Source: Syntrophobacterales bacterium
GTDB taxonomy: Bacteria; Desulfobacterota; Syntrophobacteria; Syntrophobacterales; Thermodesulforhabdaceae
Direction: 5' to 3'
Assembly: GCA_026417655.1 (NCBI GenBank)
Contig: JAOACS010000014.1
Location: 1 to 64,000 of the forward strand
DNA length: 64,000 nt
The first letter of the stretch is position 1. Each line of letters begins with the position of its first letter. The notes under the pieces are model-generated. The model was not told where the DNA came from. It saw nothing but the letters and a program-made list of their open reading frames with translations, and did not search any database. Position numbers and translations under genes: made by a program. Positions 1 through 64,000 of the stretch are shown in pieces.

Positions 1-19
1 AGATGTGTATAAGAGACAG
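1..19 (+). other. Tn5/Nextera mosaic-end adapter (assembly artefact)
   Basis: The first 19 bases read AGATGTGTATAAGAGACAG, exactly the Tn5 transposase mosaic end used in Nextera libraries. In frame it encodes the contaminant peptide start MCIRDS. It is not genomic. It shows that base 1 is an untrimmed contig end and that the biological sequence starts at about base 20. Confidence 0.97.
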
Positions 20-20
20 T

Positions 21-245
21 CCTAACATAGCTTTGCGAGTCCTAGATGGAGCCCAAGGAACCGATAAGCTTATAATAGATAATAAGGTTCGAGTTGCCCT
101 TTACGCTACAGAGCGTGTGCGATCTAGAGGTTGTGCTTATAACGAATCGAATCTTCGGGAGGTAAAGGCTATCTTTTCTAGTATTGGTTTTGATGAGAAC
201 TCTGTTACAATAGCAAAAACAGCTATAGATGCCTGGTGTAGGTAG
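21..245 (+). CDS. C-terminal fragment of an unrecognised protein
   Basis: The frame is open from the contig end to a TAG stop at 243-245, giving about 74 genomic residues. The first six residues of the longer apparent ORF (MCIRDS) are adapter, so its ATG at base 3 is not a start and the gene is truncated at 5'. The fragment is soluble and mixed in composition, with a short Cys-containing tail (DAWCR). I see no family motif. It lies 19 bases before the binding-protein gene on the same strand, so it may be the upstream member of that sensory operon. Confidence 0.45.
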   Translation, partial: PNIALRVLDGAQGTDKLIIDNKVRVALYATERVRSRGCAYNESNLREVKAIFSSIGFDENSVTIAKTAIDAWCR

Positions 246-264
246 GGAGGGATATTTTAAGGAG

Positions 265-1335
265 ATGGTTTCAAAGCGTCTGGAGAGATTAGGGGTGAGG
301 GTTTTATTATCTTTTGTGCTTATCTTGGCAATTATTCCGCTCCCGAGAGCTGGAGGTGACAGGATTTACAGAATGCTTGTTCTAGATTCACAGGAGGGGT
401 ATCCCTACAATGAAGTAAGGGCCTCCTTATTCGATCATCTCAGAGAATATGGCTATGAGATGGAGAGGAATCTTGTAGTAAAGATAATAACAATAGGAAA
501 TGATATTGAATACGGTGAAAGGATCTTACATAGAGAGGTAGAGAATAATTACGATGTCATTTTCGTAGGAGGAACAGCAGCTACCGTTTCTGCAAATAGA
601 GCTCTTTACGGTAAAGAACAACCCGTAGTATTTGGCTCTCCAACCGATCCTGTGGGAATTGGGGTTATAAGGGATTTTAAGACACCTCCCCAGGCGAACT
701 TTACCGGAGTTTCTTATCCTGTGCCAGTTAGAGCTCGGCTTAAATTTGTCAAGCAGCTCATGCCTGGGGCAAAGACCTTTGGATTTATATATGCTGATAT
801 GCCCCAGTCCCACAGCTATAGGGCCTGGCTAGAAGATTTGTTAAAAAATGATCCTGAGTTTAGAGATATCAAAATTATCTTTAAATCTGTTTCTTTTGTA
901 AAAGGTGAAACGGGGGATATTCTAATGGCAGAGGAGGCAGGAAAGTATATAGAGGAACTCGATCCTTTGGTTGATGCATATATAAAGCCCTGTGATCAGA
1001 TGGGTACAAGACGTAATTTCTCAGAAGTTGTATATAGGATATCCCGCAAACCCCTTATTGGTCTTGTGAAGGATGATGTCATGGGCGGGTGGGGTGCTAC
1101 AGCCGTAGTATACCCTTCTCATGAGAGTATAGGATATCAGGCGGCAAGGATGATTAAGGATATTTTTAGAGGAAAGAAGGTAAGAGATATTTTGCCTGAA
1201 TGGCCTAGGACATACGGATTTGCCGTTGATTTGGTTAAGGCGAAACAATTTGGTATAGTTGTGCCAGTTGAAATACTTCAATTGGCAGGTGAAAATATTA
1301 TACATTATAAGATAAATCGCCATGAAGCTAAATAA
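265..1335 (+). CDS. Periplasmic ABC-type substrate-binding protein, likely sensory partner
   Basis: About 356 residues resembling the ABC_sub_bind family (PF04392, periplasmic ligand binding). The start at 265 is chosen because it opens directly into a signal peptide ([10 protein letters not shown], then a hydrophobic stretch ending near PRAGG). An in-frame ATG at 229 would add 12 residues and has no ribosome site. Two-lobed binding-protein features follow: [21 protein letters not shown] and a C-terminal [14 protein letters not shown] region. No permease or ATPase is adjacent. The gene overlaps the hybrid kinase by 14 bases, so I infer that it presents a ligand to that kinase rather than serving transport. 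The ligand is unknown. Confidence 0.75.
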
Positions 1336-4300
1336 GAAGATAACGATTATCACTTCTTGCATTTTATTTTTATCACTTTTTGTGGGGGCAATAATAAATC
1401 TTTTCTACTTTAAGAAAAATTACACCGAAGCACTACTTACTAGTAGTTACGGACTTGGCCAAGGACTAAATGCTATACTCTCTGAACTTTTAAATTTAGA
1501 ACTACCTCTTGATTCGCTATCCGGGATGAACAAGAAATGTGAGCAGATCGTTAAGCAAAATCCCCACATAAAGTATGTTGGCATAGTTGACCTTAAAGGG
1601 GAAGTTCTCTATCACAGTGATCAATCCCTGATTGGAAAGACTTTGTTAGATGAGGTGATGAAAAGGAGCCTGGAAACAACAAAGCCTCTTACTCAAATTT
1701 ATTTAAGGTTTGACGGGAATACTTATTACGACTTGACAATACCTGTATTCGACTCTCGAAAGGACCATGTAGGGGTGATAAGACTTGGGTTTCCCAAAAG
1801 TCATATAGATGATAAATTAAAAGAAGCTATCCTGGAGGTAGTTGTAAACGCCCTAATGTCCTTTGGTATAACTATAGTTCTTCTTAACCTTTTTATATCT
1901 AGGTATGTAACCGATCGTGTGATCAATTTGTCTGAACAGGCCAAAAAGATTATGGCCAGAAATTATGAAGACCTAATCCCTGTGACCCAAAACGATGAAA
2001 TAGGAGCCCTTACAGAGTCGTTCAATCGAATGTCTCTTACTATCAAAGAGCAAATCTCTGTCCTTCAACAGTCCAAGAATGAACTTGAAAGGATAGTTGC
2101 TGAGCGAACTAAGGAACTTGAACGAGCAAATAGGGATCTGGAAAATGAGCTAATAGACCGAAAAAATGCACAAGAGGCCTTAAGAAAGAGTGAAGAACAA
2201 TACCGTAGTCTATTTCAATCCAACCGAGATGCTACAATGACCTTAGCACTTCCCAATTGGCATTTCACCTCTGCTAATCCAGCTACACTAAAACTTTTCG
2301 ATATAGAATCTGAAGAGAGCTTAAATACTCTCCGGTTGTGGGACTTTTCACCAAAGTATTGTGAAGATGGAAGACTCTCTTCTGAAAAGATTCAGGAAGC
2401 CATAAAAAAGGCTATGGAAGAAGGTTCTCACTTTTTCGAATTTACCCTTATGACCACAAGGAGAAGAATTTTTCCCGCAACGATCCTACTTACCCGCGTA
2501 GAGCTTGAAGGTGAAAAGTTTTTACAAGCTACTATAAGAGATATAACGGAACAAAAAGAAGCTGAAGCTGTAACTCTTAAATCAAAAAGAGATCTAGAGG
2601 ATAAAAATATTGAGCTCCAAAAAGCTTTTCTACTTCAGTGTGAACTTGCAAAACGGTCAGAGGAGGCTGCTGCGGCTAAGAGTGAGTTTTTGGCGAATAT
2701 GAGTCATGAGATAAGAACTCCTTTGAATGGGATTGTAGGATTTACGGATTTACTGTTGAGGACGAAGTTAACGTCTAAGCAAAGAGACTATATAAAAAAA
2801 ATACAGTTGGCGTCGAATACTCTCCTAAGAATTATAAACGACATACTAGACTTTTCCAAGATAGAGGCTGGCAAACTAGAATTAGAAGAAGTGGAATTTT
2901 GCCTTACGGATTTGATTAACAATATCTCCAATATCTTAGCCGACAAGGCAGCTGCGAAGGGGCTAGAATTTTGGGTATCCGTCTCTAGCCGAAGAGTTCC
3001 CTGTTGTCTAATAGGTGATCCATTCAAGCTAGAGCAGGTGTTGTTAAATCTAATTTCTAATGCCATAAAATTTACAGAAAGAGGGGAGATTTTGGTTAAG
3101 GTGGATCTGGCAAGCCAGCCAGAGCAGGAGGAAGAGGGGATAGTGAAACTTCTATTCTTGGTAAAGGATACGGGTATAGGGATAGAAGGGGAACAAATAC
3201 AAAAACTATTTAGCCCTTTCTCGCAGGCTGACAGTTCGACTACGAGGAAATTCGGCGGCACGGGATTAGGGCTAGCAATTAGTAAGTCTTTTGTTGAGAT
3301 TATGGGTGGGAATATCAGTGTAGAGAGCGAATTAGGGAAGGGGAGCCAGTTTTCTTTTGTCTTGCCATTCAAGAAACAGAATATAGAACATAGACCAATT
3401 ACTATGCCTGAAGAGTTGAGAGGGAAACGGATCTTAGTGGTGGACGATAATGAACAGGTGAGGATGTTCTTGAAAGAGATGCTTGAATCCTTCGAATTTA
3501 AAGTTGAAACTGTATCCCATGGCAAGGAGGCAATAGGGAAGTTAGAGGAATCCCTTTCAAAGGAACCCTTTTCATTGGCATTAATCAACCGTAAGATGCC
3601 GGAAATGGACGGAATAGAGACGGCTTGGATAATAAGAGAGAAACTTAAAGATTTACCGATAATAGTGATGGTTAATTCCTACGATGAGGATGAAGTAGCG
3701 GAGGTGGCGAGAAAAATAGGGGTAAAGGAGTGCCTTAGAAAGCCTATAAATGAATTATCATTACTTGGCGCAATAGTAGAAGCTTTAGGAGGGAGCTTAG
3801 ATTATCTTCAAGACGCAGTTGATCTCAAAAGGGATAGCAAGAGTTTTCCCCATTTATTTGGTGCCCGTATATTGCTTGTTGAGGATAGTCCAATGAATCA
3901 ACAGGTGGTGATAGAACTACTTCAGGATATTGGGGTAACGGTGGATGTGGCTAACAATGGGGTTGAGGCCGTAGAAAGAGTATCAGGGGACAATGCCACC
4001 TTGTATGACGCTATACTGATGGATGTTCAAATGCCCGTAATGGATGGGTTTGAAGCAGCAGAACGAATAAAGTCTATCGAAAGGTATAAAGATGTCCCTA
4101 TAATAGCTCTTACAGCACATGCTGTGTGGGGATACAAGGATAAGTGTTTATCCTCGGGGATGAGCGATTACCTATCGAAGCCTATAGATAGCGAAAAGTT
4201 GTTTGAAGTTTTAGCAAGTTGGATAAAACCCAAAGACTCCTACCAGGGGGTAAATGCTGAAAATGTGGTGTTTGAGAAAGCTACGGAAGAATTTCCCGAT

Positions 4301-4870
4301 AAGGTGGGGAATATACATGTGAAGAAAGCTATAAAAAGTCTTGGTGGGAAAAGAACTACCTACCTAAAAATCCTAAAGAGCTTTTTGCAGGAAAATAGTC
4401 ATACGATCTCTCTAAGAGAAGCCTTTAAAGACAGTAACCTAGTATTGGCAGAAAGGATCTTGCATACACTGAAAGGGTCTTCTGGAAATATAGGAGCCCT
4501 TGAACTTAGGGAAAAGGTATTGACTCTGGAGGCGGCAATACTAGAGGGAAATGTAGATAAAAGTATGGTTGATGAAATTGAAATAGAACTGAAATCAGTA
4601 TTAGAAAGCGTGGATGTTATAATAAAAACATTGGAGATAGAAGAGCCTAAGAGTCTACCGCTGTCTGGAAATTCTATAGACGTAGAGAAGTTAACATCAG
4701 AACTTATCGAAATGCTTAAGGATGGTAATTTTAGTGCTCTTGAAAAATTTAAAGAATTGAAGTCAGCATATAGAGGAGGATGTGAAGATCCGCTCCTTAA
4801 GGAGATTGATGATTGTTTAAAACTGTTCGATATGGAGAAGGCTATAGAAAAACTTGGGAAAATTAAGTAA
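1322..4870 (+). CDS. Hybrid sensor histidine kinase with HAMP, PAS, two receivers and HPt
   Basis: 1182 residues. Order: membrane segment (about 7-29), periplasmic sensor (30-165), second membrane segment (170-190), HAMP (190-245), coiled coil, PAS (about 290-415), HisKA with [11 protein letters not shown] (phospho-His 462), HATPase with DTGIGI and GGTGLGL boxes, receiver 1 (about 700-815), receiver 2 (about 845-970), and a C-terminal HPt with [12 protein letters not shown] (His 1048). Receiver 2 keeps its phospho-acceptor in [10 protein letters not shown] (Asp 901). In receiver 1 the equivalent position is Asn 756 ([10 protein letters not shown]), so it probably cannot be phosphorylated. It overlaps the upstream binding-protein gene and shares TAATG with the downstream GGDEF regulator, which suggests one signalling unit. 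Confidence 0.92.
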
Positions 4871-5793
4871 TGGTTAGGTCTCTTATGGATGCACCCAAAC
4901 AAAAGATTCTTATTATAGATGACACGCCATCTAGCCTTATGATTCTTGGGGAGGATCTAAAGAGTAACTACGAGGTATATGTTGCAACGAGTGGAGAAGA
5001 GGCCCTAAAAAAGATAAGGAGAAATCCTCCCGATTTGATACTTCTCGATATAATGATGCCAAAAATGGATGGATATGAAATTTGCCGAAAACTTAAAGAG
5101 GATATTATTACAAAAAATATTCCTGTTATCTTTATAACCTCTAAAAACTCTGAGGAAGATGAAACAAAGGGTCTCGAGATGGGAGCAGTTGACTACATTA
5201 CTAAACCCTTCAGTCTTCCTGTAGTAAGGGCCAGGATAAAAACACACCTTGAGTTGAAAAGAAAAACCGATCTACTGGAGGATCTTTCAAACAAAGACGG
5301 TTTGACAGGGCTTTTTAATAGAAGAAAGTTTGATGATTTCATCGCCTATGAGTGGAAAAGAGCTATTAGAAACAGAAATCCTTTGTCTATTTTTCTTATC
5401 GACATCGATTATTTTAAGCTTTTTAATGACCATTATGGACACCTTGCTGGAGATGAGTGTTTAAAGAAAATCGCTTCGGCACTGTTGTCGGTATTCAGAA
5501 GAGCTACAGATTTTGTAGCAAGATATGGCGGTGAAGAGTTTGCGGTTGTTCTACCCGATACGGATATAGAAACTGCTCTTAATTTAGCTAATAAAACGAG
5601 AACTTACATTGAAAACTTAAGAATTGAACACCTATACTCTCCTATAGCACCATATGTAACCGTAAGTATTGGGGTTGCTGCAATGGTCCCTTTGTTTGGT
5701 TGTGATTACCACTTATTAGTGGATGCTGCCGATAGAGCCCTCTATGAAGCAAAACTTACAGGACGTAATCGCATCTGTTATAATAAACTTTAA
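4870..5793 (+). CDS. Response regulator with GGDEF domain (diguanylate cyclase)
   Basis: 307 residues. The N-terminal receiver has the acidic pair IIDD, phospho-acceptor Asp 60 (LILLDIMMPKMDG) and Lys in TKPF. The C-terminal GGDEF domain has an intact active site GGEEF (220-224) and an RATD product-inhibition site five residues upstream. It should make c-di-GMP when phosphorylated, with feedback inhibition. Its ATG overlaps the kinase stop by one base, so it is probably translationally coupled to and phosphorylated by that kinase. Confidence 0.93.
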   Translation: MVRSLMDAPKQKILIIDDTPSSLMILGEDLKSNYEVYVATSGEEALKKIRRNPPDLILLDIMMPKMDGYEICRKLKEDIITKNIPVIFITSKNSEEDETKGLEMGAVDYITKPFSLPVVRARIKTHLELKRKTDLLEDLSNKDGLTGLFNRRKFDDFIAYEWKRAIRNRNPLSIFLIDIDYFKLFNDHYGHLAGDECLKKIASALLSVFRRATDFVARYGGEEFAVVLPDTDIETALNLANKTRTYIENLRIEHLYSPIAPYVTVSIGVAAMVPLFGCDYHLLVDAADRALYEAKLTGRNRICYNKL

Positions 5794-5936
5794 ATTTTAA
5801 TTAAGGCCTATCCCCTTATTTCTTGATTTTGAAAGGGATTTCCCTTAACTTTGGTGTTTGTAGGGGTTACTTGAACCTTTCGCCGCCTACATTCCTAAGT
5901 GTATGCCGTTTAGTTTTTTAACTTAAGAGATGCAAC

Positions 5937-6218
5937 ATGGAGACGCAAGGGGAGAAACTTAGAGAATTTATAAACAGGGTCGAGAGTCTTGGCGGGAGGA
6001 TTGTTAAAGAAAGGAGCGCTGATCTCTGCCTTCAGTTTGACATCTTTCCGGAGCTTTCCATACGTATTCTTTTCTGGAATGCTCAGCAGGAAGAAGGGTT
6101 TGAAGCTAGAGTTAAGTTCCTTTTTGATAGGAATGTGCTTTCAATTATTGATCTAGAGAGTCTTTGTTTTGCTTGCCAAAAGCTTACGGATCGGATAATG
6201 AGCCTTGCCAAGGATTAA
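5937..6218 (+). CDS. Small DUF3786-like protein
   Basis: 93 residues. The core (LQFDIFPELSIRILFWNAQ, then LFDRNVLSIIDLESL) resembles part of DUF3786, but it is much shorter than the usual roughly 200-residue family members. No signal peptide or membrane segment is visible. It ends one base before the ATG chosen for the metallophosphoesterase gene, so it may be the first gene of that operon. The function is unknown. The family call is from memory of its pattern. Confidence 0.6.
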   Translation: METQGEKLREFINRVESLGGRIVKERSADLCLQFDIFPELSIRILFWNAQQEEGFEARVKFLFDRNVLSIIDLESLCFACQKLTDRIMSLAKD

Positions 6219-6219
6219 G

Positions 6220-7200
6220 ATGACAATTATGGAGGGCCGTGATTTCAAAGGGATTCTTTTCATAGGGGATCCTCATGTGGCGTCCTTCCCACCTGGACAT
6301 AGGCGAGATGAGTATGTTGAAACTGTGTTAGGAAAGCTTTCCTACGCTATGGATCTTGCAAAAAAAGAAGATCTTCTCCCCATTATACTCGGTGATCTTT
6401 TCCATGTGCCCCGGAACAATCCCAATGCTTTACTGGTAGAACTTATACGGCTCTTTAAACCGGTCTTCCCCTGGGTGCTTCTTGGTAATCATGATAAACA
6501 TGAGGCTCGGTTTACTCCCGACGTTTCAATAGCTATATTGGAAGCCGCCGATGCCATAAGGCTTATTAAAGATTATGGGATTGTGGATATCCTTTCGGTA
6601 TGCGGTAGAAGAGTTTTAATAGGGGCTTCTCCTGATTGGACACCTCTTCCAGATAAGGTTAATTTGGGAGATTTCGATACGGTCCTATGGCTCACCCATC
6701 ATAACCTACTCTTTGATGAGATTGGCGATGATATTGAAGGGGAATTTAGGGGAAAAAGTTTTGAGCTAAAGGAGATTCCGGGCGTGGATCTTGTGGTAAA
6801 TGGCCATCTTCATAGACCTCGTCCCCCAATCCAAAGGGGAAGTACCCTTTGGTTTAATCCAGGAAGTATTGTAAGAATCATAAGAAGTCATGCTACGAAG
6901 GAGATAAAGCCATCGGTTACCATTTTTCGTTATAACGAAAACAAAATTAGTCTGGAGCCTGTAATGTTGCCTCATAAAAGCTTTGAAGAGGTATTCTATC
7001 CCTTTTCCGATACAAAAGATTTCGATGTGATAGAGGGAGAATCACGTTTTATACGTGGACTTGAAAACCTTGCCCTTAGAAGAACTGCAGAGGGTATTGG
7101 GTTGAGGGAATTTCTTAGACTTAACCTAGACTTTGATGATCCAATTGATAAAGAGATCTGGAAACTTTACCAGGAGGCTCTAGAAGATGAGCAAAAGTGA
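6220..7200 (+). CDS. Mre11/SbcD-like metallophosphoesterase
   Basis: 326 residues of the calcineurin-like phosphoesterase fold. Metal-binding motifs are in order: GDPHV (DxH), GDLFHVPRN, LGNHDKH, LTHHN and NGHLHRP, followed by the NPGS turn. This matches the Mre11/SbcD nuclease core, with a short C-terminal capping region. The start at 6220 is chosen because an AAGGA site lies six bases upstream; an ATG at 6205 would overlap the previous gene. It overlaps the next gene by 14 bases. With the coiled-coil and ATPase-lobe proteins downstream it suggests a DNA-end processing complex. Confidence 0.85.
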   Translation: MTIMEGRDFKGILFIGDPHVASFPPGHRRDEYVETVLGKLSYAMDLAKKEDLLPIILGDLFHVPRNNPNALLVELIRLFKPVFPWVLLGNHDKHEARFTPDVSIAILEAADAIRLIKDYGIVDILSVCGRRVLIGASPDWTPLPDKVNLGDFDTVLWLTHHNLLFDEIGDDIEGEFRGKSFELKEIPGVDLVVNGHLHRPRPPIQRGSTLWFNPGSIVRIIRSHATKEIKPSVTIFRYNENKISLEPVMLPHKSFEEVFYPFSDTKDFDVIEGESRFIRGLENLALRRTAEGIGLREFLRLNLDFDDPIDKEIWKLYQEALEDEQK

Positions 7201-7486
7201 CGAAGAAATCATAAAGGAGCTTGATACCCTTAGGGCCGAATATGCTAGGCTCGATAAAAAGCGTATAGAAACAGCAACACACTTAAAAAATCGGGAAGAG
7301 CAACTGAGGGAATTACGGGAAAGAGCTAAGGAGCTCTATGGCACAAGCGATTTAGGGGAACTTAAGAAACTTTTAGAAGAGTGGAGGGCAGAAAACGAAA
7401 AGAGAGTGAGGGAATATCGTCAACATATTGAGGAGATCAAGATTAAACTTGAGGAGCTGAGTAATAGAGTCGATGATGAGCGATAG
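7187..7486 (+). CDS. Small coiled-coil protein of the Mre11-like operon
   Basis: 99 residues, strongly charged and almost entirely heptad-like (many Glu, Lys, Arg and Leu; for example RLDKKRIETATHLKNREEQL). No catalytic motif, P-loop or CxxC hook is present. It overlaps both neighbours by 14 bases, which implies tight coupling. I infer that it acts as a separately encoded coiled-coil part of a Rad50/SbcC-like partner; this is not shown by a family match. Confidence 0.65.
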   Translation: MSKSDEEIIKELDTLRAEYARLDKKRIETATHLKNREEQLRELRERAKELYGTSDLGELKKLLEEWRAENEKRVREYRQHIEEIKIKLEELSNRVDDER

Positions 7487-8129
7487 GGAAGTCTTTAAAT
7501 TGGCTAGAGAACTCCGTAGGCACTTCGATTTCCATAAAATTGAGCGTGAAGAATATATCCGAAGACTTAGCGATCTTAAAGGGGAACTAGAGGATATAAA
7601 ATCCTTTCTAGAGCGTTACCCTCTTATAGTCTCCCGTTTAGAAGAGCTCTCAAAGAAGGCCTTTATAGCAACACTTAGAGAGATTGAAGAAAATCTAAGT
7701 TACGCACTTCAGGATATTCTGGGAGATGACATTAGGGTCAAATCACAGGTGGAGACGAAGCGAGGAAAATTTTGGATTCAATTTTATGTCGAAAAGGATG
7801 GATACAAAGAGGACATTCTAAGGGGCCAGGGAGGAGCGGTATGTAATATCCTCTCTGTTGGGCTCAGACTAATCGCTTTATCTCAACTAGAAGAAAAATA
7901 CCACAGACGTTTCATAGTCCTAGACGAGCAAGATTGCTGGGTAAGACCGGATCTGGTGCCTAGATTTATGAAGATTATCTACCACATAGCTGAGAAGCTT
8001 TCTTATCAGGTGTTGGTTATTAGTCATCACGATGTTGATTTTTTCCGCGACTACGCGGACTCCATTTATCGTTTTATACCAGATGGTGAAAAGATGAAGG
8101 TTCAGCGGGTTCCTAAGAGGGGACTATGA
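7473..8129 (+). CDS. C-terminal half of a Rad50/SMC-like ABC ATPase, no P-loop
   Basis: 218 residues. After an N-terminal coiled coil the C-terminal lobe of an ABC/SMC head is visible: a degenerate signature region LRGQGGAVCNILSVG, Walker B with catalytic Glu (FIVLDEQDCW) and an H-loop (VISHHD). No GxxGxGKS/T Walker A occurs here or in the two preceding genes. A working ATPase would need an N-terminal lobe from another gene, or this may be a regulatory relic. It shares ATGA with the next gene. An ATG three bases downstream is an equally good start. Confidence 0.75.
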   Translation: MMSDREVFKLARELRRHFDFHKIEREEYIRRLSDLKGELEDIKSFLERYPLIVSRLEELSKKAFIATLREIEENLSYALQDILGDDIRVKSQVETKRGKFWIQFYVEKDGYKEDILRGQGGAVCNILSVGLRLIALSQLEEKYHRRFIVLDEQDCWVRPDLVPRFMKIIYHIAEKLSYQVLVISHHDVDFFRDYADSIYRFIPDGEKMKVQRVPKRGL

Positions 8130-10120
8130 GTAAAACGACGGGAGTTAAGAAAATGAGAAGGTATTTACTGTGGCGGTGTTTTGCCCTGTGGTTTACTAGT
8201 TTGTTATGTATCTCCTGCACTGTAACGATGGACTCAAGTTACTATGGTGGGGAGAGATATTATCCCCAAAGGACTGTTCCTACTCCTTATGGACAACAAC
8301 TATCCCAAGAGGCCGAGAGTTTAATGAAGCAAGCAGAACAACTAGAGAGGGGAGGTAACGTTTCTCAAGCTGCTAATCTTTATTATAGGATTGCTACCTC
8401 CTTTCCCGGAAGTCAAATGGCACCAGAGTCTCTCTATCGCCTTGGTAGGATCATGTCCCAACAGGGGCGGTGGCATGATGCTACCCTATATTACCTCTAT
8501 CTTGTGAACACCTATCCCCAGTGGAATATGGTGGGACAAGCCTATGACGAACTTGCTAGAGCCTTTCTAATGGAGAAGCGTCTTAAGGAAGCAATGGATG
8601 TAGGGAAGAGGATCCCTGAAGAAGGCAAGAGAAATTTTATTTTTGGTATAGCGGTTTGTCTCGATGGTAACATTAAGAAGTCCTTAAGGTATCTAAATGC
8701 TGCAATTCTATCCCCAGGTATGAGACAACATGAAAGAGCCTTTGAGGATATGCTTTTTCTTAGTAAGGTCTTAGACGAGGGAAGGCTTAGTGCAATTATT
8801 TCAGATAAAGAAACCAGTCAGGACTTGAGAGTGTTTGCTAGAGCTAGCCTCGGGAAGCAGCTTATTGAAGTAGGGCAGGTTGCGAAGGGACAGGAGCTCC
8901 TAAGGGCGGCAATGGAAAGTATAGAACCTAGCCATTATTTAGCGGAGTCTATTAAACGTCTTAGCGAAGGGAAGGTGGCCACTCCATCCCAACAGAGGGC
9001 ACCATCTATTGAACCAATAAAGATTGCTGCCGGAGAACCGGGAAATCCTAGAAAGATCGGTCTTATGGTCCCCCTTAGTGGAAGTGCTGCTGGATATGGT
9101 TATCAAGTTATGAGGGGAGCAACCCTTGCAGTCTCCCTGTGGAACGAGCAACATCCCGAAGATCCTGTGGAATTGGTTGTTCAAGACACTCCTCCAGAGG
9201 CTCGACCTACTATAAAAGCCTTTGAAAAGCTTGTAAATGAGGACAAGGTCATTGCAGTGATTGGTCCCATGAGTCGTCAGGGGGTTGAGACCATGGAAAA
9301 AAGTGAACAGCCTATACCTCTTCCAGTCATTTCAATGGTTCCGGGAGACTCAACTAATGTTTCCCAGTCGTATGGTTCCTTTGTTATAAGGTTTCTTCCT
9401 GATATTAGATCCGTTATAGAGCGCATAGTCGATTATTCTGTAAACACCCTAGGGTATAAAAGGTTCGCTATTTTCTATCCCGATGAAAGCTTTGGTCAGC
9501 AGGTAAATGAGGCCTTTTTGCAAGCCGTTCAATTAAGGGGAGGACAAGTTGTTTCTAGAGTAGCCTATGCTCCGGGAACTACCAATTTCAAAGGTGCTAT
9601 TGAGAACCTTGTCGGTAAGAAGGAGGGAAGGGCCCTTACTGATAAATTGCCATTTCAGGCACTTTTTCTGCCCGATGATTTAAAGACGGTTTCCCTTATC
9701 GTGCCTCAGCTTGTGCAGGCCAATGTTGTAGGAGTTACCTTATTGGGATCGCACCTTTGGGATGATCCAAAATTCTCTAGTCTTTCTGGGGGGTATCTGG
9801 ACGGAGCCTATTATGTGACACCCTATTTTATTCAGGCGACAGATGAGGTTTCTTCAATCTTCAAATCTAAATTTCAGGCGATGTATAAAACCGTTCCCCA
9901 ATTACTTGAAGCAGCAGGCTATGATGCCGCCAACATACTTCTTCAGATTAGGCACAGAGCAGAAAAGAGTAGAATGGGACTACTACGATTACTCCAACAG
10001 GGGTTTGTTCCTTCGGTAAGTATTACCGGCGTAAAAAATATTGACCCCTATGGAGTAGTTAATCGCTCCTATAAGGTTGTCACTGTAAGGGGATCAGAGC
10101 CAGTTAGGGTGGCGGAGTAG
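8126..10120 (+). CDS. Lipoprotein with TPR repeats and periplasmic-binding domain (LpoA-like)
   Basis: 664 residues. The lipoprotein signal ends in a lipobox (LLCISC). TPR-like repeats follow (about 55-250: AESLMKQAEQLERGG, NLYYRIATSFPGSQ), then a type-1 periplasmic-binding domain (about 300-650: IGLMVPLSGSAAGYGYQVMRGA). This arrangement is like LpoA/LppC activators of penicillin-binding proteins and branched-amino-acid binding proteins; an outer-membrane-anchored role in cell-wall synthesis is an inference. The start at 8126 uses an upstream AGAGGGG and overlaps the preceding stop. Met 10 (8153), with GGGAG upstream, would give a more typical signal length. Confidence 0.8.
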   Translation: MSKTTGVKKMRRYLLWRCFALWFTSLLCISCTVTMDSSYYGGERYYPQRTVPTPYGQQLSQEAESLMKQAEQLERGGNVSQAANLYYRIATSFPGSQMAPESLYRLGRIMSQQGRWHDATLYYLYLVNTYPQWNMVGQAYDELARAFLMEKRLKEAMDVGKRIPEEGKRNFIFGIAVCLDGNIKKSLRYLNAAILSPGMRQHERAFEDMLFLSKVLDEGRLSAIISDKETSQDLRVFARASLGKQLIEVGQVAKGQELLRAAMESIEPSHYLAESIKRLSEGKVATPSQQRAPSIEPIKIAAGEPGNPRKIGLMVPLSGSAAGYGYQVMRGATLAVSLWNEQHPEDPVELVVQDTPPEARPTIKAFEKLVNEDKVIAVIGPMSRQGVETMEKSEQPIPLPVISMVPGDSTNVSQSYGSFVIRFLPDIRSVIERIVDYSVNTLGYKRFAIFYPDESFGQQVNEAFLQAVQLRGGQVVSRVAYAPGTTNFKGAIENLVGKKEGRALTDKLPFQALFLPDDLKTVSLIVPQLVQANVVGVTLLGSHLWDDPKFSSLSGGYLDGAYYVTPYFIQATDEVSSIFKSKFQAMYKTVPQLLEAAGYDAANILLQIRHRAEKSRMGLLRLLQQGFVPSVSITGVKNIDPYGVVNRSYKVVTVRGSEPVRVAE

Positions 10121-10212
10121 CTTGCCAATAGCTAGAATATGTTTTATTATAAAGTCGCTTTAGGGTAGAAATATTTTTTACATTATCGCATATAAAGGGG
10201 GAGGAATTAGAG

Positions 10213-10482
10213 ATGCCGATTTATGAGTATGAATGTGCAAGTTGTGGTAAGATTATCGAAGCGGTCCAGAAATTTTCCGATGCTCCACTTACTCAATGCG
10301 CCTCCTGTGGTGGGGCTTTGAGAAAGCTTATCTCTCTCAGCACCTTTCACCTTAAGGGCACAGGGTGGTATGTAACGGACTATGCTCATAAATCCCAAGG
10401 TTATTCACCTTCTAAGTCGAAGGATTCATCGTCGGTAGCAAACGATACCTCGTCCTCTTCAAAGAATTCCTCCGAAGACTAA
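10213..10482 (+). CDS. FmdB-family zinc ribbon protein
   Basis: 89 residues. It starts MPIYEYECASCG and has a second CASCGG, the four-Cys zinc ribbon typical of FmdB proteins (Zn-ribbon_8). A Ser/Lys-rich, probably disordered tail follows from about residue 60. The ribosome site GGGGGAGG is well placed. Members are often called regulatory proteins, but the function is not established. The gene stands alone, 92 bases after the lipoprotein gene, and ends just before a bidirectional terminator. Confidence 0.88.
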   Translation: MPIYEYECASCGKIIEAVQKFSDAPLTQCASCGGALRKLISLSTFHLKGTGWYVTDYAHKSQGYSPSKSKDSSSVANDTSSSSKNSSED

Positions 10483-10494
10483 ACTTGTATAAAA

Positions 10495-10524
10495 AGGGGA
10501 GTAGATTTTTATAACTACTCCCCT
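10495..10524. terminator. Bidirectional terminator between fmdB-like and aldolase genes
   Basis: Ten-base perfect inverted repeat AGGGGAGTAG/CTACTCCCCT with a ten-base loop. On the minus strand it is followed by a TTTTT run, so it should end the aldolase transcript. On the plus strand it is followed by a weaker T-rich stretch. It lies between convergent genes. Confidence 0.85.
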
Positions 10525-10533
10525 AATTTTCAC

Positions 10534-11661
10534 CTATCCAAGAATTGACCAAACTTCCTCTGCTAGACCTATAGATCGGGTGGCTTCAAAGAGTTTAACG
10601 GCCTCTTCGTAAACTTGCCAGGTAATTCTTTCTTTATATTCCTGTCCTATAGCATTTAGCTTAGCAGCGAAAAATTTATTGGCCTTTTTAATGTTTCCGC
10701 CAATGTTTCCCGTCTCCTTTGCCCAGGCCCATATCTCTTCCCACAGCTCGTCTGGAATACCTCTATAGGGTCTCTTGATATAACCCTTTTCTTCAGTGGT
10801 TATGGCGTTGCCATTCTCGTTCATAGCGAAGCCGAAGGAGATATTTTGCCAAAAGGTGCCCACATTCCCTTTTCTGATACCATAATTGATAAAGGATGAG
10901 ATCTTTTCTAAAGAAGTTCCTGTAATCCCATGCTGGGCAATATCTACAGACCAGGGTTGAATCGCCTTCCAGATTTCGAGAGTAAGATCGAGCTGGATAC
11001 CCTCTTTTGCCGTGCCAAAATAGGTCCCGTGGATAGAACCATTATTTATGGCAAGAAGGTCAGGATGGATACCCCGTTTAACCAGCTCTCTTATGAACCA
11101 TTCAGCTTCATCGGGTTTAGTAAAACCTTCGGCACTTCCGCTCTTTGCTCCGATTTCTCCTAGCTCTACCTCCAAACAAAAACCTGCATCAACAACAGGC
11201 TTCGCAAGTTCTGCCGTGGCTTCCAGATTGAGTTCATTTTCCATATGGGAGGCATCAATAGCAAAGGATGTAAAACCTGCCTCCATTTCATCTTTTATAA
11301 GCTCCCTCACAGGATCTTTTTCCGATGGGTTCTTCACCGTAATATGATCTCCATGAATAGCAAAGGGAACCTCAGTATTTCCTAGTCTTTCATTTTCCCG
11401 AACAATAAACTCCACAAAAGATGCCGGAGTAAACTCGGTATAGCCAAGCTCAGATTTGGCGATTTCATACATAACCGGCGCTCTTGTAGCCATTGAGGCT
11501 CTTATAATACCCTCTACTGGAAGCCGGCATCGGATATTTGTTGCCATAATCATTGCACCATGTTTTCGCGCTGCTTGTATAAGAGCTTTACCATTTACCA
11601 AGGGAACAACACTAGAGGGAAAACGCTTCTTTACATTCTCAGGTCTGACGTCTTTTTTCAT
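10534..11661 (-). CDS. Divergent class II fructose-bisphosphate aldolase family protein
   Basis: 375 residues. The layout of class II (zinc) aldolases is recognisable: FAIHGDHIT in place of the usual HxDH, EVELGEIG, SIHGTYFG as the later His motif, and AQHGITGTSLEKISSFINYGIRKGNVGT as the LHGGSG/phosphate-binding stretch. The gene is longer than typical enzymes (about 280-350). Sugar-bisphosphate aldol cleavage is likely, but the changed metal motif leaves the substrate uncertain. The ribosome site AGGAGG lies eight bases before the ATG. It is transcribed away from the TonB receptor. Confidence 0.75.
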   Translation of the reverse strand: MKKDVRPENVKKRFPSSVVPLVNGKALIQAARKHGAMIMATNIRCRLPVEGIIRASMATRAPVMYEIAKSELGYTEFTPASFVEFIVRENERLGNTEVPFAIHGDHITVKNPSEKDPVRELIKDEMEAGFTSFAIDASHMENELNLEATAELAKPVVDAGFCLEVELGEIGAKSGSAEGFTKPDEAEWFIRELVKRGIHPDLLAINNGSIHGTYFGTAKEGIQLDLTLEIWKAIQPWSVDIAQHGITGTSLEKISSFINYGIRKGNVGTFWQNISFGFAMNENGNAITTEEKGYIKRPYRGIPDELWEEIWAWAKETGNIGGNIKKANKFFAAKLNAIGQEYKERITWQVYEEAVKLFEATRSIGLAEEVWSILG

Positions 11662-11995
11662 AATAACGGCCTCCTTTTTTGGGATATTAAAGCCACCCGT
11701 TACACCATGATAACCATCTCTCTTTCATCCTAAAGAGCAATCCCTACAGTGGCAAGAGATTTTAACATTATATGGGAAGTATGTTTCTACATCGAGGAGG
11801 ATTGGTTAAGATCTAACTTTACTCTTGACTCCTTTGATCACTCTATTTTAAAGTTTGCCTAATTACTGTAAGGTACTGAAGCCTTACCCTAGGCAAGAAG
11901 GCCTCACTTCCAAATCGAAAAAATCTGAAAAAAACCTAATTATCCCAGAAGGGATCAGCTCACAAAGGGTAAATTCCTGGAGGGAGGAGAGGGCT
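11662..11995. promoter_or_regulatory. Divergent intergenic region with structured leader
   Basis: 334 bases between the divergent aldolase and TonB receptor genes. Both promoters must lie here, but I see no clear -35/-10 pair. On the receptor side a nested hairpin is visible at 11857-11894: outer stem GCCTA/TAGGC and inner stem GTAAGG/CCTTAC. It might be part of an RNA leader. It lacks cobalamin, TPP or Moco riboswitch hallmarks. No small ORF with a convincing ribosome site was seen. Confidence 0.35.
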
Positions 11996-14227
11996 ATGAG
12001 GTATTTATTGGCTGTTTTGATATTCCTAGGCTTTCTATGGCCTGGATTTATTTGGGCTAGTGAACCGTCTCAACAAGATAAACAACTGGAAGAGATAATA
12101 GTAAAGGGTGTAAAGATTATCACTCCTACAAAACAGCCCGATGAAACCGTTTACACGGGATTAGAAGTTACCCAAAAGGGTTTGGAAATTCAGGGAGAGA
12201 AGGCGAAAACCAACGTTTATGAAGCTCTTAGCATTGTGCCTGGGGTGGTTTTTGAGGGGATAGATCCCTACAACCTAACATCGGAACAGATGAATGTAAG
12301 AATACGAGGCGTAAGAGGGTATCTTGGGGCCATGACCATAGAGGGTGTTCCAAATTACGGTGGAAATCCCATGGGGCCTCGAGCTTATGTCTACGATTTA
12401 GAAAATTTTGAAAGTATAGCAATTTACAAAGGTGCTGTGCCAGGAGATCTTGGATCTGGTGTAGGTAACAGGGCCGGTGCCATTGAGCTAAAACCAAAAT
12501 GGGCAAAGGCGGAATCGGGTATAGAGTTTTCCCAGTCCTTTGGAGCTTATGACTATACTCGATCCTTCATTAGAGGTGATTCTGGCTCTACGGGGCCTCT
12601 TGATACTCGTATGTCCTTTTCTTTTTCATACACCCAGGCGGATAAATGGAAGGGTCCAGGGGATATTGGACCTAGGTATAACTTCAATACAACTATTGTT
12701 CAGCCTCTTGGAGAAAGGTTAGAAATAGATTTTTTCGGCAACTGGAATGAGATCCAGCATGACAAATACCGTTATCTTACCTATGCTCAGGCTAGAAATC
12801 TTGAAACTTATCGAAGGCTTGATTTTAACGAGACTACCGCGGGTAAGCCCGTTGATGATCAAAATTATTATAAATATAATCGTGAATGGCACCGTAATCG
12901 AGACTTTATAGTGCCGATAAGAATTAAGCCCTATGAGGTCATTGATATCACTGTTAAACCCTATGTTATCGATGAAGATGCCAACATTAGAGACGGTGTC
13001 CCAGGAGGTCCCACTGGGGCCAGAATGCAGGAGAGAATTAGGAACATTAATAAGAAAGGGGTGGTTTCAGAGGCATCCTTTGAAAGCTCTTTGTTTAAAA
13101 TGGCGCTAGGTTACCATTTTGAGGCGGCCGAGATGGAGATAAGTTCGAGAAATTGGGGCATCACACCTCAGAATACCCTTGTTTACCAGGGTATAGGAAT
13201 AACAGGTTCGGCCGGGACGGCCTATATAAATAGTCCCTATGCAAAGATTGCGGGAACTATAGATAAGTTCGATTGGCAGGTGGGAGCAAAGTACTTCAGT
13301 TTTAAAGATTCGGACAGTGAAGGCTACGTAAGTGACCCTAAAGATCCATGGAGGTTAATTCGTGCTCCTGATTTCGATCGAGAGGGTCGAACCTATGACG
13401 TTTGGTTACCAACCTTAGGGTTATCCTACAAGATCACGGAATCCCTTGAGGTCTACACAAGTTATGGAAAAAACTTTATTCGCCCCTATGCATATGTACC
13501 CCTTGTAAACCTTTACAATAATAATCGCTCGAAATTTCAAAGTGCAGGTATAACTCTTAATGATCTTTTTAAAGGATACGACATAGAAGAGTCGAACAAT
13601 GTGGATGTTGGGCTTAGGTTACACGAGGGGTATTTTGAAATAAATCCAACCTTTTTCTACTCTAAACACGACAAACTTCTTACAACGATTTACGATCCAA
13701 GGGTTGGACTTAATTATCAACAGAATGTTGGAAAGGCTACAGGTTACGGGATAGAACTTGGGACGAGTGTCTATCTATCCGATTGGCTTACCATTTTTGC
13801 TAATCCGACCTATGTTCATCTTACCTACGATGAGGATATCGTTTACAGAGGGGCGGTCCTTTCTACCGAAGGAAAACAGGTAACGGACACCCCTCGGTGG
13901 ACGGTTGCCTCAGGAATTATCGCAAAGTGGAAGAATTTTGAGATAATCCCTAAGGTGCGCTACATAGGTAAACGGTATGGAGATGCCGAACACAAAGAGG
14001 AGGTTCCATCTTACGCTGTCTTTGATCTGAAAATAAGTTATACGAAAGAGAATCTCCCCTTTATCTCGCAGGTCAAGAACCTAGGTATGTCTTTGGAATT
14101 CGATAATATCTTCAATAAAAAATATATTTCTCTCATAAATGCTATGGACGACGCCCTAAGTGGCAGCACAACTTATGGAGTGGGGGCGCCCTTTACGGTA
14201 AAGGCTTCTATATCTTTGGCCTTTTGA
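11996..14227 (+). CDS. TonB-dependent outer-membrane receptor
   Basis: 743 residues from the chosen start. The ATG at 11996 follows GGAGGGAGGAGAGGG and opens a signal peptide ending near IWASEP; an upstream in-frame ATG at 11855 would place 47 unlikely residues before it. Next come a TonB-box-like stretch (LEEIIVKGVKI), a plug domain (about 70-190: YEALSIVPGVVFEG, RIRGVRGYLGAMTIEGVP, IYKGAVPGDLG) and a 22-strand-type barrel with a C-terminal aromatic strand ending in LAF. It imports a metal complex or another large ligand using TonB energy. A decayed FmdE-like gene follows directly. The ligand cannot be read from sequence. Confidence 0.9.
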   Translation: MRYLLAVLIFLGFLWPGFIWASEPSQQDKQLEEIIVKGVKIITPTKQPDETVYTGLEVTQKGLEIQGEKAKTNVYEALSIVPGVVFEGIDPYNLTSEQMNVRIRGVRGYLGAMTIEGVPNYGGNPMGPRAYVYDLENFESIAIYKGAVPGDLGSGVGNRAGAIELKPKWAKAESGIEFSQSFGAYDYTRSFIRGDSGSTGPLDTRMSFSFSYTQADKWKGPGDIGPRYNFNTTIVQPLGERLEIDFFGNWNEIQHDKYRYLTYAQARNLETYRRLDFNETTAGKPVDDQNYYKYNREWHRNRDFIVPIRIKPYEVIDITVKPYVIDEDANIRDGVPGGPTGARMQERIRNINKKGVVSEASFESSLFKMALGYHFEAAEMEISSRNWGITPQNTLVYQGIGITGSAGTAYINSPYAKIAGTIDKFDWQVGAKYFSFKDSDSEGYVSDPKDPWRLIRAPDFDREGRTYDVWLPTLGLSYKITESLEVYTSYGKNFIRPYAYVPLVNLYNNNRSKFQSAGITLNDLFKGYDIEESNNVDVGLRLHEGYFEINPTFFYSKHDKLLTTIYDPRVGLNYQQNVGKATGYGIELGTSVYLSDWLTIFANPTYVHLTYDEDIVYRGAVLSTEGKQVTDTPRWTVASGIIAKWKNFEIIPKVRYIGKRYGDAEHKEEVPSYAVFDLKISYTKENLPFISQVKNLGMSLEFDNIFNKKYISLINAMDDALSGSTTYGVGAPFTVKASISLAF

Positions 14228-14253
14228 AACTAAATAGGGGAGTTGGAATAACC

Positions 14254-14722
14254 ATGATGAAACTAAAAACTTGATTGTCTCTACTGTCTTGTTTGGAGTC
14301 TTCTACGGCCTTATGGAGAAGCCATCGGCGTAGGTCAGTTATATCACATCTTAGGTTATAAGGTCTCTTCTATTGCCCAGAAGGCCCGAGGTAAATCTTG
14401 TGGTATTATAATACTTACCAACGCGGGATACGCGGAGGTTAATGGGCAGTCAATTCTTGGAGTTGTTGATGGCATTACGAAATCGTTACCGGTAAGTTTA
14501 GGTTAAAAGAGCCTAGTCATTGTCCATAGCAACCTTCTTTCACCGCTTTGGTTTGCCTTCTACGACCCTTCATCTGGAAACTGGGCCTATCTTATAGGCG
14601 ATGCGGTTAAAGGGAGGGGTGACTTTTCCGACCTTCCAGCCTCCTTGCTAATTTTTTATCACAACGGCCCAGGGGGTTCAAAAGCCCCCAGAGCTCTATA
14701 TCTATGGTGTCGTGCGCGATAG
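14254..14722 (+). pseudogene. Decayed FmdE-like gene
   Basis: The stretch has a good ribosome site (GGGGAG) and ATG at 14254 but stops after six codons. A long homologous segment can be read in another frame from about 14312: LYHILGYKVSSIAQKARGK, LTNAGYAEVNGQSILGVVDG, then an in-frame TAA at 14504, then the same frame continues LVIVHSNLLSPLWFAFYDPS. This matches the FmdE family layout (LTNAGYAxVNG, PLWFAFYD). At least one frameshift and one nonsense codon are present. Together with the TonB receptor it may once have formed a metal-acquisition pair. Confidence 0.7.
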
Positions 14723-15676
14723 GATTGTTTTATCCCATAGGGTATTCATAGCTTGAGGAGACTTCCGATATTCACATTCATACTTTCTGCAAATTTGGCA
14801 ATAGGGTGCTTCGCATGGATCAAGATGCACTAAAACATCCACAGGTTGGGGAAAACTTTGTCTAAGAAGTTCTTCGATCTGTTTTGCTTCAAAATGTGCT
14901 TGCCAGAGATGAAAATTTCTCGGAAGTATAAGGTGAAGATCAATAAATATTCGGTTTCCGTGTCGTCTTGCTCTTAGCTGGTGTATATCTATCCAATATT
15001 CTCGACGATGGGTCTTTAGGACTTCGGTTATTTTCTCCAACACCTCCGGATCTGAAGTGTCCATAAGCCCTGCGAAGGCTTCCTTTACCAGGTTTATGCC
15101 AGAGCCGAGAATAAAGATTCCCATGGCGATAGCGGCAATTGAATCGGCAGCAGAGTAACCAGTAAGAATTACTATAGTAAGACCGATGATAACTGCAACA
15201 GTTGACAGAACATCGGAGAGAATATGATAGCCTTCAGCTCGCAGAGTTAGCGAGTGGGTTTTTTTACCGGTCCAGAATAGCCCTAGGGCAGCAATGAGTT
15301 GGGTAGTGGCACCGGTGGCTAAAAGAAGTGTGCCCCGGTCGAGTCTAGATAATTCAACAGGGTGGATTAATCTAGAAATTGATTCCCAGAATATTCCCCC
15401 AGCGGCGATAACAATTAGGGCACCTTCAAACCCTACGGCGAAGTATTCTATCTTCCCATGTCCATAAAGGTGATCGGTGTCTGGAGGTCTAGAGGAGATC
15501 CACAGGCTGATAGAGGCGAAAATACTTGCAAGGAGATTGACAATCCCTTCTAGAGCGTCTGATAGTATCGCGGCCGATTGGGTTGAAAAGTAGGCATAAA
15601 TTTTTATACCCAAAACGGTTATATGAACTGCGATTACCAGACTCATAACCCATCTTATAAGCTTGGGCTTTTCCAT
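14702..15676 (-). CDS. Cation diffusion facilitator (metal efflux)
   Basis: 324 residues. Membrane segments span about 10-200, with the metal site pattern SDALEG and HILSD (helices 2 and 5) and the loop DTDHLYGHGK typical of CDF transporters. A cytoplasmic ferredoxin-like domain follows (about 205-290: IHQLRARRHGNRIFIDLHL). The tail is Cys-rich (CEAPYCQICRKYEC, about 288-301), unusual for the family and possibly a metal sensor. It exports divalent metal (Zn, Fe, Co or Mn) by proton exchange. The 3' end overlaps the relic FmdE-like sequence. Confidence 0.9.
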   Translation of the reverse strand: MEKPKLIRWVMSLVIAVHITVLGIKIYAYFSTQSAAILSDALEGIVNLLASIFASISLWISSRPPDTDHLYGHGKIEYFAVGFEGALIVIAAGGIFWESISRLIHPVELSRLDRGTLLLATGATTQLIAALGLFWTGKKTHSLTLRAEGYHILSDVLSTVAVIIGLTIVILTGYSAADSIAAIAMGIFILGSGINLVKEAFAGLMDTSDPEVLEKITEVLKTHRREYWIDIHQLRARRHGNRIFIDLHLILPRNFHLWQAHFEAKQIEELLRQSFPQPVDVLVHLDPCEAPYCQICRKYECEYRKSPQAMNTLWDKTILSRTTP

Positions 15677-15821
15677 CGGGATCCATTACTCCATTGTCAT
15701 TTTAAGACGGTAGTTTGAGTCTAAAAATAGATTTGAATCTTCCTTCAACATAACCTATCTTAGCAAAGGTATAAGTAAAAGTCGAGACAAGATAATCTAT
15801 TAATTCCCGGACGTAATAACC

Positions 15822-16847
15822 ATGAAACAGGATCCCAAAATATTGTTGGTAGTCAATTGGAGAGAGGAGGGTGAGTGGAGTCTATATAAAAACTTAAAAA
15901 AGATCTTTAACAATATCGATATCGCACAACCTTCTAGATATACCCCTCTTCAGAAAGGTAAGCTCTGGAAACTCAATAAGTATCTATCGGAGTTTTACTT
16001 ACCTTTTAGGGCCTTTTTATTGAGTAAGAGGTATGACGTAATCTTTTCCTGGTCAATGAGGATGGGTATCATTTACGGGCTTCTTAATCGACTCTTCGGC
16101 AACTGTTCTACTAGGGCTAAGCATGTAATCTATGATTTTCATTTGAATCTCGGAAGAGATGATGTGCCCTACAGATTTAAACTTATGTTGACTAGGTTTG
16201 CTAGCCGGGGGATTGATTTCTTTTTAACGACCTCTAGAGATGAGGAACGGATATATTCGGAGATGTTTCGAATCCAAACTCAAAGAATAAGATTTTTTCC
16301 TATATTTGCTCCAATGCACTTTTCAAATTATTCTGAAGACCTAGGGGATTACATATTTTCCTATGGAAACAGCGACAGAGACTATGATACTTTGGTTGAA
16401 GCCGTAAGGGAACTACCCATAAGGGTAATAATTCTTTCTCAAAGTTACAGACCGACTGTCTCTTTACCAAGAAATGTTAGCCTTATTACTAAACCATGCC
16501 TAGGCACCGAGTTAATAAAAATGGTATTAGGGTCCAGAATGGTCGTTTTGCCTCTCATTGCTCATAATGTATCGGCAGGTCAGACAGCTCTACTTGAGAG
16601 TATGGCCCTTGGTCGCACCGTGATTGTTACCGAAAATTTTGCGACCAAAGAATATGGAATCCACGGTGAAAGCTTGTTCTTCTATGAGGCAAAAAATATT
16701 AAACAACTCAGGGAACTTATAGAAGGATTATTTGATGATTTGCAAACCCTTAGAAGGGTTGGTGAAGAAGCTAGAAGGGCGGCAGCCCAATTCCCCGAAA
16801 TATGTTTAAGGGTTTTCCAAGAGGTGTGTGAAAGGCTGGTCCTATAG
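15822..16847 (+). CDS. Putative glycosyltransferase (GT4-like)
   Basis: 341 residues with a two-lobe Rossmann layout. The N-terminal lobe has LLVVNWREEGEW. The C-terminal half has SYGNSDRDYDTLVEAV and then QTALLESMALGRTVIVTE, the EX7E-like donor-binding region of family GT4. No signal peptide or membrane segment is present. The ribosome site is weak. The gene converges on the peptidase gene with a three-base gap. The sugar and acceptor are unknown; an envelope polysaccharide role is inferred. Confidence 0.7.
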   Translation: MKQDPKILLVVNWREEGEWSLYKNLKKIFNNIDIAQPSRYTPLQKGKLWKLNKYLSEFYLPFRAFLLSKRYDVIFSWSMRMGIIYGLLNRLFGNCSTRAKHVIYDFHLNLGRDDVPYRFKLMLTRFASRGIDFFLTTSRDEERIYSEMFRIQTQRIRFFPIFAPMHFSNYSEDLGDYIFSYGNSDRDYDTLVEAVRELPIRVIILSQSYRPTVSLPRNVSLITKPCLGTELIKMVLGSRMVVLPLIAHNVSAGQTALLESMALGRTVIVTENFATKEYGIHGESLFFYEAKNIKQLRELIEGLFDDLQTLRRVGEEARRAAAQFPEICLRVFQEVCERLVL

Positions 16848-16850
16848 GTT

Positions 16851-17978
16851 TTACTTAATAACAATTGGAGGATAGGGAGGAAGTCGATTTAGTATTTCCA
16901 TGCCCTCTTCAGTCATTAAAACCATATTCTCCAACCTGATACCACCTTCTCCTGGGATATAGATTCCAGGCTCCACAGTAAAAACCATCCCAGGACCTAT
17001 GGTTATATTACTAGTTTTTCTTATACCGGGAAATTCATGTATCGCAAGCCCTACTCCGTGACCGAGCCCATGTCCAAAACATTCACCATAACCTTCCTGT
17101 TCAATGAGATCTCTAGCGGTTCGATCTAATTCTTCTCCTGTTATGCCAACCTTGATCGCGTTTATTGCTAACATCTGAGCCCTTGCTACGATATCATAAA
17201 TTCGCTCCCACCTTTCTGGTATATGCCTTAGAAAGATAGTTCTAGTTATGTCAGAGCAGTAGTGATTTAGCCTTGCACCCATGTCTATAATAATAGGTTC
17301 ACCTTCCTTTAGTTCCCTGTCTGTAGGATGGGCGTGAGGAAGAGCCGATCTGGAACCTCCAGCTACGATTGGTGGGAAAGCTACGGACTGGGCACCTAAT
17401 TCCTTTATACGTTTCTCAATAAACCATGCTACCTCCCTTTCTGTAACTCCTGGTTTGACAAAATCATAGACCTCTTCCATAACCTTCTCACTTAATCGAA
17501 GGGACTCCCTTATGAGAGAAAGTTCTGTAACATCCTTTATAGCTCTTATCTTTTCCAAAAAACCCTTGGTGGGAACGAGACTTGTGGGGAGCTTTTCTTT
17601 TCCAAGGGCTTCTTCAATGGCAAGGTAGTTTGATACTGAAAGAAACTCAGCCTCAATCCCTAACCGTCTCACCTTGTATTCTGAACATAACTCCGATATT
17701 ACTTTTTCCTTAGGGTTATGATGACTATATTGAAGGATCTTAAAGTCAGGGGCTTCAAGCATAGCAGACTCTGTATAGCGAAAATCCGTGATAACAGCCT
17801 GAAACTCCTTAGTAATAAAAAGCATCCCTGCTGATTCGTTAATCGCTATGTCTTCAGCGTAAAACCCACTAAGATAGAACCGATTTTCTGGGCAGGAGAT
17901 AAGCAGAGCATCTAAATCTTCAGTAACCATCTGTGATAGGGTCAAGAGAATCCTTTGCCTCCGATCTGACCTTTCCAT
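16851..17978 (-). CDS. M24 family metallopeptidase (Xaa-Pro dipeptidase/aminopeptidase P-like)
   Basis: 375 residues. A creatinase N-terminal domain (about 1-135) precedes the pita-bread catalytic domain. The metal ligands are visible: Asp in IIDMGARL, Asp in SDITRT, His in FGHGLGHGVGL, Glu in TVEPGIY and Glu in GIRLENM. It should hydrolyse the Xaa-Pro bond of peptides in the cytoplasm. An AGGAG ribosome site precedes the ATG. The gene is apparently single. Confidence 0.93.
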   Translation of the reverse strand: MERSDRRQRILLTLSQMVTEDLDALLISCPENRFYLSGFYAEDIAINESAGMLFITKEFQAVITDFRYTESAMLEAPDFKILQYSHHNPKEKVISELCSEYKVRRLGIEAEFLSVSNYLAIEEALGKEKLPTSLVPTKGFLEKIRAIKDVTELSLIRESLRLSEKVMEEVYDFVKPGVTEREVAWFIEKRIKELGAQSVAFPPIVAGGSRSALPHAHPTDRELKEGEPIIIDMGARLNHYCSDITRTIFLRHIPERWERIYDIVARAQMLAINAIKVGITGEELDRTARDLIEQEGYGECFGHGLGHGVGLAIHEFPGIRKTSNITIGPGMVFTVEPGIYIPGEGGIRLENMVLMTEEGMEILNRLPPYPPIVIK

Positions 17979-18091
17979 CTTCGCTCCTTTTTAGCTATTG
18001 CTATGAGAAAAAATATCTTTTTCTTCTTACCAGAGTAAAGTAGGATTTACAATGGTTGGGCTTAATAGAAAGGTAAAAGGAGTGCTATCCT

Positions 18092-19792
18092 ATGAGAGAC
18101 TACCAGGAAGATGGTCTAGATAGGGCCCTTACTACTGTTGATTTTCATCATCTTATGACTCTTCCAGCTAAGGCTCGTATGGAGGCGATCTTAGATCGTA
18201 TCGATGCAGCTCAGGTAGTTCAGGCTATGAATCCTCAGGATCTTTACCTTACCGTTAAAGAACTTGGACCTAGTGACTCTCTTCCACTCTTAAGTCTCGC
18301 TTCAACGTCCCAATGGATCCACTTGTTTGATATGGAGTGTTGGCAAAAGGATCAACTTATAGCATCTCAGGGGATAGAGTGGCTCGATCTTCTCGCAAGG
18401 GCTGGTTATGATCCCCTAGTTAAGTGGCTTCAGGAGGTCGATTTTTCCTTTTTCATATCTCTTATGAAAAAATGCCTAAGGGTTGCAGTTCGTCCTGACG
18501 AGGTGGATCTAACTGAGGCTCTGGATTACCTTCCCCCTAACACGATTGATGATCAGTATTTTTGGGAGTGTCGCTATCCGGGTTATGAGGATCTTGTTAA
18601 GTATCTTTTGAGTGTGATCTTTGAGATGAATTACACCTTTTACCGAGAGGTTATGGATTATATACTCTACACTCTTGATGCCGAAATGGAGGAGGAGGCC
18701 TACCGTTTCCGAAAAGGAAGACTAGAGGATCAAGCAGTTCCTGACTACTACGATGCGATTACCATTTATGTTCCTATGGAACCCACTGAACTTTCCTTTG
18801 AGAAGGAGGTGGTTATAAAGGAAGAGTTAGACCTTGAGGCTCCAAGCTTTGCCCTGGCTCTCATAAATTCCCGTGAGGATCTTTTGACGAAGGCGATCTC
18901 TGAGATAACCGATGCTCCTACTTTAGATTACATAAGGCTAGAACTTGCTCTAGTAGCGAACAAGGTGTTAATCTCCGATCAAATTCCCTTGGAGGATAGA
19001 GACAGGGTAGAGGAGGCAATGGAGAAGGTCTCAGCTACGGTGAATCTTGGCCTTCATATCGTATCCCGTAGCGTTTCTTCTATGGCAAGTATTGTGCTTC
19101 GTAAGGTCTTTGTAGAGCAGCTCTTTCGGGTTGGATATTCGGCCATAAGGAAGCTTCATTTGAGAGCTAAACGTCTTGTAAAGCATGGTTGGATTTCTCA
19201 ATGTCCGACGGGTATAGATATTCTCGAGGGTGTATGGTATGAGACCCTCGAACTCCTCTTACAACCTTTTCCAAAGCTTCTCAGGGAAAGACCGAAGATG
19301 GCACCTCTTCCCGATTTCTTCCGTACTCCCCAGGATATTCAAACCGTAAGAGAGCACCTCGATACTATACTTGCCATGGGATATTTAGTGGATATGCTAA
19401 GGGTTTCATGGGGTGACCTTGAGCGGAAACTATGGTCTGAAGGGATCTTTCAGGGACTACAGGACATAGGGATCCCGCAACTTCTTTTTACCGCTATAGC
19501 TCATATTCTAAGTGGTCATAGGATTCCGAGCTCCCTAGAACCCATTAGCCTTAAGGCATGGAAAGATCTTTTTCCTAAACTTCATCCCGACTCTATCAGT
19601 CGATGCGTTAACACCCTCCTCGATATTCGCTTTCCTTCAACTGCACCTACAAAAAAGAATATCAGGAGGGCTCTTGATCGCTACATTGGCCCACTCCTTG
19701 AGGAATATCGTCAGGAGATGCTTCCCTTTTTCTATCGCCAAGAGGTGCCCGATCCTCGTTTCAACAGGTTTATTCTGTTAAGTAACGACTAA
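18092..19792 (+). CDS. DUF6178 family protein
   Basis: 566 residues, soluble, largely helical, without signal peptide or known catalytic motif. The overall pattern (MNPQDLYLTVKELGPSDSL, then IEWLDLLARAGYD, FEMNYTFYREV and HGWISQCPTGIDILEG) fits DUF6178, a family I know mainly from Deltaproteobacteria. The function is unknown. AAAGGAG lies nine bases upstream of the ATG. Its last 15 bases overlap the end of the convergent LOG-like gene. Confidence 0.75.
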   Translation: MRDYQEDGLDRALTTVDFHHLMTLPAKARMEAILDRIDAAQVVQAMNPQDLYLTVKELGPSDSLPLLSLASTSQWIHLFDMECWQKDQLIASQGIEWLDLLARAGYDPLVKWLQEVDFSFFISLMKKCLRVAVRPDEVDLTEALDYLPPNTIDDQYFWECRYPGYEDLVKYLLSVIFEMNYTFYREVMDYILYTLDAEMEEEAYRFRKGRLEDQAVPDYYDAITIYVPMEPTELSFEKEVVIKEELDLEAPSFALALINSREDLLTKAISEITDAPTLDYIRLELALVANKVLISDQIPLEDRDRVEEAMEKVSATVNLGLHIVSRSVSSMASIVLRKVFVEQLFRVGYSAIRKLHLRAKRLVKHGWISQCPTGIDILEGVWYETLELLLQPFPKLLRERPKMAPLPDFFRTPQDIQTVREHLDTILAMGYLVDMLRVSWGDLERKLWSEGIFQGLQDIGIPQLLFTAIAHILSGHRIPSSLEPISLKAWKDLFPKLHPDSISRCVNTLLDIRFPSTAPTKKNIRRALDRYIGPLLEEYRQEMLPFFYRQEVPDPRFNRFILLSND

Positions 19793-20446
19793 TCGTTTTA
19801 TCATTCGAACAACTTCCTTAGGATTGTCTATGACCATAAATATATCTAAATCCTCTGGCGAGATATAATTTCTGGCAAGGAGAACATCCTTCATCCATTG
19901 AATGAGTCCATTCCAGTAATCACTCCCCACTAGTATTACAGGAAAGGACTTGAGCCTTTTCGTCTGAATGAGAGTGAGAGCTTCAAAAATTTCATCGAGG
20001 GTTCCAAATCCTCCTGGCATCCCAATATAGGCCTGAGCGTATTTTACAAACATTACCTTACGAATGAAGAAATACCTAAACTGAATACTTACGTTCGCAT
20101 AGGGATTAAGCTTTTGCTCGAAGGGAAGTTCTATGTTAAGCCCTACCGATTTGGCTCCACCTTCCATAGCTCCCTTGTTACCTGCTTCCATAATACCCGG
20201 ACCACCGCCTGTTATGATATTAAAGCCCGCCTTTGCAAGCTCTCTAGCAATGATAACCGTCTTCTCATATACTTCATCTCCAGGCTGAACCCGGGCTGAA
20301 CCGAAGATCGATACGGCTGGATAGACCTCGCTTAGTACCTCAAAGCCGTCTACAAATTCAGCAAGAATTCTAAAAAGCCTCCATGAGTCCTGAACAGTTG
20401 CAATGTCTATTATGTACTGCCTATCTTTCAAAGTGGTAGGGGACAT
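19778..20446 (-). CDS. LOG-family Rossmann protein (TIGR00730-like)
   Basis: 222 residues with the LOG/lysine-decarboxylase-like signature GGGPGIMEAGNKGA and PGGFGTLDE. Such proteins are cytokinin riboside 5'-monophosphate phosphoribohydrolases or nucleotide 5'-monophosphate glycosidases. The N-terminal extension (about 45 residues) and the GLNIELPFEQ segment fit the longer bacterial subgroup. AGGAGG precedes the ATG. It overlaps the end of the PgsA-LpxK gene by 26 bases, so the two are probably co-transcribed. Confidence 0.88.
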   Translation of the reverse strand: MSPTTLKDRQYIIDIATVQDSWRLFRILAEFVDGFEVLSEVYPAVSIFGSARVQPGDEVYEKTVIIARELAKAGFNIITGGGPGIMEAGNKGAMEGGAKSVGLNIELPFEQKLNPYANVSIQFRYFFIRKVMFVKYAQAYIGMPGGFGTLDEIFEALTLIQTKRLKSFPVILVGSDYWNGLIQWMKDVLLARNYISPEDLDIFMVIDNPKEVVRMIKRLVVT

Positions 20447-22067
20447 CTTTTCCTCCTCTTTGGCTTTTGAGTTCCCATAGATGTTTCACCTTGGCTACGA
20501 TGGTTGCGAATACGTCTTTGTTTACAAAAGAAAGTTTTGCATAGGCTATAAAACTCTTGGCTTCTTCAGGAAGTCTTACGAAATCCTTTTCCGTAGTTAT
20601 AATAATTTGAGCCGATCTAGATCTAGCATCTCTGACGATAGCTTGGATGTCATCGTTAGTATAGATGTGATGATCAGAAAAGGCGATACGGTGAACTAAG
20701 GTGATCCCATGGGTTTCTAGGTCATGGAAAAATCTTCCTGGAAAAGCTATGCCGGCAAAGGCAAAACAACGAAATCTTCGAAAAAGCTCTATAGGAAAGG
20801 CTTTCTCCAGTAGAAATATTTCTTCTATGTGACGTTCACAGTGAAGGATCTTTGCATCGGAACGGAGATACTTCCTTATGCGACGATTGCATTGATCGGA
20901 TGAGGATTCTCTATGGGTGTTTAACACCAGGAAATCTGCTCTCCGGAGAGCTAAAGGATGTTCCCTGAGGGGACCAATCGGCAAGGGACTACCATTTCCA
21001 ATACACATCTCGGCATCCAGTATAACGATGTCGAGATTTCTTTCTAAAGGCCAATGTTGATAAGCATCATCTACTATGATTACGTCGGGCCTTTCAGTCC
21101 TATCCACAAATTTCACCGTTTTACTTTTGGAAGACCCTACCCATACGGAGATATGGGGAGTGTGAGTCGATATGAGGATCGGTTCATCTCCATATTCTCT
21201 AACATCGGGTTTTAGAAGGGAGACCTTCTTAGGGGTTTTTAATGGGATCCTACCAAGGGCCCTGGTCACAACTGCGACTCTAAATCCGTGTTCGAAAAGA
21301 GTTTTCGCTAGTTGAATAGTAAAGGGAGTTTTTCCGGTTCCTCCTACGGTAATGTTACCAACGGATATAACAAGGCTTCTCGCACAAACTTTATTAGCGG
21401 AGAAAATAGTCCTGTGAATGTGAAGGGCTGCAAGATAGAGAAAACTGAGCATCTCCAGACCCTTAGGGATCTTATGTTTGCCATACCACACAGGTAAGAG
21501 TTTGATTGTTAACCGATGTATAAGGCGAGGCCAGCCATTATTCGATTTCCAGAGGAGATTCCATTTTCTCGTGTAGTCCCATCCACTTATGAAGGTCATA
21601 ATGGTTGAAAGTAAGAATAGGGCCCATAGGGCTGTATTGTTAATTTGGAATACCTTGGACGCAAGGGTTGTAATTACGGTAGCTAGTTGGAAAAGGGTTG
21701 TTGTCTTTCCTGCTATTGATGGTCTTATTTCGAAGGGAATTTCGGCTATCACCAAAAGGGATGCTCCCGTTATTATGGCCAAATCTCTTGTAATTACAAT
21801 TGCTGTAAGCCACAGGGGCATCATGTTAAGCCAGGTAAGAGCTACAAAGGCGCTTACAAGGAGGGTTTTGTCCGCAATGGGGTCGAGGAATGCCCCAAGA
21901 AGTGATTTCTGCTTAAAGGCCCGGGCGATAAATCCATCTAAACCGTCTGTTAGGCCAGCGATGAAAAATATTATGAGTGCTTCGGTAAATCGGTGATTTA
22001 AAAGAAGAATGAGAAATATCGGTGTTAGTAAGATTCTAAAGAAGGTAAGAATATTGGGAATGGTCAT
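20421..22067 (-). CDS. Fusion of CDP-alcohol phosphatidyltransferase (PgsA-like) and lipid A 4'-kinase (LpxK)
   Basis: 548 residues in one unbroken frame. Residues 1-170 form a membrane CDP-alcohol phosphatidyltransferase with the complete catalytic pattern (Asp 41, Asp 44, Gly 45, Ala 48, Arg 49, Gly 58, Asp 62, Asp 66), as in PgsA. Residues about 185-548 are a full LpxK: membrane-proximal segment, P-loop region GNITVGGTGKTP (237-248), VDDAYQHWPLERNLDIVILDA and a C-terminal TTEKDFVRLP. One polypeptide may therefore act in phosphatidylglycerol synthesis and in lipid A phosphorylation. The ribosome site is weak. The upstream secreted-protein gene is ten bases away. Confidence 0.9.
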   Translation of the reverse strand: MTIPNILTFFRILLTPIFLILLLNHRFTEALIIFFIAGLTDGLDGFIARAFKQKSLLGAFLDPIADKTLLVSAFVALTWLNMMPLWLTAIVITRDLAIITGASLLVIAEIPFEIRPSIAGKTTTLFQLATVITTLASKVFQINNTALWALFLLSTIMTFISGWDYTRKWNLLWKSNNGWPRLIHRLTIKLLPVWYGKHKIPKGLEMLSFLYLAALHIHRTIFSANKVCARSLVISVGNITVGGTGKTPFTIQLAKTLFEHGFRVAVVTRALGRIPLKTPKKVSLLKPDVREYGDEPILISTHTPHISVWVGSSKSKTVKFVDRTERPDVIIVDDAYQHWPLERNLDIVILDAEMCIGNGSPLPIGPLREHPLALRRADFLVLNTHRESSSDQCNRRIRKYLRSDAKILHCERHIEEIFLLEKAFPIELFRRFRCFAFAGIAFPGRFFHDLETHGITLVHRIAFSDHHIYTNDDIQAIVRDARSRSAQIIITTEKDFVRLPEEAKSFIAYAKLSFVNKDVFATIVAKVKHLWELKSQRGGKDVPYHFER

Positions 22068-22077
22068 AACAGCTCAC

Positions 22078-23211
22078 TTATTGCTCAGTCTGGGGACGTA
22101 TTACAAGCTGACGTGCCTGTGAATCAACAAGCTCTACTTTAAGATTTAGCCCATCCTTTGGGGATATAGATTCTATGATATTTATGCTCTTGTCGTTAAG
22201 TTCAGAGGTTTCTACAGTAACGGCCTCTGGGGAGATTAGTATTCTCAAAACTTCTATTGAAGCTCCCACTTCTTTTAGCCTTTTATAAAGTTTTTCCCAA
22301 TAGATGGTGCCCTGAGGATCCTTAATGACTATTTGCCATGGACTTGAAGGTGATGGTTTTTCTCCTTCAGAGCCGGAGGTTATAGCTTCATTGGGCTTTG
22401 ATTTAGATTCTATAGATTCCTTCCCGGATATTTCCACCTGTCCCGAGTCCACTACCTGAATAAGATTATTTGTTGAAATCTCTGCAAGGGTCATAATAGC
22501 GTCCATTAGAACTGTTTCCTCGCTAATTGGAACAAAATCTTCTGTGTAATATTTCTGGGAATTGTGAACCACCTCCATCCTAAACTCAACCTTGTTTTCA
22601 AAACAGAAGAAATTTCCTCTTACCATAACTTTTAAAGAATCCTGAGAAGCTTGATCTGAAGAAACAACTGTAAACCCATAATCGGTAACTCTTCCTAAGA
22701 AAATATCGGTGAATAGATCTCCCGCATTTTTGCCCTCTATCTCCTGGTCACAGGATCTATCGTAACTCCAGAGTATCGTTGGGTAAGATTTTTTACCGGT
22801 TTCGGCTTCTGGGGAAGAAAGATTTAGGGAGGATAGGGCCTTTTTAAGTGAATGGGACTCGATTATAGCCTCACCCTTTACCTTATACTTTCCCTCTGAA
22901 GCTTCTTCTTTTATGATTTTATATGCTTTGATATAACTATCAAATTTATGCAGAATAACTCTTTCAATCTTTTCTTTGTTTTGATTATATTGCTCCTTAC
23001 CAATGATTTCCATTACTGCCTTTATAATAGCCTGTTTCTCAAGGTCCTGGATCGCCTTAGACCGGGAAGACACCTGGTCTTGCTCATTAAAGGATGCTAT
23101 CCCTTCAGCTTCTACCTTTATCTCTTCCGAGAAGGCGGGCTTTAAAAAAAATGGAAAAATAAAGATCCACATTATAAGCTCTTTGATGATCTTCTTTTCC
23201 CTTGACTTCAT
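22078..23211 (-). CDS. Secreted protein with FlgT_N/LPP20-like domain
   Basis: 377 residues. A signal peptide (MWIFIFPFFLKPAFS) is preceded by a basic stretch. Residues about 32-120 (VEAEGIASFNEQDQVSSRSKAIQDLEKQAI) resemble the FlgT N-terminal or LPP20 fold, in which ordered alanine/arginine helices pair with a sheet. A low-complexity Ser/Glu/Lys linker (about 262-292) leads to a small C-terminal domain. The location is periplasm or outer membrane. The function is unknown; no flagellar genes are nearby, so a flagellar role is not supported here. Confidence 0.6.
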   Translation of the reverse strand: MKSREKKIIKELIMWIFIFPFFLKPAFSEEIKVEAEGIASFNEQDQVSSRSKAIQDLEKQAIIKAVMEIIGKEQYNQNKEKIERVILHKFDSYIKAYKIIKEEASEGKYKVKGEAIIESHSLKKALSSLNLSSPEAETGKKSYPTILWSYDRSCDQEIEGKNAGDLFTDIFLGRVTDYGFTVVSSDQASQDSLKVMVRGNFFCFENKVEFRMEVVHNSQKYYTEDFVPISEETVLMDAIMTLAEISTNNLIQVVDSGQVEISGKESIESKSKPNEAITSGSEGEKPSPSSPWQIVIKDPQGTIYWEKLYKRLKEVGASIEVLRILISPEAVTVETSELNDKSINIIESISPKDGLNLKVELVDSQARQLVIRPQTEQ

Positions 23212-23307
23212 AGTCCGGTATATTTCTCCTTGCCACAGTGAAAATTTTCCATCTTTTTAGAACGGACATTGTGATAACATAGAGATTGTGGGAGGTGGAA
23301 GGATAAA

Positions 23308-23550
23308 ATGTGGTATGAATCCACCAGGCGTTATTATCGGGTTCACCCAGAGGATATATGTTATCTTACCTTTACTCTAGAGGCCTACGAGGGGCTTGCC
23401 ATAGTAACTACGGTGAATAAAGAATTAGGTATTGTTAGAGTTCACATTGCACCGGGCTGGGAAGAGGAATTTGATGCTATTGTTAAATCTGAAGCCTGGA
23501 TAAGGATGGAAGCTGTGGAAATAGGAGATATTTCTGGGAGCGATACATAA
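23308..23550 (+). CDS. DUF4911-like small protein
   Basis: 80 residues. The pattern YYRVHPEDICYLTFTLEAYEGLAIVTTV resembles DUF4911, a small family I recall upstream of miaB in related bacteria. GGGAGG lies upstream of the ATG. The TAA overlaps the miaB ATG (TAATG), so translation is probably coupled. The function is unknown. Confidence 0.72.
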   Translation: MWYESTRRYYRVHPEDICYLTFTLEAYEGLAIVTTVNKELGIVRVHIAPGWEEEFDAIVKSEAWIRMEAVEIGDISGSDT

Positions 23551-24923
23551 TGATGAGAGATCACCTACTTTTAACTTCCTGTCAAAAAAGAAGGATATTT
23601 GTTCACACCTTCGGATGTCAGATGAATGAATATGACTCTTTGCGGCTTGTTCGCACTCTTTTACTTCGAGGATATGTAACTACAACTAAGCCTAGTGAAG
23701 CCGATGTGATTTTCATAAACACCTGCTCTGTTCGGGCCAAGGCGGAACAGAAGCTCTATTCGTTACTGGGGCGGCTTAAACGCCTTAAGGATCAAAGACC
23801 CAACGTGGTGCTAATTGTTGGAGGATGTGTGGCTCAACAACTAAAGGGTGCCATTGTTGAGCGCTTTCCCTTTGTTGATATTGTGGTTGGCACGCGGGGT
23901 ATTTCAGAGCTTCCAGATCGTATAGAAAGGGTCTTTGAACTGCGCTCCCGGGAAGTATTTTTTCCCGATGAAGAAACGTCCCTTGGGTTGAACCACCTTG
24001 ATGTTGCTTCTACCAACTGGAGTGCCGAAGTAGTAGAGTTTGTAACAATTATGCAGGGATGTGATAATTTCTGCTCATATTGCATAGTTCCACACGTTAG
24101 AGGACGGGAAAGGAGTCGCCCCTCTCATGAGATTATCGAAGAAATAAGGATGTTGAGTGCTAAAGGGGCCAAGGAGATAGTTCTTCTTGGGCAAAATGTG
24201 AATTCCTATGGGAAAAACCTCTCACCACCGGTTCGTTTTTCCGAACTTATTGAACGAATAGCTTCTGAGACGGATATAATTAGACTGAGATTTACTACTT
24301 CTCATCCTAAGGATCTCACAGAAGATCTTATGGCTTGCTTTCGAGATATTTCCATCTTGTGTCCCCATCTTCACCTTCCATTTCAGGCAGGTTCCGATAG
24401 AATTCTCTCTATGATGAATCGAGGCTATACCCAATTGGACTATATAAAAAAAGTCGAAAGGATTAGATCCTATCGACCCGATATTGCATTAACTGCAGAT
24501 GTTATGGTGGGGTTTCCCACTGAAGAGGAGAAGGATTTTCGTGAAACCCTAAAGCTAATTGAGATAGTTGAATTCGACGGTCTCTTTTCCTTCAAGTATT
24601 CCGACAGGCCCTTTACTGTGGCATCATCTATGGGACCTAAGGTAGATGAAAGGACCAAAACCCGTCGGCTTGCGGAACTACAGAAGCTTCAGAAAGACAT
24701 AACCTTTAGAAAAAACAGGGCTGAAGAAGGAACGATCAGAACAGTTCTTGTTGAGGGCGAGAGCAGACTAGGAAGTGGTCAATTGACGGGAAGAACTCCC
24801 CACAACAGAATTGTCAATTTTGAAGGACCTAAGGAATTGATAGGTAAAGAAGTTGCCGTGAGAATTACTGAAGGTTATGCTCATTCATTGAAGGGAGAAC
24901 TTATGATGGAGAATAAACTCTAG
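23550..24923 (+). CDS. miaB: tRNA-2-methylthio-N6-dimethylallyladenosine synthase
   Basis: 457 residues. The N-terminal UPF0004 domain carries three cluster Cys (TFGCQMN, NTCSVRAKAEQK, GGCVAQQ). The radical SAM domain has CDNFCSYCIVPHVRGRERSR, and a C-terminal TRAM domain follows (about 390-455: VLVEGESRLGSGQLTGRT). It uses two 4Fe-4S clusters and SAM to methylthiolate A37 of tRNAs reading U-starting codons. PHVRGRERSR matches MiaB rather than RimO. It is followed 17 bases later by the bifunctional nuclease gene. Confidence 0.95.
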   Translation: MMRDHLLLTSCQKRRIFVHTFGCQMNEYDSLRLVRTLLLRGYVTTTKPSEADVIFINTCSVRAKAEQKLYSLLGRLKRLKDQRPNVVLIVGGCVAQQLKGAIVERFPFVDIVVGTRGISELPDRIERVFELRSREVFFPDEETSLGLNHLDVASTNWSAEVVEFVTIMQGCDNFCSYCIVPHVRGRERSRPSHEIIEEIRMLSAKGAKEIVLLGQNVNSYGKNLSPPVRFSELIERIASETDIIRLRFTTSHPKDLTEDLMACFRDISILCPHLHLPFQAGSDRILSMMNRGYTQLDYIKKVERIRSYRPDIALTADVMVGFPTEEEKDFRETLKLIEIVEFDGLFSFKYSDRPFTVASSMGPKVDERTKTRRLAELQKLQKDITFRKNRAEEGTIRTVLVEGESRLGSGQLTGRTPHNRIVNFEGPKELIGKEVAVRITEGYAHSLKGELMMENKL

Positions 24924-24940
24924 GATGGAGGTTTTTTCCG

Positions 24941-25447
24941 ATGAGCATAATGATTGAAATGACGGTTTCAGAACTCGTTGTGGATACACAGAGTAATACG
25001 CCCGTCGTAGTTTTGAGAGAAAAAGGGGGAAACAGGATGCTCCCTATTTGGATTGGGATTATGGAAGCGACAGCGATTGCTATGGAACTTGAAGAGGTTC
25101 GCTTCCCTCGCCCCATGACCCATGATTTGATGAAAAATCTGTTGGATCATCTCAATGTAAGAGTATCGCGTGTTGAAGTATGCGATCTCAGGGATAATAC
25201 CTACTACGCCCTGATTCATCTAAGAACCGGTGAATGGGAAAGTGCTGTTGATGCTAGACCAAGCGACGCTATTGCTCTTGCGCTACGCACCAAATCCCCT
25301 ATTTACGTGGCCGATAAGGTGCTGAAAAAATCCATTCAATCCGACGAAGCTATTAAGACCGTTCTTGTAGATCCCGAAGATCGTGAGAAGTTAGCAGAAC
25401 TTCTTGAAGAGCTATCCCCTGAGGATTTCGGCAAGTATAAGATGTAG
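24941..25447 (+). CDS. Bifunctional nuclease family protein (DUF151)
   Basis: 168 residues. It has the BFN/DUF151 core: VVVLREKGGNRMLPIWIGIMEATAIA, then PMTHDLMKNLL and DARPSDAIALALRTKSPIYV. Family members are described as DNase/RNase or redox-linked regulators, but the role in this bacterium is unknown. GGAGG sits nine bases before the ATG. An ATG three codons in is also possible. It is likely co-transcribed with miaB. Confidence 0.9.
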   Translation: MSIMIEMTVSELVVDTQSNTPVVVLREKGGNRMLPIWIGIMEATAIAMELEEVRFPRPMTHDLMKNLLDHLNVRVSRVEVCDLRDNTYYALIHLRTGEWESAVDARPSDAIALALRTKSPIYVADKVLKKSIQSDEAIKTVLVDPEDREKLAELLEELSPEDFGKYKM

Positions 25448-25529
25448 GGAAAAGTTCCTATTGATAAATGCCCCTTGGTAGCTTCTTAAAGGGATGTCTT
25501 GGGTTTTTTGAAAATGTAGAAAGGAGGGT

Positions 25530-27776
25530 ATGGATCAAGTTGCTAAAATCGATGTGGCGATTGGAGGGATGAGCTGTGCAGCCTGTGTTAGGAGGGTAGA
25601 GGAGGCGCTTTCTAAGATTGAAGGTGTCCTTTCAGCCTCTGTAAACCTTGCGACGGGGAAGGCGACCTTAGAGGTAACCGAAGCTTTTCAGGAACCTAAG
25701 GCCAAGGAAATAATAGAAGAAAGGGGTTATCAATGGTTAGGGATTGTTAGTGAAAAGGGAGAGGCCCGTTCCTTAGTAGAAGAGCTTCATGAAAGGGAAA
25801 AACGTTGGATTCTAACAAAATTGATAATAGGTGGAGTAATCACTGTCTTAATTCATGCCCTTTCCATGTCTCCCTTAGACCGTAGTTTTTCTGAACTCTT
25901 ACAATTTTTTCTTGCGATCCCTGTGATCTTTTGGGTAGGAAGCTCTTTTCTTGGTGGTGCTCTAAAATCCCTTAAGAAGGGCTCATCAGATATGAACACC
26001 CTTGTGTCCCTAGGTTCTTTAGCAGCCTTTGGATATTCAACATCGGTGACATTTTTTCCATCCCTATATTCTAACAGCCTACCGGGCCATGGAGTGTATT
26101 ACGACGGCGCAGCGATGATAGTTACTCTAGTTTTATTGGGACGATTTCTTGAAGCAAGAACTAGGGAACGAACATCCCAAGCTATAAGGAGGCTCCTTAA
26201 CCTAAAACCTAGTTTGGCAACCCTTGTCTGGCCCGATGGTAGGACCGAAGAGGTTTTGGCAGAACGGGTCCGTGTTGGGGATCATTTTATAATTAGAGCC
26301 GGTCAAAGATGTCCCGTAGATGGTATTGTAATTGAGGGGAGCTCCTCTGTTGATGAGTCGATGCTTACGGGGGAAAGCCTGCCTCAGCCAAAGAGGACTG
26401 GGGATCCGGTTTATGCGGGAACTGTAAATATTGAAGGAGCTCTGATATGCAAAGCAATAGCTCCGGTGGGACAGACCTTTCTTGATCACATTGTAAGGCT
26501 TGTGGAAGAAGCTCAGGGCAGGAAAGCCTCTATCCAGAGACTTGCCGATCGAGTCTCCTCCATATTTGTTCCTGTGGTGATAGTTATTTCCCTTGTAACC
26601 TTTCTCTTATGGTGGCATCTTTCCTCCGATGTTTCTCGATCTCTTATGATGTTCGCATCAGTTCTTGTTATTGCTTGTCCTTGTGCTCTAGGACTTGCTA
26701 CTCCTACCGCTATCATGGTTGGAACCGGTATAGGGGCCGAGGAGGGTATTTTGTTTAAGGGTGGTGATGTCCTTGAACTTATGGGCAAAATTAGGACGGT
26801 AGTCTTTGACAAAACGGGCACCCTTACGGAGGGTCAGCCTGTAGTAACCGATATTGTGACAAGAAAGGGAGTAAGTGAAAAAGAACTCTTAGGGTATGCA
26901 GCCTCTGTTGAAGAAGGTTCTCTCCATCCCCTGGCCTCGGCTATTTTAGCAAAGGCTAGGGAGCTAGGGGTAAATTTTTATAAGGCCAGCGATCTTTCCA
27001 CTAGACCTGGTTACGGTTCCACTGGGATCGTTAAGGGAAGTAGGGTTTTGGTAGGGAGTGAGGTTTTTATTCGGGAAGAGGGTATTTCAACTGAGGATTG
27101 GCAAGTTACAGCTAGGGACTTAGCCTCCTCTGGAAAAACTTTGGTTTTTGTAGCCATAGAAGGGGAGGTTTCCGGCATCCTGGGTTGTTCTGATCGTCCT
27201 AAGTTAGATGCAGTAAAGGCTATCTCTGAGCTAAAATCCATGGGGATCCGTGTCGTTATGTTGACAGGAGATAGATTTGAATCTGCCCGTTTTATTGCGA
27301 ACCATATCGGAATCGATGAGGTGATAGCGGAAGTTTTGCCTGATGAAAAAGCAAAGATTATCGAAAATCTTCGTCGTGATACAGGATTTCCTGTTGCCAT
27401 GGTTGGTGATGGTATAAATGATGCGCCAGCTCTTGTTTCAGCTGATGTAGGTATTGCTATTGGCACCGGCACAGACATTGCTATAGAATCGGGAGATGTA
27501 ACGCTTATGAGCGGTCGTCTGTCGGGTGTTGTAGCTGCCTTTGTGCTCTCTCGGTATTCTCTAAGGGTGATCAGACAGAATCTTTTCTGGGCTTTTTTCT
27601 ACAATGTCCTTAGTATTCCTTTAGCGGCTGGTCTCTTTTATCCATTTTTCCGGATTTATCTAACTCCCTCTTGGGCCGCTGCTGCTATGGCTGTTAGCTC
27701 GGTTTCTGTAGTAGCTAATGCTTTGAGACTTCGTAGAATCTGGAACAAATGGAAGAGGGATCGGTTTAAAGTGTAA
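25530..27776 (+). CDS. copA: Copper-translocating P1B-type ATPase
   Basis: 748 residues. One N-terminal heavy-metal domain ([15 protein letters not shown]), eight membrane helices, actuator TGES, the transmembrane copper site CPC ([15 protein letters not shown]), the phosphorylation site DKTGTLTEG, the HP motif (SLHPLASAI) and the hinge [10 protein letters not shown]. The CPC together with C-terminal YN and MxxSS motifs ([15 protein letters not shown]) indicates Cu(I) export. A strong AAAGGAGGG ribosome site precedes the ATG. It is probably transcribed alone; no copper chaperone is adjacent. Confidence 0.93.
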
Positions 27777-27792
27777 ATTTTTCAAATAAATT

Positions 27793-27840
27793 CTAGCATG
27801 TGAAGATTGAGAACAAAGTCAAAACATGTTAGAAGTTTTC
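27793..27840 (+). terminator. Possible terminator after copA
   Basis: Inverted repeat CTAGCATGT and ACATGTTAG (one G-T wobble) with a 22-base loop, followed within three bases by TTTTCTT. The long loop makes it a weak candidate. It would end the copA transcript ahead of the HPr gene. Confidence 0.4.
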
Positions 27841-27904
27841 TTGAAGAAAAAAGTAGAGATATGTTGGCACCATAGCATTTATTGTTGTGGGGGTACATAG
27901 TTCA

Positions 27905-28189
27905 ATGGACAATGGCGATCAGAAGGTTGAAAAAGAGTTTCTTGTTACCAACAGGCAAGGCATCCATGCTAGAGTGGCGGCGCAGATTGCGGATCTTGCG
28001 CAGCGCTTTAAGTCAGATGTATGGATCACTAAGGGAAATCGTAGAGTGAGCGCAAAGAGTATCCTTGATCTGCTAACTCTTGCCTGTGGGTATGGCTCAA
28101 AGGTTATCGTTTCGGCGGAAGGTTGTGATGCTAAGGCTGCGGTGGATGCGTTAGGAAGTCTATTTAAGAAAAGGTTTGGTGAATCATAG
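27905..28189 (+). CDS. HPr phosphocarrier protein
   Basis: 94 residues. The phospho-His site is in RQGIHARVA (His 21) and the regulatory Ser region in VSAKSILDLLTLA (Ser 52), as in HPr proteins. The start at 27905 is an ATG with a GGGGG stretch 11 bases upstream; a GTG at 27887 would add six residues. It accepts phosphate from enzyme I, encoded four bases downstream. No enzyme II sugar permease is in the window, so a regulatory PTS is likely. Confidence 0.9.
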   Translation: MDNGDQKVEKEFLVTNRQGIHARVAAQIADLAQRFKSDVWITKGNRRVSAKSILDLLTLACGYGSKVIVSAEGCDAKAAVDALGSLFKKRFGES

Positions 28190-28193
28190 AGCG

Positions 28194-29969
28194 ATGGAGG
28201 AGATCACTTTCAGACTTAAAGGTGTGGGAGTTTCACAGGGGATCGCTATTGGAAAAGCCTTTGTGGTTCAGAAGGGTCCCGTCTCAATTCCCTATTATAC
28301 CCTCTGGAGTGACGAGGCGATAGAGGAAGAATGTCAAAGGTTTGAAGAAGCTGTAAGACTTGTTGAAGAGGATCTCTTTGGCATAAAAGAGGGTCTTAAG
28401 AATGATCTTCGCCAATACGCCTCCTTGCTCGATGCCTATAGACTTATGCTTAGAGATAGGCTTATTTATGACGGGACGCTATCCCTTATCAGGGAGAAAC
28501 AGCTTAATGCTCTCTGGGCTCTTTCTTTAACCCTTTCTAAGGCTCGGGAGATTTTCGACGGGCAGGATCGTTTTGCCGATCGTTTCTATGACATCGGCTC
28601 AGTGATTGATCGTCTCATGAGAAAGCTTTCTGGGGGGCAGGAAGATATTTTCTCCCTTATTCGAGAACGTTCCATTTTGGTAACCCATGATCTCTCACCT
28701 TCTGATGCGGCTCAGCTCCCCCTTGAAAAGGTAATGGCCTTTGTGCTTGATATTGGAGGGAAAACTTCCCATACGGCCATTATCGCCAGATCTCTTAATA
28801 TTCCTGCCGTCATGGCCACAGAGCAGGCATCGAAGAAAATCCAAACTGGCGATTTACTTATAGTAGATGGAACATCGGGCCAGGTTATTATAAATCCATC
28901 GGAAGAGGATATTCAGCACTATATTGAGCTTCAACTCAGACTCGATACCTATTTAAGAGATATAGCTAGAGAGGCCTCCCTTCCGGCTGTAACTAGAGAT
29001 GGATTTAGGGTAGTAGTGGAAGCAAATATTGAGCTTCTTGAAGAGATTGTTACAGCAAAGGATAACGGAGCCGATGGGATAGGGCTTTTTAGAACCGAAT
29101 TCGGTTTTATGAACCGAGATGACTTGCCTACCGAGGAGGAATTGTATCAAGAGTATAAACAGCTTGCCGAATTAATGGCCCCTGGAGAAGTTATTATACG
29201 GACCTTGGATGTGGGATCCGATAAATTGAGTGCCTGGTTTCCGCCTCTCCATGAGCCAAATCCAGCTTTAGGGCTTAGATCTGTAAGATTTTGTCTAAGA
29301 CATCCTGAGATAATGAAGATCCAGATGAAGGCGATCCTTAGAACCGGTGCGATAGCGGGTAATGTGAAGATGATGTTTCCTTTAATTTCAGGCATTGGGG
29401 AATGGAGAGCAGTGAAAAAAATACTTAGAGAGGCTCAAGAAGAGCTATGGCGTTTTCGAATCCCCTTTGATGAAAATATGCCGATAGGTATTATGGTTGA
29501 GGTTCCATCGGCTGTTGCTATTGCTGATCTACTTGCGCGAGAGGTAGATTTCTTTAGCATTGGAACGAATGATTTGATCCAATATGCCCTGGCCATAGAT
29601 AGACAAAATGAACATGTGGCTCATTTGTTTGAAGCTCTTCACCCAGCTATTCTCAGGATGCTTCATTTCGTTGTAAGAGAAGGGCATAGGGCAGGGATTT
29701 CAGTTAGTCTATGTGGAGAGATGGCTGGGGAACCCTTCTATGTCCCTATATTGCTGGGACTAGGGTTTGATAAACTTAGCATGAATCCTCAATCTATTCC
29801 AAGAGTTAAAAACCTTATTAGGAGATCCTCTAAGGATCAATGTGAAGCCTTGGTGAAGGAAGTATTGAGAAAAGATACGGCTGAGGATATCAGAGGATTG
29901 TTGATGGAGACCGTTGAAAAACAGTTTCCAGAGGAATACCATTTCTTCCACAGTGGTTTTGTAGTCTGA
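28194..29969 (+). CDS. ptsI: Phosphoenolpyruvate-protein phosphotransferase (enzyme I)
   Basis: 591 residues. The HPr-binding helical domain is followed by the phospho-His site GGKTSHTAIIARSLNIPA. The PEP-binding barrel follows, with GLFRTEF, TLDVGSDK, MVEVPSAV, GTNDLIQY and the active-site Cys in SLCGEMAGE. It autophosphorylates with PEP and phosphorylates HPr. The ATG at 28194 is preferred; an in-frame TTG at 28176 would overlap the HPr gene. Length is typical for the family. Confidence 0.93.
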   Translation: MEEITFRLKGVGVSQGIAIGKAFVVQKGPVSIPYYTLWSDEAIEEECQRFEEAVRLVEEDLFGIKEGLKNDLRQYASLLDAYRLMLRDRLIYDGTLSLIREKQLNALWALSLTLSKAREIFDGQDRFADRFYDIGSVIDRLMRKLSGGQEDIFSLIRERSILVTHDLSPSDAAQLPLEKVMAFVLDIGGKTSHTAIIARSLNIPAVMATEQASKKIQTGDLLIVDGTSGQVIINPSEEDIQHYIELQLRLDTYLRDIAREASLPAVTRDGFRVVVEANIELLEEIVTAKDNGADGIGLFRTEFGFMNRDDLPTEEELYQEYKQLAELMAPGEVIIRTLDVGSDKLSAWFPPLHEPNPALGLRSVRFCLRHPEIMKIQMKAILRTGAIAGNVKMMFPLISGIGEWRAVKKILREAQEELWRFRIPFDENMPIGIMVEVPSAVAIADLLAREVDFFSIGTNDLIQYALAIDRQNEHVAHLFEALHPAILRMLHFVVREGHRAGISVSLCGEMAGEPFYVPILLGLGFDKLSMNPQSIPRVKNLIRRSSKDQCEALVKEVLRKDTAEDIRGLLMETVEKQFPEEYHFFHSGFVV

Positions 29970-29991
29970 TTACTGGGACGAGGACAATTAA

Positions 29992-30468
29992 ATGGGAAGC
30001 AAGCAGCAGGAAGGTATTAAGATTGTCTGCCAAAACCGGAAGGCCTTTCATGACTTCGATATAGTGGAGACTATAGAAGCCGGGATTGTTCTTTTAGGAA
30101 CGGAGGTTAAGTCTCTTCGGGAAGGAAGAGCTAACCTCAAGGACAGTTATGCAAAGGTCAAGAAGGGAGAGATATTTCTCTATGGGATGCATATAAGCCC
30201 TTACAGCCATGGGGGGTTTAGTAATCATGATCCGGAGCGTCCCAAAAAGCTTCTTTTACATAGAAGGGAAATTTTGAGACTAGGAGGAAAATCTTTAGAA
30301 AAGGGCTACTCAATTGTGCCTACCAAGGTCTATTTCCGTAAAGGTAAAGCAAAGGTTGAACTTGCTCTCGTTAAGGGAAGAAGGCTTCATGATAAGCGTG
30401 AAGCGATAAAGAGAAAGGAAGAAGCTAGAGAAATGGATCGCTTGAGGAAGCGATACAACATAAGGTAA
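29992..30468 (+). CDS. smpB: SsrA-binding protein
   Basis: 158 residues. It has the SmpB OB-fold pattern: IVCQNRKAFHDFDIVETIEAGIVLLGTEVKSLREGRANLKDSY-type core, then SPYSHGGFSNHDPERPKKLLLHR and a basic C-terminal tail KGRRLHDKREAIKRKE. It binds tmRNA and rescues stalled ribosomes. No tmRNA gene is seen in the window. The gene lies 22 bases after ptsI. Confidence 0.96.
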   Translation: MGSKQQEGIKIVCQNRKAFHDFDIVETIEAGIVLLGTEVKSLREGRANLKDSYAKVKKGEIFLYGMHISPYSHGGFSNHDPERPKKLLLHRREILRLGGKSLEKGYSIVPTKVYFRKGKAKVELALVKGRRLHDKREAIKRKEEAREMDRLRKRYNIR

Positions 30469-30496
30469 ACGATTTAGAGAGGGGCTTTGATAGGTG

Positions 30497-30688
30497 ATGA
30501 ATCTTAAGATGGAGTGTATGTGTCTTCAGTGTGGGATTTCACATTACATTCCTTTGGAGGATCTTTCCACCGAAGTAACTAGTGGTTTTGAGTACCCCAT
30601 TGTTGTAAATATCTTCTGTAACCGCTGCGGGGGGATGCTTTTTGTGGTAGGTAAAGAGGGGGATCAACCGAGATATTTAGTATCTTGA
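30497..30688 (+). CDS. Small protein with two CxxC pairs
   Basis: 63 residues. Two CxxC pairs (CLQCG near the N-terminus, CNRCGG near residue 48) suggest a zinc ribbon. No signal peptide or other motif is visible. The ATG at 30497 is preferred over a GTG three bases earlier. It ends inside the -35 region of the tRNA-Val promoter. I do not recognise the family. Confidence 0.6.
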   Translation: MNLKMECMCLQCGISHYIPLEDLSTEVTSGFEYPIVVNIFCNRCGGMLFVVGKEGDQPRYLVS

Positions 30689-30713
30689 CAAGTGTCCTTT
30701 GGTTGTATATAAA
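30685..30713 (+). promoter_or_regulatory. Sigma-70 type promoter for tRNA-Val
   Basis: TTGACA at 30685-30690, a 17-base spacer, and TATAAA at 30708-30713. Expected transcription start is near 30720, 13 bases before the mature tRNA. The -35 box overlaps the preceding ORF's stop codon. Confidence 0.85.
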
Positions 30714-30732
30714 AAATTCGCTTCAAACATGT

Positions 30733-30807
30733 AGGCACGTAGCTCAGGGGGAGAGCGCTACCTTGACGCGGTAGAGGCCGACGGTTCGAAACCGTCCGTG
30801 CCTACCA
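30733..30807 (+). tRNA. tRNA-Val (anticodon GAC)
   Basis: The acceptor stem AGGCACG pairs with CGTGCCT, followed by discriminator A and an encoded CCA. The anticodon arm CTACC-TTGACGC-GGTAG carries anticodon GAC (Val, reading GUC/GUU). The T arm is GACGG-TTCGAAA-CCGTC. All four arms can be drawn, and 75 bases is a normal length. Confidence 0.96.
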
Positions 30808-30822
30808 TAGGTGAAGGATTTA

Positions 30823-30845
30823 AAGGGGCATAGATGATGCCCCTT
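30823..30845. terminator. Hairpin between tRNA-Val and U32-family gene
   Basis: Perfect nine-base stem AAGGGGCAT/ATGCCCCTT with loop AGATG. It lies between the 3' ends of the convergent tRNA and U32 genes. The T-tracts on both sides are poor, so it is a probable but weak bidirectional terminator. Confidence 0.6.
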
Positions 30846-30858
30846 CTGGGTGATTACC

Positions 30859-31902
30859 TTATAATTCCAACCCTTTGATATTGCGGTGAAGTTCTCTGGT
30901 TTTCTCCATCCTTACACGGTCTCTGTCCCTAGCAAGTTCATCAAGTTCCCTTTGAAGTGGAATAAGATGAGGGGCGTTGTAGGGGATACCCTGGGCATGA
31001 GCATCTATAAATGTTCTGTATAGTTTTATCATTCTTGCGATAAGTCCCACTGGATATTCACGTCCCTGAACCTTTAGTGTTGCAAGCCCAAGATCCATGT
31101 AATCCCAAAGTTCTTTGCCATTAATGGCGAAGGCTACGTTTGGATGCCTTCTGATTTTATCATTTATCGATTCTATCTCAGTTTCCGATCGACCACGTTT
31201 CGAAAGAACCTTTCGTCTTTGCTCGTCCGTAAGAAGGCAAAGCCGGAAGCAGCTTCCGCTTCTATCTGGCCACCCTTCATATTCAACGATTTCGTTTCCC
31301 TCCTCGTCATAGTAGATCTTTTTGATGTAGGAGTCACTTATAAGTTCGTGGAAAGTACAGTTTCCTACTCCACCGACACAGCGATTTCCGTGGATAAGGA
31401 CTTCCGTGGCTACGCCCACTTGATCAGCCGCTTCTTTGAAAGCTCTTAATTTCTGAACGGTATTTATCTCTGTGCTCGCTACGATCTGAGAGGCACCATA
31501 GGATTTATATTCGGCTATTTGCTTAGGAGTCTGAATATTACAACCAACACTTGCATGAATTACCAGTTCAGAAAAATTATCCCTAATCATTTGCATTACT
31601 TCTGGAGTTTTAACTATTACCCCTTCAGCTCCCCAGGAAACGTATTTGGCAACCTTTTTGAGAAGGAGCATAAATTTTTCCTGAGGAATTTCAGCATTGA
31701 TAGCTACTCGGATTTTTCTATTCCCGTAGTATCTTGCTATTTCAATGGCTTCTCTAATTTGAGAGTCTTCCATCTCCCAGGCGCATTTTCTTCTACTGAA
31801 GCCCTTTGAACCGACATAGACGGCATCTGCGCCACTTTGAATTACCGCCTCTACCATCTCCAGGTTTCCTCCTGGAGCTAGGAGTTCGTTAATTGTTGCC
31901 AT
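30859..31902 (-). CDS. U32 family peptidase-like protein
   Basis: 347 residues. It starts in the U32 TIM-barrel pattern ([29 protein letters not shown]) and carries four clustered Cys typical of the UbiU/UbiV/TrhP group ([21 protein letters not shown]), which in relatives hold a 4Fe-4S cluster. Relatives act in O2-independent hydroxylation of ubiquinone or tRNA rather than proteolysis. The precise substrate is not readable. It has its own ribosome site and does not overlap neighbouring genes. Confidence 0.85.
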
Positions 31903-31943
31903 GGGTATTACCTCCCCCTAAGAATTCAAAATGAGAGTAAAGT

Positions 31944-32771
31944 CTATGAAGACCTAAGAGCTACCTTTACCGTGGTCCAGGGGAAAAGGTTTCCTGGACA
32001 ATCGGTATTGGCTCCCTGTACCTCTCTGTGCCCCATCACATTTGTAATGGGGATACGATAATATTCCATCAAAGCCTTTAAGAGAGCTATCAAAGAGTTT
32101 AGTTGGGACTGGGTAGGAGACTTTTCGTTAAAGTTTCCCACAAGGGCTACTCCAATACCTACAGTGTTCATACCTCCAGCTTTACAGTGGGCTCCATCCT
32201 CCTGCTTTATCCATCTTGGAGATACCTCAATTTGACCATCCCCTTTCCCCAAGGTGCCGTTGTCTATTAAGAAGTGGTAACCTAATCCGTTTATGAAACC
32301 TCGCATCTGGTGGCTTTCATGTATGGTAAAGGCCTTTCCGATCTCTGTTGCCGTGTGGTGTATAATAATATAGCGCCATTTGGTGGAGGGATAAAGGGGG
32401 ATGATATTTTTAAAATAGGCCGCATTAGGTATGATTAATCTTTGGCCTATCTCGAGCCTGTCTGACCTTAGGTTATTAGCTCTTCTGATGGTTTCAGCAG
32501 AAACACCATACATCTTGGATATGCGCCAAAGGGTTTCAAGGGGTGCTACTTCGTGAACTAGGGTTTTCGATCCTTGAGGGATCCAAAGAGTTTTTTCTAT
32601 AACTTGGGGTCTCGATGAAGTAAGAGGTGGTGAGGATTCTGGAGTAACAACGGTCTTAGGATAATAACCATAGTACTGCACCCTAGAAGGTTTAGAACAG
32701 CCCATGGAGAGGTTAATACATATCAGCAAAAAAACTAACCCTATTTTGCAATAAAATCCAGTCTGCACCAT
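31944..32771 (-). CDS. Lipoprotein with LysM and N-acetylmuramoyl-L-alanine amidase domains
   Basis: 275 residues. A lipoprotein signal ([14 protein letters not shown]) leads to a LysM domain (about 75-118: [21 protein letters not shown]) and an amidase_2 domain (about 130-265). Zinc-ligand motifs are IIIHHTA, then DGAHCKA and CPGNLFPW. It should cleave peptide from glycan in the cell envelope. The start overlaps the end of the UDP-xylose synthase gene by 31 bases, so the two are likely coupled. Confidence 0.88.
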
Positions 32772-33724
32772 TCAGTTCTCAAACAATTATCAAAGTAATC
32801 AATGGTTTTCTTTAGCCCTTCCTTGAGTGGAACCTTTGGCTCCCAATTTAGGACTGTCTTAGCAAGCGTTATATCGGGACAACGCCTTCTAGGATCGTCC
32901 TGTGGAAGAGGCAGAAACAGGAGCTCCGATTTAGAGCCTGTCATTTCTATGATAGTCTCCGCTAGTTCCAAGATTGATATCTCCTCTGGATTTCCAAGAT
33001 TTACTGGCCCGGTAAATTCATCTGGAGAGTTCATGAGCCTTATCAATCCTTCAATCATATCATCGACATAACAGAAAGATCTCGTCTGGGAGCCGTCTCC
33101 ATAAATAGTTATCGGGAGGTTTCTAAGGGCCTGCAAAATAAAGTTAGAAACAACCCGCCCATCGTTAGGATGCATCCTTGGGCCGTATGTGTTAAATATC
33201 CTAGCCACCTTTATTTTTACCCTATGTTGCCTGTGATAGTCAAAAAATAAAGTTTCAGCACAACGCTTACCTTCGTCGTAACAGGCTCTAACCCCTAAAG
33301 GATTGACATTTCCTCTATAGTCCTCCCTCTGAGGATGAATTTCGGGATCACCATATACCTCCGAAGTAGAGGCCTGAAGAATCTTTGCCTTCGTTCTTTT
33401 AGCAAGTCCTAGCATGTTTATGGAGCCATGGACATTAACCTTAGTGGTTTGAACTGGATCAAGCTGATAATGAACAGGAGATGCGGGACAGGCTAGGTTG
33501 TATATTTCATCAACTTCGATGTAGAGAGGAAAGGTTATGTCGTGACGTATTAGCTCAAAATAGGGATTCCCTATAAGATGTCCAATGTTTACCTTGGAGC
33601 CCGTGTAGAAATTATCTACACAGATAACGTCTGCATGTTCTTTAAGTAACCTTTCACAAAGATGTGAACCGAGAAACCCTGCACCTCCCGTTACAAGAAT
33701 CTTTTTTTGCCATCCCTTCATCAA
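32741..33724 (-). CDS. UDP-glucuronate decarboxylase (UDP-xylose synthase) family
   Basis: 327 residues of the extended SDR fold. NAD-binding [15 protein letters not shown], catalytic Ser/Thr in [14 protein letters not shown] (YxxxK), and the UXS-specific stretch [20 protein letters not shown] followed by [11 protein letters not shown]. It converts UDP-glucuronate to UDP-xylose with loss of CO2, for surface polysaccharide. AGGAGG lies eight bases before the ATG. An AT-rich TATAAT at 33752-33757 upstream could serve as a -10, but no -35 is clear. Confidence 0.9.
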
Positions 33725-33776
33725 ATCGCCTCCTGTTGGGGTTTGCGGTTTTTATTATAATAGTTGACAAAGACTC

Positions 33777-34222
33777 TTGCTTCAAGAAAGAACCTTATTG
33801 ATGATCAATTTGGGAGGGGAATGTTATTATTTATTTCGGGGTATTAATAGGGTGCTAGTCATAGAGGGTGAAGAAGTCCTTTTGGAGAGTTTAAAGAAAC
33901 GTCTCGGTAATGGGGGGATGAGGGCTTTTACGGCTACAATGGGTTCTAAAGGCTTGATATTTTGAGGCAGCAAAGGGATATTGAGGTAGCAATATAAGAC
34001 ACTAGGATGCCTTTTATGGGAGAATTACAAGAAACTTTTGAATTCATAGGGGGCGACTCTCCTATGGGCGAGGTTATTCTTATTACGAGACATGCCACAG
34101 CTGAATCGGCAGTTGAGGAGATGAGGCATGAAACCTTCGGCTTTCTAATGAAGCCGTACCTTGCAGAAGGTCTACGAGGTTACGAGAAAAAACATAAGGC
34201 TAAAGGGAGTTTCTATTTATAA
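33777..34222 (+). pseudogene. Broken response regulator receiver
   Basis: Receiver-like sequence is split. The first frame gives VLVIEGEEVLLESLKKRL and AFTATMGSKG, then runs off at a frameshift near 33955. In a second frame it continues DILRQQRDIEVAI, an in-frame TAA (33995) and DTRMPFMGELQETF, where the phospho-acceptor Asp is still present. It ends with ILITRHATAESAVEEMRHETFGFLMKP, including the conserved Lys. One base appears to be missing and one nonsense codon is present. It directly precedes the NtrB/NtrC pair, so it probably once belonged to that signalling set. Confidence 0.8.
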
Positions 34223-34238
34223 GCGGGGTTTAGTATAC

Positions 34239-35732
34239 ATGAAATTAGGTCTTAGGAAGCGTATCATTGGGCTAGTTATCGGTCTTTTTGTGGCGAATTT
34301 ATTTGGAGCCGGACTTACTATCCTTTACACCCACACTGTCCATCGGATCTATTCTGATACCTTTGTTCCTTCAATAAACATGCTTATTTTGGCGGATAGG
34401 TTGGAAGCTGCTCTTGTTATGGAAGAGGCCTGTATGGCTTATTTCTTTCTAAGTGGTGACAGTCGGTGGTTAGAAAAATTAGAGACCCATCACAAGGACT
34501 TCGGCAGCTTTTTACAAGAAGCTATTAAACAGTCTAACTCTGAACTTTCAAGGAAGATTTTAGCCGATATGGAATTGGCCTATGGAGAATTTGTCGAGAA
34601 TAGGCAAGAGACTATAAGAGCCTATAGAGACGGTAATACCTTGGAAGCTATAAAGCTACATTGGACCATCCAGGATCAATTCCACACTATCCATAGACTT
34701 GCAGAAAATTTTAAACAGTTTTATGAACAAAAGATTTCAAGAGCCAGAGACTCTTATAAAGAAGAGACCCGATATGTTACCTTTTCCGCAATGATAACTA
34801 TATTTTTTTCTTTGATGTCAACGATAGCCTTGGGATGGGTTTTAATAAAACAGGTATTGAATCCTGTCCGTTTCTTGGCCCATATGTTAGCCAGAACGGA
34901 TATAGCCCAAGACGAATTACCCCATTCGCCTAACGAAATTACAGAGTTGAGCCGTAGAGTGGAAAAGCTTTTAGAGGTAGTCGATACAGCCGAGAGTGCT
35001 TTAAAGGAGAGTAGAGAACACCTTATTCAATCTGAAAAGATGGCTCTTGTTGGGAAGCTTGCTGCTGGAGTAGCCCACAGTGTCCTCAATCCCCTGACAT
35101 CTGTTAAAATGCGGCTCTATTCCCTGGAAAAGAGTTTACAGTTAAGTCCTACCCAGCGAGAGGATCTTGAGGTGGTATCTGAGGAGATAAGGCATATAGA
35201 AACCATTTTAAGAAACTTTTTAGAGTTTTCTAGGCCACCAAAACCTGTTTTTCAGGAGATAAGCCCTTCGGATGTTGTAGACATGGTTCTTCAGCTGCTT
35301 CGCCACAGGCTTGAATCCTATAATGTCCAAGTTGTCTTAAAACGAAGAGGAAAGCTTTCTCTTGTCAAGGCCGATCCGGATCAGCTTAAGGAAGTTTTCG
35401 TCAATCTTATAATTAACGCCTGTGAAGCTATGGGAGAGGGAGGAACTCTCGAGATCGAAGAGGGCGAAGGAGTTTTAAAACCGGAAGGACGGGTGGTGAT
35501 TATTAAGATAAAGGATACGGGACCGGGCATTCCTCAAGAGATTGCCGATAAGATATTTGAGCCCTTTTTTACAACAAAAGACGATGGTTCTGGTCTTGGT
35601 CTTAGCATTTCAAAGCGTATCGTTGAAGACCATGGGGGGTGGATTCATTACACCTCCCAAGAAGGGCAGGGAACCACCTTTGTTGTCGCAATACCTTGCT
35701 GGGAGACTGGGAAATGGCTAAGATCCTGGTAG
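34239..35732 (+). CDS. Membrane histidine kinase (NtrB-type), altered H-box
   Basis: 497 residues. One membrane segment (about 9-32), a helical periplasmic sensor (four-helix-bundle-like, about 33-185), a second membrane segment (about 190-210), HAMP, HisKA and HATPase (NLIINACEAMG, DTGPGIP, GSGLGLSI). The H-box reads AGVAHSVLNPL. His 280 is present, but the following residue is Ser 281 instead of the Glu usual in H-E-x-x-N-P. The start at 34239 is chosen because it opens the signal-anchor; the longer frame has 26 unlikely residues. It overlaps the downstream regulator by 19 bases. Confidence 0.9.
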   Translation: MKLGLRKRIIGLVIGLFVANLFGAGLTILYTHTVHRIYSDTFVPSINMLILADRLEAALVMEEACMAYFFLSGDSRWLEKLETHHKDFGSFLQEAIKQSNSELSRKILADMELAYGEFVENRQETIRAYRDGNTLEAIKLHWTIQDQFHTIHRLAENFKQFYEQKISRARDSYKEETRYVTFSAMITIFFSLMSTIALGWVLIKQVLNPVRFLAHMLARTDIAQDELPHSPNEITELSRRVEKLLEVVDTAESALKESREHLIQSEKMALVGKLAAGVAHSVLNPLTSVKMRLYSLEKSLQLSPTQREDLEVVSEEIRHIETILRNFLEFSRPPKPVFQEISPSDVVDMVLQLLRHRLESYNVQVVLKRRGKLSLVKADPDQLKEVFVNLIINACEAMGEGGTLEIEEGEGVLKPEGRVVIIKIKDTGPGIPQEIADKIFEPFFTTKDDGSGLGLSISKRIVEDHGGWIHYTSQEGQGTTFVVAIPCWETGKWLRSW

Positions 35733-37153
35733 TTGATGATGATCCTCAGTTGAGAAAAAGCTTTGAACGTATTCTCTCCTCAATGGGACATAGTGTTAAA
35801 ACGGTCCCTACGGCTGAGATGGGGATTAGTGTTGTTCAACAGAACATTCCTGATCTTGTAATTATGGATGTAAGGCTTCCAGGTATGAACGGCCTTGAAG
35901 CCTTTGAAGAGATTAAAAAGATAGAACCTAGGCTTCCCGTTATAATAATGACAGCCTATGGAACTACAGATACAGCTATTGAGGCCACGAAACGAGGAGC
36001 CTTTGACTATATTCTTAAGCCCTTTGACATCCCAGTTATGCTTAAGATGATTGAACAGGCTCTGAAGGCCGGAAAATTTATGCGTTCCCGAGTTGCTGTA
36101 GATGCGGAACCGGGAAGGGATTATTCATCCGATGCCCTTATTGGAAGAAGCTCGGCTATGCAGGAAATATTTAAGGCTATTGGTCGAGTGGCCCCCACCG
36201 ATGCAACGGTTCTAATCCGTGGGGAATCAGGCACGGGTAAGGAACTTGTTGCTCGAGCAGTCTACCAACACAGTGCCCGGGCCGATAAGCCTTTTCTTGT
36301 TATTAACTGCGTTGCCATACCGGAAACTCTCCTAGAAAGTGAACTTTTTGGCTATGAAAAGGGAGCCTTTACCGGCGCTCACAGCCGACGTATAGGTAAG
36401 GTTGAACAAGCTCACGGCGGCACCATATTCCTTGATGAGATTGGAGATATGCCCCTTTCCATACAGGCAAAGCTACTTCGCCTTCTTCAGGAAAAGAGTG
36501 TGGAAAGGTTGGGCGGTCGACAGCCAATCCCTGTAGATGTTAGGATAATAGCGGCGACTAATAGGGATTTAGAGTCAGCTGTTTCGGAAGGACGCTTCAG
36601 GTCGGATCTCTACTATCGCCTTAAAGTGGTAACGTTGGAGCTTCCACCCCTTAGGGAACGCCGTGAAGATATTGGTCTTCTTGCCGATTATTTTCTTGCC
36701 AAGTATTCGGCTGAAATGGGAATACCAAATCCGGGTATAACTTCTCAAGCACGCGCCTTAATGGAGGTTCTCGATTGGCCAGGCAATGTTAGGGAGCTCG
36801 CAAACACCATAAGAAAGGTGCTTATATTTAACCGGGGAATGCCTATAACTAGAGAGGAGCTTGCAGAAGCTGTTGGGCAAAGTGAGTTAAGGGACGGTGG
36901 AAAAGATATTTTTCGAGCCAAGGAGTGGTTGCGTCAATGGATAAGGCAGGAGCTTCTTCATAGACAAAGTGACCACGTATTCGATGACCTCATAAGTGAG
37001 ATTGAAGCAGAAATTATACGACAGGGTTTAGAGATAACTGGTGGTAACCGATCTCAGGCTTCAAAACTTCTAGGATTGTCAAGGCCGACCCTTATTGCTA
37101 GGATGGAAAAATATGGAATAAAGGTCCAAGCGCAGATATCCTCTGAAGATTAA
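35714..37153 (+). CDS. Sigma-54-dependent response regulator (NtrC family)
   Basis: 479 residues. Receiver with Asp 52 (LVIMDVRLPGMNG), AAA+ domain with Walker A GESGTGKE, the sigma-54 contact loop GAFTGA, Walker B FLDEIGD and the arginine finger region FRSDLYYRL, and a C-terminal Fis-type helix-turn-helix (RSQASKLLGLSRPTLIARM). It activates RNA polymerase with sigma-54. The ATG at 35714 has GGGAG upstream. The cognate kinase is the overlapping upstream gene. Targets are not in the window as far as I can see; no clear -24/-12 box was found. Confidence 0.93.
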   Translation: MAKILVVDDDPQLRKSFERILSSMGHSVKTVPTAEMGISVVQQNIPDLVIMDVRLPGMNGLEAFEEIKKIEPRLPVIIMTAYGTTDTAIEATKRGAFDYILKPFDIPVMLKMIEQALKAGKFMRSRVAVDAEPGRDYSSDALIGRSSAMQEIFKAIGRVAPTDATVLIRGESGTGKELVARAVYQHSARADKPFLVINCVAIPETLLESELFGYEKGAFTGAHSRRIGKVEQAHGGTIFLDEIGDMPLSIQAKLLRLLQEKSVERLGGRQPIPVDVRIIAATNRDLESAVSEGRFRSDLYYRLKVVTLELPPLRERREDIGLLADYFLAKYSAEMGIPNPGITSQARALMEVLDWPGNVRELANTIRKVLIFNRGMPITREELAEAVGQSELRDGGKDIFRAKEWLRQWIRQELLHRQSDHVFDDLISEIEAEIIRQGLEITGGNRSQASKLLGLSRPTLIARMEKYGIKVQAQISSED

Positions 37154-37239
37154 TTTTTCTAAAAACTCTCTTGACAGAACAGGTGATTAGCGACCATTCT
37201 AAACATCTGATTAATTTTCTTTAACGAGGTGTTAACCCT

Positions 37240-37905
37240 ATGGAAGATATTACTAAGGAGAGAATACTTTCTGCTGCCGAAGAGCTTTTTGCGGAAAAGG
37301 GATACGATGCGGTTACGATCCGCGAGATCACCTCTAAGGCTCGCTGTAACCTCTCCCTTGTATATTACTATTTTGGGAGTAAGAAAAAACTTTATCTAGA
37401 GGTATTTAAGGAAAAATGGGCGAGTCGGGCAAGGGAACTACACGAGGCCTTCTTCGATGCTATTGAGGAGACAAAACCCACTACCCTTGATGAGGTGATT
37501 CGAATTCTCACCGCCACTTATCTCGAGCGTAAGATGAACGCCCAGAATTTGCAATTCCATCTGCAGCTTATAGCTAGAGAGCTCCAGAAGCCAACAGAAG
37601 CCTTGGATTTTGTCTTTCATGAGATTATAAAACCCTTCTTTGCAAGGCTCGAAGACCTAATACACCCCTTTCTTAATCCTAGTGCCAGAAAAGATAACAT
37701 TGTACTTTCCCTCTTTAGTGTTTTTGCTCAGATTGTTCACATTATAAACAGCCGTCACGTTCTCCCAAAATTGCTTGAGCGTCCCTTTGATGCAAAAACA
37801 AAGGAACTTCTCATTCAGCATATAACAACCTTTTCCATGTATGGCATGAATGGGCTTATAATGCAAAATAGTCGGGATAGCTTTATAACAGAGGGCCTAA
37901 AATGA
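37240..37905 (+). CDS. TetR family transcriptional regulator
   Basis: 221 residues. The N-terminal HTH is ERILSAAEELFAEKGYDAVTIREITSKARCNLSLVYYYFGSK-like, in the usual TetR layout. The C-terminal ligand domain resembles the CecR/DUF1956 type (HEIIKPFFARLEDLI). The upstream region contains TTGACA (37173) with a weak -10, and TGATTA occurs twice between that box and the ATG, a possible operator. Its TGA overlaps the methyltransferase ATG (ATGA), so the two are coupled and the regulator probably controls its own operon. Confidence 0.9.
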   Translation: MEDITKERILSAAEELFAEKGYDAVTIREITSKARCNLSLVYYYFGSKKKLYLEVFKEKWASRARELHEAFFDAIEETKPTTLDEVIRILTATYLERKMNAQNLQFHLQLIARELQKPTEALDFVFHEIIKPFFARLEDLIHPFLNPSARKDNIVLSLFSVFAQIVHIINSRHVLPKLLERPFDAKTKELLIQHITTFSMYGMNGLIMQNSRDSFITEGLK

Positions 37906-38900
37906 GTCGCGACAAGAATGATAAGGGAAATGAGATCCTTGAAGAGCTCAGAAAATTTATGGAGAGTCGTGCTGTTTTTACCGCTGTAGAGTTTGGGATT
38001 TTCGATCTTATTGATCGTAAAGGTTTTGCTATGGCCAACGATATCGCAGAGGAGCTTGGTGTTAACAAAAGAGCTCTTACACGCCTTCTCGACTGCCTTG
38101 TAGCTTTAGGTTTTATTGCTAAAACCAATGATACCTATAAACTTGCCGAGAAGGGCTCCTTTTTAACCTCTTCTCATCCCCTTAGTATTCTTCCCATGGT
38201 TAAGCATCACTGCTACCTTTGGAAGAATTGGTCCTATCTGACCGAGGCCGTTACCCATGGATTTAATCCCCATCGGAAGGAGATTACTAGTTCGCCAGAG
38301 ACTCAGAAATCCTTCATACAGGCGATGCATGTTATTGGAAGATCTATGGCGTGGGAGATAGTATCAAGTTATGATGCTTCATGGGCTAAAAGACTTCTAG
38401 ATATTGGCTGTGCGTCGGGCACCTACGCGATAGCTTTTTTAAAAAAATATCCCCAAATGGAAGCTGTCCTTTTCGATTTTCCGAGTGTTATCCCCTATGC
38501 TAAACAACGTGTGACTGAAGAGGGGCTACTGGGTCGAGTCTCCTTTGCGGAAGGGGACTTTTACACCGATGAGTTACCTGTTGGTTGTGATCTTGCTCTT
38601 CTTTCCGCTATAGTCCATCAAAATAGTCCCGAGGAAAATATCGATCTTTTTAGAAAGATACACCGGGTGTTGGAGCCGGGAGGGAGGATTCTAATACGGG
38701 ACCACGTCATGAGTGAAGACAGAACTTGGCCGCCTGCGGGAACTATATTCGCCCTAAACATGCTTGTCGTAACCCCAGCGGGAGATACCTATACCTTCTC
38801 TGAACTACACCGATTTCTTACGGAGGCTGGCTTTGAAAGTATACGATTGGTCAGATCAGGACCTAAGATGGATTGTCTCGTTGAGGCGATCAAGGCTTGA
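37902..38900 (+). CDS. SAM-dependent O-methyltransferase (winged-helix type)
   Basis: 332 residues. An N-terminal winged-helix dimerisation domain (about 15-100: FTAVEFGIFDLIDRKG, ELGVNKRALTRLLDCLVALGF) precedes a Rossmann methyltransferase domain with LLDIGCASGTYAIAF. This is the plant-type/CrtF-like O-methyltransferase family (Methyltransf_2). The substrate is unknown; it probably methylates a small hydroxylated molecule. Co-transcribed with the TetR regulator. Confidence 0.85.
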   Translation: MSRDKNDKGNEILEELRKFMESRAVFTAVEFGIFDLIDRKGFAMANDIAEELGVNKRALTRLLDCLVALGFIAKTNDTYKLAEKGSFLTSSHPLSILPMVKHHCYLWKNWSYLTEAVTHGFNPHRKEITSSPETQKSFIQAMHVIGRSMAWEIVSSYDASWAKRLLDIGCASGTYAIAFLKKYPQMEAVLFDFPSVIPYAKQRVTEEGLLGRVSFAEGDFYTDELPVGCDLALLSAIVHQNSPEENIDLFRKIHRVLEPGGRILIRDHVMSEDRTWPPAGTIFALNMLVVTPAGDTYTFSELHRFLTEAGFESIRLVRSGPKMDCLVEAIKA

Positions 38901-38968
38901 CGTGATAATGAAAGTGCTTAAGAATAAAACGAGTTTTTACTCCATAAAGTATTTCCTTGGAGTCTTTA

Positions 38969-39799
38969 ATGAATAGTTCCTTACTTCTTAGCCTTTCGAC
39001 TTTTGGCTGGCTCTTTTGTAGCCTTCTATATTTAGGGGTTTTGATCTTTCAGAAACACTCCCTTAAGAAAGGGGCCCTAGGGGTAACAATTATTATACTT
39101 CTTGTCCAGGGGGCAGGAATAATTCTCAGGTGGAGGGAATCCTACGAGTTAGGAATTGGCCATGTGCCGCTTACTAACCTCTATGAGTCACTGGTTTTCG
39201 GGTCCTGGGCGATCATGGCGGTGTATTTAATGTTTGTTAGACGATGGCAGATAGTAGGACTTGGGGTTGTTCCTTCGTTGCTAGCCTTTCTTGCCATGGC
39301 CTATGCATCATTTTCACCAAATGTTGAAAGTCGCATTCAGCCGCTCGTTCCAGCTCTAAAAAGCAATTGGTTACTAGCTCACGTTACAACGTGCTTTCTT
39401 GGGTATGGGGCCTTTGCAATATCTTTTGGAGCAAGTCTTGCTTACATATTGAAAAGAAAATACGAGGATAAGGGTTTTTTCAGGATTCTTCCCGACGCTG
39501 GAATACTTGAAAAATTTAATCGCCAGATAATAATTTTTGGTTTCCTGTGGCTTACTGTCGGGATCCTTACCGGAGCGGTATGGGCAGAAAGTGCTTGGGG
39601 GAATTACTGGAGTTGGGATCCTAAGGAAACCTGGTCCCTTATAACCTGGCTAGTCTATGCCTCAGTTCTTCATGCTTATAAGAACTGGTCTGGTCAAAGA
39701 ATAGCTTTAATATCGATTGTGGGTTTTGGCTGTGTTATTTTCACCTATTTTGGTGTAAACTTTCTTTTGAGTGGTCTCCATTCCTACGGTGCAAGGTGA
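38969..39799 (+). CDS. Cytochrome c biogenesis protein CcsB/CcsA family
   Basis: 276 residues, about eight membrane segments. The heme-handling WWD-type motif is WAESAWGNYWSWDPKETW, with flanking His in LLAHVTTC and SGLHSYG. It delivers heme across the membrane for cytochrome c assembly (system II). ATG 38969 is chosen with TTGGAG upstream; a TTG 12 bases earlier is possible. No ResB partner is adjacent. Confidence 0.88.
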   Translation: MNSSLLLSLSTFGWLFCSLLYLGVLIFQKHSLKKGALGVTIIILLVQGAGIILRWRESYELGIGHVPLTNLYESLVFGSWAIMAVYLMFVRRWQIVGLGVVPSLLAFLAMAYASFSPNVESRIQPLVPALKSNWLLAHVTTCFLGYGAFAISFGASLAYILKRKYEDKGFFRILPDAGILEKFNRQIIIFGFLWLTVGILTGAVWAESAWGNYWSWDPKETWSLITWLVYASVLHAYKNWSGQRIALISIVGFGCVIFTYFGVNFLLSGLHSYGAR

Positions 39800-39805
39800 T
39801 AGAAG

Positions 39806-40108
39806 GTGTTTGATATAGGTTTTCAGGAGATAGTGGTCATATTTCTTGTGGCCCTCATAGTTGTAGGCCCCAAGAATCTTCCGCAGATTGGGAGAGCTTT
39901 AGGGAGGGCCTTTGCTGAATTTCGCAGAGCTATGGCCGAAGTTAAGGATGTGGTGGAATCTAACGAAGTTGTAAGGGAGTTCAAAGAGGAATACGAGAAG
40001 GCAAAAGAGGGCATAAAGAAGATTCCAGAAGAATACGTGAATCCTTCTCCGCAGAAAGATAACCCCTTAGAGACGGGTAATTCTAAGGATGGCAGCAGAA
40101 AGGCCTGA
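39806..40108 (+). CDS. Twin-arginine translocase subunit TatA/TatB
   Basis: 100 residues. The single N-terminal membrane helix (FQEIVVIFLVALIVVGPKNLP) and the following amphipathic helix (GRALGRAFAEFRRAM) match TatA/TatB. The MFDIGFQE start and the length favour TatB-like, but dual TatA function is possible. A GTG start follows AAGGTG by seven bases. It overlaps tatC by 20 bases. Confidence 0.85.
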   Translation: MFDIGFQEIVVIFLVALIVVGPKNLPQIGRALGRAFAEFRRAMAEVKDVVESNEVVREFKEEYEKAKEGIKKIPEEYVNPSPQKDNPLETGNSKDGSRKA

Positions 40109-40874
40109 AGGTAAAGCCCCCTTTTTGGAACATCTTGAAGAACTCCGATCTCGTCTGATACGGTGTTTTGTTGCGATATTTGTAGGCTTTGTGTTGTGTT
40201 ACGCGGTAAAGGATCGTATTTTTGGGGTGCTTGTGTCGCCCCTTATTAAATCGATACCTGGTGAACATGCCCAGCATCTTATATATACTGCTCCCCAGGA
40301 GGCCTTTCTTGTGTATATGAAAATGGCCTTCGTATGTGGGATATTTCTAGCGATGCCTTATATTATTTTTGAGTTTTGGAGATTTGTAGCTCCTGGGCTT
40401 TATGAACATGAAAAGAGATATCTGATCCCTATCGTTATTATATCGATCCTGTTTTTCGCCTCAGGTATTGCTTTCGGCTATTTTATAGCTCTGCCTTTTG
40501 GCTTCCAGTTTTTTACCTCCTTTGCCTCTGACTACGTGACACCTCTCATCTCCACTAAGGAGTTTTTATCCTTTACCCTGAAGCTCCTCTTCTCCTTCGG
40601 TATTATCTTTGAGCTTCCGGTCGTTATTTTCTTTCTAGCAAAACTTGGAATAATAGACAGCATTATGCTTAGGCGATATAGGCGCTTTGCTATTCTCGTT
40701 ATATTTATAGTTGCCGCAATTATTACTCCGCCAGATGCCCTTTCTCAAATTATCGCGGCTGTGCCTCTCCTTGTCCTATACGAATTAGGCGTGTGGGTAG
40801 CCCATTTCTCTGGAAGGAGAACCGGCTGTAGGGTTGAGGAAGATTCGGAAAAGGGTATTATCAAAGCAAAATAG
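40089..40874 (+). CDS. tatC: Twin-arginine translocase subunit TatC
   Basis: 261 residues with six membrane segments. Conserved features are FLEHLEELRSRL at the N-terminus, FEFWRFVAPGLYEHEKRY in the first cytoplasmic/periplasmic region, and FELPVVIFFLAKLGI. It recognises twin-arginine signals and forms the core of the folded-protein exporter. It is in an operon with tatA/B and followed closely by rdgB. Confidence 0.95.
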   Translation: MAAERPEGKAPFLEHLEELRSRLIRCFVAIFVGFVLCYAVKDRIFGVLVSPLIKSIPGEHAQHLIYTAPQEAFLVYMKMAFVCGIFLAMPYIIFEFWRFVAPGLYEHEKRYLIPIVIISILFFASGIAFGYFIALPFGFQFFTSFASDYVTPLISTKEFLSFTLKLLFSFGIIFELPVVIFFLAKLGIIDSIMLRRYRRFAILVIFIVAAIITPPDALSQIIAAVPLLVLYELGVWVAHFSGRRTGCRVEEDSEKGIIKAK

Positions 40875-40885
40875 GAGTAACGTCC

Positions 40886-41545
40886 ATGGTTGAACCTGTT
40901 ATTATGGTGGTTGCCACACGAAATTCAGGAAAGACTAAGGAGATTCGATCCCTCCTTGAAGGCTTTCCAGTAGAGCTTAAGGATCTAAACGACTTTGGCC
41001 CCATACCAGAGCCTATAGAAGATGGTCTAACCTTCGAAGAAAACGCCTATAAGAAGGCCTCCTTTACAGCAAAGATTCTCGGACTTCCAGCTATTGCTGA
41101 CGATTCGGGACTTGAGGTTGAAGCCCTTGGTGGAGCACCTGGTGTTTACTCCGCTAGATATGCAGGTATCAACGCAACGGATGAAGAAAATAACAGAAAG
41201 TTACTTAAAGAAATGGAGGGAATAGAAAATCGCAGGGCCAGATTTTGCTGTGTGATCTCAATCGCTGTTCCCACCGGTTTTGCTCTCACCTACGAGGGCT
41301 TTTGCGAGGGAGAAATACTTAAAGCTCCTCGTGGAGCCGGAGGTTTTGGCTATGATCCTCTTTTCTTTTATCCTCCATTAGGTAAAACCTTTGCTGAAAT
41401 GACTCTTGAGGAGAAAAACGCTATAAGCCATAGGGGAAGGGCTCTACAGGAGCTTCGCCGTGAGTTCGATAAGGTATTACTTTGGATCCATAATCGCCTT
41501 GAGGAAGAGAGGCGAATGTTAGGCTATATTTGTGAAAATGAGTGA
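40886..41545 (+). CDS. rdgB: XTP/dITP pyrophosphatase
   Basis: 219 residues of the Ham1/RdgB family: ATRNSGKTKEIRSLL, IEDGLTFEENAYKKA, ADDSGLEVEALGGAPGVYSARYAG, GAGGFGYDPLF and HRGRAL. It removes non-canonical purine nucleoside triphosphates. AGGAG is eight bases upstream of the ATG. The 3' end overlaps the next gene by eight bases. Confidence 0.95.
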   Translation: MVEPVIMVVATRNSGKTKEIRSLLEGFPVELKDLNDFGPIPEPIEDGLTFEENAYKKASFTAKILGLPAIADDSGLEVEALGGAPGVYSARYAGINATDEENNRKLLKEMEGIENRRARFCCVISIAVPTGFALTYEGFCEGEILKAPRGAGGFGYDPLFFYPPLGKTFAEMTLEEKNAISHRGRALQELRREFDKVLLWIHNRLEEERRMLGYICENE

Positions 41546-42041
41546 CAAAGGGCCTTGGTCTTTTTTTGAAGCTCTTGAGGAAAGCATTAGAAATTGGGAA
41601 CGAGAAGGTGTTCCGCCCAGATGGACCCTCATTGAGCAGCTTAAGAAGCTCTCCGATTTGAGAAAATCTCTTGGCATCTCCTCTGTTTTATCTTCACCTT
41701 TTCGCTTTATTACGGCAACCCTTGATGATGGATGGGGACTGGGACTAGAGATTATTCACAGAGCCTGCGACGTCCTTGGTATAGATTATACCTTCTTGGG
41801 TCTTTTGAAATCACCGGAGGAAATAGCTAAGGCGTGTTCTAACGAGATGCCAGACGCTGTTGGAGTTACGGTGATTCAGGAGGAGACTTTAGATAAGCTC
41901 CTCTACTTAAGAAGGCTACTTCCCGATCGAATAGAGATTTTTGCTGGTGGATCTGGCCTTAAAGAATTTATTGCTCCAAGGGAAATTGTTGTCGTAAACA
42001 GTGTGCTTGATTTTATTTTATTAGTAAAAAATAGGAAATAG
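41538..42041 (+). CDS. Protein with cobalamin-binding-fold-like domain lacking the axial His
   Basis: 167 residues. The second half follows the B12-binding Rossmann pattern: ITATLDDGWGLGLEIIHRACDVLGIDYTFLGLLKSPEEI-like, then DAVGVTVIQ and EIFAGGSG. The DxHxxG loop that supplies the cobalt ligand reads DDGWGLG, with no His. It may bind cobalamin base-off without His, or bind something else. The ATG overlaps the rdgB end. It is followed two bases later by a radical SAM gene, which suggests a joint role. Confidence 0.5.
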   Translation: MSDKGPWSFFEALEESIRNWEREGVPPRWTLIEQLKKLSDLRKSLGISSVLSSPFRFITATLDDGWGLGLEIIHRACDVLGIDYTFLGLLKSPEEIAKACSNEMPDAVGVTVIQEETLDKLLYLRRLLPDRIEIFAGGSGLKEFIAPREIVVVNSVLDFILLVKNRK

Positions 42042-42042
42042 C

Positions 42043-42987
42043 ATGGCTAAAATTAGTTACTATTTACCGGATACCAATACAGGATGGTTAGAGAAAGCAA
42101 GGCGTTTTATTTTAAAACGAGAACTTCCCCTTTGGGATTTTCCCAGAAACATCCAAATACAAACAATCGCGGCCTGTAATGCCCACTGTATATTTTGCCC
42201 CCACGGAAAGACTAAAAACCCTCTACCTCGAGGGATAATGGATTGGGAGCTTTATAGAAACATCATAGACGAGATAACCAAATATAGAGTTTTTAGAATT
42301 AGTCCCTACCTAATGAACGAACCCCTTTTGGACAAAGAAATAGGCGATAGGATCCGATATATTTCATCGAGGAAAAGGTTTCCTACATACACAAAGATAA
42401 ACACTAACGCAAGTCTCCTTAATGAGGAGATGGCTCGGGATCTTCTGGATTCAGGTTTAGACGTCCTTACCTGTAGTGTTCATGGGATAGTGAAGGAAAA
42501 ATATGAAAGCACAATGCTTGGACTCAAACTAGAGGAGATTCTTGAAAATATTGACAGATTTCTTGAACTAAAGGCCAAGCTTCGTAAAAAGAAACCGGAA
42601 CTTCGGATCACAATGATTAGAACAAAACTCATTGAACCAGATATAGACAAGATCAAGGAATACTGGGAAAAGAGAAATGTAAGAGTTGCCGTACGTCCCA
42701 TGAGTAACAGAGCTCATGAAAGCATATCATCCCTTACCATAAACGCTCGAGAGTTTTTGCCCTTTACCTGGTGCCACAGGCTTTTTGAGCAAATTTATGT
42801 AAACGTAAAGGGGCAGCTTCTCCTCTGCTGTAATGACTGGGAACAGACTACAATTTTGGGAGACCTAACCAAACAATCCATTTATGAAGCCTGGCATGGA
42901 AAGCCCTATATGGAAGTTAGAAAAAGGTTCTTGAAGGGACAGGTAAAAGGGATCCTTTGTGAAAGATGTTTTATGCAACCGGAATAA
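42043..42987 (+). CDS. Radical SAM/SPASM protein
   Basis: 314 residues. The 4Fe-4S/SAM motif is CNAHCIFC (about 46-53). A C-terminal SPASM/twitch region holds CHRLFEQIYVNVKGQLLLCCND and CERCFMQPE, the auxiliary-cluster Cys. Overall similarity is to the MoaA/PqqE-type family. No precursor peptide was found beside it. The substrate is unknown. It ends two bases before a terminator, so it closes the tat-rdgB transcription unit. Confidence 0.85.
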   Translation: MAKISYYLPDTNTGWLEKARRFILKRELPLWDFPRNIQIQTIAACNAHCIFCPHGKTKNPLPRGIMDWELYRNIIDEITKYRVFRISPYLMNEPLLDKEIGDRIRYISSRKRFPTYTKINTNASLLNEEMARDLLDSGLDVLTCSVHGIVKEKYESTMLGLKLEEILENIDRFLELKAKLRKKKPELRITMIRTKLIEPDIDKIKEYWEKRNVRVAVRPMSNRAHESISSLTINAREFLPFTWCHRLFEQIYVNVKGQLLLCCNDWEQTTILGDLTKQSIYEAWHGKPYMEVRKRFLKGQVKGILCERCFMQPE

Positions 42988-42989
42988 AT

Positions 42990-43029
42990 AACCTGCCCCT
43001 CCCCTAGGGATAGGGCAGGTTAGGTTTTT
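42990..43029 (+). terminator. Rho-independent terminator after radical SAM gene
   Basis: Nine-base stem AACCTGCCC/GGGCAGGTT at 42990-43021, then TTTTT at 43025-43029. It closes the plus-strand unit opposite the convergent selenoprotein gene. Confidence 0.85.
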
Positions 43030-44251
43030 ATTCTTCCTCTTCCTCTCCGCCCTCCTTGGGCTCAATAATAAGAGAGTCGGCGACAAGCTCCCACAGGTAT
43101 TTAACCTCAATATCCAACCCGTATTCCTTAGTAAGACTCTTCTTAATCTGGTCACGGCAGTTGTGGCATGGGGCTACCACAAGTTTGGCACCAGTTTCCT
43201 TAATCTGTTTAGCCTTTACACGTCCATAGAAAACTCGTTCTTCCACATAGGGTCCTGCCCAGGCACCGCCACCTGCTCCACAACAGAAGTTATTCGCCCT
43301 GTTAGGATTCATATCGACAAAGTTTTCGCAACACTGCTGAACGATCCAGCGAGGTTCTTCGTAGTAGCCATGTCCGAAGGCTTTCTCACTCTTTCTTGCG
43401 TAATTGCAGGGGTCGTGATAAGTGGCAAGTTCTGTGTGGATTGACTTATCAACTTTTATGCGTCCCTCTTCCAAATATTGCTTAAGGAGATCATGAATGC
43501 TAATATATTTAACTTCACCCTTAAACCATCTTTCGAGACCCAACCTGGTCGCGTAGTAAGCGTGGCCTCACTCAGGTAAAAGTAGATACTCACACTCCAG
43601 TTCCTTATAGTTTTTTACTATACGGCTTACGATCTCCTTCAGGGCAGCATCATCACCGGTAAAGAGCCCCCAATTTACCCCTTCCCAGTTTTCTGAAGGC
43701 ACTGTCCAGGACTCACCGGCTGCATAAAAGATCTTCCACCAAAAGGTCATATCTTCTGGTTCAGCAAAGGGCTCCTTGGAATTGATCGTAACAAGGAGGC
43801 GAGCACCCTTTTGGTCCACGGGCACCTCAAATCCAGGGAGTTCTTCGGCAAGCTCTGCTCCTATGTCTTCTAAAAGGAACAGAAAGTCTTCTTTGGGAAT
43901 GCCTACATTATTTCCGGTGTTTAGGCACATCTCAACGCCTTTATGAAGAACCCCTGGCACTTTGTCTCGGTCTCTGAGACCTCTTGCTGATCTCAGAAGC
44001 GTTACGAGATCAACGCCCATTGGGCAGGCATACTCACAACGGCCGCAGAGCGTGCAAACCCAAGGAAACTTTGAATCTATTATTTCCTGATCAAGCCCTA
44101 ACACTGCGAGGCGGACAACCTTTCTGGGATCAAGCCCTTCTATGCCCGATACTGGGCATCCTCCTGCACAGGTTCCGCAGGTTAGGCATAGCTCGGCATA
44201 CTTACTTGCGAGCTTACGCCTTTCTCGCTTTGATAAAAGTAGTGGCTCCAT
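43028..44251 (-). CDS. HdrD/DsrK-like iron-sulfur protein, probable selenoprotein (UGA = Sec 228)
   Basis: The frame from MEPLLLSKRERRK runs to TGA at 43568-43570 and continues in the same frame to 43028, 407 residues in all. Two 4Fe-4S motifs (CLTCGTCAGGCP, CTLCGRCEYACP) precede cysteine-rich CCG domains (HDPCN, NNFCCGAGGG, APCHNC). Around the UGA the text reads LLLPE-UGA-GHAYYATRLGLERW. Relatives have Cys in this E-C-G-H motif, so UGA probably encodes selenocysteine. The ribosome site AAGGAGAGGAG precedes the ATG. It is probably a membrane-complex or Hdr-like electron carrier. A nonsense mutation is the alternative. Confidence 0.82.
43530..43570 (-). promoter_or_regulatory. UGA codon with SECIS-like hairpin
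   Basis: The UGA at 43570-43568 is followed 17 bases later by a short hairpin: GACC, a six-base loop AGGTTG, then GGTC. The G-G-U loop and the spacing are similar to the bacterial SECIS of fdhF. The stem has only four clear pairs, so the support is modest. Confidence 0.4.
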
Positions 44252-44356
44252 AGGCTCCTCTCCTTAAAAGAGACATACTTTTCCCATTTTCATATCCCCT
44301 GTCTCCCAGGAATGAAACAGGAGATCCTTCTTTACCGCTTTCTAACATTAGGATGC

Positions 44357-44385
44357 ATTTTAAAGCTTAAGCCTGAAAACATCAA
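44357..44385 (-). promoter_or_regulatory. Promoter for the probable selenoprotein gene
   Basis: On the minus strand TTGATG (44385-44380), a 17-base spacer, and TAAAAT (44362-44357). The start site would be near 44350, 100 bases upstream of the ATG. The leader contains a CCTGT/ACAGG hairpin with flanking ATC/GAT near 44300, without a T-run. Confidence 0.55.
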
Positions 44386-44425
44386 CACTGAATTTTATAG
44401 TTTCCGAAGAAAGGATAATTTTTTT

Positions 44426-45805
44426 CTATACCGCCTCGATCCTTTCTTTGTAACTGTAGGTCTCTTCCGTTTCATCCTCCCACCCATCCCAGAGATAATG
44501 TTTTTCCTCACCTCTGGCTATAACTCTAAAGGCATACCTAACCTGTTCTTCATAAAAGGCACAGTATGGAGCAGGAGCGTTAAGCGATCCGGTAAGGGCA
44601 TAAACTTCAGCCGGACAGGGAGCTCCACAGAAATGCTGAATAGCGCATCGTTTGCAAGGATCAATCTGTTCGGTTGTTCGATAGGTTACTGCCATAAAGG
44701 GTTTTGATGCGAGAATCTCGGAAATCTCATTGGAGAATATGTTACCCCCTTTAAAGACCTCAAGGCCTATAAATTCGCTACAGGGAAAGACGTCCCCCTT
44801 TGCCGATACGGCAAAGAAACATCTACCTCCTCCGCAAGGGGAGATGTCACACATGAGTCGTCTAGTAGTTGGTCCTAGGATGCCCGCAAGAACATTGGCA
44901 AAATTCACTATAACCAATTTGGGACCCCCCTTTTGTCTTATCTCCTGAGAGCGGTCGAGGGCTCTAAGGAAGTAATAGGCTAAGAGATTATCTTCAGGCT
45001 TTAGTCTACGTCCCCCTTCCTGGGTTAATCTTACAGGGTTAAACATAATCATTGGGACTCCGTGATTAGCGTAAAAGTCAACCAACTCGGGGAGGAATGA
45101 AACATTGTGCCTTGTTACGGTGGTTATAACGTTAAAGGCAGGATAATCTGAAAGACCTTCTATGACCTTTAGAATTTGAGCAAAAGCCCCTTTTCCTCCC
45201 CAGGTGTAGCGTATTGAGTCGGCGATCGCTTCCTCATGGGCGTCTAAAGAAATTCCTATTCCAACGCCCTTTTTTCTGAGAAACTCTATGGACTCTTCAT
45301 CCATAAGAGAACCATTTGTTTGAATACCGAATTGGAAGTCCTCTTCGAATTCCTCAATTGCTCTTAAGACAATGTTCTTTGCAATCATTGGCTCACTGCC
45401 GTGAAAAATAAGCTGGGGTTTTACCGAATCAGGAATGTGAGATCGAAAATATGTTAGTAACTTTTCAAGAGATTCCTGGAGCTCTTCATAGCTCATGGTT
45501 CTTCCAACTCGTCGCATATCCTCTGGAAGGTAACAGTAGGGGCAGTTGAAATTGCAGCGTTCAGTGGGGTTGAAATAAACGGCAGAGGGTTTCAATTCAA
45601 ATCGAAAACTATGCATCTCCTTTTTGAAGCCGTCGGATTCCTCTAAGAACTCTCTTACAATACTTCCCGATAGAGCGTCTTTAAGGATTTCCTGTTTTAC
45701 TAGTGTCCAAAAGCCTGTATTCGGCTCGATAACCGCAACTTGATCACTAAGCCCTACATCGAGCACAGCAAACTGGGGACCGTAACCTGAATTTGCGTAT
45801 CTCAT
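44426..45805 (-). CDS. Radical SAM/SPASM peptide-modifying enzyme (CbpB-like)
   Basis: 459 residues. Radical SAM Cys are C84, C88, C91 (CNFNCPYC). The SPASM region contains CDISPCGGGRCFF, GDVFPCSEFIG, CKRCAIQHFCGAPCP and a late YCAF, enough Cys for two auxiliary clusters. The about 80 N-terminal residues before the core may recognise the precursor. AGGAGG lies ten bases before the ATG. It follows a 29-residue ORF and a cobalamin riboswitch, the context of RiPP maturases. I recall, unverified, that NCBI calls this family CbpB. The modification is unknown. Confidence 0.88.
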   Translation of the reverse strand: MRYANSGYGPQFAVLDVGLSDQVAVIEPNTGFWTLVKQEILKDALSGSIVREFLEESDGFKKEMHSFRFELKPSAVYFNPTERCNFNCPYCYLPEDMRRVGRTMSYEELQESLEKLLTYFRSHIPDSVKPQLIFHGSEPMIAKNIVLRAIEEFEEDFQFGIQTNGSLMDEESIEFLRKKGVGIGISLDAHEEAIADSIRYTWGGKGAFAQILKVIEGLSDYPAFNVITTVTRHNVSFLPELVDFYANHGVPMIMFNPVRLTQEGGRRLKPEDNLLAYYFLRALDRSQEIRQKGGPKLVIVNFANVLAGILGPTTRRLMCDISPCGGGRCFFAVSAKGDVFPCSEFIGLEVFKGGNIFSNEISEILASKPFMAVTYRTTEQIDPCKRCAIQHFCGAPCPAEVYALTGSLNAPAPYCAFYEEQVRYAFRVIARGEEKHYLWDGWEDETEETYSYKERIEAV

Positions 45806-45852
45806 ATTTTTTTAACCTCCTGGTTAGAAGAGTGAGGAGACAAAATTTGCTA

Positions 45853-45879
45853 AGGCGCTCCCACAAAAAAGGAGCGCCT
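45853..45879 (-). other. Strong hairpin between peptide gene and maturase gene
   Basis: Nine-base perfect stem AGGCGCTCC/GGAGCGCCT with a nine-base loop that is T-rich on the transcribed strand. No T-tract follows, so it is not a standard terminator. It may protect the peptide mRNA or lower maturase expression relative to the precursor. Confidence 0.7.
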
Positions 45880-45911
45880 CTTGTAATGGAATAAACTAGC
45901 TCATACTGACA

Positions 45912-46001
45912 TTACTTTTTAGGAGTAAGAAGCACATAGTGGGACAGTCCTGTTCCTTCCTGGCGCTTACATTTTCTTCTGTAGCTAATGATTTTCTTCA
46001 T
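45912..46001 (-). CDS. 29-residue putative precursor peptide (CbpA-like)
   Basis: Codes for 29 residues beginning MKKIISYRRK and ending SHYVLLTPKK; the centre is CKRQEGTGL. It has one Cys (position 11), two Tyr (7 and 22), one His (21) and eleven Lys/Arg/His, and is too short for a normal folded protein. A strong ribosome site (GAGGAGGTG) lies six bases before the ATG. It is the first gene after the cobalamin riboswitch, 106 bases before the SPASM enzyme. I infer a precursor for modification by that enzyme. I recall, unverified, the NCBI name CbpA. Confidence 0.8.
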   Translation of the reverse strand: MKKIISYRRKCKRQEGTGLSHYVLLTPKK

Positions 46002-46043
46002 ACTGTTCACCTCCTCTCTCTTTCTGAGATTCAAAGGGCACAA

Positions 46044-46093
46044 TAAAAAAACCCGGACCAATCCCTTCTTTTAGAGGAGATCGATCCGGGTCC
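46044..46093 (-). terminator. Riboswitch expression-platform terminator
   Basis: On the minus strand ACCCGGA pairs with TCCGGGT (46091-46085 with 46057-46051), followed by TTTTTTT. It lies between the cobalamin aptamer and the peptide ORF, as expected for a transcriptional OFF switch. Confidence 0.85.
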
Positions 46094-46118
46094 CTTTGCC
46101 ATCAGGATGCCCGATTCC

Positions 46119-46277
46119 GTCCCGACAGGTCTTCTGGCTTTCCCCTCTTAGACGCCTTCCCATCCCACTTAGGTGAGACAGTGGCATAATGTCTAAGAGC
46201 CGACTCCCTAGAGTCGCACAGGGATCACAGCGGCGGGTCCGCCACGGATTTTCACCGTGTTCCGAGATGTCGGGTCG
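46119..46277 (-). promoter_or_regulatory. Cobalamin riboswitch
   Basis: Minus-strand hallmarks in order: P1 strand CCCGACA (46274-46268), ACACGGTGAAAATCCGTGG, a CCGCTGTGATCCCTGTGCGA-type core, GCCACTG, GGGAAGGC, then the B12 box AGCCAGAAGACCTG (46139-46126) and the closing P1 strand TGTCGGG (46127-46121). The B12 box is intact. A terminator follows, so binding of a cobalamin should stop transcription into the peptide and radical SAM genes. Confidence 0.93.
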
Positions 46278-46293
46278 GCGGTAACAATTTGTA

Positions 46294-46322
46294 AATTAAC
46301 TCTTTGGGAGCACTAAGGTCAA
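46294..46322 (-). promoter_or_regulatory. Promoter of the riboswitch transcript
   Basis: On the minus strand TTGACC (46322-46317), 17-base spacer, TTAATT (46299-46294). The start would be near 46287, just upstream of the aptamer. It lies directly after the FBP aldolase/phosphatase gene, so the B12-controlled locus has its own promoter. Confidence 0.6.
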
Positions 46323-46330
46323 GACCTTTG

Positions 46331-47446
46331 CTAGACTTCTTGGGTGTGGGCTCGATTTACAAAGCGAGGTTCAAGTATTTCCAGTTTTTTGACGAGCCCA
46401 CCATATTCAAGTTCGCTATAGGGAAGCATTGCGCTGCCAAAGAAACCCTGTCGTCTTATTTCTATGGCTTTTTTGGCTACCTCATGTCTAACGTATTCCC
46501 AGAAGGGGTGGTCAAAGGCATCGACAGGGCTAGTAAGCCGTCCCTCATGGACGCAGTAGGCTGCACAGGAGACGATGGGAGGACCATCAAAAAATGAGAT
46601 AGTTGAATTTTGGGTTACAGGCATGAGAGGACCTACATGGCTTCCTCTCATAAATCCTGCTACGTAGTGTCCCAGGTGAAATGGTGCAAGCACCTCTCCT
46701 GTTGCTGGAAAGTTACCCTGAACTCTTACAATCATAATTGGATCGTCCTTTCCAGTATATTTCCCGGCTATATTTCGAAGTCGAGTGGTGCTTGCTGCCA
46801 CAACCTGTTCTCCCGTTTCCCTAGAAAAGATCGCTTCGACAACAAAACGTTCTGTGTCCCTAAGAAGGGCCGCGATGTCATAGAGATCCTCTGGGGCATT
46901 TAGATCAATGATCCGGTCCGCTTCGGTATAGGCCACATCCATTATGCGGAATGTGAATCCCTTAAACATGCTTGGAGAAAGAAGAAGACCAGAGCAATAC
47001 ATAGGATCGGCAAAGGCAAGATAGAGGGGAAGGTTATATGCACCGGGATCGGTTTTATCGGCGGCAAAAAATAAGAATGGCTCCGATGGACGTTCTTCGA
47101 TTTCCATTTCTGCAACGGCAGGACCAAGACCTCTCACGTTACCGGCAAAGGCATCCTTTAAAAGATCTTGTCCGGCTCCATAAAGTCCCTGATCCTTTGC
47201 AACCTCAGTCGCAGCCTTGAAGGCGTCCCAGGCTAGTTTATGAACCTTTTCGGAGCATATTCCTTGGGTATGGGTACAGAGGATGGATATATCGTCCCCC
47301 GTGTAGCTTATTCTAAAATCGATGAGTACCCCCTTGTGATGTTGTTCTACGTAGTTCTTTACCGCTTCTAGGACTCTAGTGCTAGGTTTAATATGACCGC
47401 CTACACTACCTATGTCAGCTTTGATACCTGTGATGGTTACCTTCAT
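46331..47446 (-). CDS. Bifunctional fructose-1,6-bisphosphate aldolase/phosphatase (archaeal type, class V FBPase)
   Basis: 371 residues. Family hallmarks are the N-terminal ITGIKADIGSVGGHIKPS, the DDISILCTH metal region, GAGQDLLKDAFAGNVRGLGPAVAEMEIEERPSEPF-like core and NLPLYLAFADPM. In relatives one enzyme condenses triose phosphates and dephosphorylates the product in gluconeogenesis. AGGAGG lies eight bases before the ATG. It is divergent from the mrp-like gene. The mrp-like and transketolase genes follow on the other strand. Confidence 0.93.
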   Translation of the reverse strand: MKVTITGIKADIGSVGGHIKPSTRVLEAVKNYVEQHHKGVLIDFRISYTGDDISILCTHTQGICSEKVHKLAWDAFKAATEVAKDQGLYGAGQDLLKDAFAGNVRGLGPAVAEMEIEERPSEPFLFFAADKTDPGAYNLPLYLAFADPMYCSGLLLSPSMFKGFTFRIMDVAYTEADRIIDLNAPEDLYDIAALLRDTERFVVEAIFSRETGEQVVAASTTRLRNIAGKYTGKDDPIMIVRVQGNFPATGEVLAPFHLGHYVAGFMRGSHVGPLMPVTQNSTISFFDGPPIVSCAAYCVHEGRLTSPVDAFDHPFWEYVRHEVAKKAIEIRRQGFFGSAMLPYSELEYGGLVKKLEILEPRFVNRAHTQEV

Positions 47447-47605
47447 AATCCATACCTCCTAGGTAAGCTATGACTAAGTGCTTTGGGCGTAACACCTTTA
47501 ACTAAACATATATCCTCTAAAGGTAGGTTGACAAGGAAAGATTTTGGTTTTAAGGTGTTTCCTCCGTATGTTCTGAGCTTAGTTAAAAAGGAGGGTTTCC
47601 AAAGA

Positions 47606-48481
47606 ATGGTTGATGAATCCTGCAAAGGCAAGAGTTGTGCAACCTGCGAGAAGCGGAAGATGGAGGGCGAGGATCAACTGTTACGGTGTAAACTCGACCG
47701 AATTCGCCATAAAATCATCGTAATGAGTGGAAAGGGTGGTGTAGGAAAAAGCAGTGTAGCTGTATATCTTGCCTATAGTCTTGCTCTTAAAAATTATCAA
47801 GTGGGTCTTATGGATATTGATCTTCATGGACCAAGTGTTCCAAGAATGCTGGGTTTAAAGGGACTTTTAGGTGTGACGGCAGATCAGCAGGTTATGCCTA
47901 ACCTGTATCGCTCTAATTTCAAGGTTGTTTCCATAGAGAGTATGCTTGAAAATAGGGACGCTGCTGTAATATGGAGAGGACCAATAAAGCATGGTGTTAT
48001 CAAGCAATTCATAGCAGAAATTGAGTGGGGCGACCTGGACTTTCTCATTATAGACTGCCCACCTGGGACAGGTGATGAGCCCTTAAGTATTGCTCACCTA
48101 ATTCCTGAAGCTCATGCTCTTATCGTAACAACGCCACAGCAGGTAGCTCTTGCCGACGTAAGAAAGTCCATAAATTTTTGTTTTAAGGTTAAACTTAACG
48201 TGCTGGGGGTGGTAGAAAACATGTCTGGCCTCTATTGTCCCCACTGTAATCAGTTTATACCCATTTTTAAAACCGGTGGAGGCGAGAAAATGGCCCTCGA
48301 GATGGGAATTCCCTTCCTTGGAAGCCTTCCATTTGATCCTGCTGTGGTAGAGGGAGGGGATATAGGAAAACCCATCTTGGAAACCCATTCCGATCATCCC
48401 TTTGTTAAGGCTGTTGACCAGGTCACGGTTGCTGTAATTCAGGCACTTGATGGTTTCGCTACAGGGCTTGTGGCTCACTAA
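47606..48481 (+). CDS. Mrp/NBP35-type iron-sulfur carrier ATPase
   Basis: 291 residues. Deviant Walker A SGKGGVGKSSVAVYLA, switch motif MDIDLHGPSVPRMLG, DCPPGTGDEP, and a CPHC pair near residue 211 that bridges the dimer with an Fe-S cluster. An N-terminal CKGKSCATC stretch may hold another cluster. It assembles or transfers 4Fe-4S clusters. The start at 47606 follows AAGGAGGG; the longer frame has no ribosome site. A 14-base gap leads to transketolase. Confidence 0.93.
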   Translation: MVDESCKGKSCATCEKRKMEGEDQLLRCKLDRIRHKIIVMSGKGGVGKSSVAVYLAYSLALKNYQVGLMDIDLHGPSVPRMLGLKGLLGVTADQQVMPNLYRSNFKVVSIESMLENRDAAVIWRGPIKHGVIKQFIAEIEWGDLDFLIIDCPPGTGDEPLSIAHLIPEAHALIVTTPQQVALADVRKSINFCFKVKLNVLGVVENMSGLYCPHCNQFIPIFKTGGGEKMALEMGIPFLGSLPFDPAVVEGGDIGKPILETHSDHPFVKAVDQVTVAVIQALDGFATGLVAH

Positions 48482-48495
48482 GGAAGGGAGAGAAG

Positions 48496-50457
48496 ATGTT
48501 GAAGATAGACATTCATCAGGAAAAACTTACGCCAGAACAAAAAGCTCAGCTTCAGGCTATGTGGCTTAGGTGCATACGTCGAATTATCGCCAGCACAACC
48601 TTGGCCGGAAGCGGCCATCCAGGAGGATCCATGTCCTCGCTTCATATCTTGCTTCTCCTCTACAGTATTATCGAGCATCGACCAGAGGCCCCTTCTTGGC
48701 CAGGTAGAGATAGACTCGTTGTAAGTATGGGTCATATCAGCCCTGGAGTTTATAGTGTACTAGCGGAGTTTGGTTACTTCTCGGAAGAGGAAATGTTACT
48801 TGAATTCAGGAGAGCTGGTGCCTCCTTTGCAGGTCATGTGGAGCATTGTGTTCCTGGTATTGAATGGAATACAGGAAATCTTGGCCAGGGACTTTCGGCA
48901 GCAACGGGAATGGCCCTTGCCCTCAAACTTAAAAATCACTCCGCTAGAGTCATCGCGCTAATGGGGGATGGGGAACAGCAGAAAGGGCAGATAGCGGAGG
49001 CCAGGCGGTTCGCCGTAAAATACAGGCTTTCTAACCTAATAGGGATTGTTGATCGCAACCATCGTCAAATTGGTGGAGATACGGAAGAAGTGATGCCCCA
49101 GAGGGTGCGGGCAGAATACGAAGCTTCTAGGTGGAACGTTATCTATGTTGAAGATGGCCACAATTTTGATGAGCTCTTTGGGGCTATGCGAAGGGCCTTC
49201 TTAAGGGATGTTTCTAATCCGGAGCATCCTACAGTTATAGTGGCTAGAACTATAATGGGAAAGGGTGTTTCGTTCATGGAGAACAAGGAAAAATACCATG
49301 GATCGCCCCTTTCGGAAGATGAAGCTGCGAAGGCCTTTGAAGAGCTAGGAGTTGAAAATCCCATTCCCCTCCTAAAGGATGCCAGAAGAAGCCATAGGCT
49401 TTTTCGCCCAGGTTATTGCGAGCCTATTGTCTATCCATCTATTGATGTTGGAATCCCCAGAACCTATGATCCCTCTGTTAAAACTGATAACCGATCGGCC
49501 TATGGCACAGTCCTTGAGGATCTCGCCAGGCTCAATAATAGGGAAGGGGAAGAGCCAAAGATTCTTGGATTTAGCTGCGACTTGGAAGGCTCGGTTAAGA
49601 TGAGCGGTTTCAGAAAAATCTCTCCCCAGACCTTTTTTGAATGTGGCATCCAGGAGCATCATGCCGCTACCCTATCGGGTGCCATAAGTAAGGAAGGTTT
49701 TGTAACCTTCTTCAGCACCTTTGGGGTCTTCGGGGGATGTGAGACCTACAACCAGCATCGTTTAAATGACATAAACAATACCCACCTCAAACTCGTATGT
49801 ACTCATCTAGGCCTTGACGTGGGAGAAGACGGCCAGACCCATCAATGTATAGACTATATTGGGCTTTTCAGGAATTTATTTGGATGGTCGATTTTTATAC
49901 CTGCCGATCCTAACCAGACCGATCGTATCGTGCGTTTTGCTGCTAAGACCCCTGGGAATATCTTTGTTGGAATGGGAAGATCAAAGGTTCCCGTAATAAC
50001 AGATACTGATGGTAACCCTTTCTTTGGTGAGGGATACGTCTTTACACCGGGAAGATTTGATTGGGTAAGGCAGGGTAGAGATGGGGCTATAATGACCTAC
50101 GGTCCACTTCTTATTCACGCCATAAAGGCCTGGGAGGAGCTTTCTAAGGAGGGCATTCAGCCGGCTGTGATAAATTGTGCTTCCATAAAACCCTTTGATC
50201 GAAACTCCGTTATTAGAGCCGCAGAATCTGGCTTCATACTTGCCGTAGAAGATCATCATATAGATACCGGTATAGGAGCGATGGTAGGAACTATTATTGC
50301 TGAAGAGGGTATCCCCTGCAGACTCGCGCGGCTTGGTGTCAAACATTATGGGAGCTCAGGAAGTCCTCTAGAACTCTACCGGATGGAAGGGATCGATTCC
50401 GAAACAATAGTAAAAAAGGTTATGGAAGCTCGCGAAAAAGGGTGGATACAAGCCTGA
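48496..50457 (+). CDS. Transketolase
   Basis: 653 residues. The thiamine diphosphate motif is GDGEQQKGQIAEARRFAVKYRLSN-like (GDG...N), with N-terminal GSGHPGGS and GNLGQGLSAATGMALA. The pyrimidine domain has the catalytic Glu in GIQEHHAA and the C-terminal domain VEDHHIDTGIG. It transfers two-carbon ketol units in the pentose-phosphate/Calvin network. AAGGAAGGGAG precedes the ATG. Its last 38 bases overlap the 3' end of the convergent phospholipase-like gene. Confidence 0.93.
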   Translation: MLKIDIHQEKLTPEQKAQLQAMWLRCIRRIIASTTLAGSGHPGGSMSSLHILLLLYSIIEHRPEAPSWPGRDRLVVSMGHISPGVYSVLAEFGYFSEEEMLLEFRRAGASFAGHVEHCVPGIEWNTGNLGQGLSAATGMALALKLKNHSARVIALMGDGEQQKGQIAEARRFAVKYRLSNLIGIVDRNHRQIGGDTEEVMPQRVRAEYEASRWNVIYVEDGHNFDELFGAMRRAFLRDVSNPEHPTVIVARTIMGKGVSFMENKEKYHGSPLSEDEAAKAFEELGVENPIPLLKDARRSHRLFRPGYCEPIVYPSIDVGIPRTYDPSVKTDNRSAYGTVLEDLARLNNREGEEPKILGFSCDLEGSVKMSGFRKISPQTFFECGIQEHHAATLSGAISKEGFVTFFSTFGVFGGCETYNQHRLNDINNTHLKLVCTHLGLDVGEDGQTHQCIDYIGLFRNLFGWSIFIPADPNQTDRIVRFAAKTPGNIFVGMGRSKVPVITDTDGNPFFGEGYVFTPGRFDWVRQGRDGAIMTYGPLLIHAIKAWEELSKEGIQPAVINCASIKPFDRNSVIRAAESGFILAVEDHHIDTGIGAMVGTIIAEEGIPCRLARLGVKHYGSSGSPLELYRMEGIDSETIVKKVMEAREKGWIQA

Positions 50458-51217
50458 GGTAATCCCCAAGGGATTCCTTTGAAAAAATAAATTCTATCTT
50501 TTCTGCTTCAATGGAGACAGAGGAAAGAAAGGAGAGCTTTTCATCAGGTGGAGGAGGAATAAGGGGGCTGAAGGATTGAAAGGAACTAACTTTCAGAAGC
50601 CATGTCCGCTTCGACCTTATTAGTGAACTATGAAGAGCCCGAAGACTTATCTCGTGACATAGAATAACTGTCCTGACGTCAGCTGGCGATAGATGTTTTC
50701 GACCAATCGAAGTAGCTAACTTTGACAGTAAGGAGGTTGCCACTGGAATCCCTAGGGAATAGTTACTTTTTAACCACTCTATTCTGCTGTCTTGCTCTGA
50801 TCTCGGAATAAGATAAGCTTGCATGAAGGATTCTAAAAGTCTATGGTAAAATACCTGGGAAAACCCCTCTTGGGATTTTTCCGCCGTCTTTTTAGCGATA
50901 TCGTTTATAGTGGGATGCCAATAACCGTCCGCAAGAAAATGGGTTATCATGCCCGCAAGCATAGCCCTTTCTTCTGGTGTTGCGTTGACCCAGATACTAT
51001 TTTTAGCAAGGTCATAGAAGGCTTTTCCTTCAAACCTATGAAGCTCCTCTCCCATCGAGTAATGGATGTAAAAGGGTGAATAGAAGAAAGAGTCCGGCAA
51101 AAGAGAACCTATAAGGAAAAGGATCTTTCCTACTGTGCTAAGCTTTACGGATACAGTAGATTGAAAGACCTCCCACAGGTGGTCTGCTAAGTGTAGATGG
51201 ACAATCTCTTTTGGCAC
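50420..51217 (-). CDS. Zinc-dependent phospholipase C-like protein
   Basis: 265 residues. The His/Asp pattern of the Zn_dep_PLPC family (PF00882) is present: HLHLADHLW at the start, GSLLPDSFFYS, HRFEGKAFYDL, and MITHFLADGYWHPTI. No signal peptide is visible, so it may be cytoplasmic or membrane associated. The function in bacteria of this type is not established. It overlaps transketolase at the 3' end and follows the next hypothetical gene by 17 bases. Confidence 0.75.
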   Translation of the reverse strand: MPKEIVHLHLADHLWEVFQSTVSVKLSTVGKILFLIGSLLPDSFFYSPFYIHYSMGEELHRFEGKAFYDLAKNSIWVNATPEERAMLAGMITHFLADGYWHPTINDIAKKTAEKSQEGFSQVFYHRLLESFMQAYLIPRSEQDSRIEWLKSNYSLGIPVATSLLSKLATSIGRKHLSPADVRTVILCHEISLRALHSSLIRSKRTWLLKVSSFQSFSPLIPPPPDEKLSFLSSVSIEAEKIEFIFSKESLGDYLRLVSTLFRELP

Positions 51218-51234
51218 CTTGAAGGACTCCCATC

Positions 51235-51813
51235 CTATCGATCGAAAAACCTATTGTCATCACCGGTTGAAGAAGAGGTAGAGGCAGTATTATGGAAGAT
51301 TTCGAGAAGATGCGGGATAAGCCTTCTTACAAAACTTTTCCTATCAGCCTCGTACGTATTCAGGAAGTCCGGATAAAGGGCATGGGTTGGATGAAGCTGA
51401 GGTGTCTCATGTTGGAGCCACTCATATTCTTCAAAGTCCATAGCGAGTTCAATCAAAGGAATTACTCGTGATGAAAAACCGCTAATCCATCCAAGTCTAA
51501 ACATAGCTTCGAAGCGCATTTGATCAAGGATAAAAAGACTTATGTCTATTATCTCCCGTTTTGCCGAAACCTCTAGTTGTTCGTATCCTGTTTTTTGGAC
51601 TTCCCTAGGATGTCGACACCTTGCAACAAAAGCCTGTAAGAGTTGCATTGATTGGGGGGTACCAGAGGCGAAAAATTTTATAACTTCATGTCCCACTTCT
51701 CCGATTGTTGTGGTATGAGAGAAGGCCTCATTGAATTTCTTCTCCCATCCCTTGAAGGCAAGCCGAGCAATCTGCTTTAGCCGGCCCTCCCGGAAATCAA
51801 CCACTTCACCCAT
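51235..51813 (-). CDS. Hypothetical protein
   Basis: 192 residues, soluble and mainly helical. It starts MGEVVDFREGRLKQIARLAFKG and ends in a Ser/Thr-rich tail. No motif or membrane segment is recognised. It is the upstream member of a probable two-gene unit with the phospholipase-like gene. The function is unknown. Confidence 0.55.
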   Translation of the reverse strand: MGEVVDFREGRLKQIARLAFKGWEKKFNEAFSHTTTIGEVGHEVIKFFASGTPQSMQLLQAFVARCRHPREVQKTGYEQLEVSAKREIIDISLFILDQMRFEAMFRLGWISGFSSRVIPLIELAMDFEEYEWLQHETPQLHPTHALYPDFLNTYEADRKSFVRRLIPHLLEIFHNTASTSSSTGDDNRFFDR

Positions 51814-51942
51814 AAATCTACCCCTTACGGTTGGTGTTTAGCGAAATTGGTCTTCCGGAATCCCTATAATTAACCGAAAACCACCTATGAAAGCACCACA
51901 CAACATAAACGAGGGGATAAATAAACCAGCTTAGGGATCGAA

Positions 51943-52060
51943 TCCCTCAACACCCATCAGAGTATACCATGACACAGACTGCAATGCTTACCGCTGCTTC
52001 CTTCCGGACCTGACGGGGTTCACATCCGCCTGTTACATGGTGTCCGATAGGGTTGAGGGA
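51943..52060 (-). ncRNA. ffs: Signal recognition particle RNA (4.5S, bacterial small type)
   Basis: On the minus strand the conserved apical region GTCAGGTCCGGAAGGAAGCA is present, with the matching GCGGTAAGCA arm. The termini pair as CCCTCAAC and GTTGAGGG, closing a hairpin of about 118 bases. A strong promoter lies upstream. It acts with Ffh in membrane targeting. Confidence 0.96.
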
Positions 52061-52067
52061 CGGGAAT

Positions 52068-52096
52068 AGTGTAAATCCTTATGGATAAAAAATCAA
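52068..52096 (-). promoter_or_regulatory. Promoter for SRP RNA
   Basis: On the minus strand TTGATT (52096-52091), 17-base spacer, TACACT (52073-52068), with the RNA starting about seven bases later. Confidence 0.8.
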
Positions 52097-52119
52097 CCTG
52101 TATTTTTCAGGCAATTCCC

Positions 52120-52149
52120 TTGACAGTCTTTTTTTATGCATGGTATCGG
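52120..52149 (+). promoter_or_regulatory. Promoter upstream of the acidic protein and valS
   Basis: TTGACA (52120-52125), 18-base spacer, TATCGG (52144-52149). The -10 is poor, but the -35 is perfect. It would drive the acidic-protein gene and valS. Confidence 0.5.
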
Positions 52150-52191
52150 ATGCGTAATTTTCTGGGCAAACAGCTAGAAGGAGAGTAGGAG

Positions 52192-52842
52192 ATGGTAAAA
52201 AGAAAAGAATTTAAACCCTCTGGAGAGGAGAAAGATATAAAGCAACAGTTAGATGATGAAGAAAGTGATGAAATAATTGAGTTAGAGGAGGTAGTTGAAG
52301 AACCGGAGCTTTTGCCGGTAGGTGATGATCTAGATGAATTACTAAAGGGAGCCGAGTCGACTTCTGACTTTGACTTTGATATAGAAAAACTTGATAAGGA
52401 GCTGGAGGGTGATCTAGAAGAGAAAGCTGATGAAGAGGAGGGGTATGAACTAGAGGAAGAGGATCTATTTAAGGTCATAGCCGAAGATAAGAAGGATGAG
52501 CCTTCGGTTTCTCAGGCTACTACCTCATCTTCCTTACCATCAGCTCAGGAGGCTATAGACGAGCTTCTCAAGGAGGCTCTTTTGGAAACCGAGGCGGTTG
52601 ATCTTAATAAGGAAGCTCCAGTGCAGAAGTTGGTTGAGGTTTCAAAGGCAGCCTCTTCTCAGTTGCTCCCTGAGGCCTCAACGGTTTTACCAAAACAGGA
52701 TCTAGAGAGCGTAATTGAAGAACTGGAAAACCGCATAGTGGCAAGATTTGAGACCTTTGTTCGACAACAACTGCCCGTAATTGTTCTTGAAACTGTTCGC
52801 ACAGAACTAAGAGCTCTACTGAAGGAACTGGAGGAACAATAG
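52192..52842 (+). CDS. Acidic low-complexity protein with C-terminal amphipathic helices
   Basis: 216 residues. About residues 12-105 are extremely rich in Glu/Asp and probably disordered; a Ser/Thr/Ala stretch follows. The last 45 residues (ESVIEELENRIVARFETFVRQQLP, then VLETVRTELRALLKEL) form amphipathic helices with an LP-x-x-V-x-E-x-VR-x-E pattern that recalls the PopZ/DUF2497 C-terminus. This is speculative. It is five bases before valS and shares its promoter. Confidence 0.6.
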   Translation: MVKRKEFKPSGEEKDIKQQLDDEESDEIIELEEVVEEPELLPVGDDLDELLKGAESTSDFDFDIEKLDKELEGDLEEKADEEEGYELEEEDLFKVIAEDKKDEPSVSQATTSSSLPSAQEAIDELLKEALLETEAVDLNKEAPVQKLVEVSKAASSQLLPEASTVLPKQDLESVIEELENRIVARFETFVRQQLPVIVLETVRTELRALLKELEEQ

Positions 52843-52847
52843 AGATT

Positions 52848-55517
52848 ATGAATAGGGAGTTATTACCAAAGGCCTATGAATTTGCAGAAGTAGAACCGAG
52901 ATGGTATAATTTTTGGCTTGAGAAAGCCTTCTTTCATGCCAACGTAGATAGTCCCAAGCCTTCATTTTCCATAGTAATTCCTCCTCCCAACGTTACTGGT
53001 CAACTTCACATGGGACACGCTTTAAACAATACTCTTCAGGATATTCTGTGTCGTTATAAGAGATTGCAGGGGTATGAAGTCCTATGGGTTCCTGGAACGG
53101 ATCATGCTGGGATTGCAACCCAGAACGTTGTAGAAAGGGAGATTGCTGCGGAAGGTAAGACTCGTTATGACCTTGGGCGTGAAGCCTTCATCCAAAGGGT
53201 TTGGCAATGGAAGGAAAAGTACGGAAACATTATAATAAACCAACTCAAGCGCCTTGGTGCTTCCTGTGACTGGGAAAGACAGCGATTTACAATGGATGAA
53301 GGGCTCTCGAGGGCTGTTAGGCTCGTTTTTGTCCATTTATATAGGGAAGGGCTTATATATCGCGGAGAGCGAATGATAAACTGGTGTCCCCGGTGTGCCA
53401 CCGCCCTTGCAAATATTGAAGTGGAAGCAGAAGAAAGGGATGGAGCTTTCTATTATATTAAATACCCCTTCGAGGACGGGACTGGGTATATAACCGTAGC
53501 CACAACGCGACCAGAGACCATGCTTGGCGACACAGCTGTGGCGGTTCATCCAGAAGATGAAAGGTATCGTCATCTCATAGGCAAAAGGGTTATCCTTCCA
53601 CTTGTTGAAAGGTTTATTCCTATTATTGCAGATGAGTATGTTGATAAAGAACTTGGAACTGGTGCCCTTAAGGTTACTCCCGCTCATGATTTCAACGACT
53701 TTGAGCTTGCTCAAAAGCATGGTCTAGACTTTGTCCAGGTTATTGATGCATCTGGGAGGATGACACCCCAGGCTGGCTCGAAATACGAAGGGCTTGATCG
53801 CTATGAGTGTAGAAGGATTGTAGTCGAAGATTTACAGTCAAGAGGTCTACTGGAGCGGATAGATCCCTACCGACATCGAGTGGGACACTGCTACCGCTGT
53901 AAAAATGTTGTTGAACCTATGATATCTCTACAATGGTTTGTTAGGACGAAGCCCCTTGCTGAAAAGGCTATGGAGGCCGTCCGTATAGGGCGAACCAGAA
54001 TTATTCCGTCGAAGTGGGAAAAGGATTATTTTAATTGGCTCGAAAATATTGAGGATTGGTGCATCAGCCGTCAGATATGGTGGGGACATCGAATTCCAGC
54101 TTGGTATTGTGACTCCTGTGGTGAAATTACCGTAGCGGAGGAGGATCCCTTCTCCTGTGTCCACTGTGGGAGTGACAAGATCCATCAGGATCCGGATGTT
54201 CTTGATACCTGGTTTAGTTCCGCTCTCTGGCCCTTTACAACCCTAGGGTGGCCCGAAAAGACAAAGGAACTAGAGCGATTTTATCCTACCTCTGTTCTTG
54301 TTACCGGCTTTGACATACTTTTCTTCTGGGTCGCTAGAATGATGATGATGGGAATCCATTTCATGGGTGATGTGCCCTTTTATGACGTCTATGTCCATGC
54401 TCTCGTGAGGGATGCTCAGGGACAAAAAATGAGCAAATCCAGAGGAAATGTTATTGATCCCTTGGTGGTAATTGAAAAATACGGAACGGACGCCTTCCGA
54501 TTTACCCTTGCAGCCTTTGCTGTCCAGGGTCGGGATATAAGACTTTCTGAAGAACGGATAGAGGGTTATCGACACTTTGTTAATAAAATATGGAACGCTT
54601 CTCGTCTCCTTTTGATGAATCTTGACGATTTCGATCCATCAACGGAACTCCCGGAAAATCCTGGTAAGCTCTTTCATAGGTGGATCTTGAGCAGACTGCG
54701 GGAAGTTATATCCGACGTTCGGAATGCTATGGAGGAATATCATTTCAATGATTATGCCCAAACTCTTTACCAGTTCTTCTGGCATGAATACTGTGACTGG
54801 TATCTTGAAATGATCAAGCCAGAACTCTACGGAGGCGACAAGAAATGGCGATTAGTTGCTCAGACTATTGCATCCTTTGTCCTTAAGCAAACCCTTATAA
54901 TGCTTCATCCGATAATGCCCTTTGTTACGGAAGAACTATGGCAAAAACTTCCTAATACCAAGGGTAGTATTATGGAGACGTCCTTCCCGGTCGAGGAGGC
55001 TAGATGGAAAGATTTAGATGCCGAAGAGAAGATGAGATTTTTCCAGGAATTGGTAACTGCTGTTAGAAATATCCGTGGCGAAATGAACATAGCCCCCGGT
55101 GTGGAGGTAGACGTAGTGTGTCGCTATCAAGAAGCGAGCGAGAGAGAAGTCCTTGAGAGTTACGAGTATCTTATTAAAGAACTAGCTCGAGTTAAGACCC
55201 TTGAAATCCTACCTATGGGATCGTCTCATAAGCCTAAATTTGCTGCAAGTGCTGTAGCAGGATCATGTGAGGTGTCAGTTATTTTAAAGGATCTACTTGA
55301 TTTTGATGCAGAGCTTAGACGTATAGAAAAAGAGGTTAGCAAACTGGAATCCGAAGTTACAATGATTCAGAAGAAACTCCGTAATGAGGACTTTTTAAGA
55401 AAGGCTCCCGAAGAGGTGGTTGAGAAGGAAAGGGATAAACTTCATCGTCTTACCGATAAGCTTAACAAGCTTCGGTCTCATCGAGAACATGTTATCAATA
55501 TAAAACAGGGGGAGTAG
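52848..55517 (+). CDS. valS: Valyl-tRNA synthetase
   Basis: 889 residues. Class I motifs are HMGH (54-57, in PPPNVTGQLHMGHALN) and KMSKS (about 526, in GQKMSKSRGNVIDP). The CP1 editing domain has TTRPETMLGDTAVAVHPED. An anticodon-binding domain and a C-terminal coiled coil (about 820-885) complete the enzyme, with normal length. It charges tRNA-Val, including the GAC tRNA at 30.7 kb. It is followed nine bases later by nadC. Confidence 0.97.
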   Translation: MNRELLPKAYEFAEVEPRWYNFWLEKAFFHANVDSPKPSFSIVIPPPNVTGQLHMGHALNNTLQDILCRYKRLQGYEVLWVPGTDHAGIATQNVVEREIAAEGKTRYDLGREAFIQRVWQWKEKYGNIIINQLKRLGASCDWERQRFTMDEGLSRAVRLVFVHLYREGLIYRGERMINWCPRCATALANIEVEAEERDGAFYYIKYPFEDGTGYITVATTRPETMLGDTAVAVHPEDERYRHLIGKRVILPLVERFIPIIADEYVDKELGTGALKVTPAHDFNDFELAQKHGLDFVQVIDASGRMTPQAGSKYEGLDRYECRRIVVEDLQSRGLLERIDPYRHRVGHCYRCKNVVEPMISLQWFVRTKPLAEKAMEAVRIGRTRIIPSKWEKDYFNWLENIEDWCISRQIWWGHRIPAWYCDSCGEITVAEEDPFSCVHCGSDKIHQDPDVLDTWFSSALWPFTTLGWPEKTKELERFYPTSVLVTGFDILFFWVARMMMMGIHFMGDVPFYDVYVHALVRDAQGQKMSKSRGNVIDPLVVIEKYGTDAFRFTLAAFAVQGRDIRLSEERIEGYRHFVNKIWNASRLLLMNLDDFDPSTELPENPGKLFHRWILSRLREVISDVRNAMEEYHFNDYAQTLYQFFWHEYCDWYLEMIKPELYGGDKKWRLVAQTIASFVLKQTLIMLHPIMPFVTEELWQKLPNTKGSIMETSFPVEEARWKDLDAEEKMRFFQELVTAVRNIRGEMNIAPGVEVDVVCRYQEASEREVLESYEYLIKELARVKTLEILPMGSSHKPKFAASAVAGSCEVSVILKDLLDFDAELRRIEKEVSKLESEVTMIQKKLRNEDFLRKAPEEVVEKERDKLHRLTDKLNKLRSHREHVINIKQGE

Positions 55518-55526
55518 AGGTAGAAG

Positions 55527-56423
55527 ATGGAAGGACCCCTCTCTCTGGATCGCTTTATTGAAAGTGCTTTGGAGGAGGACATCGGGTCTGGAGATGTTAC
55601 GACCAATGCTATTGTTAGTGCCGATCTTAGGGGTAGAGCGGAGATAATAGCAAAGAAACCCTGTGTCATATCGGGAATTGATGTGGCTATTCGAGTGTTT
55701 AAATATCTCGATCCTGAGGTGACAGTTTCGGTCTATTATCGGGATGGAGATGAAGTTACTGAGGGGTCTGTGATATGCACCCTGGTGGGTTATGTCAGGG
55801 GGCTTTTGGGAGCTGAAAGAGTAGCCCTCAATTTACTCCAACACCTTTCTGGCATTGCGACCCTTACAAGATGCTTTGTTAGAAGAATTGAAGAAGCCTT
55901 TCAGGAAGATGGAATTTCTGGGGTAAAATGTCAGATCCTTGATACCAGAAAGACAACACCTCTTCTTAGGTCCTTAGAGAAGAAGGCGGTTCGAGATGGA
56001 GGGGGAAAAAATCACCGGTTCGGGTTGTTCGACGGCGTTCTTATAAAGGAAAACCATATTGTTGCGGCAGGGGGTTCAATTAAGGAGGCGATTAGAAGAG
56101 TTCGTTCCTCAGTGCATCATCTATTAAAGGTGGAAGTTGAGGTGGAATCTATCGATCAGCTAAGGGAAGCTATAGAGGCCGGAGCAGATGCGGTTCTTCT
56201 TGATAATTTCCCGCCTGATGAGTTAAAAAAGGCGGTCGCTCTTTGTAGGGGGCTTATCCCCTGCGAGATTTCTGGAGGGGTAAGTCTTGAAAATGTAAAG
56301 TTTCTTGCCAAGCTGGGAGCAGATTTTATAAGCACAGGGGCTATTACCCATTCGGCTCCAGCGGTAGATATGAGCATGAGGCTGAGAGAGATTTTTAGTC
56401 GAACACTAGAAGGAGGACGTTAA
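55527..56423 (+). CDS. nadC: Nicotinate-nucleotide pyrophosphorylase (quinolinate phosphoribosyltransferase)
   Basis: 298 residues. Motifs are EDIGSGDVTTNAI, GAERVALNLLQHLSGIAT, LDTRKTTPLLRSLEKKAVRDGGGKNHR-like substrate loop, and LDNFPPDELKKAV. It forms nicotinate mononucleotide from quinolinate and PRPP in NAD synthesis. Its stop overlaps the yajC ATG by one base. Confidence 0.96.
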   Translation: MEGPLSLDRFIESALEEDIGSGDVTTNAIVSADLRGRAEIIAKKPCVISGIDVAIRVFKYLDPEVTVSVYYRDGDEVTEGSVICTLVGYVRGLLGAERVALNLLQHLSGIATLTRCFVRRIEEAFQEDGISGVKCQILDTRKTTPLLRSLEKKAVRDGGGKNHRFGLFDGVLIKENHIVAAGGSIKEAIRRVRSSVHHLLKVEVEVESIDQLREAIEAGADAVLLDNFPPDELKKAVALCRGLIPCEISGGVSLENVKFLAKLGADFISTGAITHSAPAVDMSMRLREIFSRTLEGGR

Positions 56424-56785
56424 TGGACAGATTAGTAAAGGTTTTGGCGATGCTTTTGGTGCCTGGTATGGCCTATGCCCAACAGCAACCAACGGGAGCT
56501 GGAGGAGGATTGGCAGCTCTTATTCCTCTCGTTTTTATGATTCTAATCTTTTATTTTCTAATAATAAGACCTCAGCAAAAGCGACAGAAAGAACATCGAA
56601 ATATGCTTGCAAATCTAAAGAAGGGTGATCAGGTAATCACCCAAGGTGGGCTCATAGGGATCATCACAGGACTTACGGACTCAGTAGTAACCCTTGAGGT
56701 TGCAGACAATGTTAAAGTGAAGGTTCAAAGAGCCTACATTGCTGGGGTTATTAATCCATCTAAGGAACAACAGGAAGATAAGTAG
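56423..56785 (+). CDS. yajC: Sec translocase accessory subunit YajC
   Basis: 120 residues. One membrane segment (about 28-50: LAALIPLVFMILIFYFLIIRPQQ) is followed by a basic cytoplasmic domain (GDQVITQGGLIGIITGL). This is the standard YajC layout. It is the first of a yajC-secD-secF cluster. Confidence 0.95.
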   Translation: MDRLVKVLAMLLVPGMAYAQQQPTGAGGGLAALIPLVFMILIFYFLIIRPQQKRQKEHRNMLANLKKGDQVITQGGLIGIITGLTDSVVTLEVADNVKVKVQRAYIAGVINPSKEQQEDK

Positions 56786-56811
56786 TGGACTGACTTAGAG
56801 GAGGCTAAAGG

Positions 56812-58410
56812 TTGATACCTCTTAGATGGCGTCTGATAGTTGTTGTTGGTGTTTGTATAGTTGCCATTGTCTATCTTGTTCCCTCTGTAAGCCCTCAGCT
56901 TCCTTCATGGTGGAAGGGGATTCTTCCTAGAGAAAAGTTGCACTTAGGCCTTGATCTTCAGGGGGGTATGCATCTTGTGCTGGAGGTTCAGACTGATAAG
57001 GCAGTTGAGAGCTTTGTGGATAGGCAGCTCGAAGAACTTAGAAGTGTATTTCGAAAAGAGTCGATACCCTTCGAAAGGATCGATCGTCAGGGACTTTCGG
57101 AGATCTTTATAAAGTTTCCAACAGGCATTTCCATGACCAAGGTTGAGGAGGTTGTTAAGAAACAACTTTCTCTCTTCACTATTAAAAAGTCTGAAGTAAC
57201 CGAGAGTGGGGCTATTGTATTGATAGGCTTGAATGAAAAGGAAGTGCTCCACATTAAACAGATGGCTGCTCGACAGGCTCTGGAGACTATTAGAAACCGA
57301 GTGGATCAGTTTGGAGTGAGCGAACCCGATATACGCCCCCAATCGGGGGATAGGATCCTTGTTCAGCTTCCTGGTGTTAAGGACCCTCAACGCGCTATTG
57401 CTGTAATAGGAAAGACGGCTCAGCTTGAATTCAAACTCGTAGATGAAAGCGTTAGTCCCGAAGATATAGCTCAGGGTAGGGTTCCAGTGGGTTCCAGAGT
57501 GTATCCAGTGAAACGCTTCGATCCTGAAACGAGAAAAGTTCACCAGACTAATATTGTGCTCAAGGATCGGACTCTACTTACAGGAGAGTATATAACGGAT
57601 GCTAGGGTTAGAATAGACCAGCAGTATAATCAACCCTATGTTGGCCTTGAATTCGATCCCCAGGGAGCAAGGATCTTTGAAAGAATTACGGGTGAGCATG
57701 TAAAGGAACGTCTCGCCATTGTGCTTGATGGAGTTGTTTATTCAGCACCGGTGATCCAGGAAAAAATATCCGGAGGTAAGGCGAGCATTACCGGCTCCTT
57801 TACTATGGATGAAGCGAGAGATTTAGCTATTGTCCTAAGAGCAGGAGCCCTTCCTGCTCCTGTGAAAATTCTCGAGGAACGGACCGTTGGACCATCCCTT
57901 GGGCAGGATTCAATAAGGAAGGGAATTATCGCCGCAGTTGTAGGCGGTGTTGCTATCTTTGTTTTTATGGCCTTTTATTATCGCTTTGCAGGACTCATAG
58001 CCGATCTTGCACTTATTATGAACATTTTTATTATTCTTGCAGCCCTTGCCGCCTTCCAGGCTACCCTTACACTTCCCGGCATCGCAGGTATAATCTTAAC
58101 CATAGGTATGGCCGTTGACGCTAATGTTCTTATTTTTGAACGTATTCGTGAAGAATTACGACTAGGGAAAACCCCAAGAGCCGCAATCGATGCAGGTTAC
58201 AGTAGAGCCACGGTAACAATCATAGATTCTAACATTACCACCCTTATCGCTGCTGTTGTGCTGTTTCAGTTTGGAACTGGTCCTATTAGAGGCTTTGCAG
58301 TCACACTTTCGATAGGTATCCTATCGAGCATGTTTACAGCTATCATTGTTAGCCGTATGATTTTCGACTATTGGTTGATGAAGCGAAGAGTCTCTGAGTT
58401 GAGCATATAG
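56812..58410 (+). CDS. secD: Protein translocase subunit SecD
   Basis: 532 residues. A first membrane helix, a large periplasmic P1 domain (LGLDLQGGMHLVLEV at its start) and five C-terminal membrane helices with GIAGIILTIGMAVDANVLIFERIREE. It uses the proton gradient to complete secretion. The start is TTG, with GGAGG seven bases upstream; there is no in-frame ATG nearby. Confidence 0.95.
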   Translation: MIPLRWRLIVVVGVCIVAIVYLVPSVSPQLPSWWKGILPREKLHLGLDLQGGMHLVLEVQTDKAVESFVDRQLEELRSVFRKESIPFERIDRQGLSEIFIKFPTGISMTKVEEVVKKQLSLFTIKKSEVTESGAIVLIGLNEKEVLHIKQMAARQALETIRNRVDQFGVSEPDIRPQSGDRILVQLPGVKDPQRAIAVIGKTAQLEFKLVDESVSPEDIAQGRVPVGSRVYPVKRFDPETRKVHQTNIVLKDRTLLTGEYITDARVRIDQQYNQPYVGLEFDPQGARIFERITGEHVKERLAIVLDGVVYSAPVIQEKISGGKASITGSFTMDEARDLAIVLRAGALPAPVKILEERTVGPSLGQDSIRKGIIAAVVGGVAIFVFMAFYYRFAGLIADLALIMNIFIILAALAAFQATLTLPGIAGIILTIGMAVDANVLIFERIREELRLGKTPRAAIDAGYSRATVTIIDSNITTLIAAVVLFQFGTGPIRGFAVTLSIGILSSMFTAIIVSRMIFDYWLMKRRVSELSI

Positions 58411-58428
58411 CAGCAGGAGGCGAAGTGA

Positions 58429-59520
58429 ATGTGGCAGATTATAAGACCTGATATAAATATAGATTTTGTGGGAAGGCGGGTTTTAGCTCTCACTTTTTCC
58501 ATAGTTCTAACGGCGGTAGGAATTCTAGCTATTGTATTTCGAGGCGGACTGAATATGGGTATAGACTTTGCCGGTGGGACTATTGTTCAAATCAGGTTCA
58601 CCGAAGCTGTAGATGTTCAGAAGATTAGGTCAGCTTTAGAGCCTCTCGGGATAGCTAGTAGTGCCATTCAGCAAATTGGAACACCCTCTGACCACGAATT
58701 TATAATAAGGACAAGCATTCAGGATGAGTCTGAGAAGGCTGTTAGCGAAAAAATCCAGGCTGAGCTTGAAAGGACCTTTGGAAAAGATAAAGTCGAGATA
58801 CGGCGGGTTGAGATGGTAGGGCCAAAGATAGGTAAGGATCTACGGGAAAAGGCCCTCCTTACCGTCTATTATTCGCTGCTATTTATGGCGATTTATATTG
58901 CTGGTCGATTTGAGTCCAAATGGATTAAGAGTATAGTCATAAGTGCTGGCCTTTTCGGAGGCCTTAAGATCTTGGAAGCACTGGGAATTGGTTATGGTAT
59001 TCTTTCCATTTTAGCTCTCGTTGTGACCGTAGCAATCTTTTGGGTTTTTCACCTACCCTATGCCCTTGGTGCTATTTTGTCCCTCATTCACGATGTGATG
59101 ATGATAGTTGGGATATTTGCTATCCTTAATAAGGAATTCGATCTCACAGTTATTGCTGCTATCCTTACTATCATTGGATATTCCCTAAACGATACTATTA
59201 TCGTTTTCGATCGCATAAGGGAAAATCTTCGAAAAGAACGGGGGATAGATTTTAAGGAGATTGTCAACAGAAGTGTTAATCAGACTCTTAGCCGGACAAT
59301 CCTTACTTCTGGGACTACCCTTATTGTCGTTTTGGCACTTTTAATCTTTGGAAGTGCTGTTATAAAGGATTTTGCCCTTGCCCTTTTTATAGGTGTTCTG
59401 ACAGGAACCTACTCTTCAATCTTTATAGCTGTTCCAGTACTGATCCTATATGAAGAACGATTAATAGCCCGTAAAGGCGTAAAAGTAGAGGAACTACTTA
59501 AAAAGCCAACAAGAGCTTGA
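58429..59520 (+). CDS. secF: Protein translocase subunit SecF with extra membrane insertion
   Basis: 363 residues. GGLNMGIDFAGGTIVQI starts the periplasmic domain, and AAILTIIGYSLNDTIIVFDRIRENLRK is the conserved membrane region. Between RFESK and FHLPYALGAILSL there are about 50 extra residues (VISAGLFGGLKILEALGIG, ILSILALVVTVAIFWV), predicted to form about two additional membrane helices, not in typical SecF. It pairs with SecD. Confidence 0.93.
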   Translation: MWQIIRPDINIDFVGRRVLALTFSIVLTAVGILAIVFRGGLNMGIDFAGGTIVQIRFTEAVDVQKIRSALEPLGIASSAIQQIGTPSDHEFIIRTSIQDESEKAVSEKIQAELERTFGKDKVEIRRVEMVGPKIGKDLREKALLTVYYSLLFMAIYIAGRFESKWIKSIVISAGLFGGLKILEALGIGYGILSILALVVTVAIFWVFHLPYALGAILSLIHDVMMIVGIFAILNKEFDLTVIAAILTIIGYSLNDTIIVFDRIRENLRKERGIDFKEIVNRSVNQTLSRTILTSGTTLIVVLALLIFGSAVIKDFALALFIGVLTGTYSSIFIAVPVLILYEERLIARKGVKVEELLKKPTRA

Positions 59521-59530
59521 GGGGATTTCT

Positions 59531-61654
59531 TTAGGTATTGTTGAAAAATTCCTTAAGACTAGGGTCGGAGGAGATTTCCTCAAGACCTTTGCCCCACCTT
59601 ATGCGCCAACAGGGGTATTGAGTGGTTGTGCCGGGTAGATTGGGTTGGTCTTCTTCGCCAATTAAATCGTCTATTTGAAAGCTTACAAGCCTTGCTCTAG
59701 TTCTCAATAGATAACGATGGACAGCAAGAGTTAGTTCCCTTGGAGGAGGGCCCTTGTCATTGGCCTGAACATTGAGCCCTTCCTCGGAAAGGGTTTTAAG
59801 TATCTGAGCTCGATCCTTTGCCCGTTCTTCTCTGAGCCTTTCTTCAAGATTTTCATCGATCATTGCGAGTTTAGCTCGAAGATCTATATCCCTTTCCATC
59901 CAGTATCCCTTAAAGGTTGGTAGATCGTGAGTAGTAACGGTTGCAAGGGCGTTTTCTGGATACTCCCATGGTTTCTTAAAGGAACCATTAGGATGTTTTT
60001 CGAAGTAAAAAACTCGGTATGATAGAAATCTCCTTCGAGCCATTTCCTCTCTTACTTCATCAGGGACTGTGCCTAAATCCTCTCCCACCACAATGCATCT
60101 ATTTCTCACACTTTCTAGAGCCACAATCCTTGCCATGTCATCCATAGGGTATCTAACATAAGCACCATGGGCCGGTTTCAACCCTAAAGGTATCCAAAAT
60201 AGCCTAAAAAAACCCATTACGTGGTCAATCCTTAGAATATCTGCGTAGCGCATAACATCTTGTAGGGTTTCGATAAAGGGTCTGTAGTTGGCCTCCCTTA
60301 GTTTGTGGGGAACCATAGGAACAACTCCCCATTCCTGGCCAAGGGGATTAAAATCATCGGGAGGGGCACCAATACGAGCATCCAGTGTGTAAACGTCCTT
60401 ATCATACCAAACATCAAATCCTCCAGCATCAACACTTATAGAAAGATCGAGGTATAGCCTTACCTCGAGGGAATGGGCGTGAATTCTAACATTGGCAAGT
60501 TGTTCATGGGAGATAAATTGGAGGTAGCGGAAGAAATTCGCCCTATTTTCAAGCTCGTGGGTATTCTCTTGGTTCTGCCATTCCCACCATGGACTTTTAA
60601 AACGTTCTCGAAGAGCTTCGAATATACCATACCTTTCCAGAGTCTTTCCTCTTTCTAGACAAAATCTCATAAACGCTTCCGCTCGGGATGTTTTTGCATC
60701 GAGATGAAACTTAGAAAAGGCTTCATAGAGGGCTTGAAAGGCTTTATATAGGAGGGGAATGACAGAGTTGTAGTCAACCCTTTCTAGCCTTCTGTAGTGA
60801 TTGAGTTGGTCTAACAGACCATCTGGTAACAAGGAACGGGCCTCTTGGAATTCCGGAACTTCTTCAATAGCAACATACCACGGATTTAGGAACCGCCTGC
60901 TCGATGGACTGTAGGGACTGACATGGTAAGGATTTTCTGGAAAGAGGAGATGAAGGGGGCTTATACCTACAAAACCGGCTCCCATACGGGAAGCGATAGA
61001 AACAATCTCTCGTAGATCTGAAAAATCTCCAATTCCCCAGTTCCTTTCGGATCTTACTGCATAAAGTTGGACTGCAAGGCCCGATTTAGAAGTGAGTTTC
61101 TCGGGAAAGAAAGATAACGGAGGAGCTACAATAAGGAGAACTTCCTCGGGGTTATCCCTTTTGCTGGGGGTATGTATAAATAGTTTGTAATATCCGCATG
61201 AAGGGCTAATTGGGAGAGAGAAGGAGATTTTTCTAATCCCGCGCTCTTCTATTAATCTTCGCCAAAGCTCAGGACCCAATGTATCTGATGAAACGGTAAG
61301 TTCACTTTGCTCTATTCGTCCCTCTGTGACGTAAAAAATGTTATTAGTTTCAACCGCATATTCGTAAAGAGTCCAGTTTAGGTGTGTTGGGATGAAACCT
61401 TCACAACACGTGAAGGAAACCCTGGGAACCTCTCCCTCATCTATAGACACCACTGGAGGGATATGCCACCTTAGTTTCTCGAGAATGTTCTCTATCTCAG
61501 CGTGAGCTTCCGATTCTTCATAGGCCCTTATACCCATAGAACCTAAAATCGCCCTTTGGGTTTCCATGGAGGTCCTATGATACTTTCCCTCAATGTCCCA
61601 ATAGCCAGGTAATATGCCAAAGTAGTGAGCCAGGAGGGATAGTAGATCTTCCAT
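59531..61654 (-). CDS. malQ: 4-alpha-glucanotransferase (amylomaltase, GH77)
   Basis: 707 residues. GH77 features are GIGDFSDLREIVSIASRMGAGFVGISPLHLL-like N-terminal barrel, LRIDHVMGFFRLFWIP (nucleophile Asp), ILVVGEDLGTVPDEVRE-like (here VVGEDLGTVPDEV, acid/base Glu), and TTHDLPTFKGYW. The N-terminal about 200 residues form a beta-rich extension. It transfers maltodextrin segments. Met at 61654 is preferred; an upstream in-frame start would add 28 residues overlapping the next gene. Confidence 0.92.
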   Translation of the reverse strand: MEDLLSLLAHYFGILPGYWDIEGKYHRTSMETQRAILGSMGIRAYEESEAHAEIENILEKLRWHIPPVVSIDEGEVPRVSFTCCEGFIPTHLNWTLYEYAVETNNIFYVTEGRIEQSELTVSSDTLGPELWRRLIEERGIRKISFSLPISPSCGYYKLFIHTPSKRDNPEEVLLIVAPPLSFFPEKLTSKSGLAVQLYAVRSERNWGIGDFSDLREIVSIASRMGAGFVGISPLHLLFPENPYHVSPYSPSSRRFLNPWYVAIEEVPEFQEARSLLPDGLLDQLNHYRRLERVDYNSVIPLLYKAFQALYEAFSKFHLDAKTSRAEAFMRFCLERGKTLERYGIFEALRERFKSPWWEWQNQENTHELENRANFFRYLQFISHEQLANVRIHAHSLEVRLYLDLSISVDAGGFDVWYDKDVYTLDARIGAPPDDFNPLGQEWGVVPMVPHKLREANYRPFIETLQDVMRYADILRIDHVMGFFRLFWIPLGLKPAHGAYVRYPMDDMARIVALESVRNRCIVVGEDLGTVPDEVREEMARRRFLSYRVFYFEKHPNGSFKKPWEYPENALATVTTHDLPTFKGYWMERDIDLRAKLAMIDENLEERLREERAKDRAQILKTLSEEGLNVQANDKGPPPRELTLAVHRYLLRTRARLVSFQIDDLIGEEDQPNLPGTTTQYPCWRIRWGKGLEEISSDPSLKEFFNNT

Positions 61655-61674
61655 TTGTAGCCTACCCTTATTAA

Positions 61675-62490
61675 TTAACGTGCCGTTATAGAACTGCGGG
61701 CAGGATAATAGCCGCTTGGCACAACGACCCCTGGCCAAACTAGACTACCTGGTCCAATGAGGACTCCTGGATTTGTTACGCTATTGCAACCGGTTTCAGT
61801 TCCATCACCCAGAATAGCCCCAAGTTTATAAAGGTTTGTAGGTATTTCTTCTTTTTCTACTCGGATGTTTATCATTCGGTGATTCATCTTTAGATTGGCG
61901 AGCTTGGTTCCTGCCCCAAGGTTTACACCTTTACCTAGGATACTGTCTCCCACATAGGCAAAATGCCCGGCCTTGGCACCATCCAAAAAGATAGCGTTTT
62001 TTACCTCCGTTGTATGCCCTACAACACACCGATCGCCTATTAAGGCTCGACCTCGAATGTAGGCACCTTGACGTATTTCCGAGTTATTTCCAATTATGGT
62101 AGGTCCCTTTATGAGCGCTCCAGGTTCTACAACTACCCCATTACCAATCCAAATCTTTTCATCCCAGAGGATTGCTCCAGCGTAAATGACCGATGCCTCA
62201 ACCGTCTCTTCTCCCTCCACCACCACTTTAAAGGATCCTTTTGTTGGGTCACCTCCTTGGATCCTAAACCCCTGGCGATATACTTTTCCATGCCATAGAA
62301 TAACCGTTTCGGGTAAGGGTTTTTGGAAATATCCGATCTTAGAAAGGGGACTTTCTTTTTTCTCTGAGGCCTCAAAACATATGTCCTGGATACCCTTTAC
62401 TATTTCCCACACCAGATCGTATTGTCTCAGAAAATGACCGTAGCGCACAGAGGACAAATCAAAAAAAAATTCGGGCCTAAATATGTCCAT
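61675..62490 (-). CDS. Left-handed beta-helix (hexapeptide) protein, GlmU C-terminal-like
   Basis: 271 residues. An N-terminal about 70-residue part precedes many hexapeptide repeats (for example IGNGVVVEPGALIKGPTIIG, GDRCVVGHTTEVKN, GAILGDGTETGCNSVTNPG), the fold of GlmU/LpxA acyltransferases. There is no nucleotidyltransferase motif. It may act as an acyl- or acetyltransferase or sugar-nucleotide partner. It lies 20 bases upstream of malQ, so it is probably in the same unit. Confidence 0.8.
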   Translation of the reverse strand: MDIFRPEFFFDLSSVRYGHFLRQYDLVWEIVKGIQDICFEASEKKESPLSKIGYFQKPLPETVILWHGKVYRQGFRIQGGDPTKGSFKVVVEGEETVEASVIYAGAILWDEKIWIGNGVVVEPGALIKGPTIIGNNSEIRQGAYIRGRALIGDRCVVGHTTEVKNAIFLDGAKAGHFAYVGDSILGKGVNLGAGTKLANLKMNHRMINIRVEKEEIPTNLYKLGAILGDGTETGCNSVTNPGVLIGPGSLVWPGVVVPSGYYPARSSITAR

Positions 62491-62505
62491 TCACTAATCT
62501 CCTTT

Positions 62506-62949
62506 TCACTTTTTGGATTTAATAAGTCTATTGTGTTCTATCTTCATACATTTGTTCATCACCACCTTGAGCCCTGCCTGTTTTGCCTTCTCTGCGGCTT
62601 CGTTATGCGTGAGACCAAGTTGCATCCATACCGCCCCTGCTCCTACCTGAATGGCCTCATCAACTATTCCTGGAATGGCTTCCACATTTCTAAAGATATC
62701 GACAACATCAACCCTTTCGGGAATGGATTTGAGATCCGGATAGCATGGTTCCCCAAGGACTTCCTTGTATTTTGGATTCACGGGAATAACTTTATAACCG
62801 TGTTCTTTGAGGTACTTTGCCACCTTGTGGCTGTCTCGGTCTTCGTTATGGGATATACCTACAACCGCAACAGTTTTTGCTGATTTCAAAAGTTCCACAA
62901 CCTCTTCATCAGAAGCGATGTAATCTGGGATTTCACATCCTTTTGTCAT
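62506..62949 (-). CDS. CoA-binding protein
   Basis: 147 residues of the CoA_binding_2 family: TVAVVGISHNEDRDSHKVAKYLKEHGYKVIPVNP-like Rossmann start and GAVWMQLGLTHNEAAEKAKQAGLKVVMNKC. It is a single domain. The role is unknown; it may be a CoA-dependent sensor. Its start overlaps the end of the U32 gene by 17 bases and it precedes the beta-helix gene by 15 bases. Confidence 0.9.
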   Translation of the reverse strand: MTKGCEIPDYIASDEEVVELLKSAKTVAVVGISHNEDRDSHKVAKYLKEHGYKVIPVNPKYKEVLGEPCYPDLKSIPERVDVVDIFRNVEAIPGIVDEAIQVGAGAVWMQLGLTHNEAAEKAKQAGLKVVMNKCMKIEHNRLIKSKK

Positions 62950-64000
62950 GGCTTACCTCCTTTACTAGGTTTAGGTTCCAATTGCAGTCGGTAAAGGGTT
63001 TATCATCCCTTTCATGTTCAAATCCACTAAGGAGTCTCGAAAGATCTTTGCTAAGATCTCGAGGTCCCTCGCTTAAGTCTATAGCAAAATAATGATACCC
63101 CATATTGATAAGTTCTCCAAGCTTTCCAAAAAGGCTTATGGGGCGATCAGCGTAGATAAAGCTCAAAGCTCCATTTCTGGAGTAGTAATATCTTTCCCCC
63201 TTCTCCGTTATAAAGGGCTTCATTTCCATAAGCTTTGGCTCAAGGATGGATACCATAAGGGATGGCCATGAATACACTGTTACTATGGGCACTGCTGGCA
63301 TTGGATATTTTATGAACTCTAGAAGCTCTCCCTTCGTAACGTCTACAGAAAGGCTGATGGCGAAACATCCCTGTTGGGCCCAGTGAAAAAGAGCTGCTGG
63401 GTTTCTAACATTAAGTCTTATCCCTCCAAAGATTCCAATCTTTTGCCGATTTTCAGTAAGTTTTTGCAGAACCTCCAGGTGGCTAGTGTTATTGATTTCC
63501 CATAGCAAAAAACCTCTTGATATGAACCACCCTATGGCTCGTTCATAGATCTTCATCCTTTGCGTCCATCCAACTATAGGAGTAGGAAGAGAGAGCACAA
63601 GCCGCTCCTTTTGGGCATCGAGAATACGCATTTTGGCTAGACTCTCAAGATTATGAAGGGTTGCCTTCAGTATAATCCATCGTGCAGGCGAATGAAAAAC
63701 GGAAGGTAGAATTTCTGGATTTGAAATCTTGACTATAAGTTTAGTGCCTCCCCTTCGAAGGGCTCGTCTCTTATCTGGTAGCTCCTCTAACATATCCCTA
63801 AGAGACGTAGAGGGGGGTGGCTTTAGAGAAATACCTTGGGAAATCTCAGAGCGGATTCGCTTCCAAACTAAGTGGGGCCTTTCCCCCTTTCTCCCCACGA
63901 AGAATAGCTTAGCACCCACGGGTAGGTCGGAGAACCCTTCAAGCTCAAAAAGTTCATCTCCTAATTTACTAATCTTTATGATCTCCCTTAGTCTTTCTTC
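62933..64000 (-). CDS. U32 peptidase-like protein, C-terminal part (cut by the window edge)
   Basis: The frame is open to the right window edge, giving 355 residues; the apparent GTG at 63919 is only an internal codon. The text includes FELEGFSDLPVGAKLFFVGRKGE-type C-terminal beta domain, GGIRLNVRNPAAL, and YYSRNGALSFIYADRPISL. This fits the larger U32 (DUF3656-containing) proteins, whose catalytic barrel would lie beyond the window. It is probably an anaerobic hydroxylation- or peptide-related enzyme. It overlaps the CoA-binding gene by 17 bases. Confidence 0.7.
   Translation of the reverse strand, partial: EERLREIIKISKLGDELFELEGFSDLPVGAKLFFVGRKGERPHLVWKRIRSEISQGISLKPPPSTSLRDMLEELPDKRRALRRGGTKLIVKISNPEILPSVFHSPARWIILKATLHNLESLAKMRILDAQKERLVLSLPTPIVGWTQRMKIYERAIGWFISRGFLLWEINNTSHLEVLQKLTENRQKIGIFGGIRLNVRNPAALFHWAQQGCFAISLSVDVTKGELLEFIKYPMPAVPIVTVYSWPSLMVSILEPKLMEMKPFITEKGERYYYSRNGALSFIYADRPISLFGKLGELINMGYHYFAIDLSEGPRDLSKDLSRLLSGFEHERDDKPFTDCNWNLNLVKEVSHDKRM

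Follow-up and report, generated by a model that had tools for sequence, protein, structure and literature searches.

A cobalamin riboswitch, a short peptide gene and a radical SAM/SPASM maturase gene in a Syntrophobacterales genome, with a possible link to cobalt or corrinoid supply

The best solved neighbour of the enzyme described here is CteB (PDB 5WGG, 5WHY), the thioether maturase of SCIFF/ranthipeptides, which is reported with an open auxiliary cluster I held by three cysteines and whose SCIFF precursor contains six cysteines in forty-five residues. Next in fold similarity to the enzyme is the anaerobic sulfatase-maturating enzyme anSMEcpe (PDB 4K36-4K39), whose substrates are sulfatases and not an adjacent short peptide, and which shows, after its second auxiliary cysteine, an aspartate that serves as its catalytic base. 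The peptide and enzyme families have names in NCBIfam, TIGR04164 (cobo_pep, CbpA) and TIGR04163 (rSAM_cobopep, CbpB), and such families reportedly stem, in all likelihood, from Haft and Basu in 2011. Literature searches with the CbpA/CbpB family names found no published function, the original family descriptions and the subscription literature being outside their reach, and a search combining RiPP with cobalamin or cobalt gave nothing relevant. No RiPP is known to us to have a role in supplying cobalt or corrinoids. Cobalt delivery to the B12 pathway in anaerobes is only partly known; the CobW metallochaperone is reported (review PMC7689651) to provide B12 synthesis with Co(II), and to do so for the late-cobalt pathway.

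Layout of the locus and its leader

The window, which is the whole analysed stretch of 64,000 nucleotides, contains on its minus strand a possible promoter, a cobalamin riboswitch, a terminator, cbpA, a hairpin and cbpB, in this order (Table 1). The peptide gene comes first and is separated from cbpB by 106 nt.

Table 1. Features of the cbpAB locus in the window
Feature	Position	Strand	Basis
Possible promoter, TTGACC-17-TTAATT	46294..46322	minus	direct reading; 3/6 consensus bases in -10
Cobalamin riboswitch aptamer, including closing helix P1	46117..46278	minus	RF00174 match (46263-46129) and fold
Intrinsic terminator, long stem and T7 (expression platform)	46045..46094	minus	fold and scan
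cbpA, 29-aa precursor peptide MKKIISYRRKCKRQEGTGLSHYVLLTPKK, 29 codons from ATG 46001 to stop 45912, AGGAGG at the ribosome site	45912..46001	minus	TIGR04164; kept beside cbpB in many phyla
11-bp hairpin between cbpA and cbpB	45852..45880	minus	fold -27.1 kcal/mol for the intergenic stretch, z -1.8
cbpB, 459-aa radical SAM/SPASM peptide maturase	44426..45805	minus	TIGR04163, Pfam Radical_SAM and SPASM, model

An earlier note, made from the letters of the sequence, had claimed all six of these elements. The riboswitch is borne out by the covariance model RF00174, which scores 60.4 bits (gathering threshold 31.5, E 1.8e-12) in a local match that covers positions 47-167 of the 189-position model; the closing helix P1, formed by 46278-46268 and 46127-46117, is visible in the fold only. 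Apart from RF00174, a scan for RNA families around the locus with lax E-values gave chance matches only. The claimed terminator is also found, as a hairpin from about 46094 to 46052 followed by T7 at 46051-46045, and of 58 homologous leaders 56 show a hairpin with a T-run at -14 kcal/mol or better, compared with 52 of 580 (9%) after shuffling, in the same scan. A generic promoter/terminator consensus scan listed neither the promoter nor the terminator of the locus, the latter because its stem probably exceeds the limits of the scan. As to the promoter, its -35 box fits the consensus, whereas the -10 box matches at only three of six positions; since the scan also omitted it, the promoter is weak evidence and the weakest element of the locus. 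The hairpin between the genes is real, though unexceptional. No exact antiterminator pairing of at least six bases was found in the leader, and, when the leader is truncated, CGGG and CCCG pair in a weaker alternative hairpin. Judging from the position of the terminator and the usual behaviour of RF00174, corrinoid would repress cbpAB and the pair would be made at low B12.

Directly upstream of the riboswitch and on the same strand, the window shows a gene encoding a fructose-1,6-bisphosphate aldolase/phosphatase (46331-47446), which is apparently unrelated and has no B12 link that could be seen. At 43028-44251, also on the minus strand, a single gene encoding an HmcF/DsrK/TmcB-like iron-sulfur oxidoreductase is split into two ORFs by an in-frame TGA at codon 228 (LPE-U-GHAYY), probably a selenocysteine codon. 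The same genome contains a tRNA-Sec gene (75.9 bits against a cut-off of 47), and the RNA fold downstream of the TGA is not significant.

The peptide and its maturase

The 29-residue ORF with a ribosome site, as the earlier note had it, matches TIGR04164 with an E-value of 7.3e-9 and 35.0 bits, exactly the 35-bit cut-off and so a bare pass. The shortness of the ORF and this score are what speaks for a chance or regulatory leader ORF, with CbpB acting on another substrate, a reading of almost negligible probability: the peptide is conserved at the protein level across phyla, the core 16 codons show five synonymous and no nonsynonymous differences from the same-genus relative, and cbpA stands alone, away from cbpB, in two genomes. 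Among 98 relatives surveyed, 28 contain cbpB and 26 of these also contain cbpA, the two misses being genomes in which cbpB is cut at the contig start; a peptide match, weak and possibly real, occurs in one of the 70 cbpB-negative relatives (Fisher p 3e-20). Never more than one copy was found in these 98 relatives. The set fetched with the enzyme contains 80 loci from named genomes, five of which start too near cbpB to be judged. All 75 usable genomes show cbpA: 73 next to cbpB and two elsewhere in the genome. Two of the 73 adjacent genes were recognised by eye, one in L080 (GLAHY) and one in L076, where the contig end cuts the gene. In two Thermodesulfobacteriaceae-like MAGs (L050/L053 with L125/L126), cbpA and cbpB are unlinked and no B12 riboswitch was detected; in L126, cbpA adjoins a different radical SAM/SPASM protein. 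A MAG in which no cbpB was detected (L127, 1432-1599) shows a divergent CbpA-like peptide (RLKC...NGLSHY) immediately 3' of BtuC- and BtuD-like genes.

Residue statistics were taken from 71 distinct CbpA sequences. R8, C11 and G18 are invariant, and L19 and H21 show no variation, which is partly by construction because the sequences were gathered with an LSH[YF] pattern. Position 20 is serine or may be alanine, as in the GLAHY peptide; position 22 is nearly fixed, with Tyr in 68 and Phe in three; position 7 is Tyr in 48 of the 71 and otherwise F, I, H, L, C, Q or A. The spacing between C11 and GLSHY ranges from 5 to 7 residues, 67 of the 71 peptides have a single cysteine, and Trp is absent from every one. 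Thus, of the three residues that had been expected to be conserved, Cys 11 and Tyr 22 hold, the latter with few exceptions, and Tyr 7 does not, while the unvarying R8, G18, L19 and H21 had not been named. No leader/core boundary is visible in the alignment, conservation extending over most of the peptide, and the CbpA profile gave chance matches only against solved structures.

CbpB matches TIGR04163 with 637.8 bits (cut-off 375) and carries the Pfam Radical_SAM and SPASM domains, in agreement with the enzyme class first read; together with the peptide match, this confirms the names CbpA and CbpB that the earlier note had given to the pair. In 56 CbpB sequences, the radical SAM motif CX3CX2C (C84, C88, C91) is invariant, and so is the complete seven-cysteine SPASM pattern CX9-15GX4C...CX2CX5CX3C...C, here C324-X12-G337-X4-C342, C384-X2-C387-X5-C393-X3-C397 and C415. 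The same sequences show an additional invariant cysteine, C319, which brings the auxiliary-cluster cysteines to eight. The structural model of CbpB (pLDDT 90.6, pTM 0.90) has CteB (Z 34.4) and anSMEcpe (Z 33.1) as its nearest solved folds. In the sequence alignment, C319 lies beside a cysteine of anSME and opposite a non-cysteine residue of CteB, which suggests that auxiliary cluster I of CbpB may be fully ligated as in anSME; full ligation would argue against binding of a substrate cysteine at an open site. The N-terminal domain (13-70) has a beta-beta-beta-alpha-alpha arrangement, with strands at 13-16, 22-27 and 32-37 and helices at 38-45 and 48-70, a layout like that of an RRE, a leader-binding domain that many, though not all, RiPP systems possess. 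A fold search with the isolated domain gave no significant match: Foldseek placed the RRE protein TbiB1 at the top and CteB further down, at E 0.16 or worse and with VIA Z below 5.

Gene context and proposed function

B12 riboswitches can control B12-independent isoenzymes such as MetE. The genome of the window shows five further RF00174 matches, located before genes encoding a Peripla_BP_2 (BtuF-type) protein, a CobN-like chelatase, a CbiK cobaltochelatase, a TonB receptor and a BtuC-type permease, all likely functions of cobalt or corrinoid supply; no B12-independent isoenzyme was found behind any of the five. CbiD and CbiM are present in this genome. Just upstream of the riboswitch preceding the CobN-like gene, there is a gene encoding a PapB-like radical SAM/SPASM protein (L002, 1723-2844, minus strand).

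The B12 link was counted in 73 peptide-bearing loci: 71 fetched loci, the window and the same-genus relative. A B12 box precedes cbpA in 58 of them and an RF00174 match in three more (61 in all). Of the 12 loci without a riboswitch signal, 10 lie inside B12 operons, L095 is cut by the contig end and L112 has a gene for a RACo-like corrinoid activator upstream. Representatives of the key neighbour genes were checked by NCBIfam and Pfam, and CbiQ, CbiO and BtuD were named by eye from sequence. L075 (Chloroflexi) shows the order CbiM-CbiQ-CbiO-cbpAB-CbiX-CbiD-CbiET, in which cobalt transporter genes precede the pair, and L080 (Deltaproteobacteria) shows CobO-CbiA-CbiC-cbpAB-CbiX-CbiM; in both, the gene for the cobaltochelatase CbiX is immediately 3' of cbpAB. 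L098 has CbiA-cbpAB-CbiM, and CbiM is also next in L081. The order cbpAB-CobT is found in L049, L058, L066 and L091, and L101 shows CobT-CobS-cbpAB-DUF71-BtuF-BtuC-BtuD-CobO, a neighbourhood of DUF71 and BtuFCD that has been associated with the salvage of B12 (PMC3541065). Grouping of the CbpB sequences at 75% identity leaves 43 groups, 13 of which have a core B12/cobalt gene no farther than about 3 kb away, compared with a rough expectation of about 3-4 groups if such genes make up 1-1.5% of all genes. CbiD accompanies cbpB in 27 of 28 genomes, against 39 of 70 cbpB-negative ones (p 4e-5), and CbiM is also associated with it (p 0.005); both associations are weak evidence because the two genes occur widely in the phylum and the counts include no phylogenetic correction. 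In L109, a Bryobacterales MAG, two cobalamin riboswitches (5360-5551 and 7380-7571) are present, one 5' of cbpAB and the other right after it, the second preceding CobU and a TonB receptor gene.

Support for a link of cbpAB to cobalt or corrinoid supply comes from the operons that surround the pair in many phyla and from the genes that the other B12 riboswitches of the genome precede; the context points to the pathway and not to the reaction. Against it stand the two Thermodesulfobacteriaceae with unlinked genes and no detected riboswitch. The reading that we prefer, with a confidence somewhat short of even, is that cbpAB is a peptide and maturase pair transcribed at low corrinoid, whose modified peptide acts intracellularly in cobalt or corrinoid supply. 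At high corrinoid, the riboswitch would drive the terminator ahead of cbpA, and at low corrinoid CbpA and CbpB would be produced together. The predicted site of modification by CbpB is at the invariant R-x-x-C and G-L-S-H-Y motifs of CbpA or in between, and the modified peptide may hold Co(II) or a corrinoid, e.g. via the invariant Cys and His, and then hand it over, most likely inside the cell. Against the preferred reading, a single invariant Cys and a single invariant His make a poor metal site for one peptide. A further proposal, less probable than not, is that CbpA is the precursor of a ribosomal, radical-SAM-made and B12-repressed carrier that, in anaerobes belonging to many phyla, would shuttle Co(II) or a corrinoid among the steps of import, chelation and cofactor assembly.

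CbiD, CbiC and an over-cut-off CbiF are all undetected in about nine of 50 cbpAB genomes, which are MAGs, so that absence is soft evidence. These bearers favour a role common to synthesis and salvage. Feeding of Co(II) to the corrin-ring chelatase as the sole role of the peptide was considered and is set back by the same genomes, unless they are merely incomplete. They are also compatible with an unlikely alternative in which modified CbpA serves corrinoid metabolism as a redox or catalytic cofactor comparable to PQQ or mycofactocin, for instance where Co(II) is reduced to Co(I) ahead of adenosylation. CbpA is short, strongly conserved and single-copy, unlike antibiotic-type RiPPs, and the neighbours of the pair include the adenosyltransferase CobO, CbiA, CobT and the RACo-like activator, as such a cofactor would have it, but neither a dedicated peptidase nor a partner oxidoreductase is conserved beside the pair.

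The earlier note had proposed a scavenging compound for cobalt or corrinoid. The supply part of this proposal agrees with the operon context and the regulon, and the part that implies secretion does not fare as well: no exporter, protease or signal peptide is conserved beside cbpAB, and no leader peptidase was seen. A secreted scavenger (metallophore) is accordingly a clearly improbable reading, even if the pair is probably B12-repressed and TonB and BtuFCD uptake genes adjoin some loci; most copies have no receptor gene beside them, and the peptide has no separate leader. The intracellular role is preferred over secretion because no exporter, protease, leader or signal sequence was seen or conserved. 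Still less probable, and very unlikely in our view, is a B12-independent fallback in which modified CbpA replaces the corrinoid cofactor or equips a B12-free isoenzyme. Control of such isoenzymes by B12 riboswitches would allow it, but cbpAB sits within operons of B12 synthesis and uptake and co-occurs with CbiD, and the five other riboswitches of the genome precede supply genes and not isoenzymes.

Encoded beside genes for cobalt transporters and cobaltochelatases in phyla that are unrelated, the short and putatively modified peptide offers a concrete candidate for a supply factor that is still missing. Its small size makes CbpA cheap to test, and, if the role is true, the maturase family, which counts some 460 relatives among the genomes searched, would gain a function.

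Comparison with known systems

The locus belongs to a named family as one of its ordinary members and is as such already known: both models match, the peptide at the cut-off and the enzyme far above it, and no difference from the family was found. The evidence from operons, the revised set of invariant residues and the eight-cysteine auxiliary pattern may be new, although others may have noted some of this. The next NCBIfam matches of CbpB are the maturases of dynobactin (DynA) and of a ranthipeptide (PapB), at 137 bits, far under their cut-offs of 450 and 340. CteB matches CbpB by profile with E 3e-36 and by fold over 377 residues with an rmsd of 3.3, at about 20% identity; it has no counterpart of C319, which in CbpB would be a candidate fourth ligand of auxiliary cluster I, and CbpA is without the cysteine pattern of the SCIFF precursor, having one invariant Cys. 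The anSMEcpe structures give Z values of 32.4-33.1 to CbpB. Like CbpB, anSME shows a cysteine a few residues ahead of the SPASM cysteines and eight auxiliary-cluster cysteines, and it differs in its aspartate after the second auxiliary cysteine, which in CbpB is a serine. CobW, which belongs to the G3E GTPases and carries a CxCC motif, has no relationship to the 29-aa peptide and may be a functional analogue of CbpA by hypothesised resemblance only.
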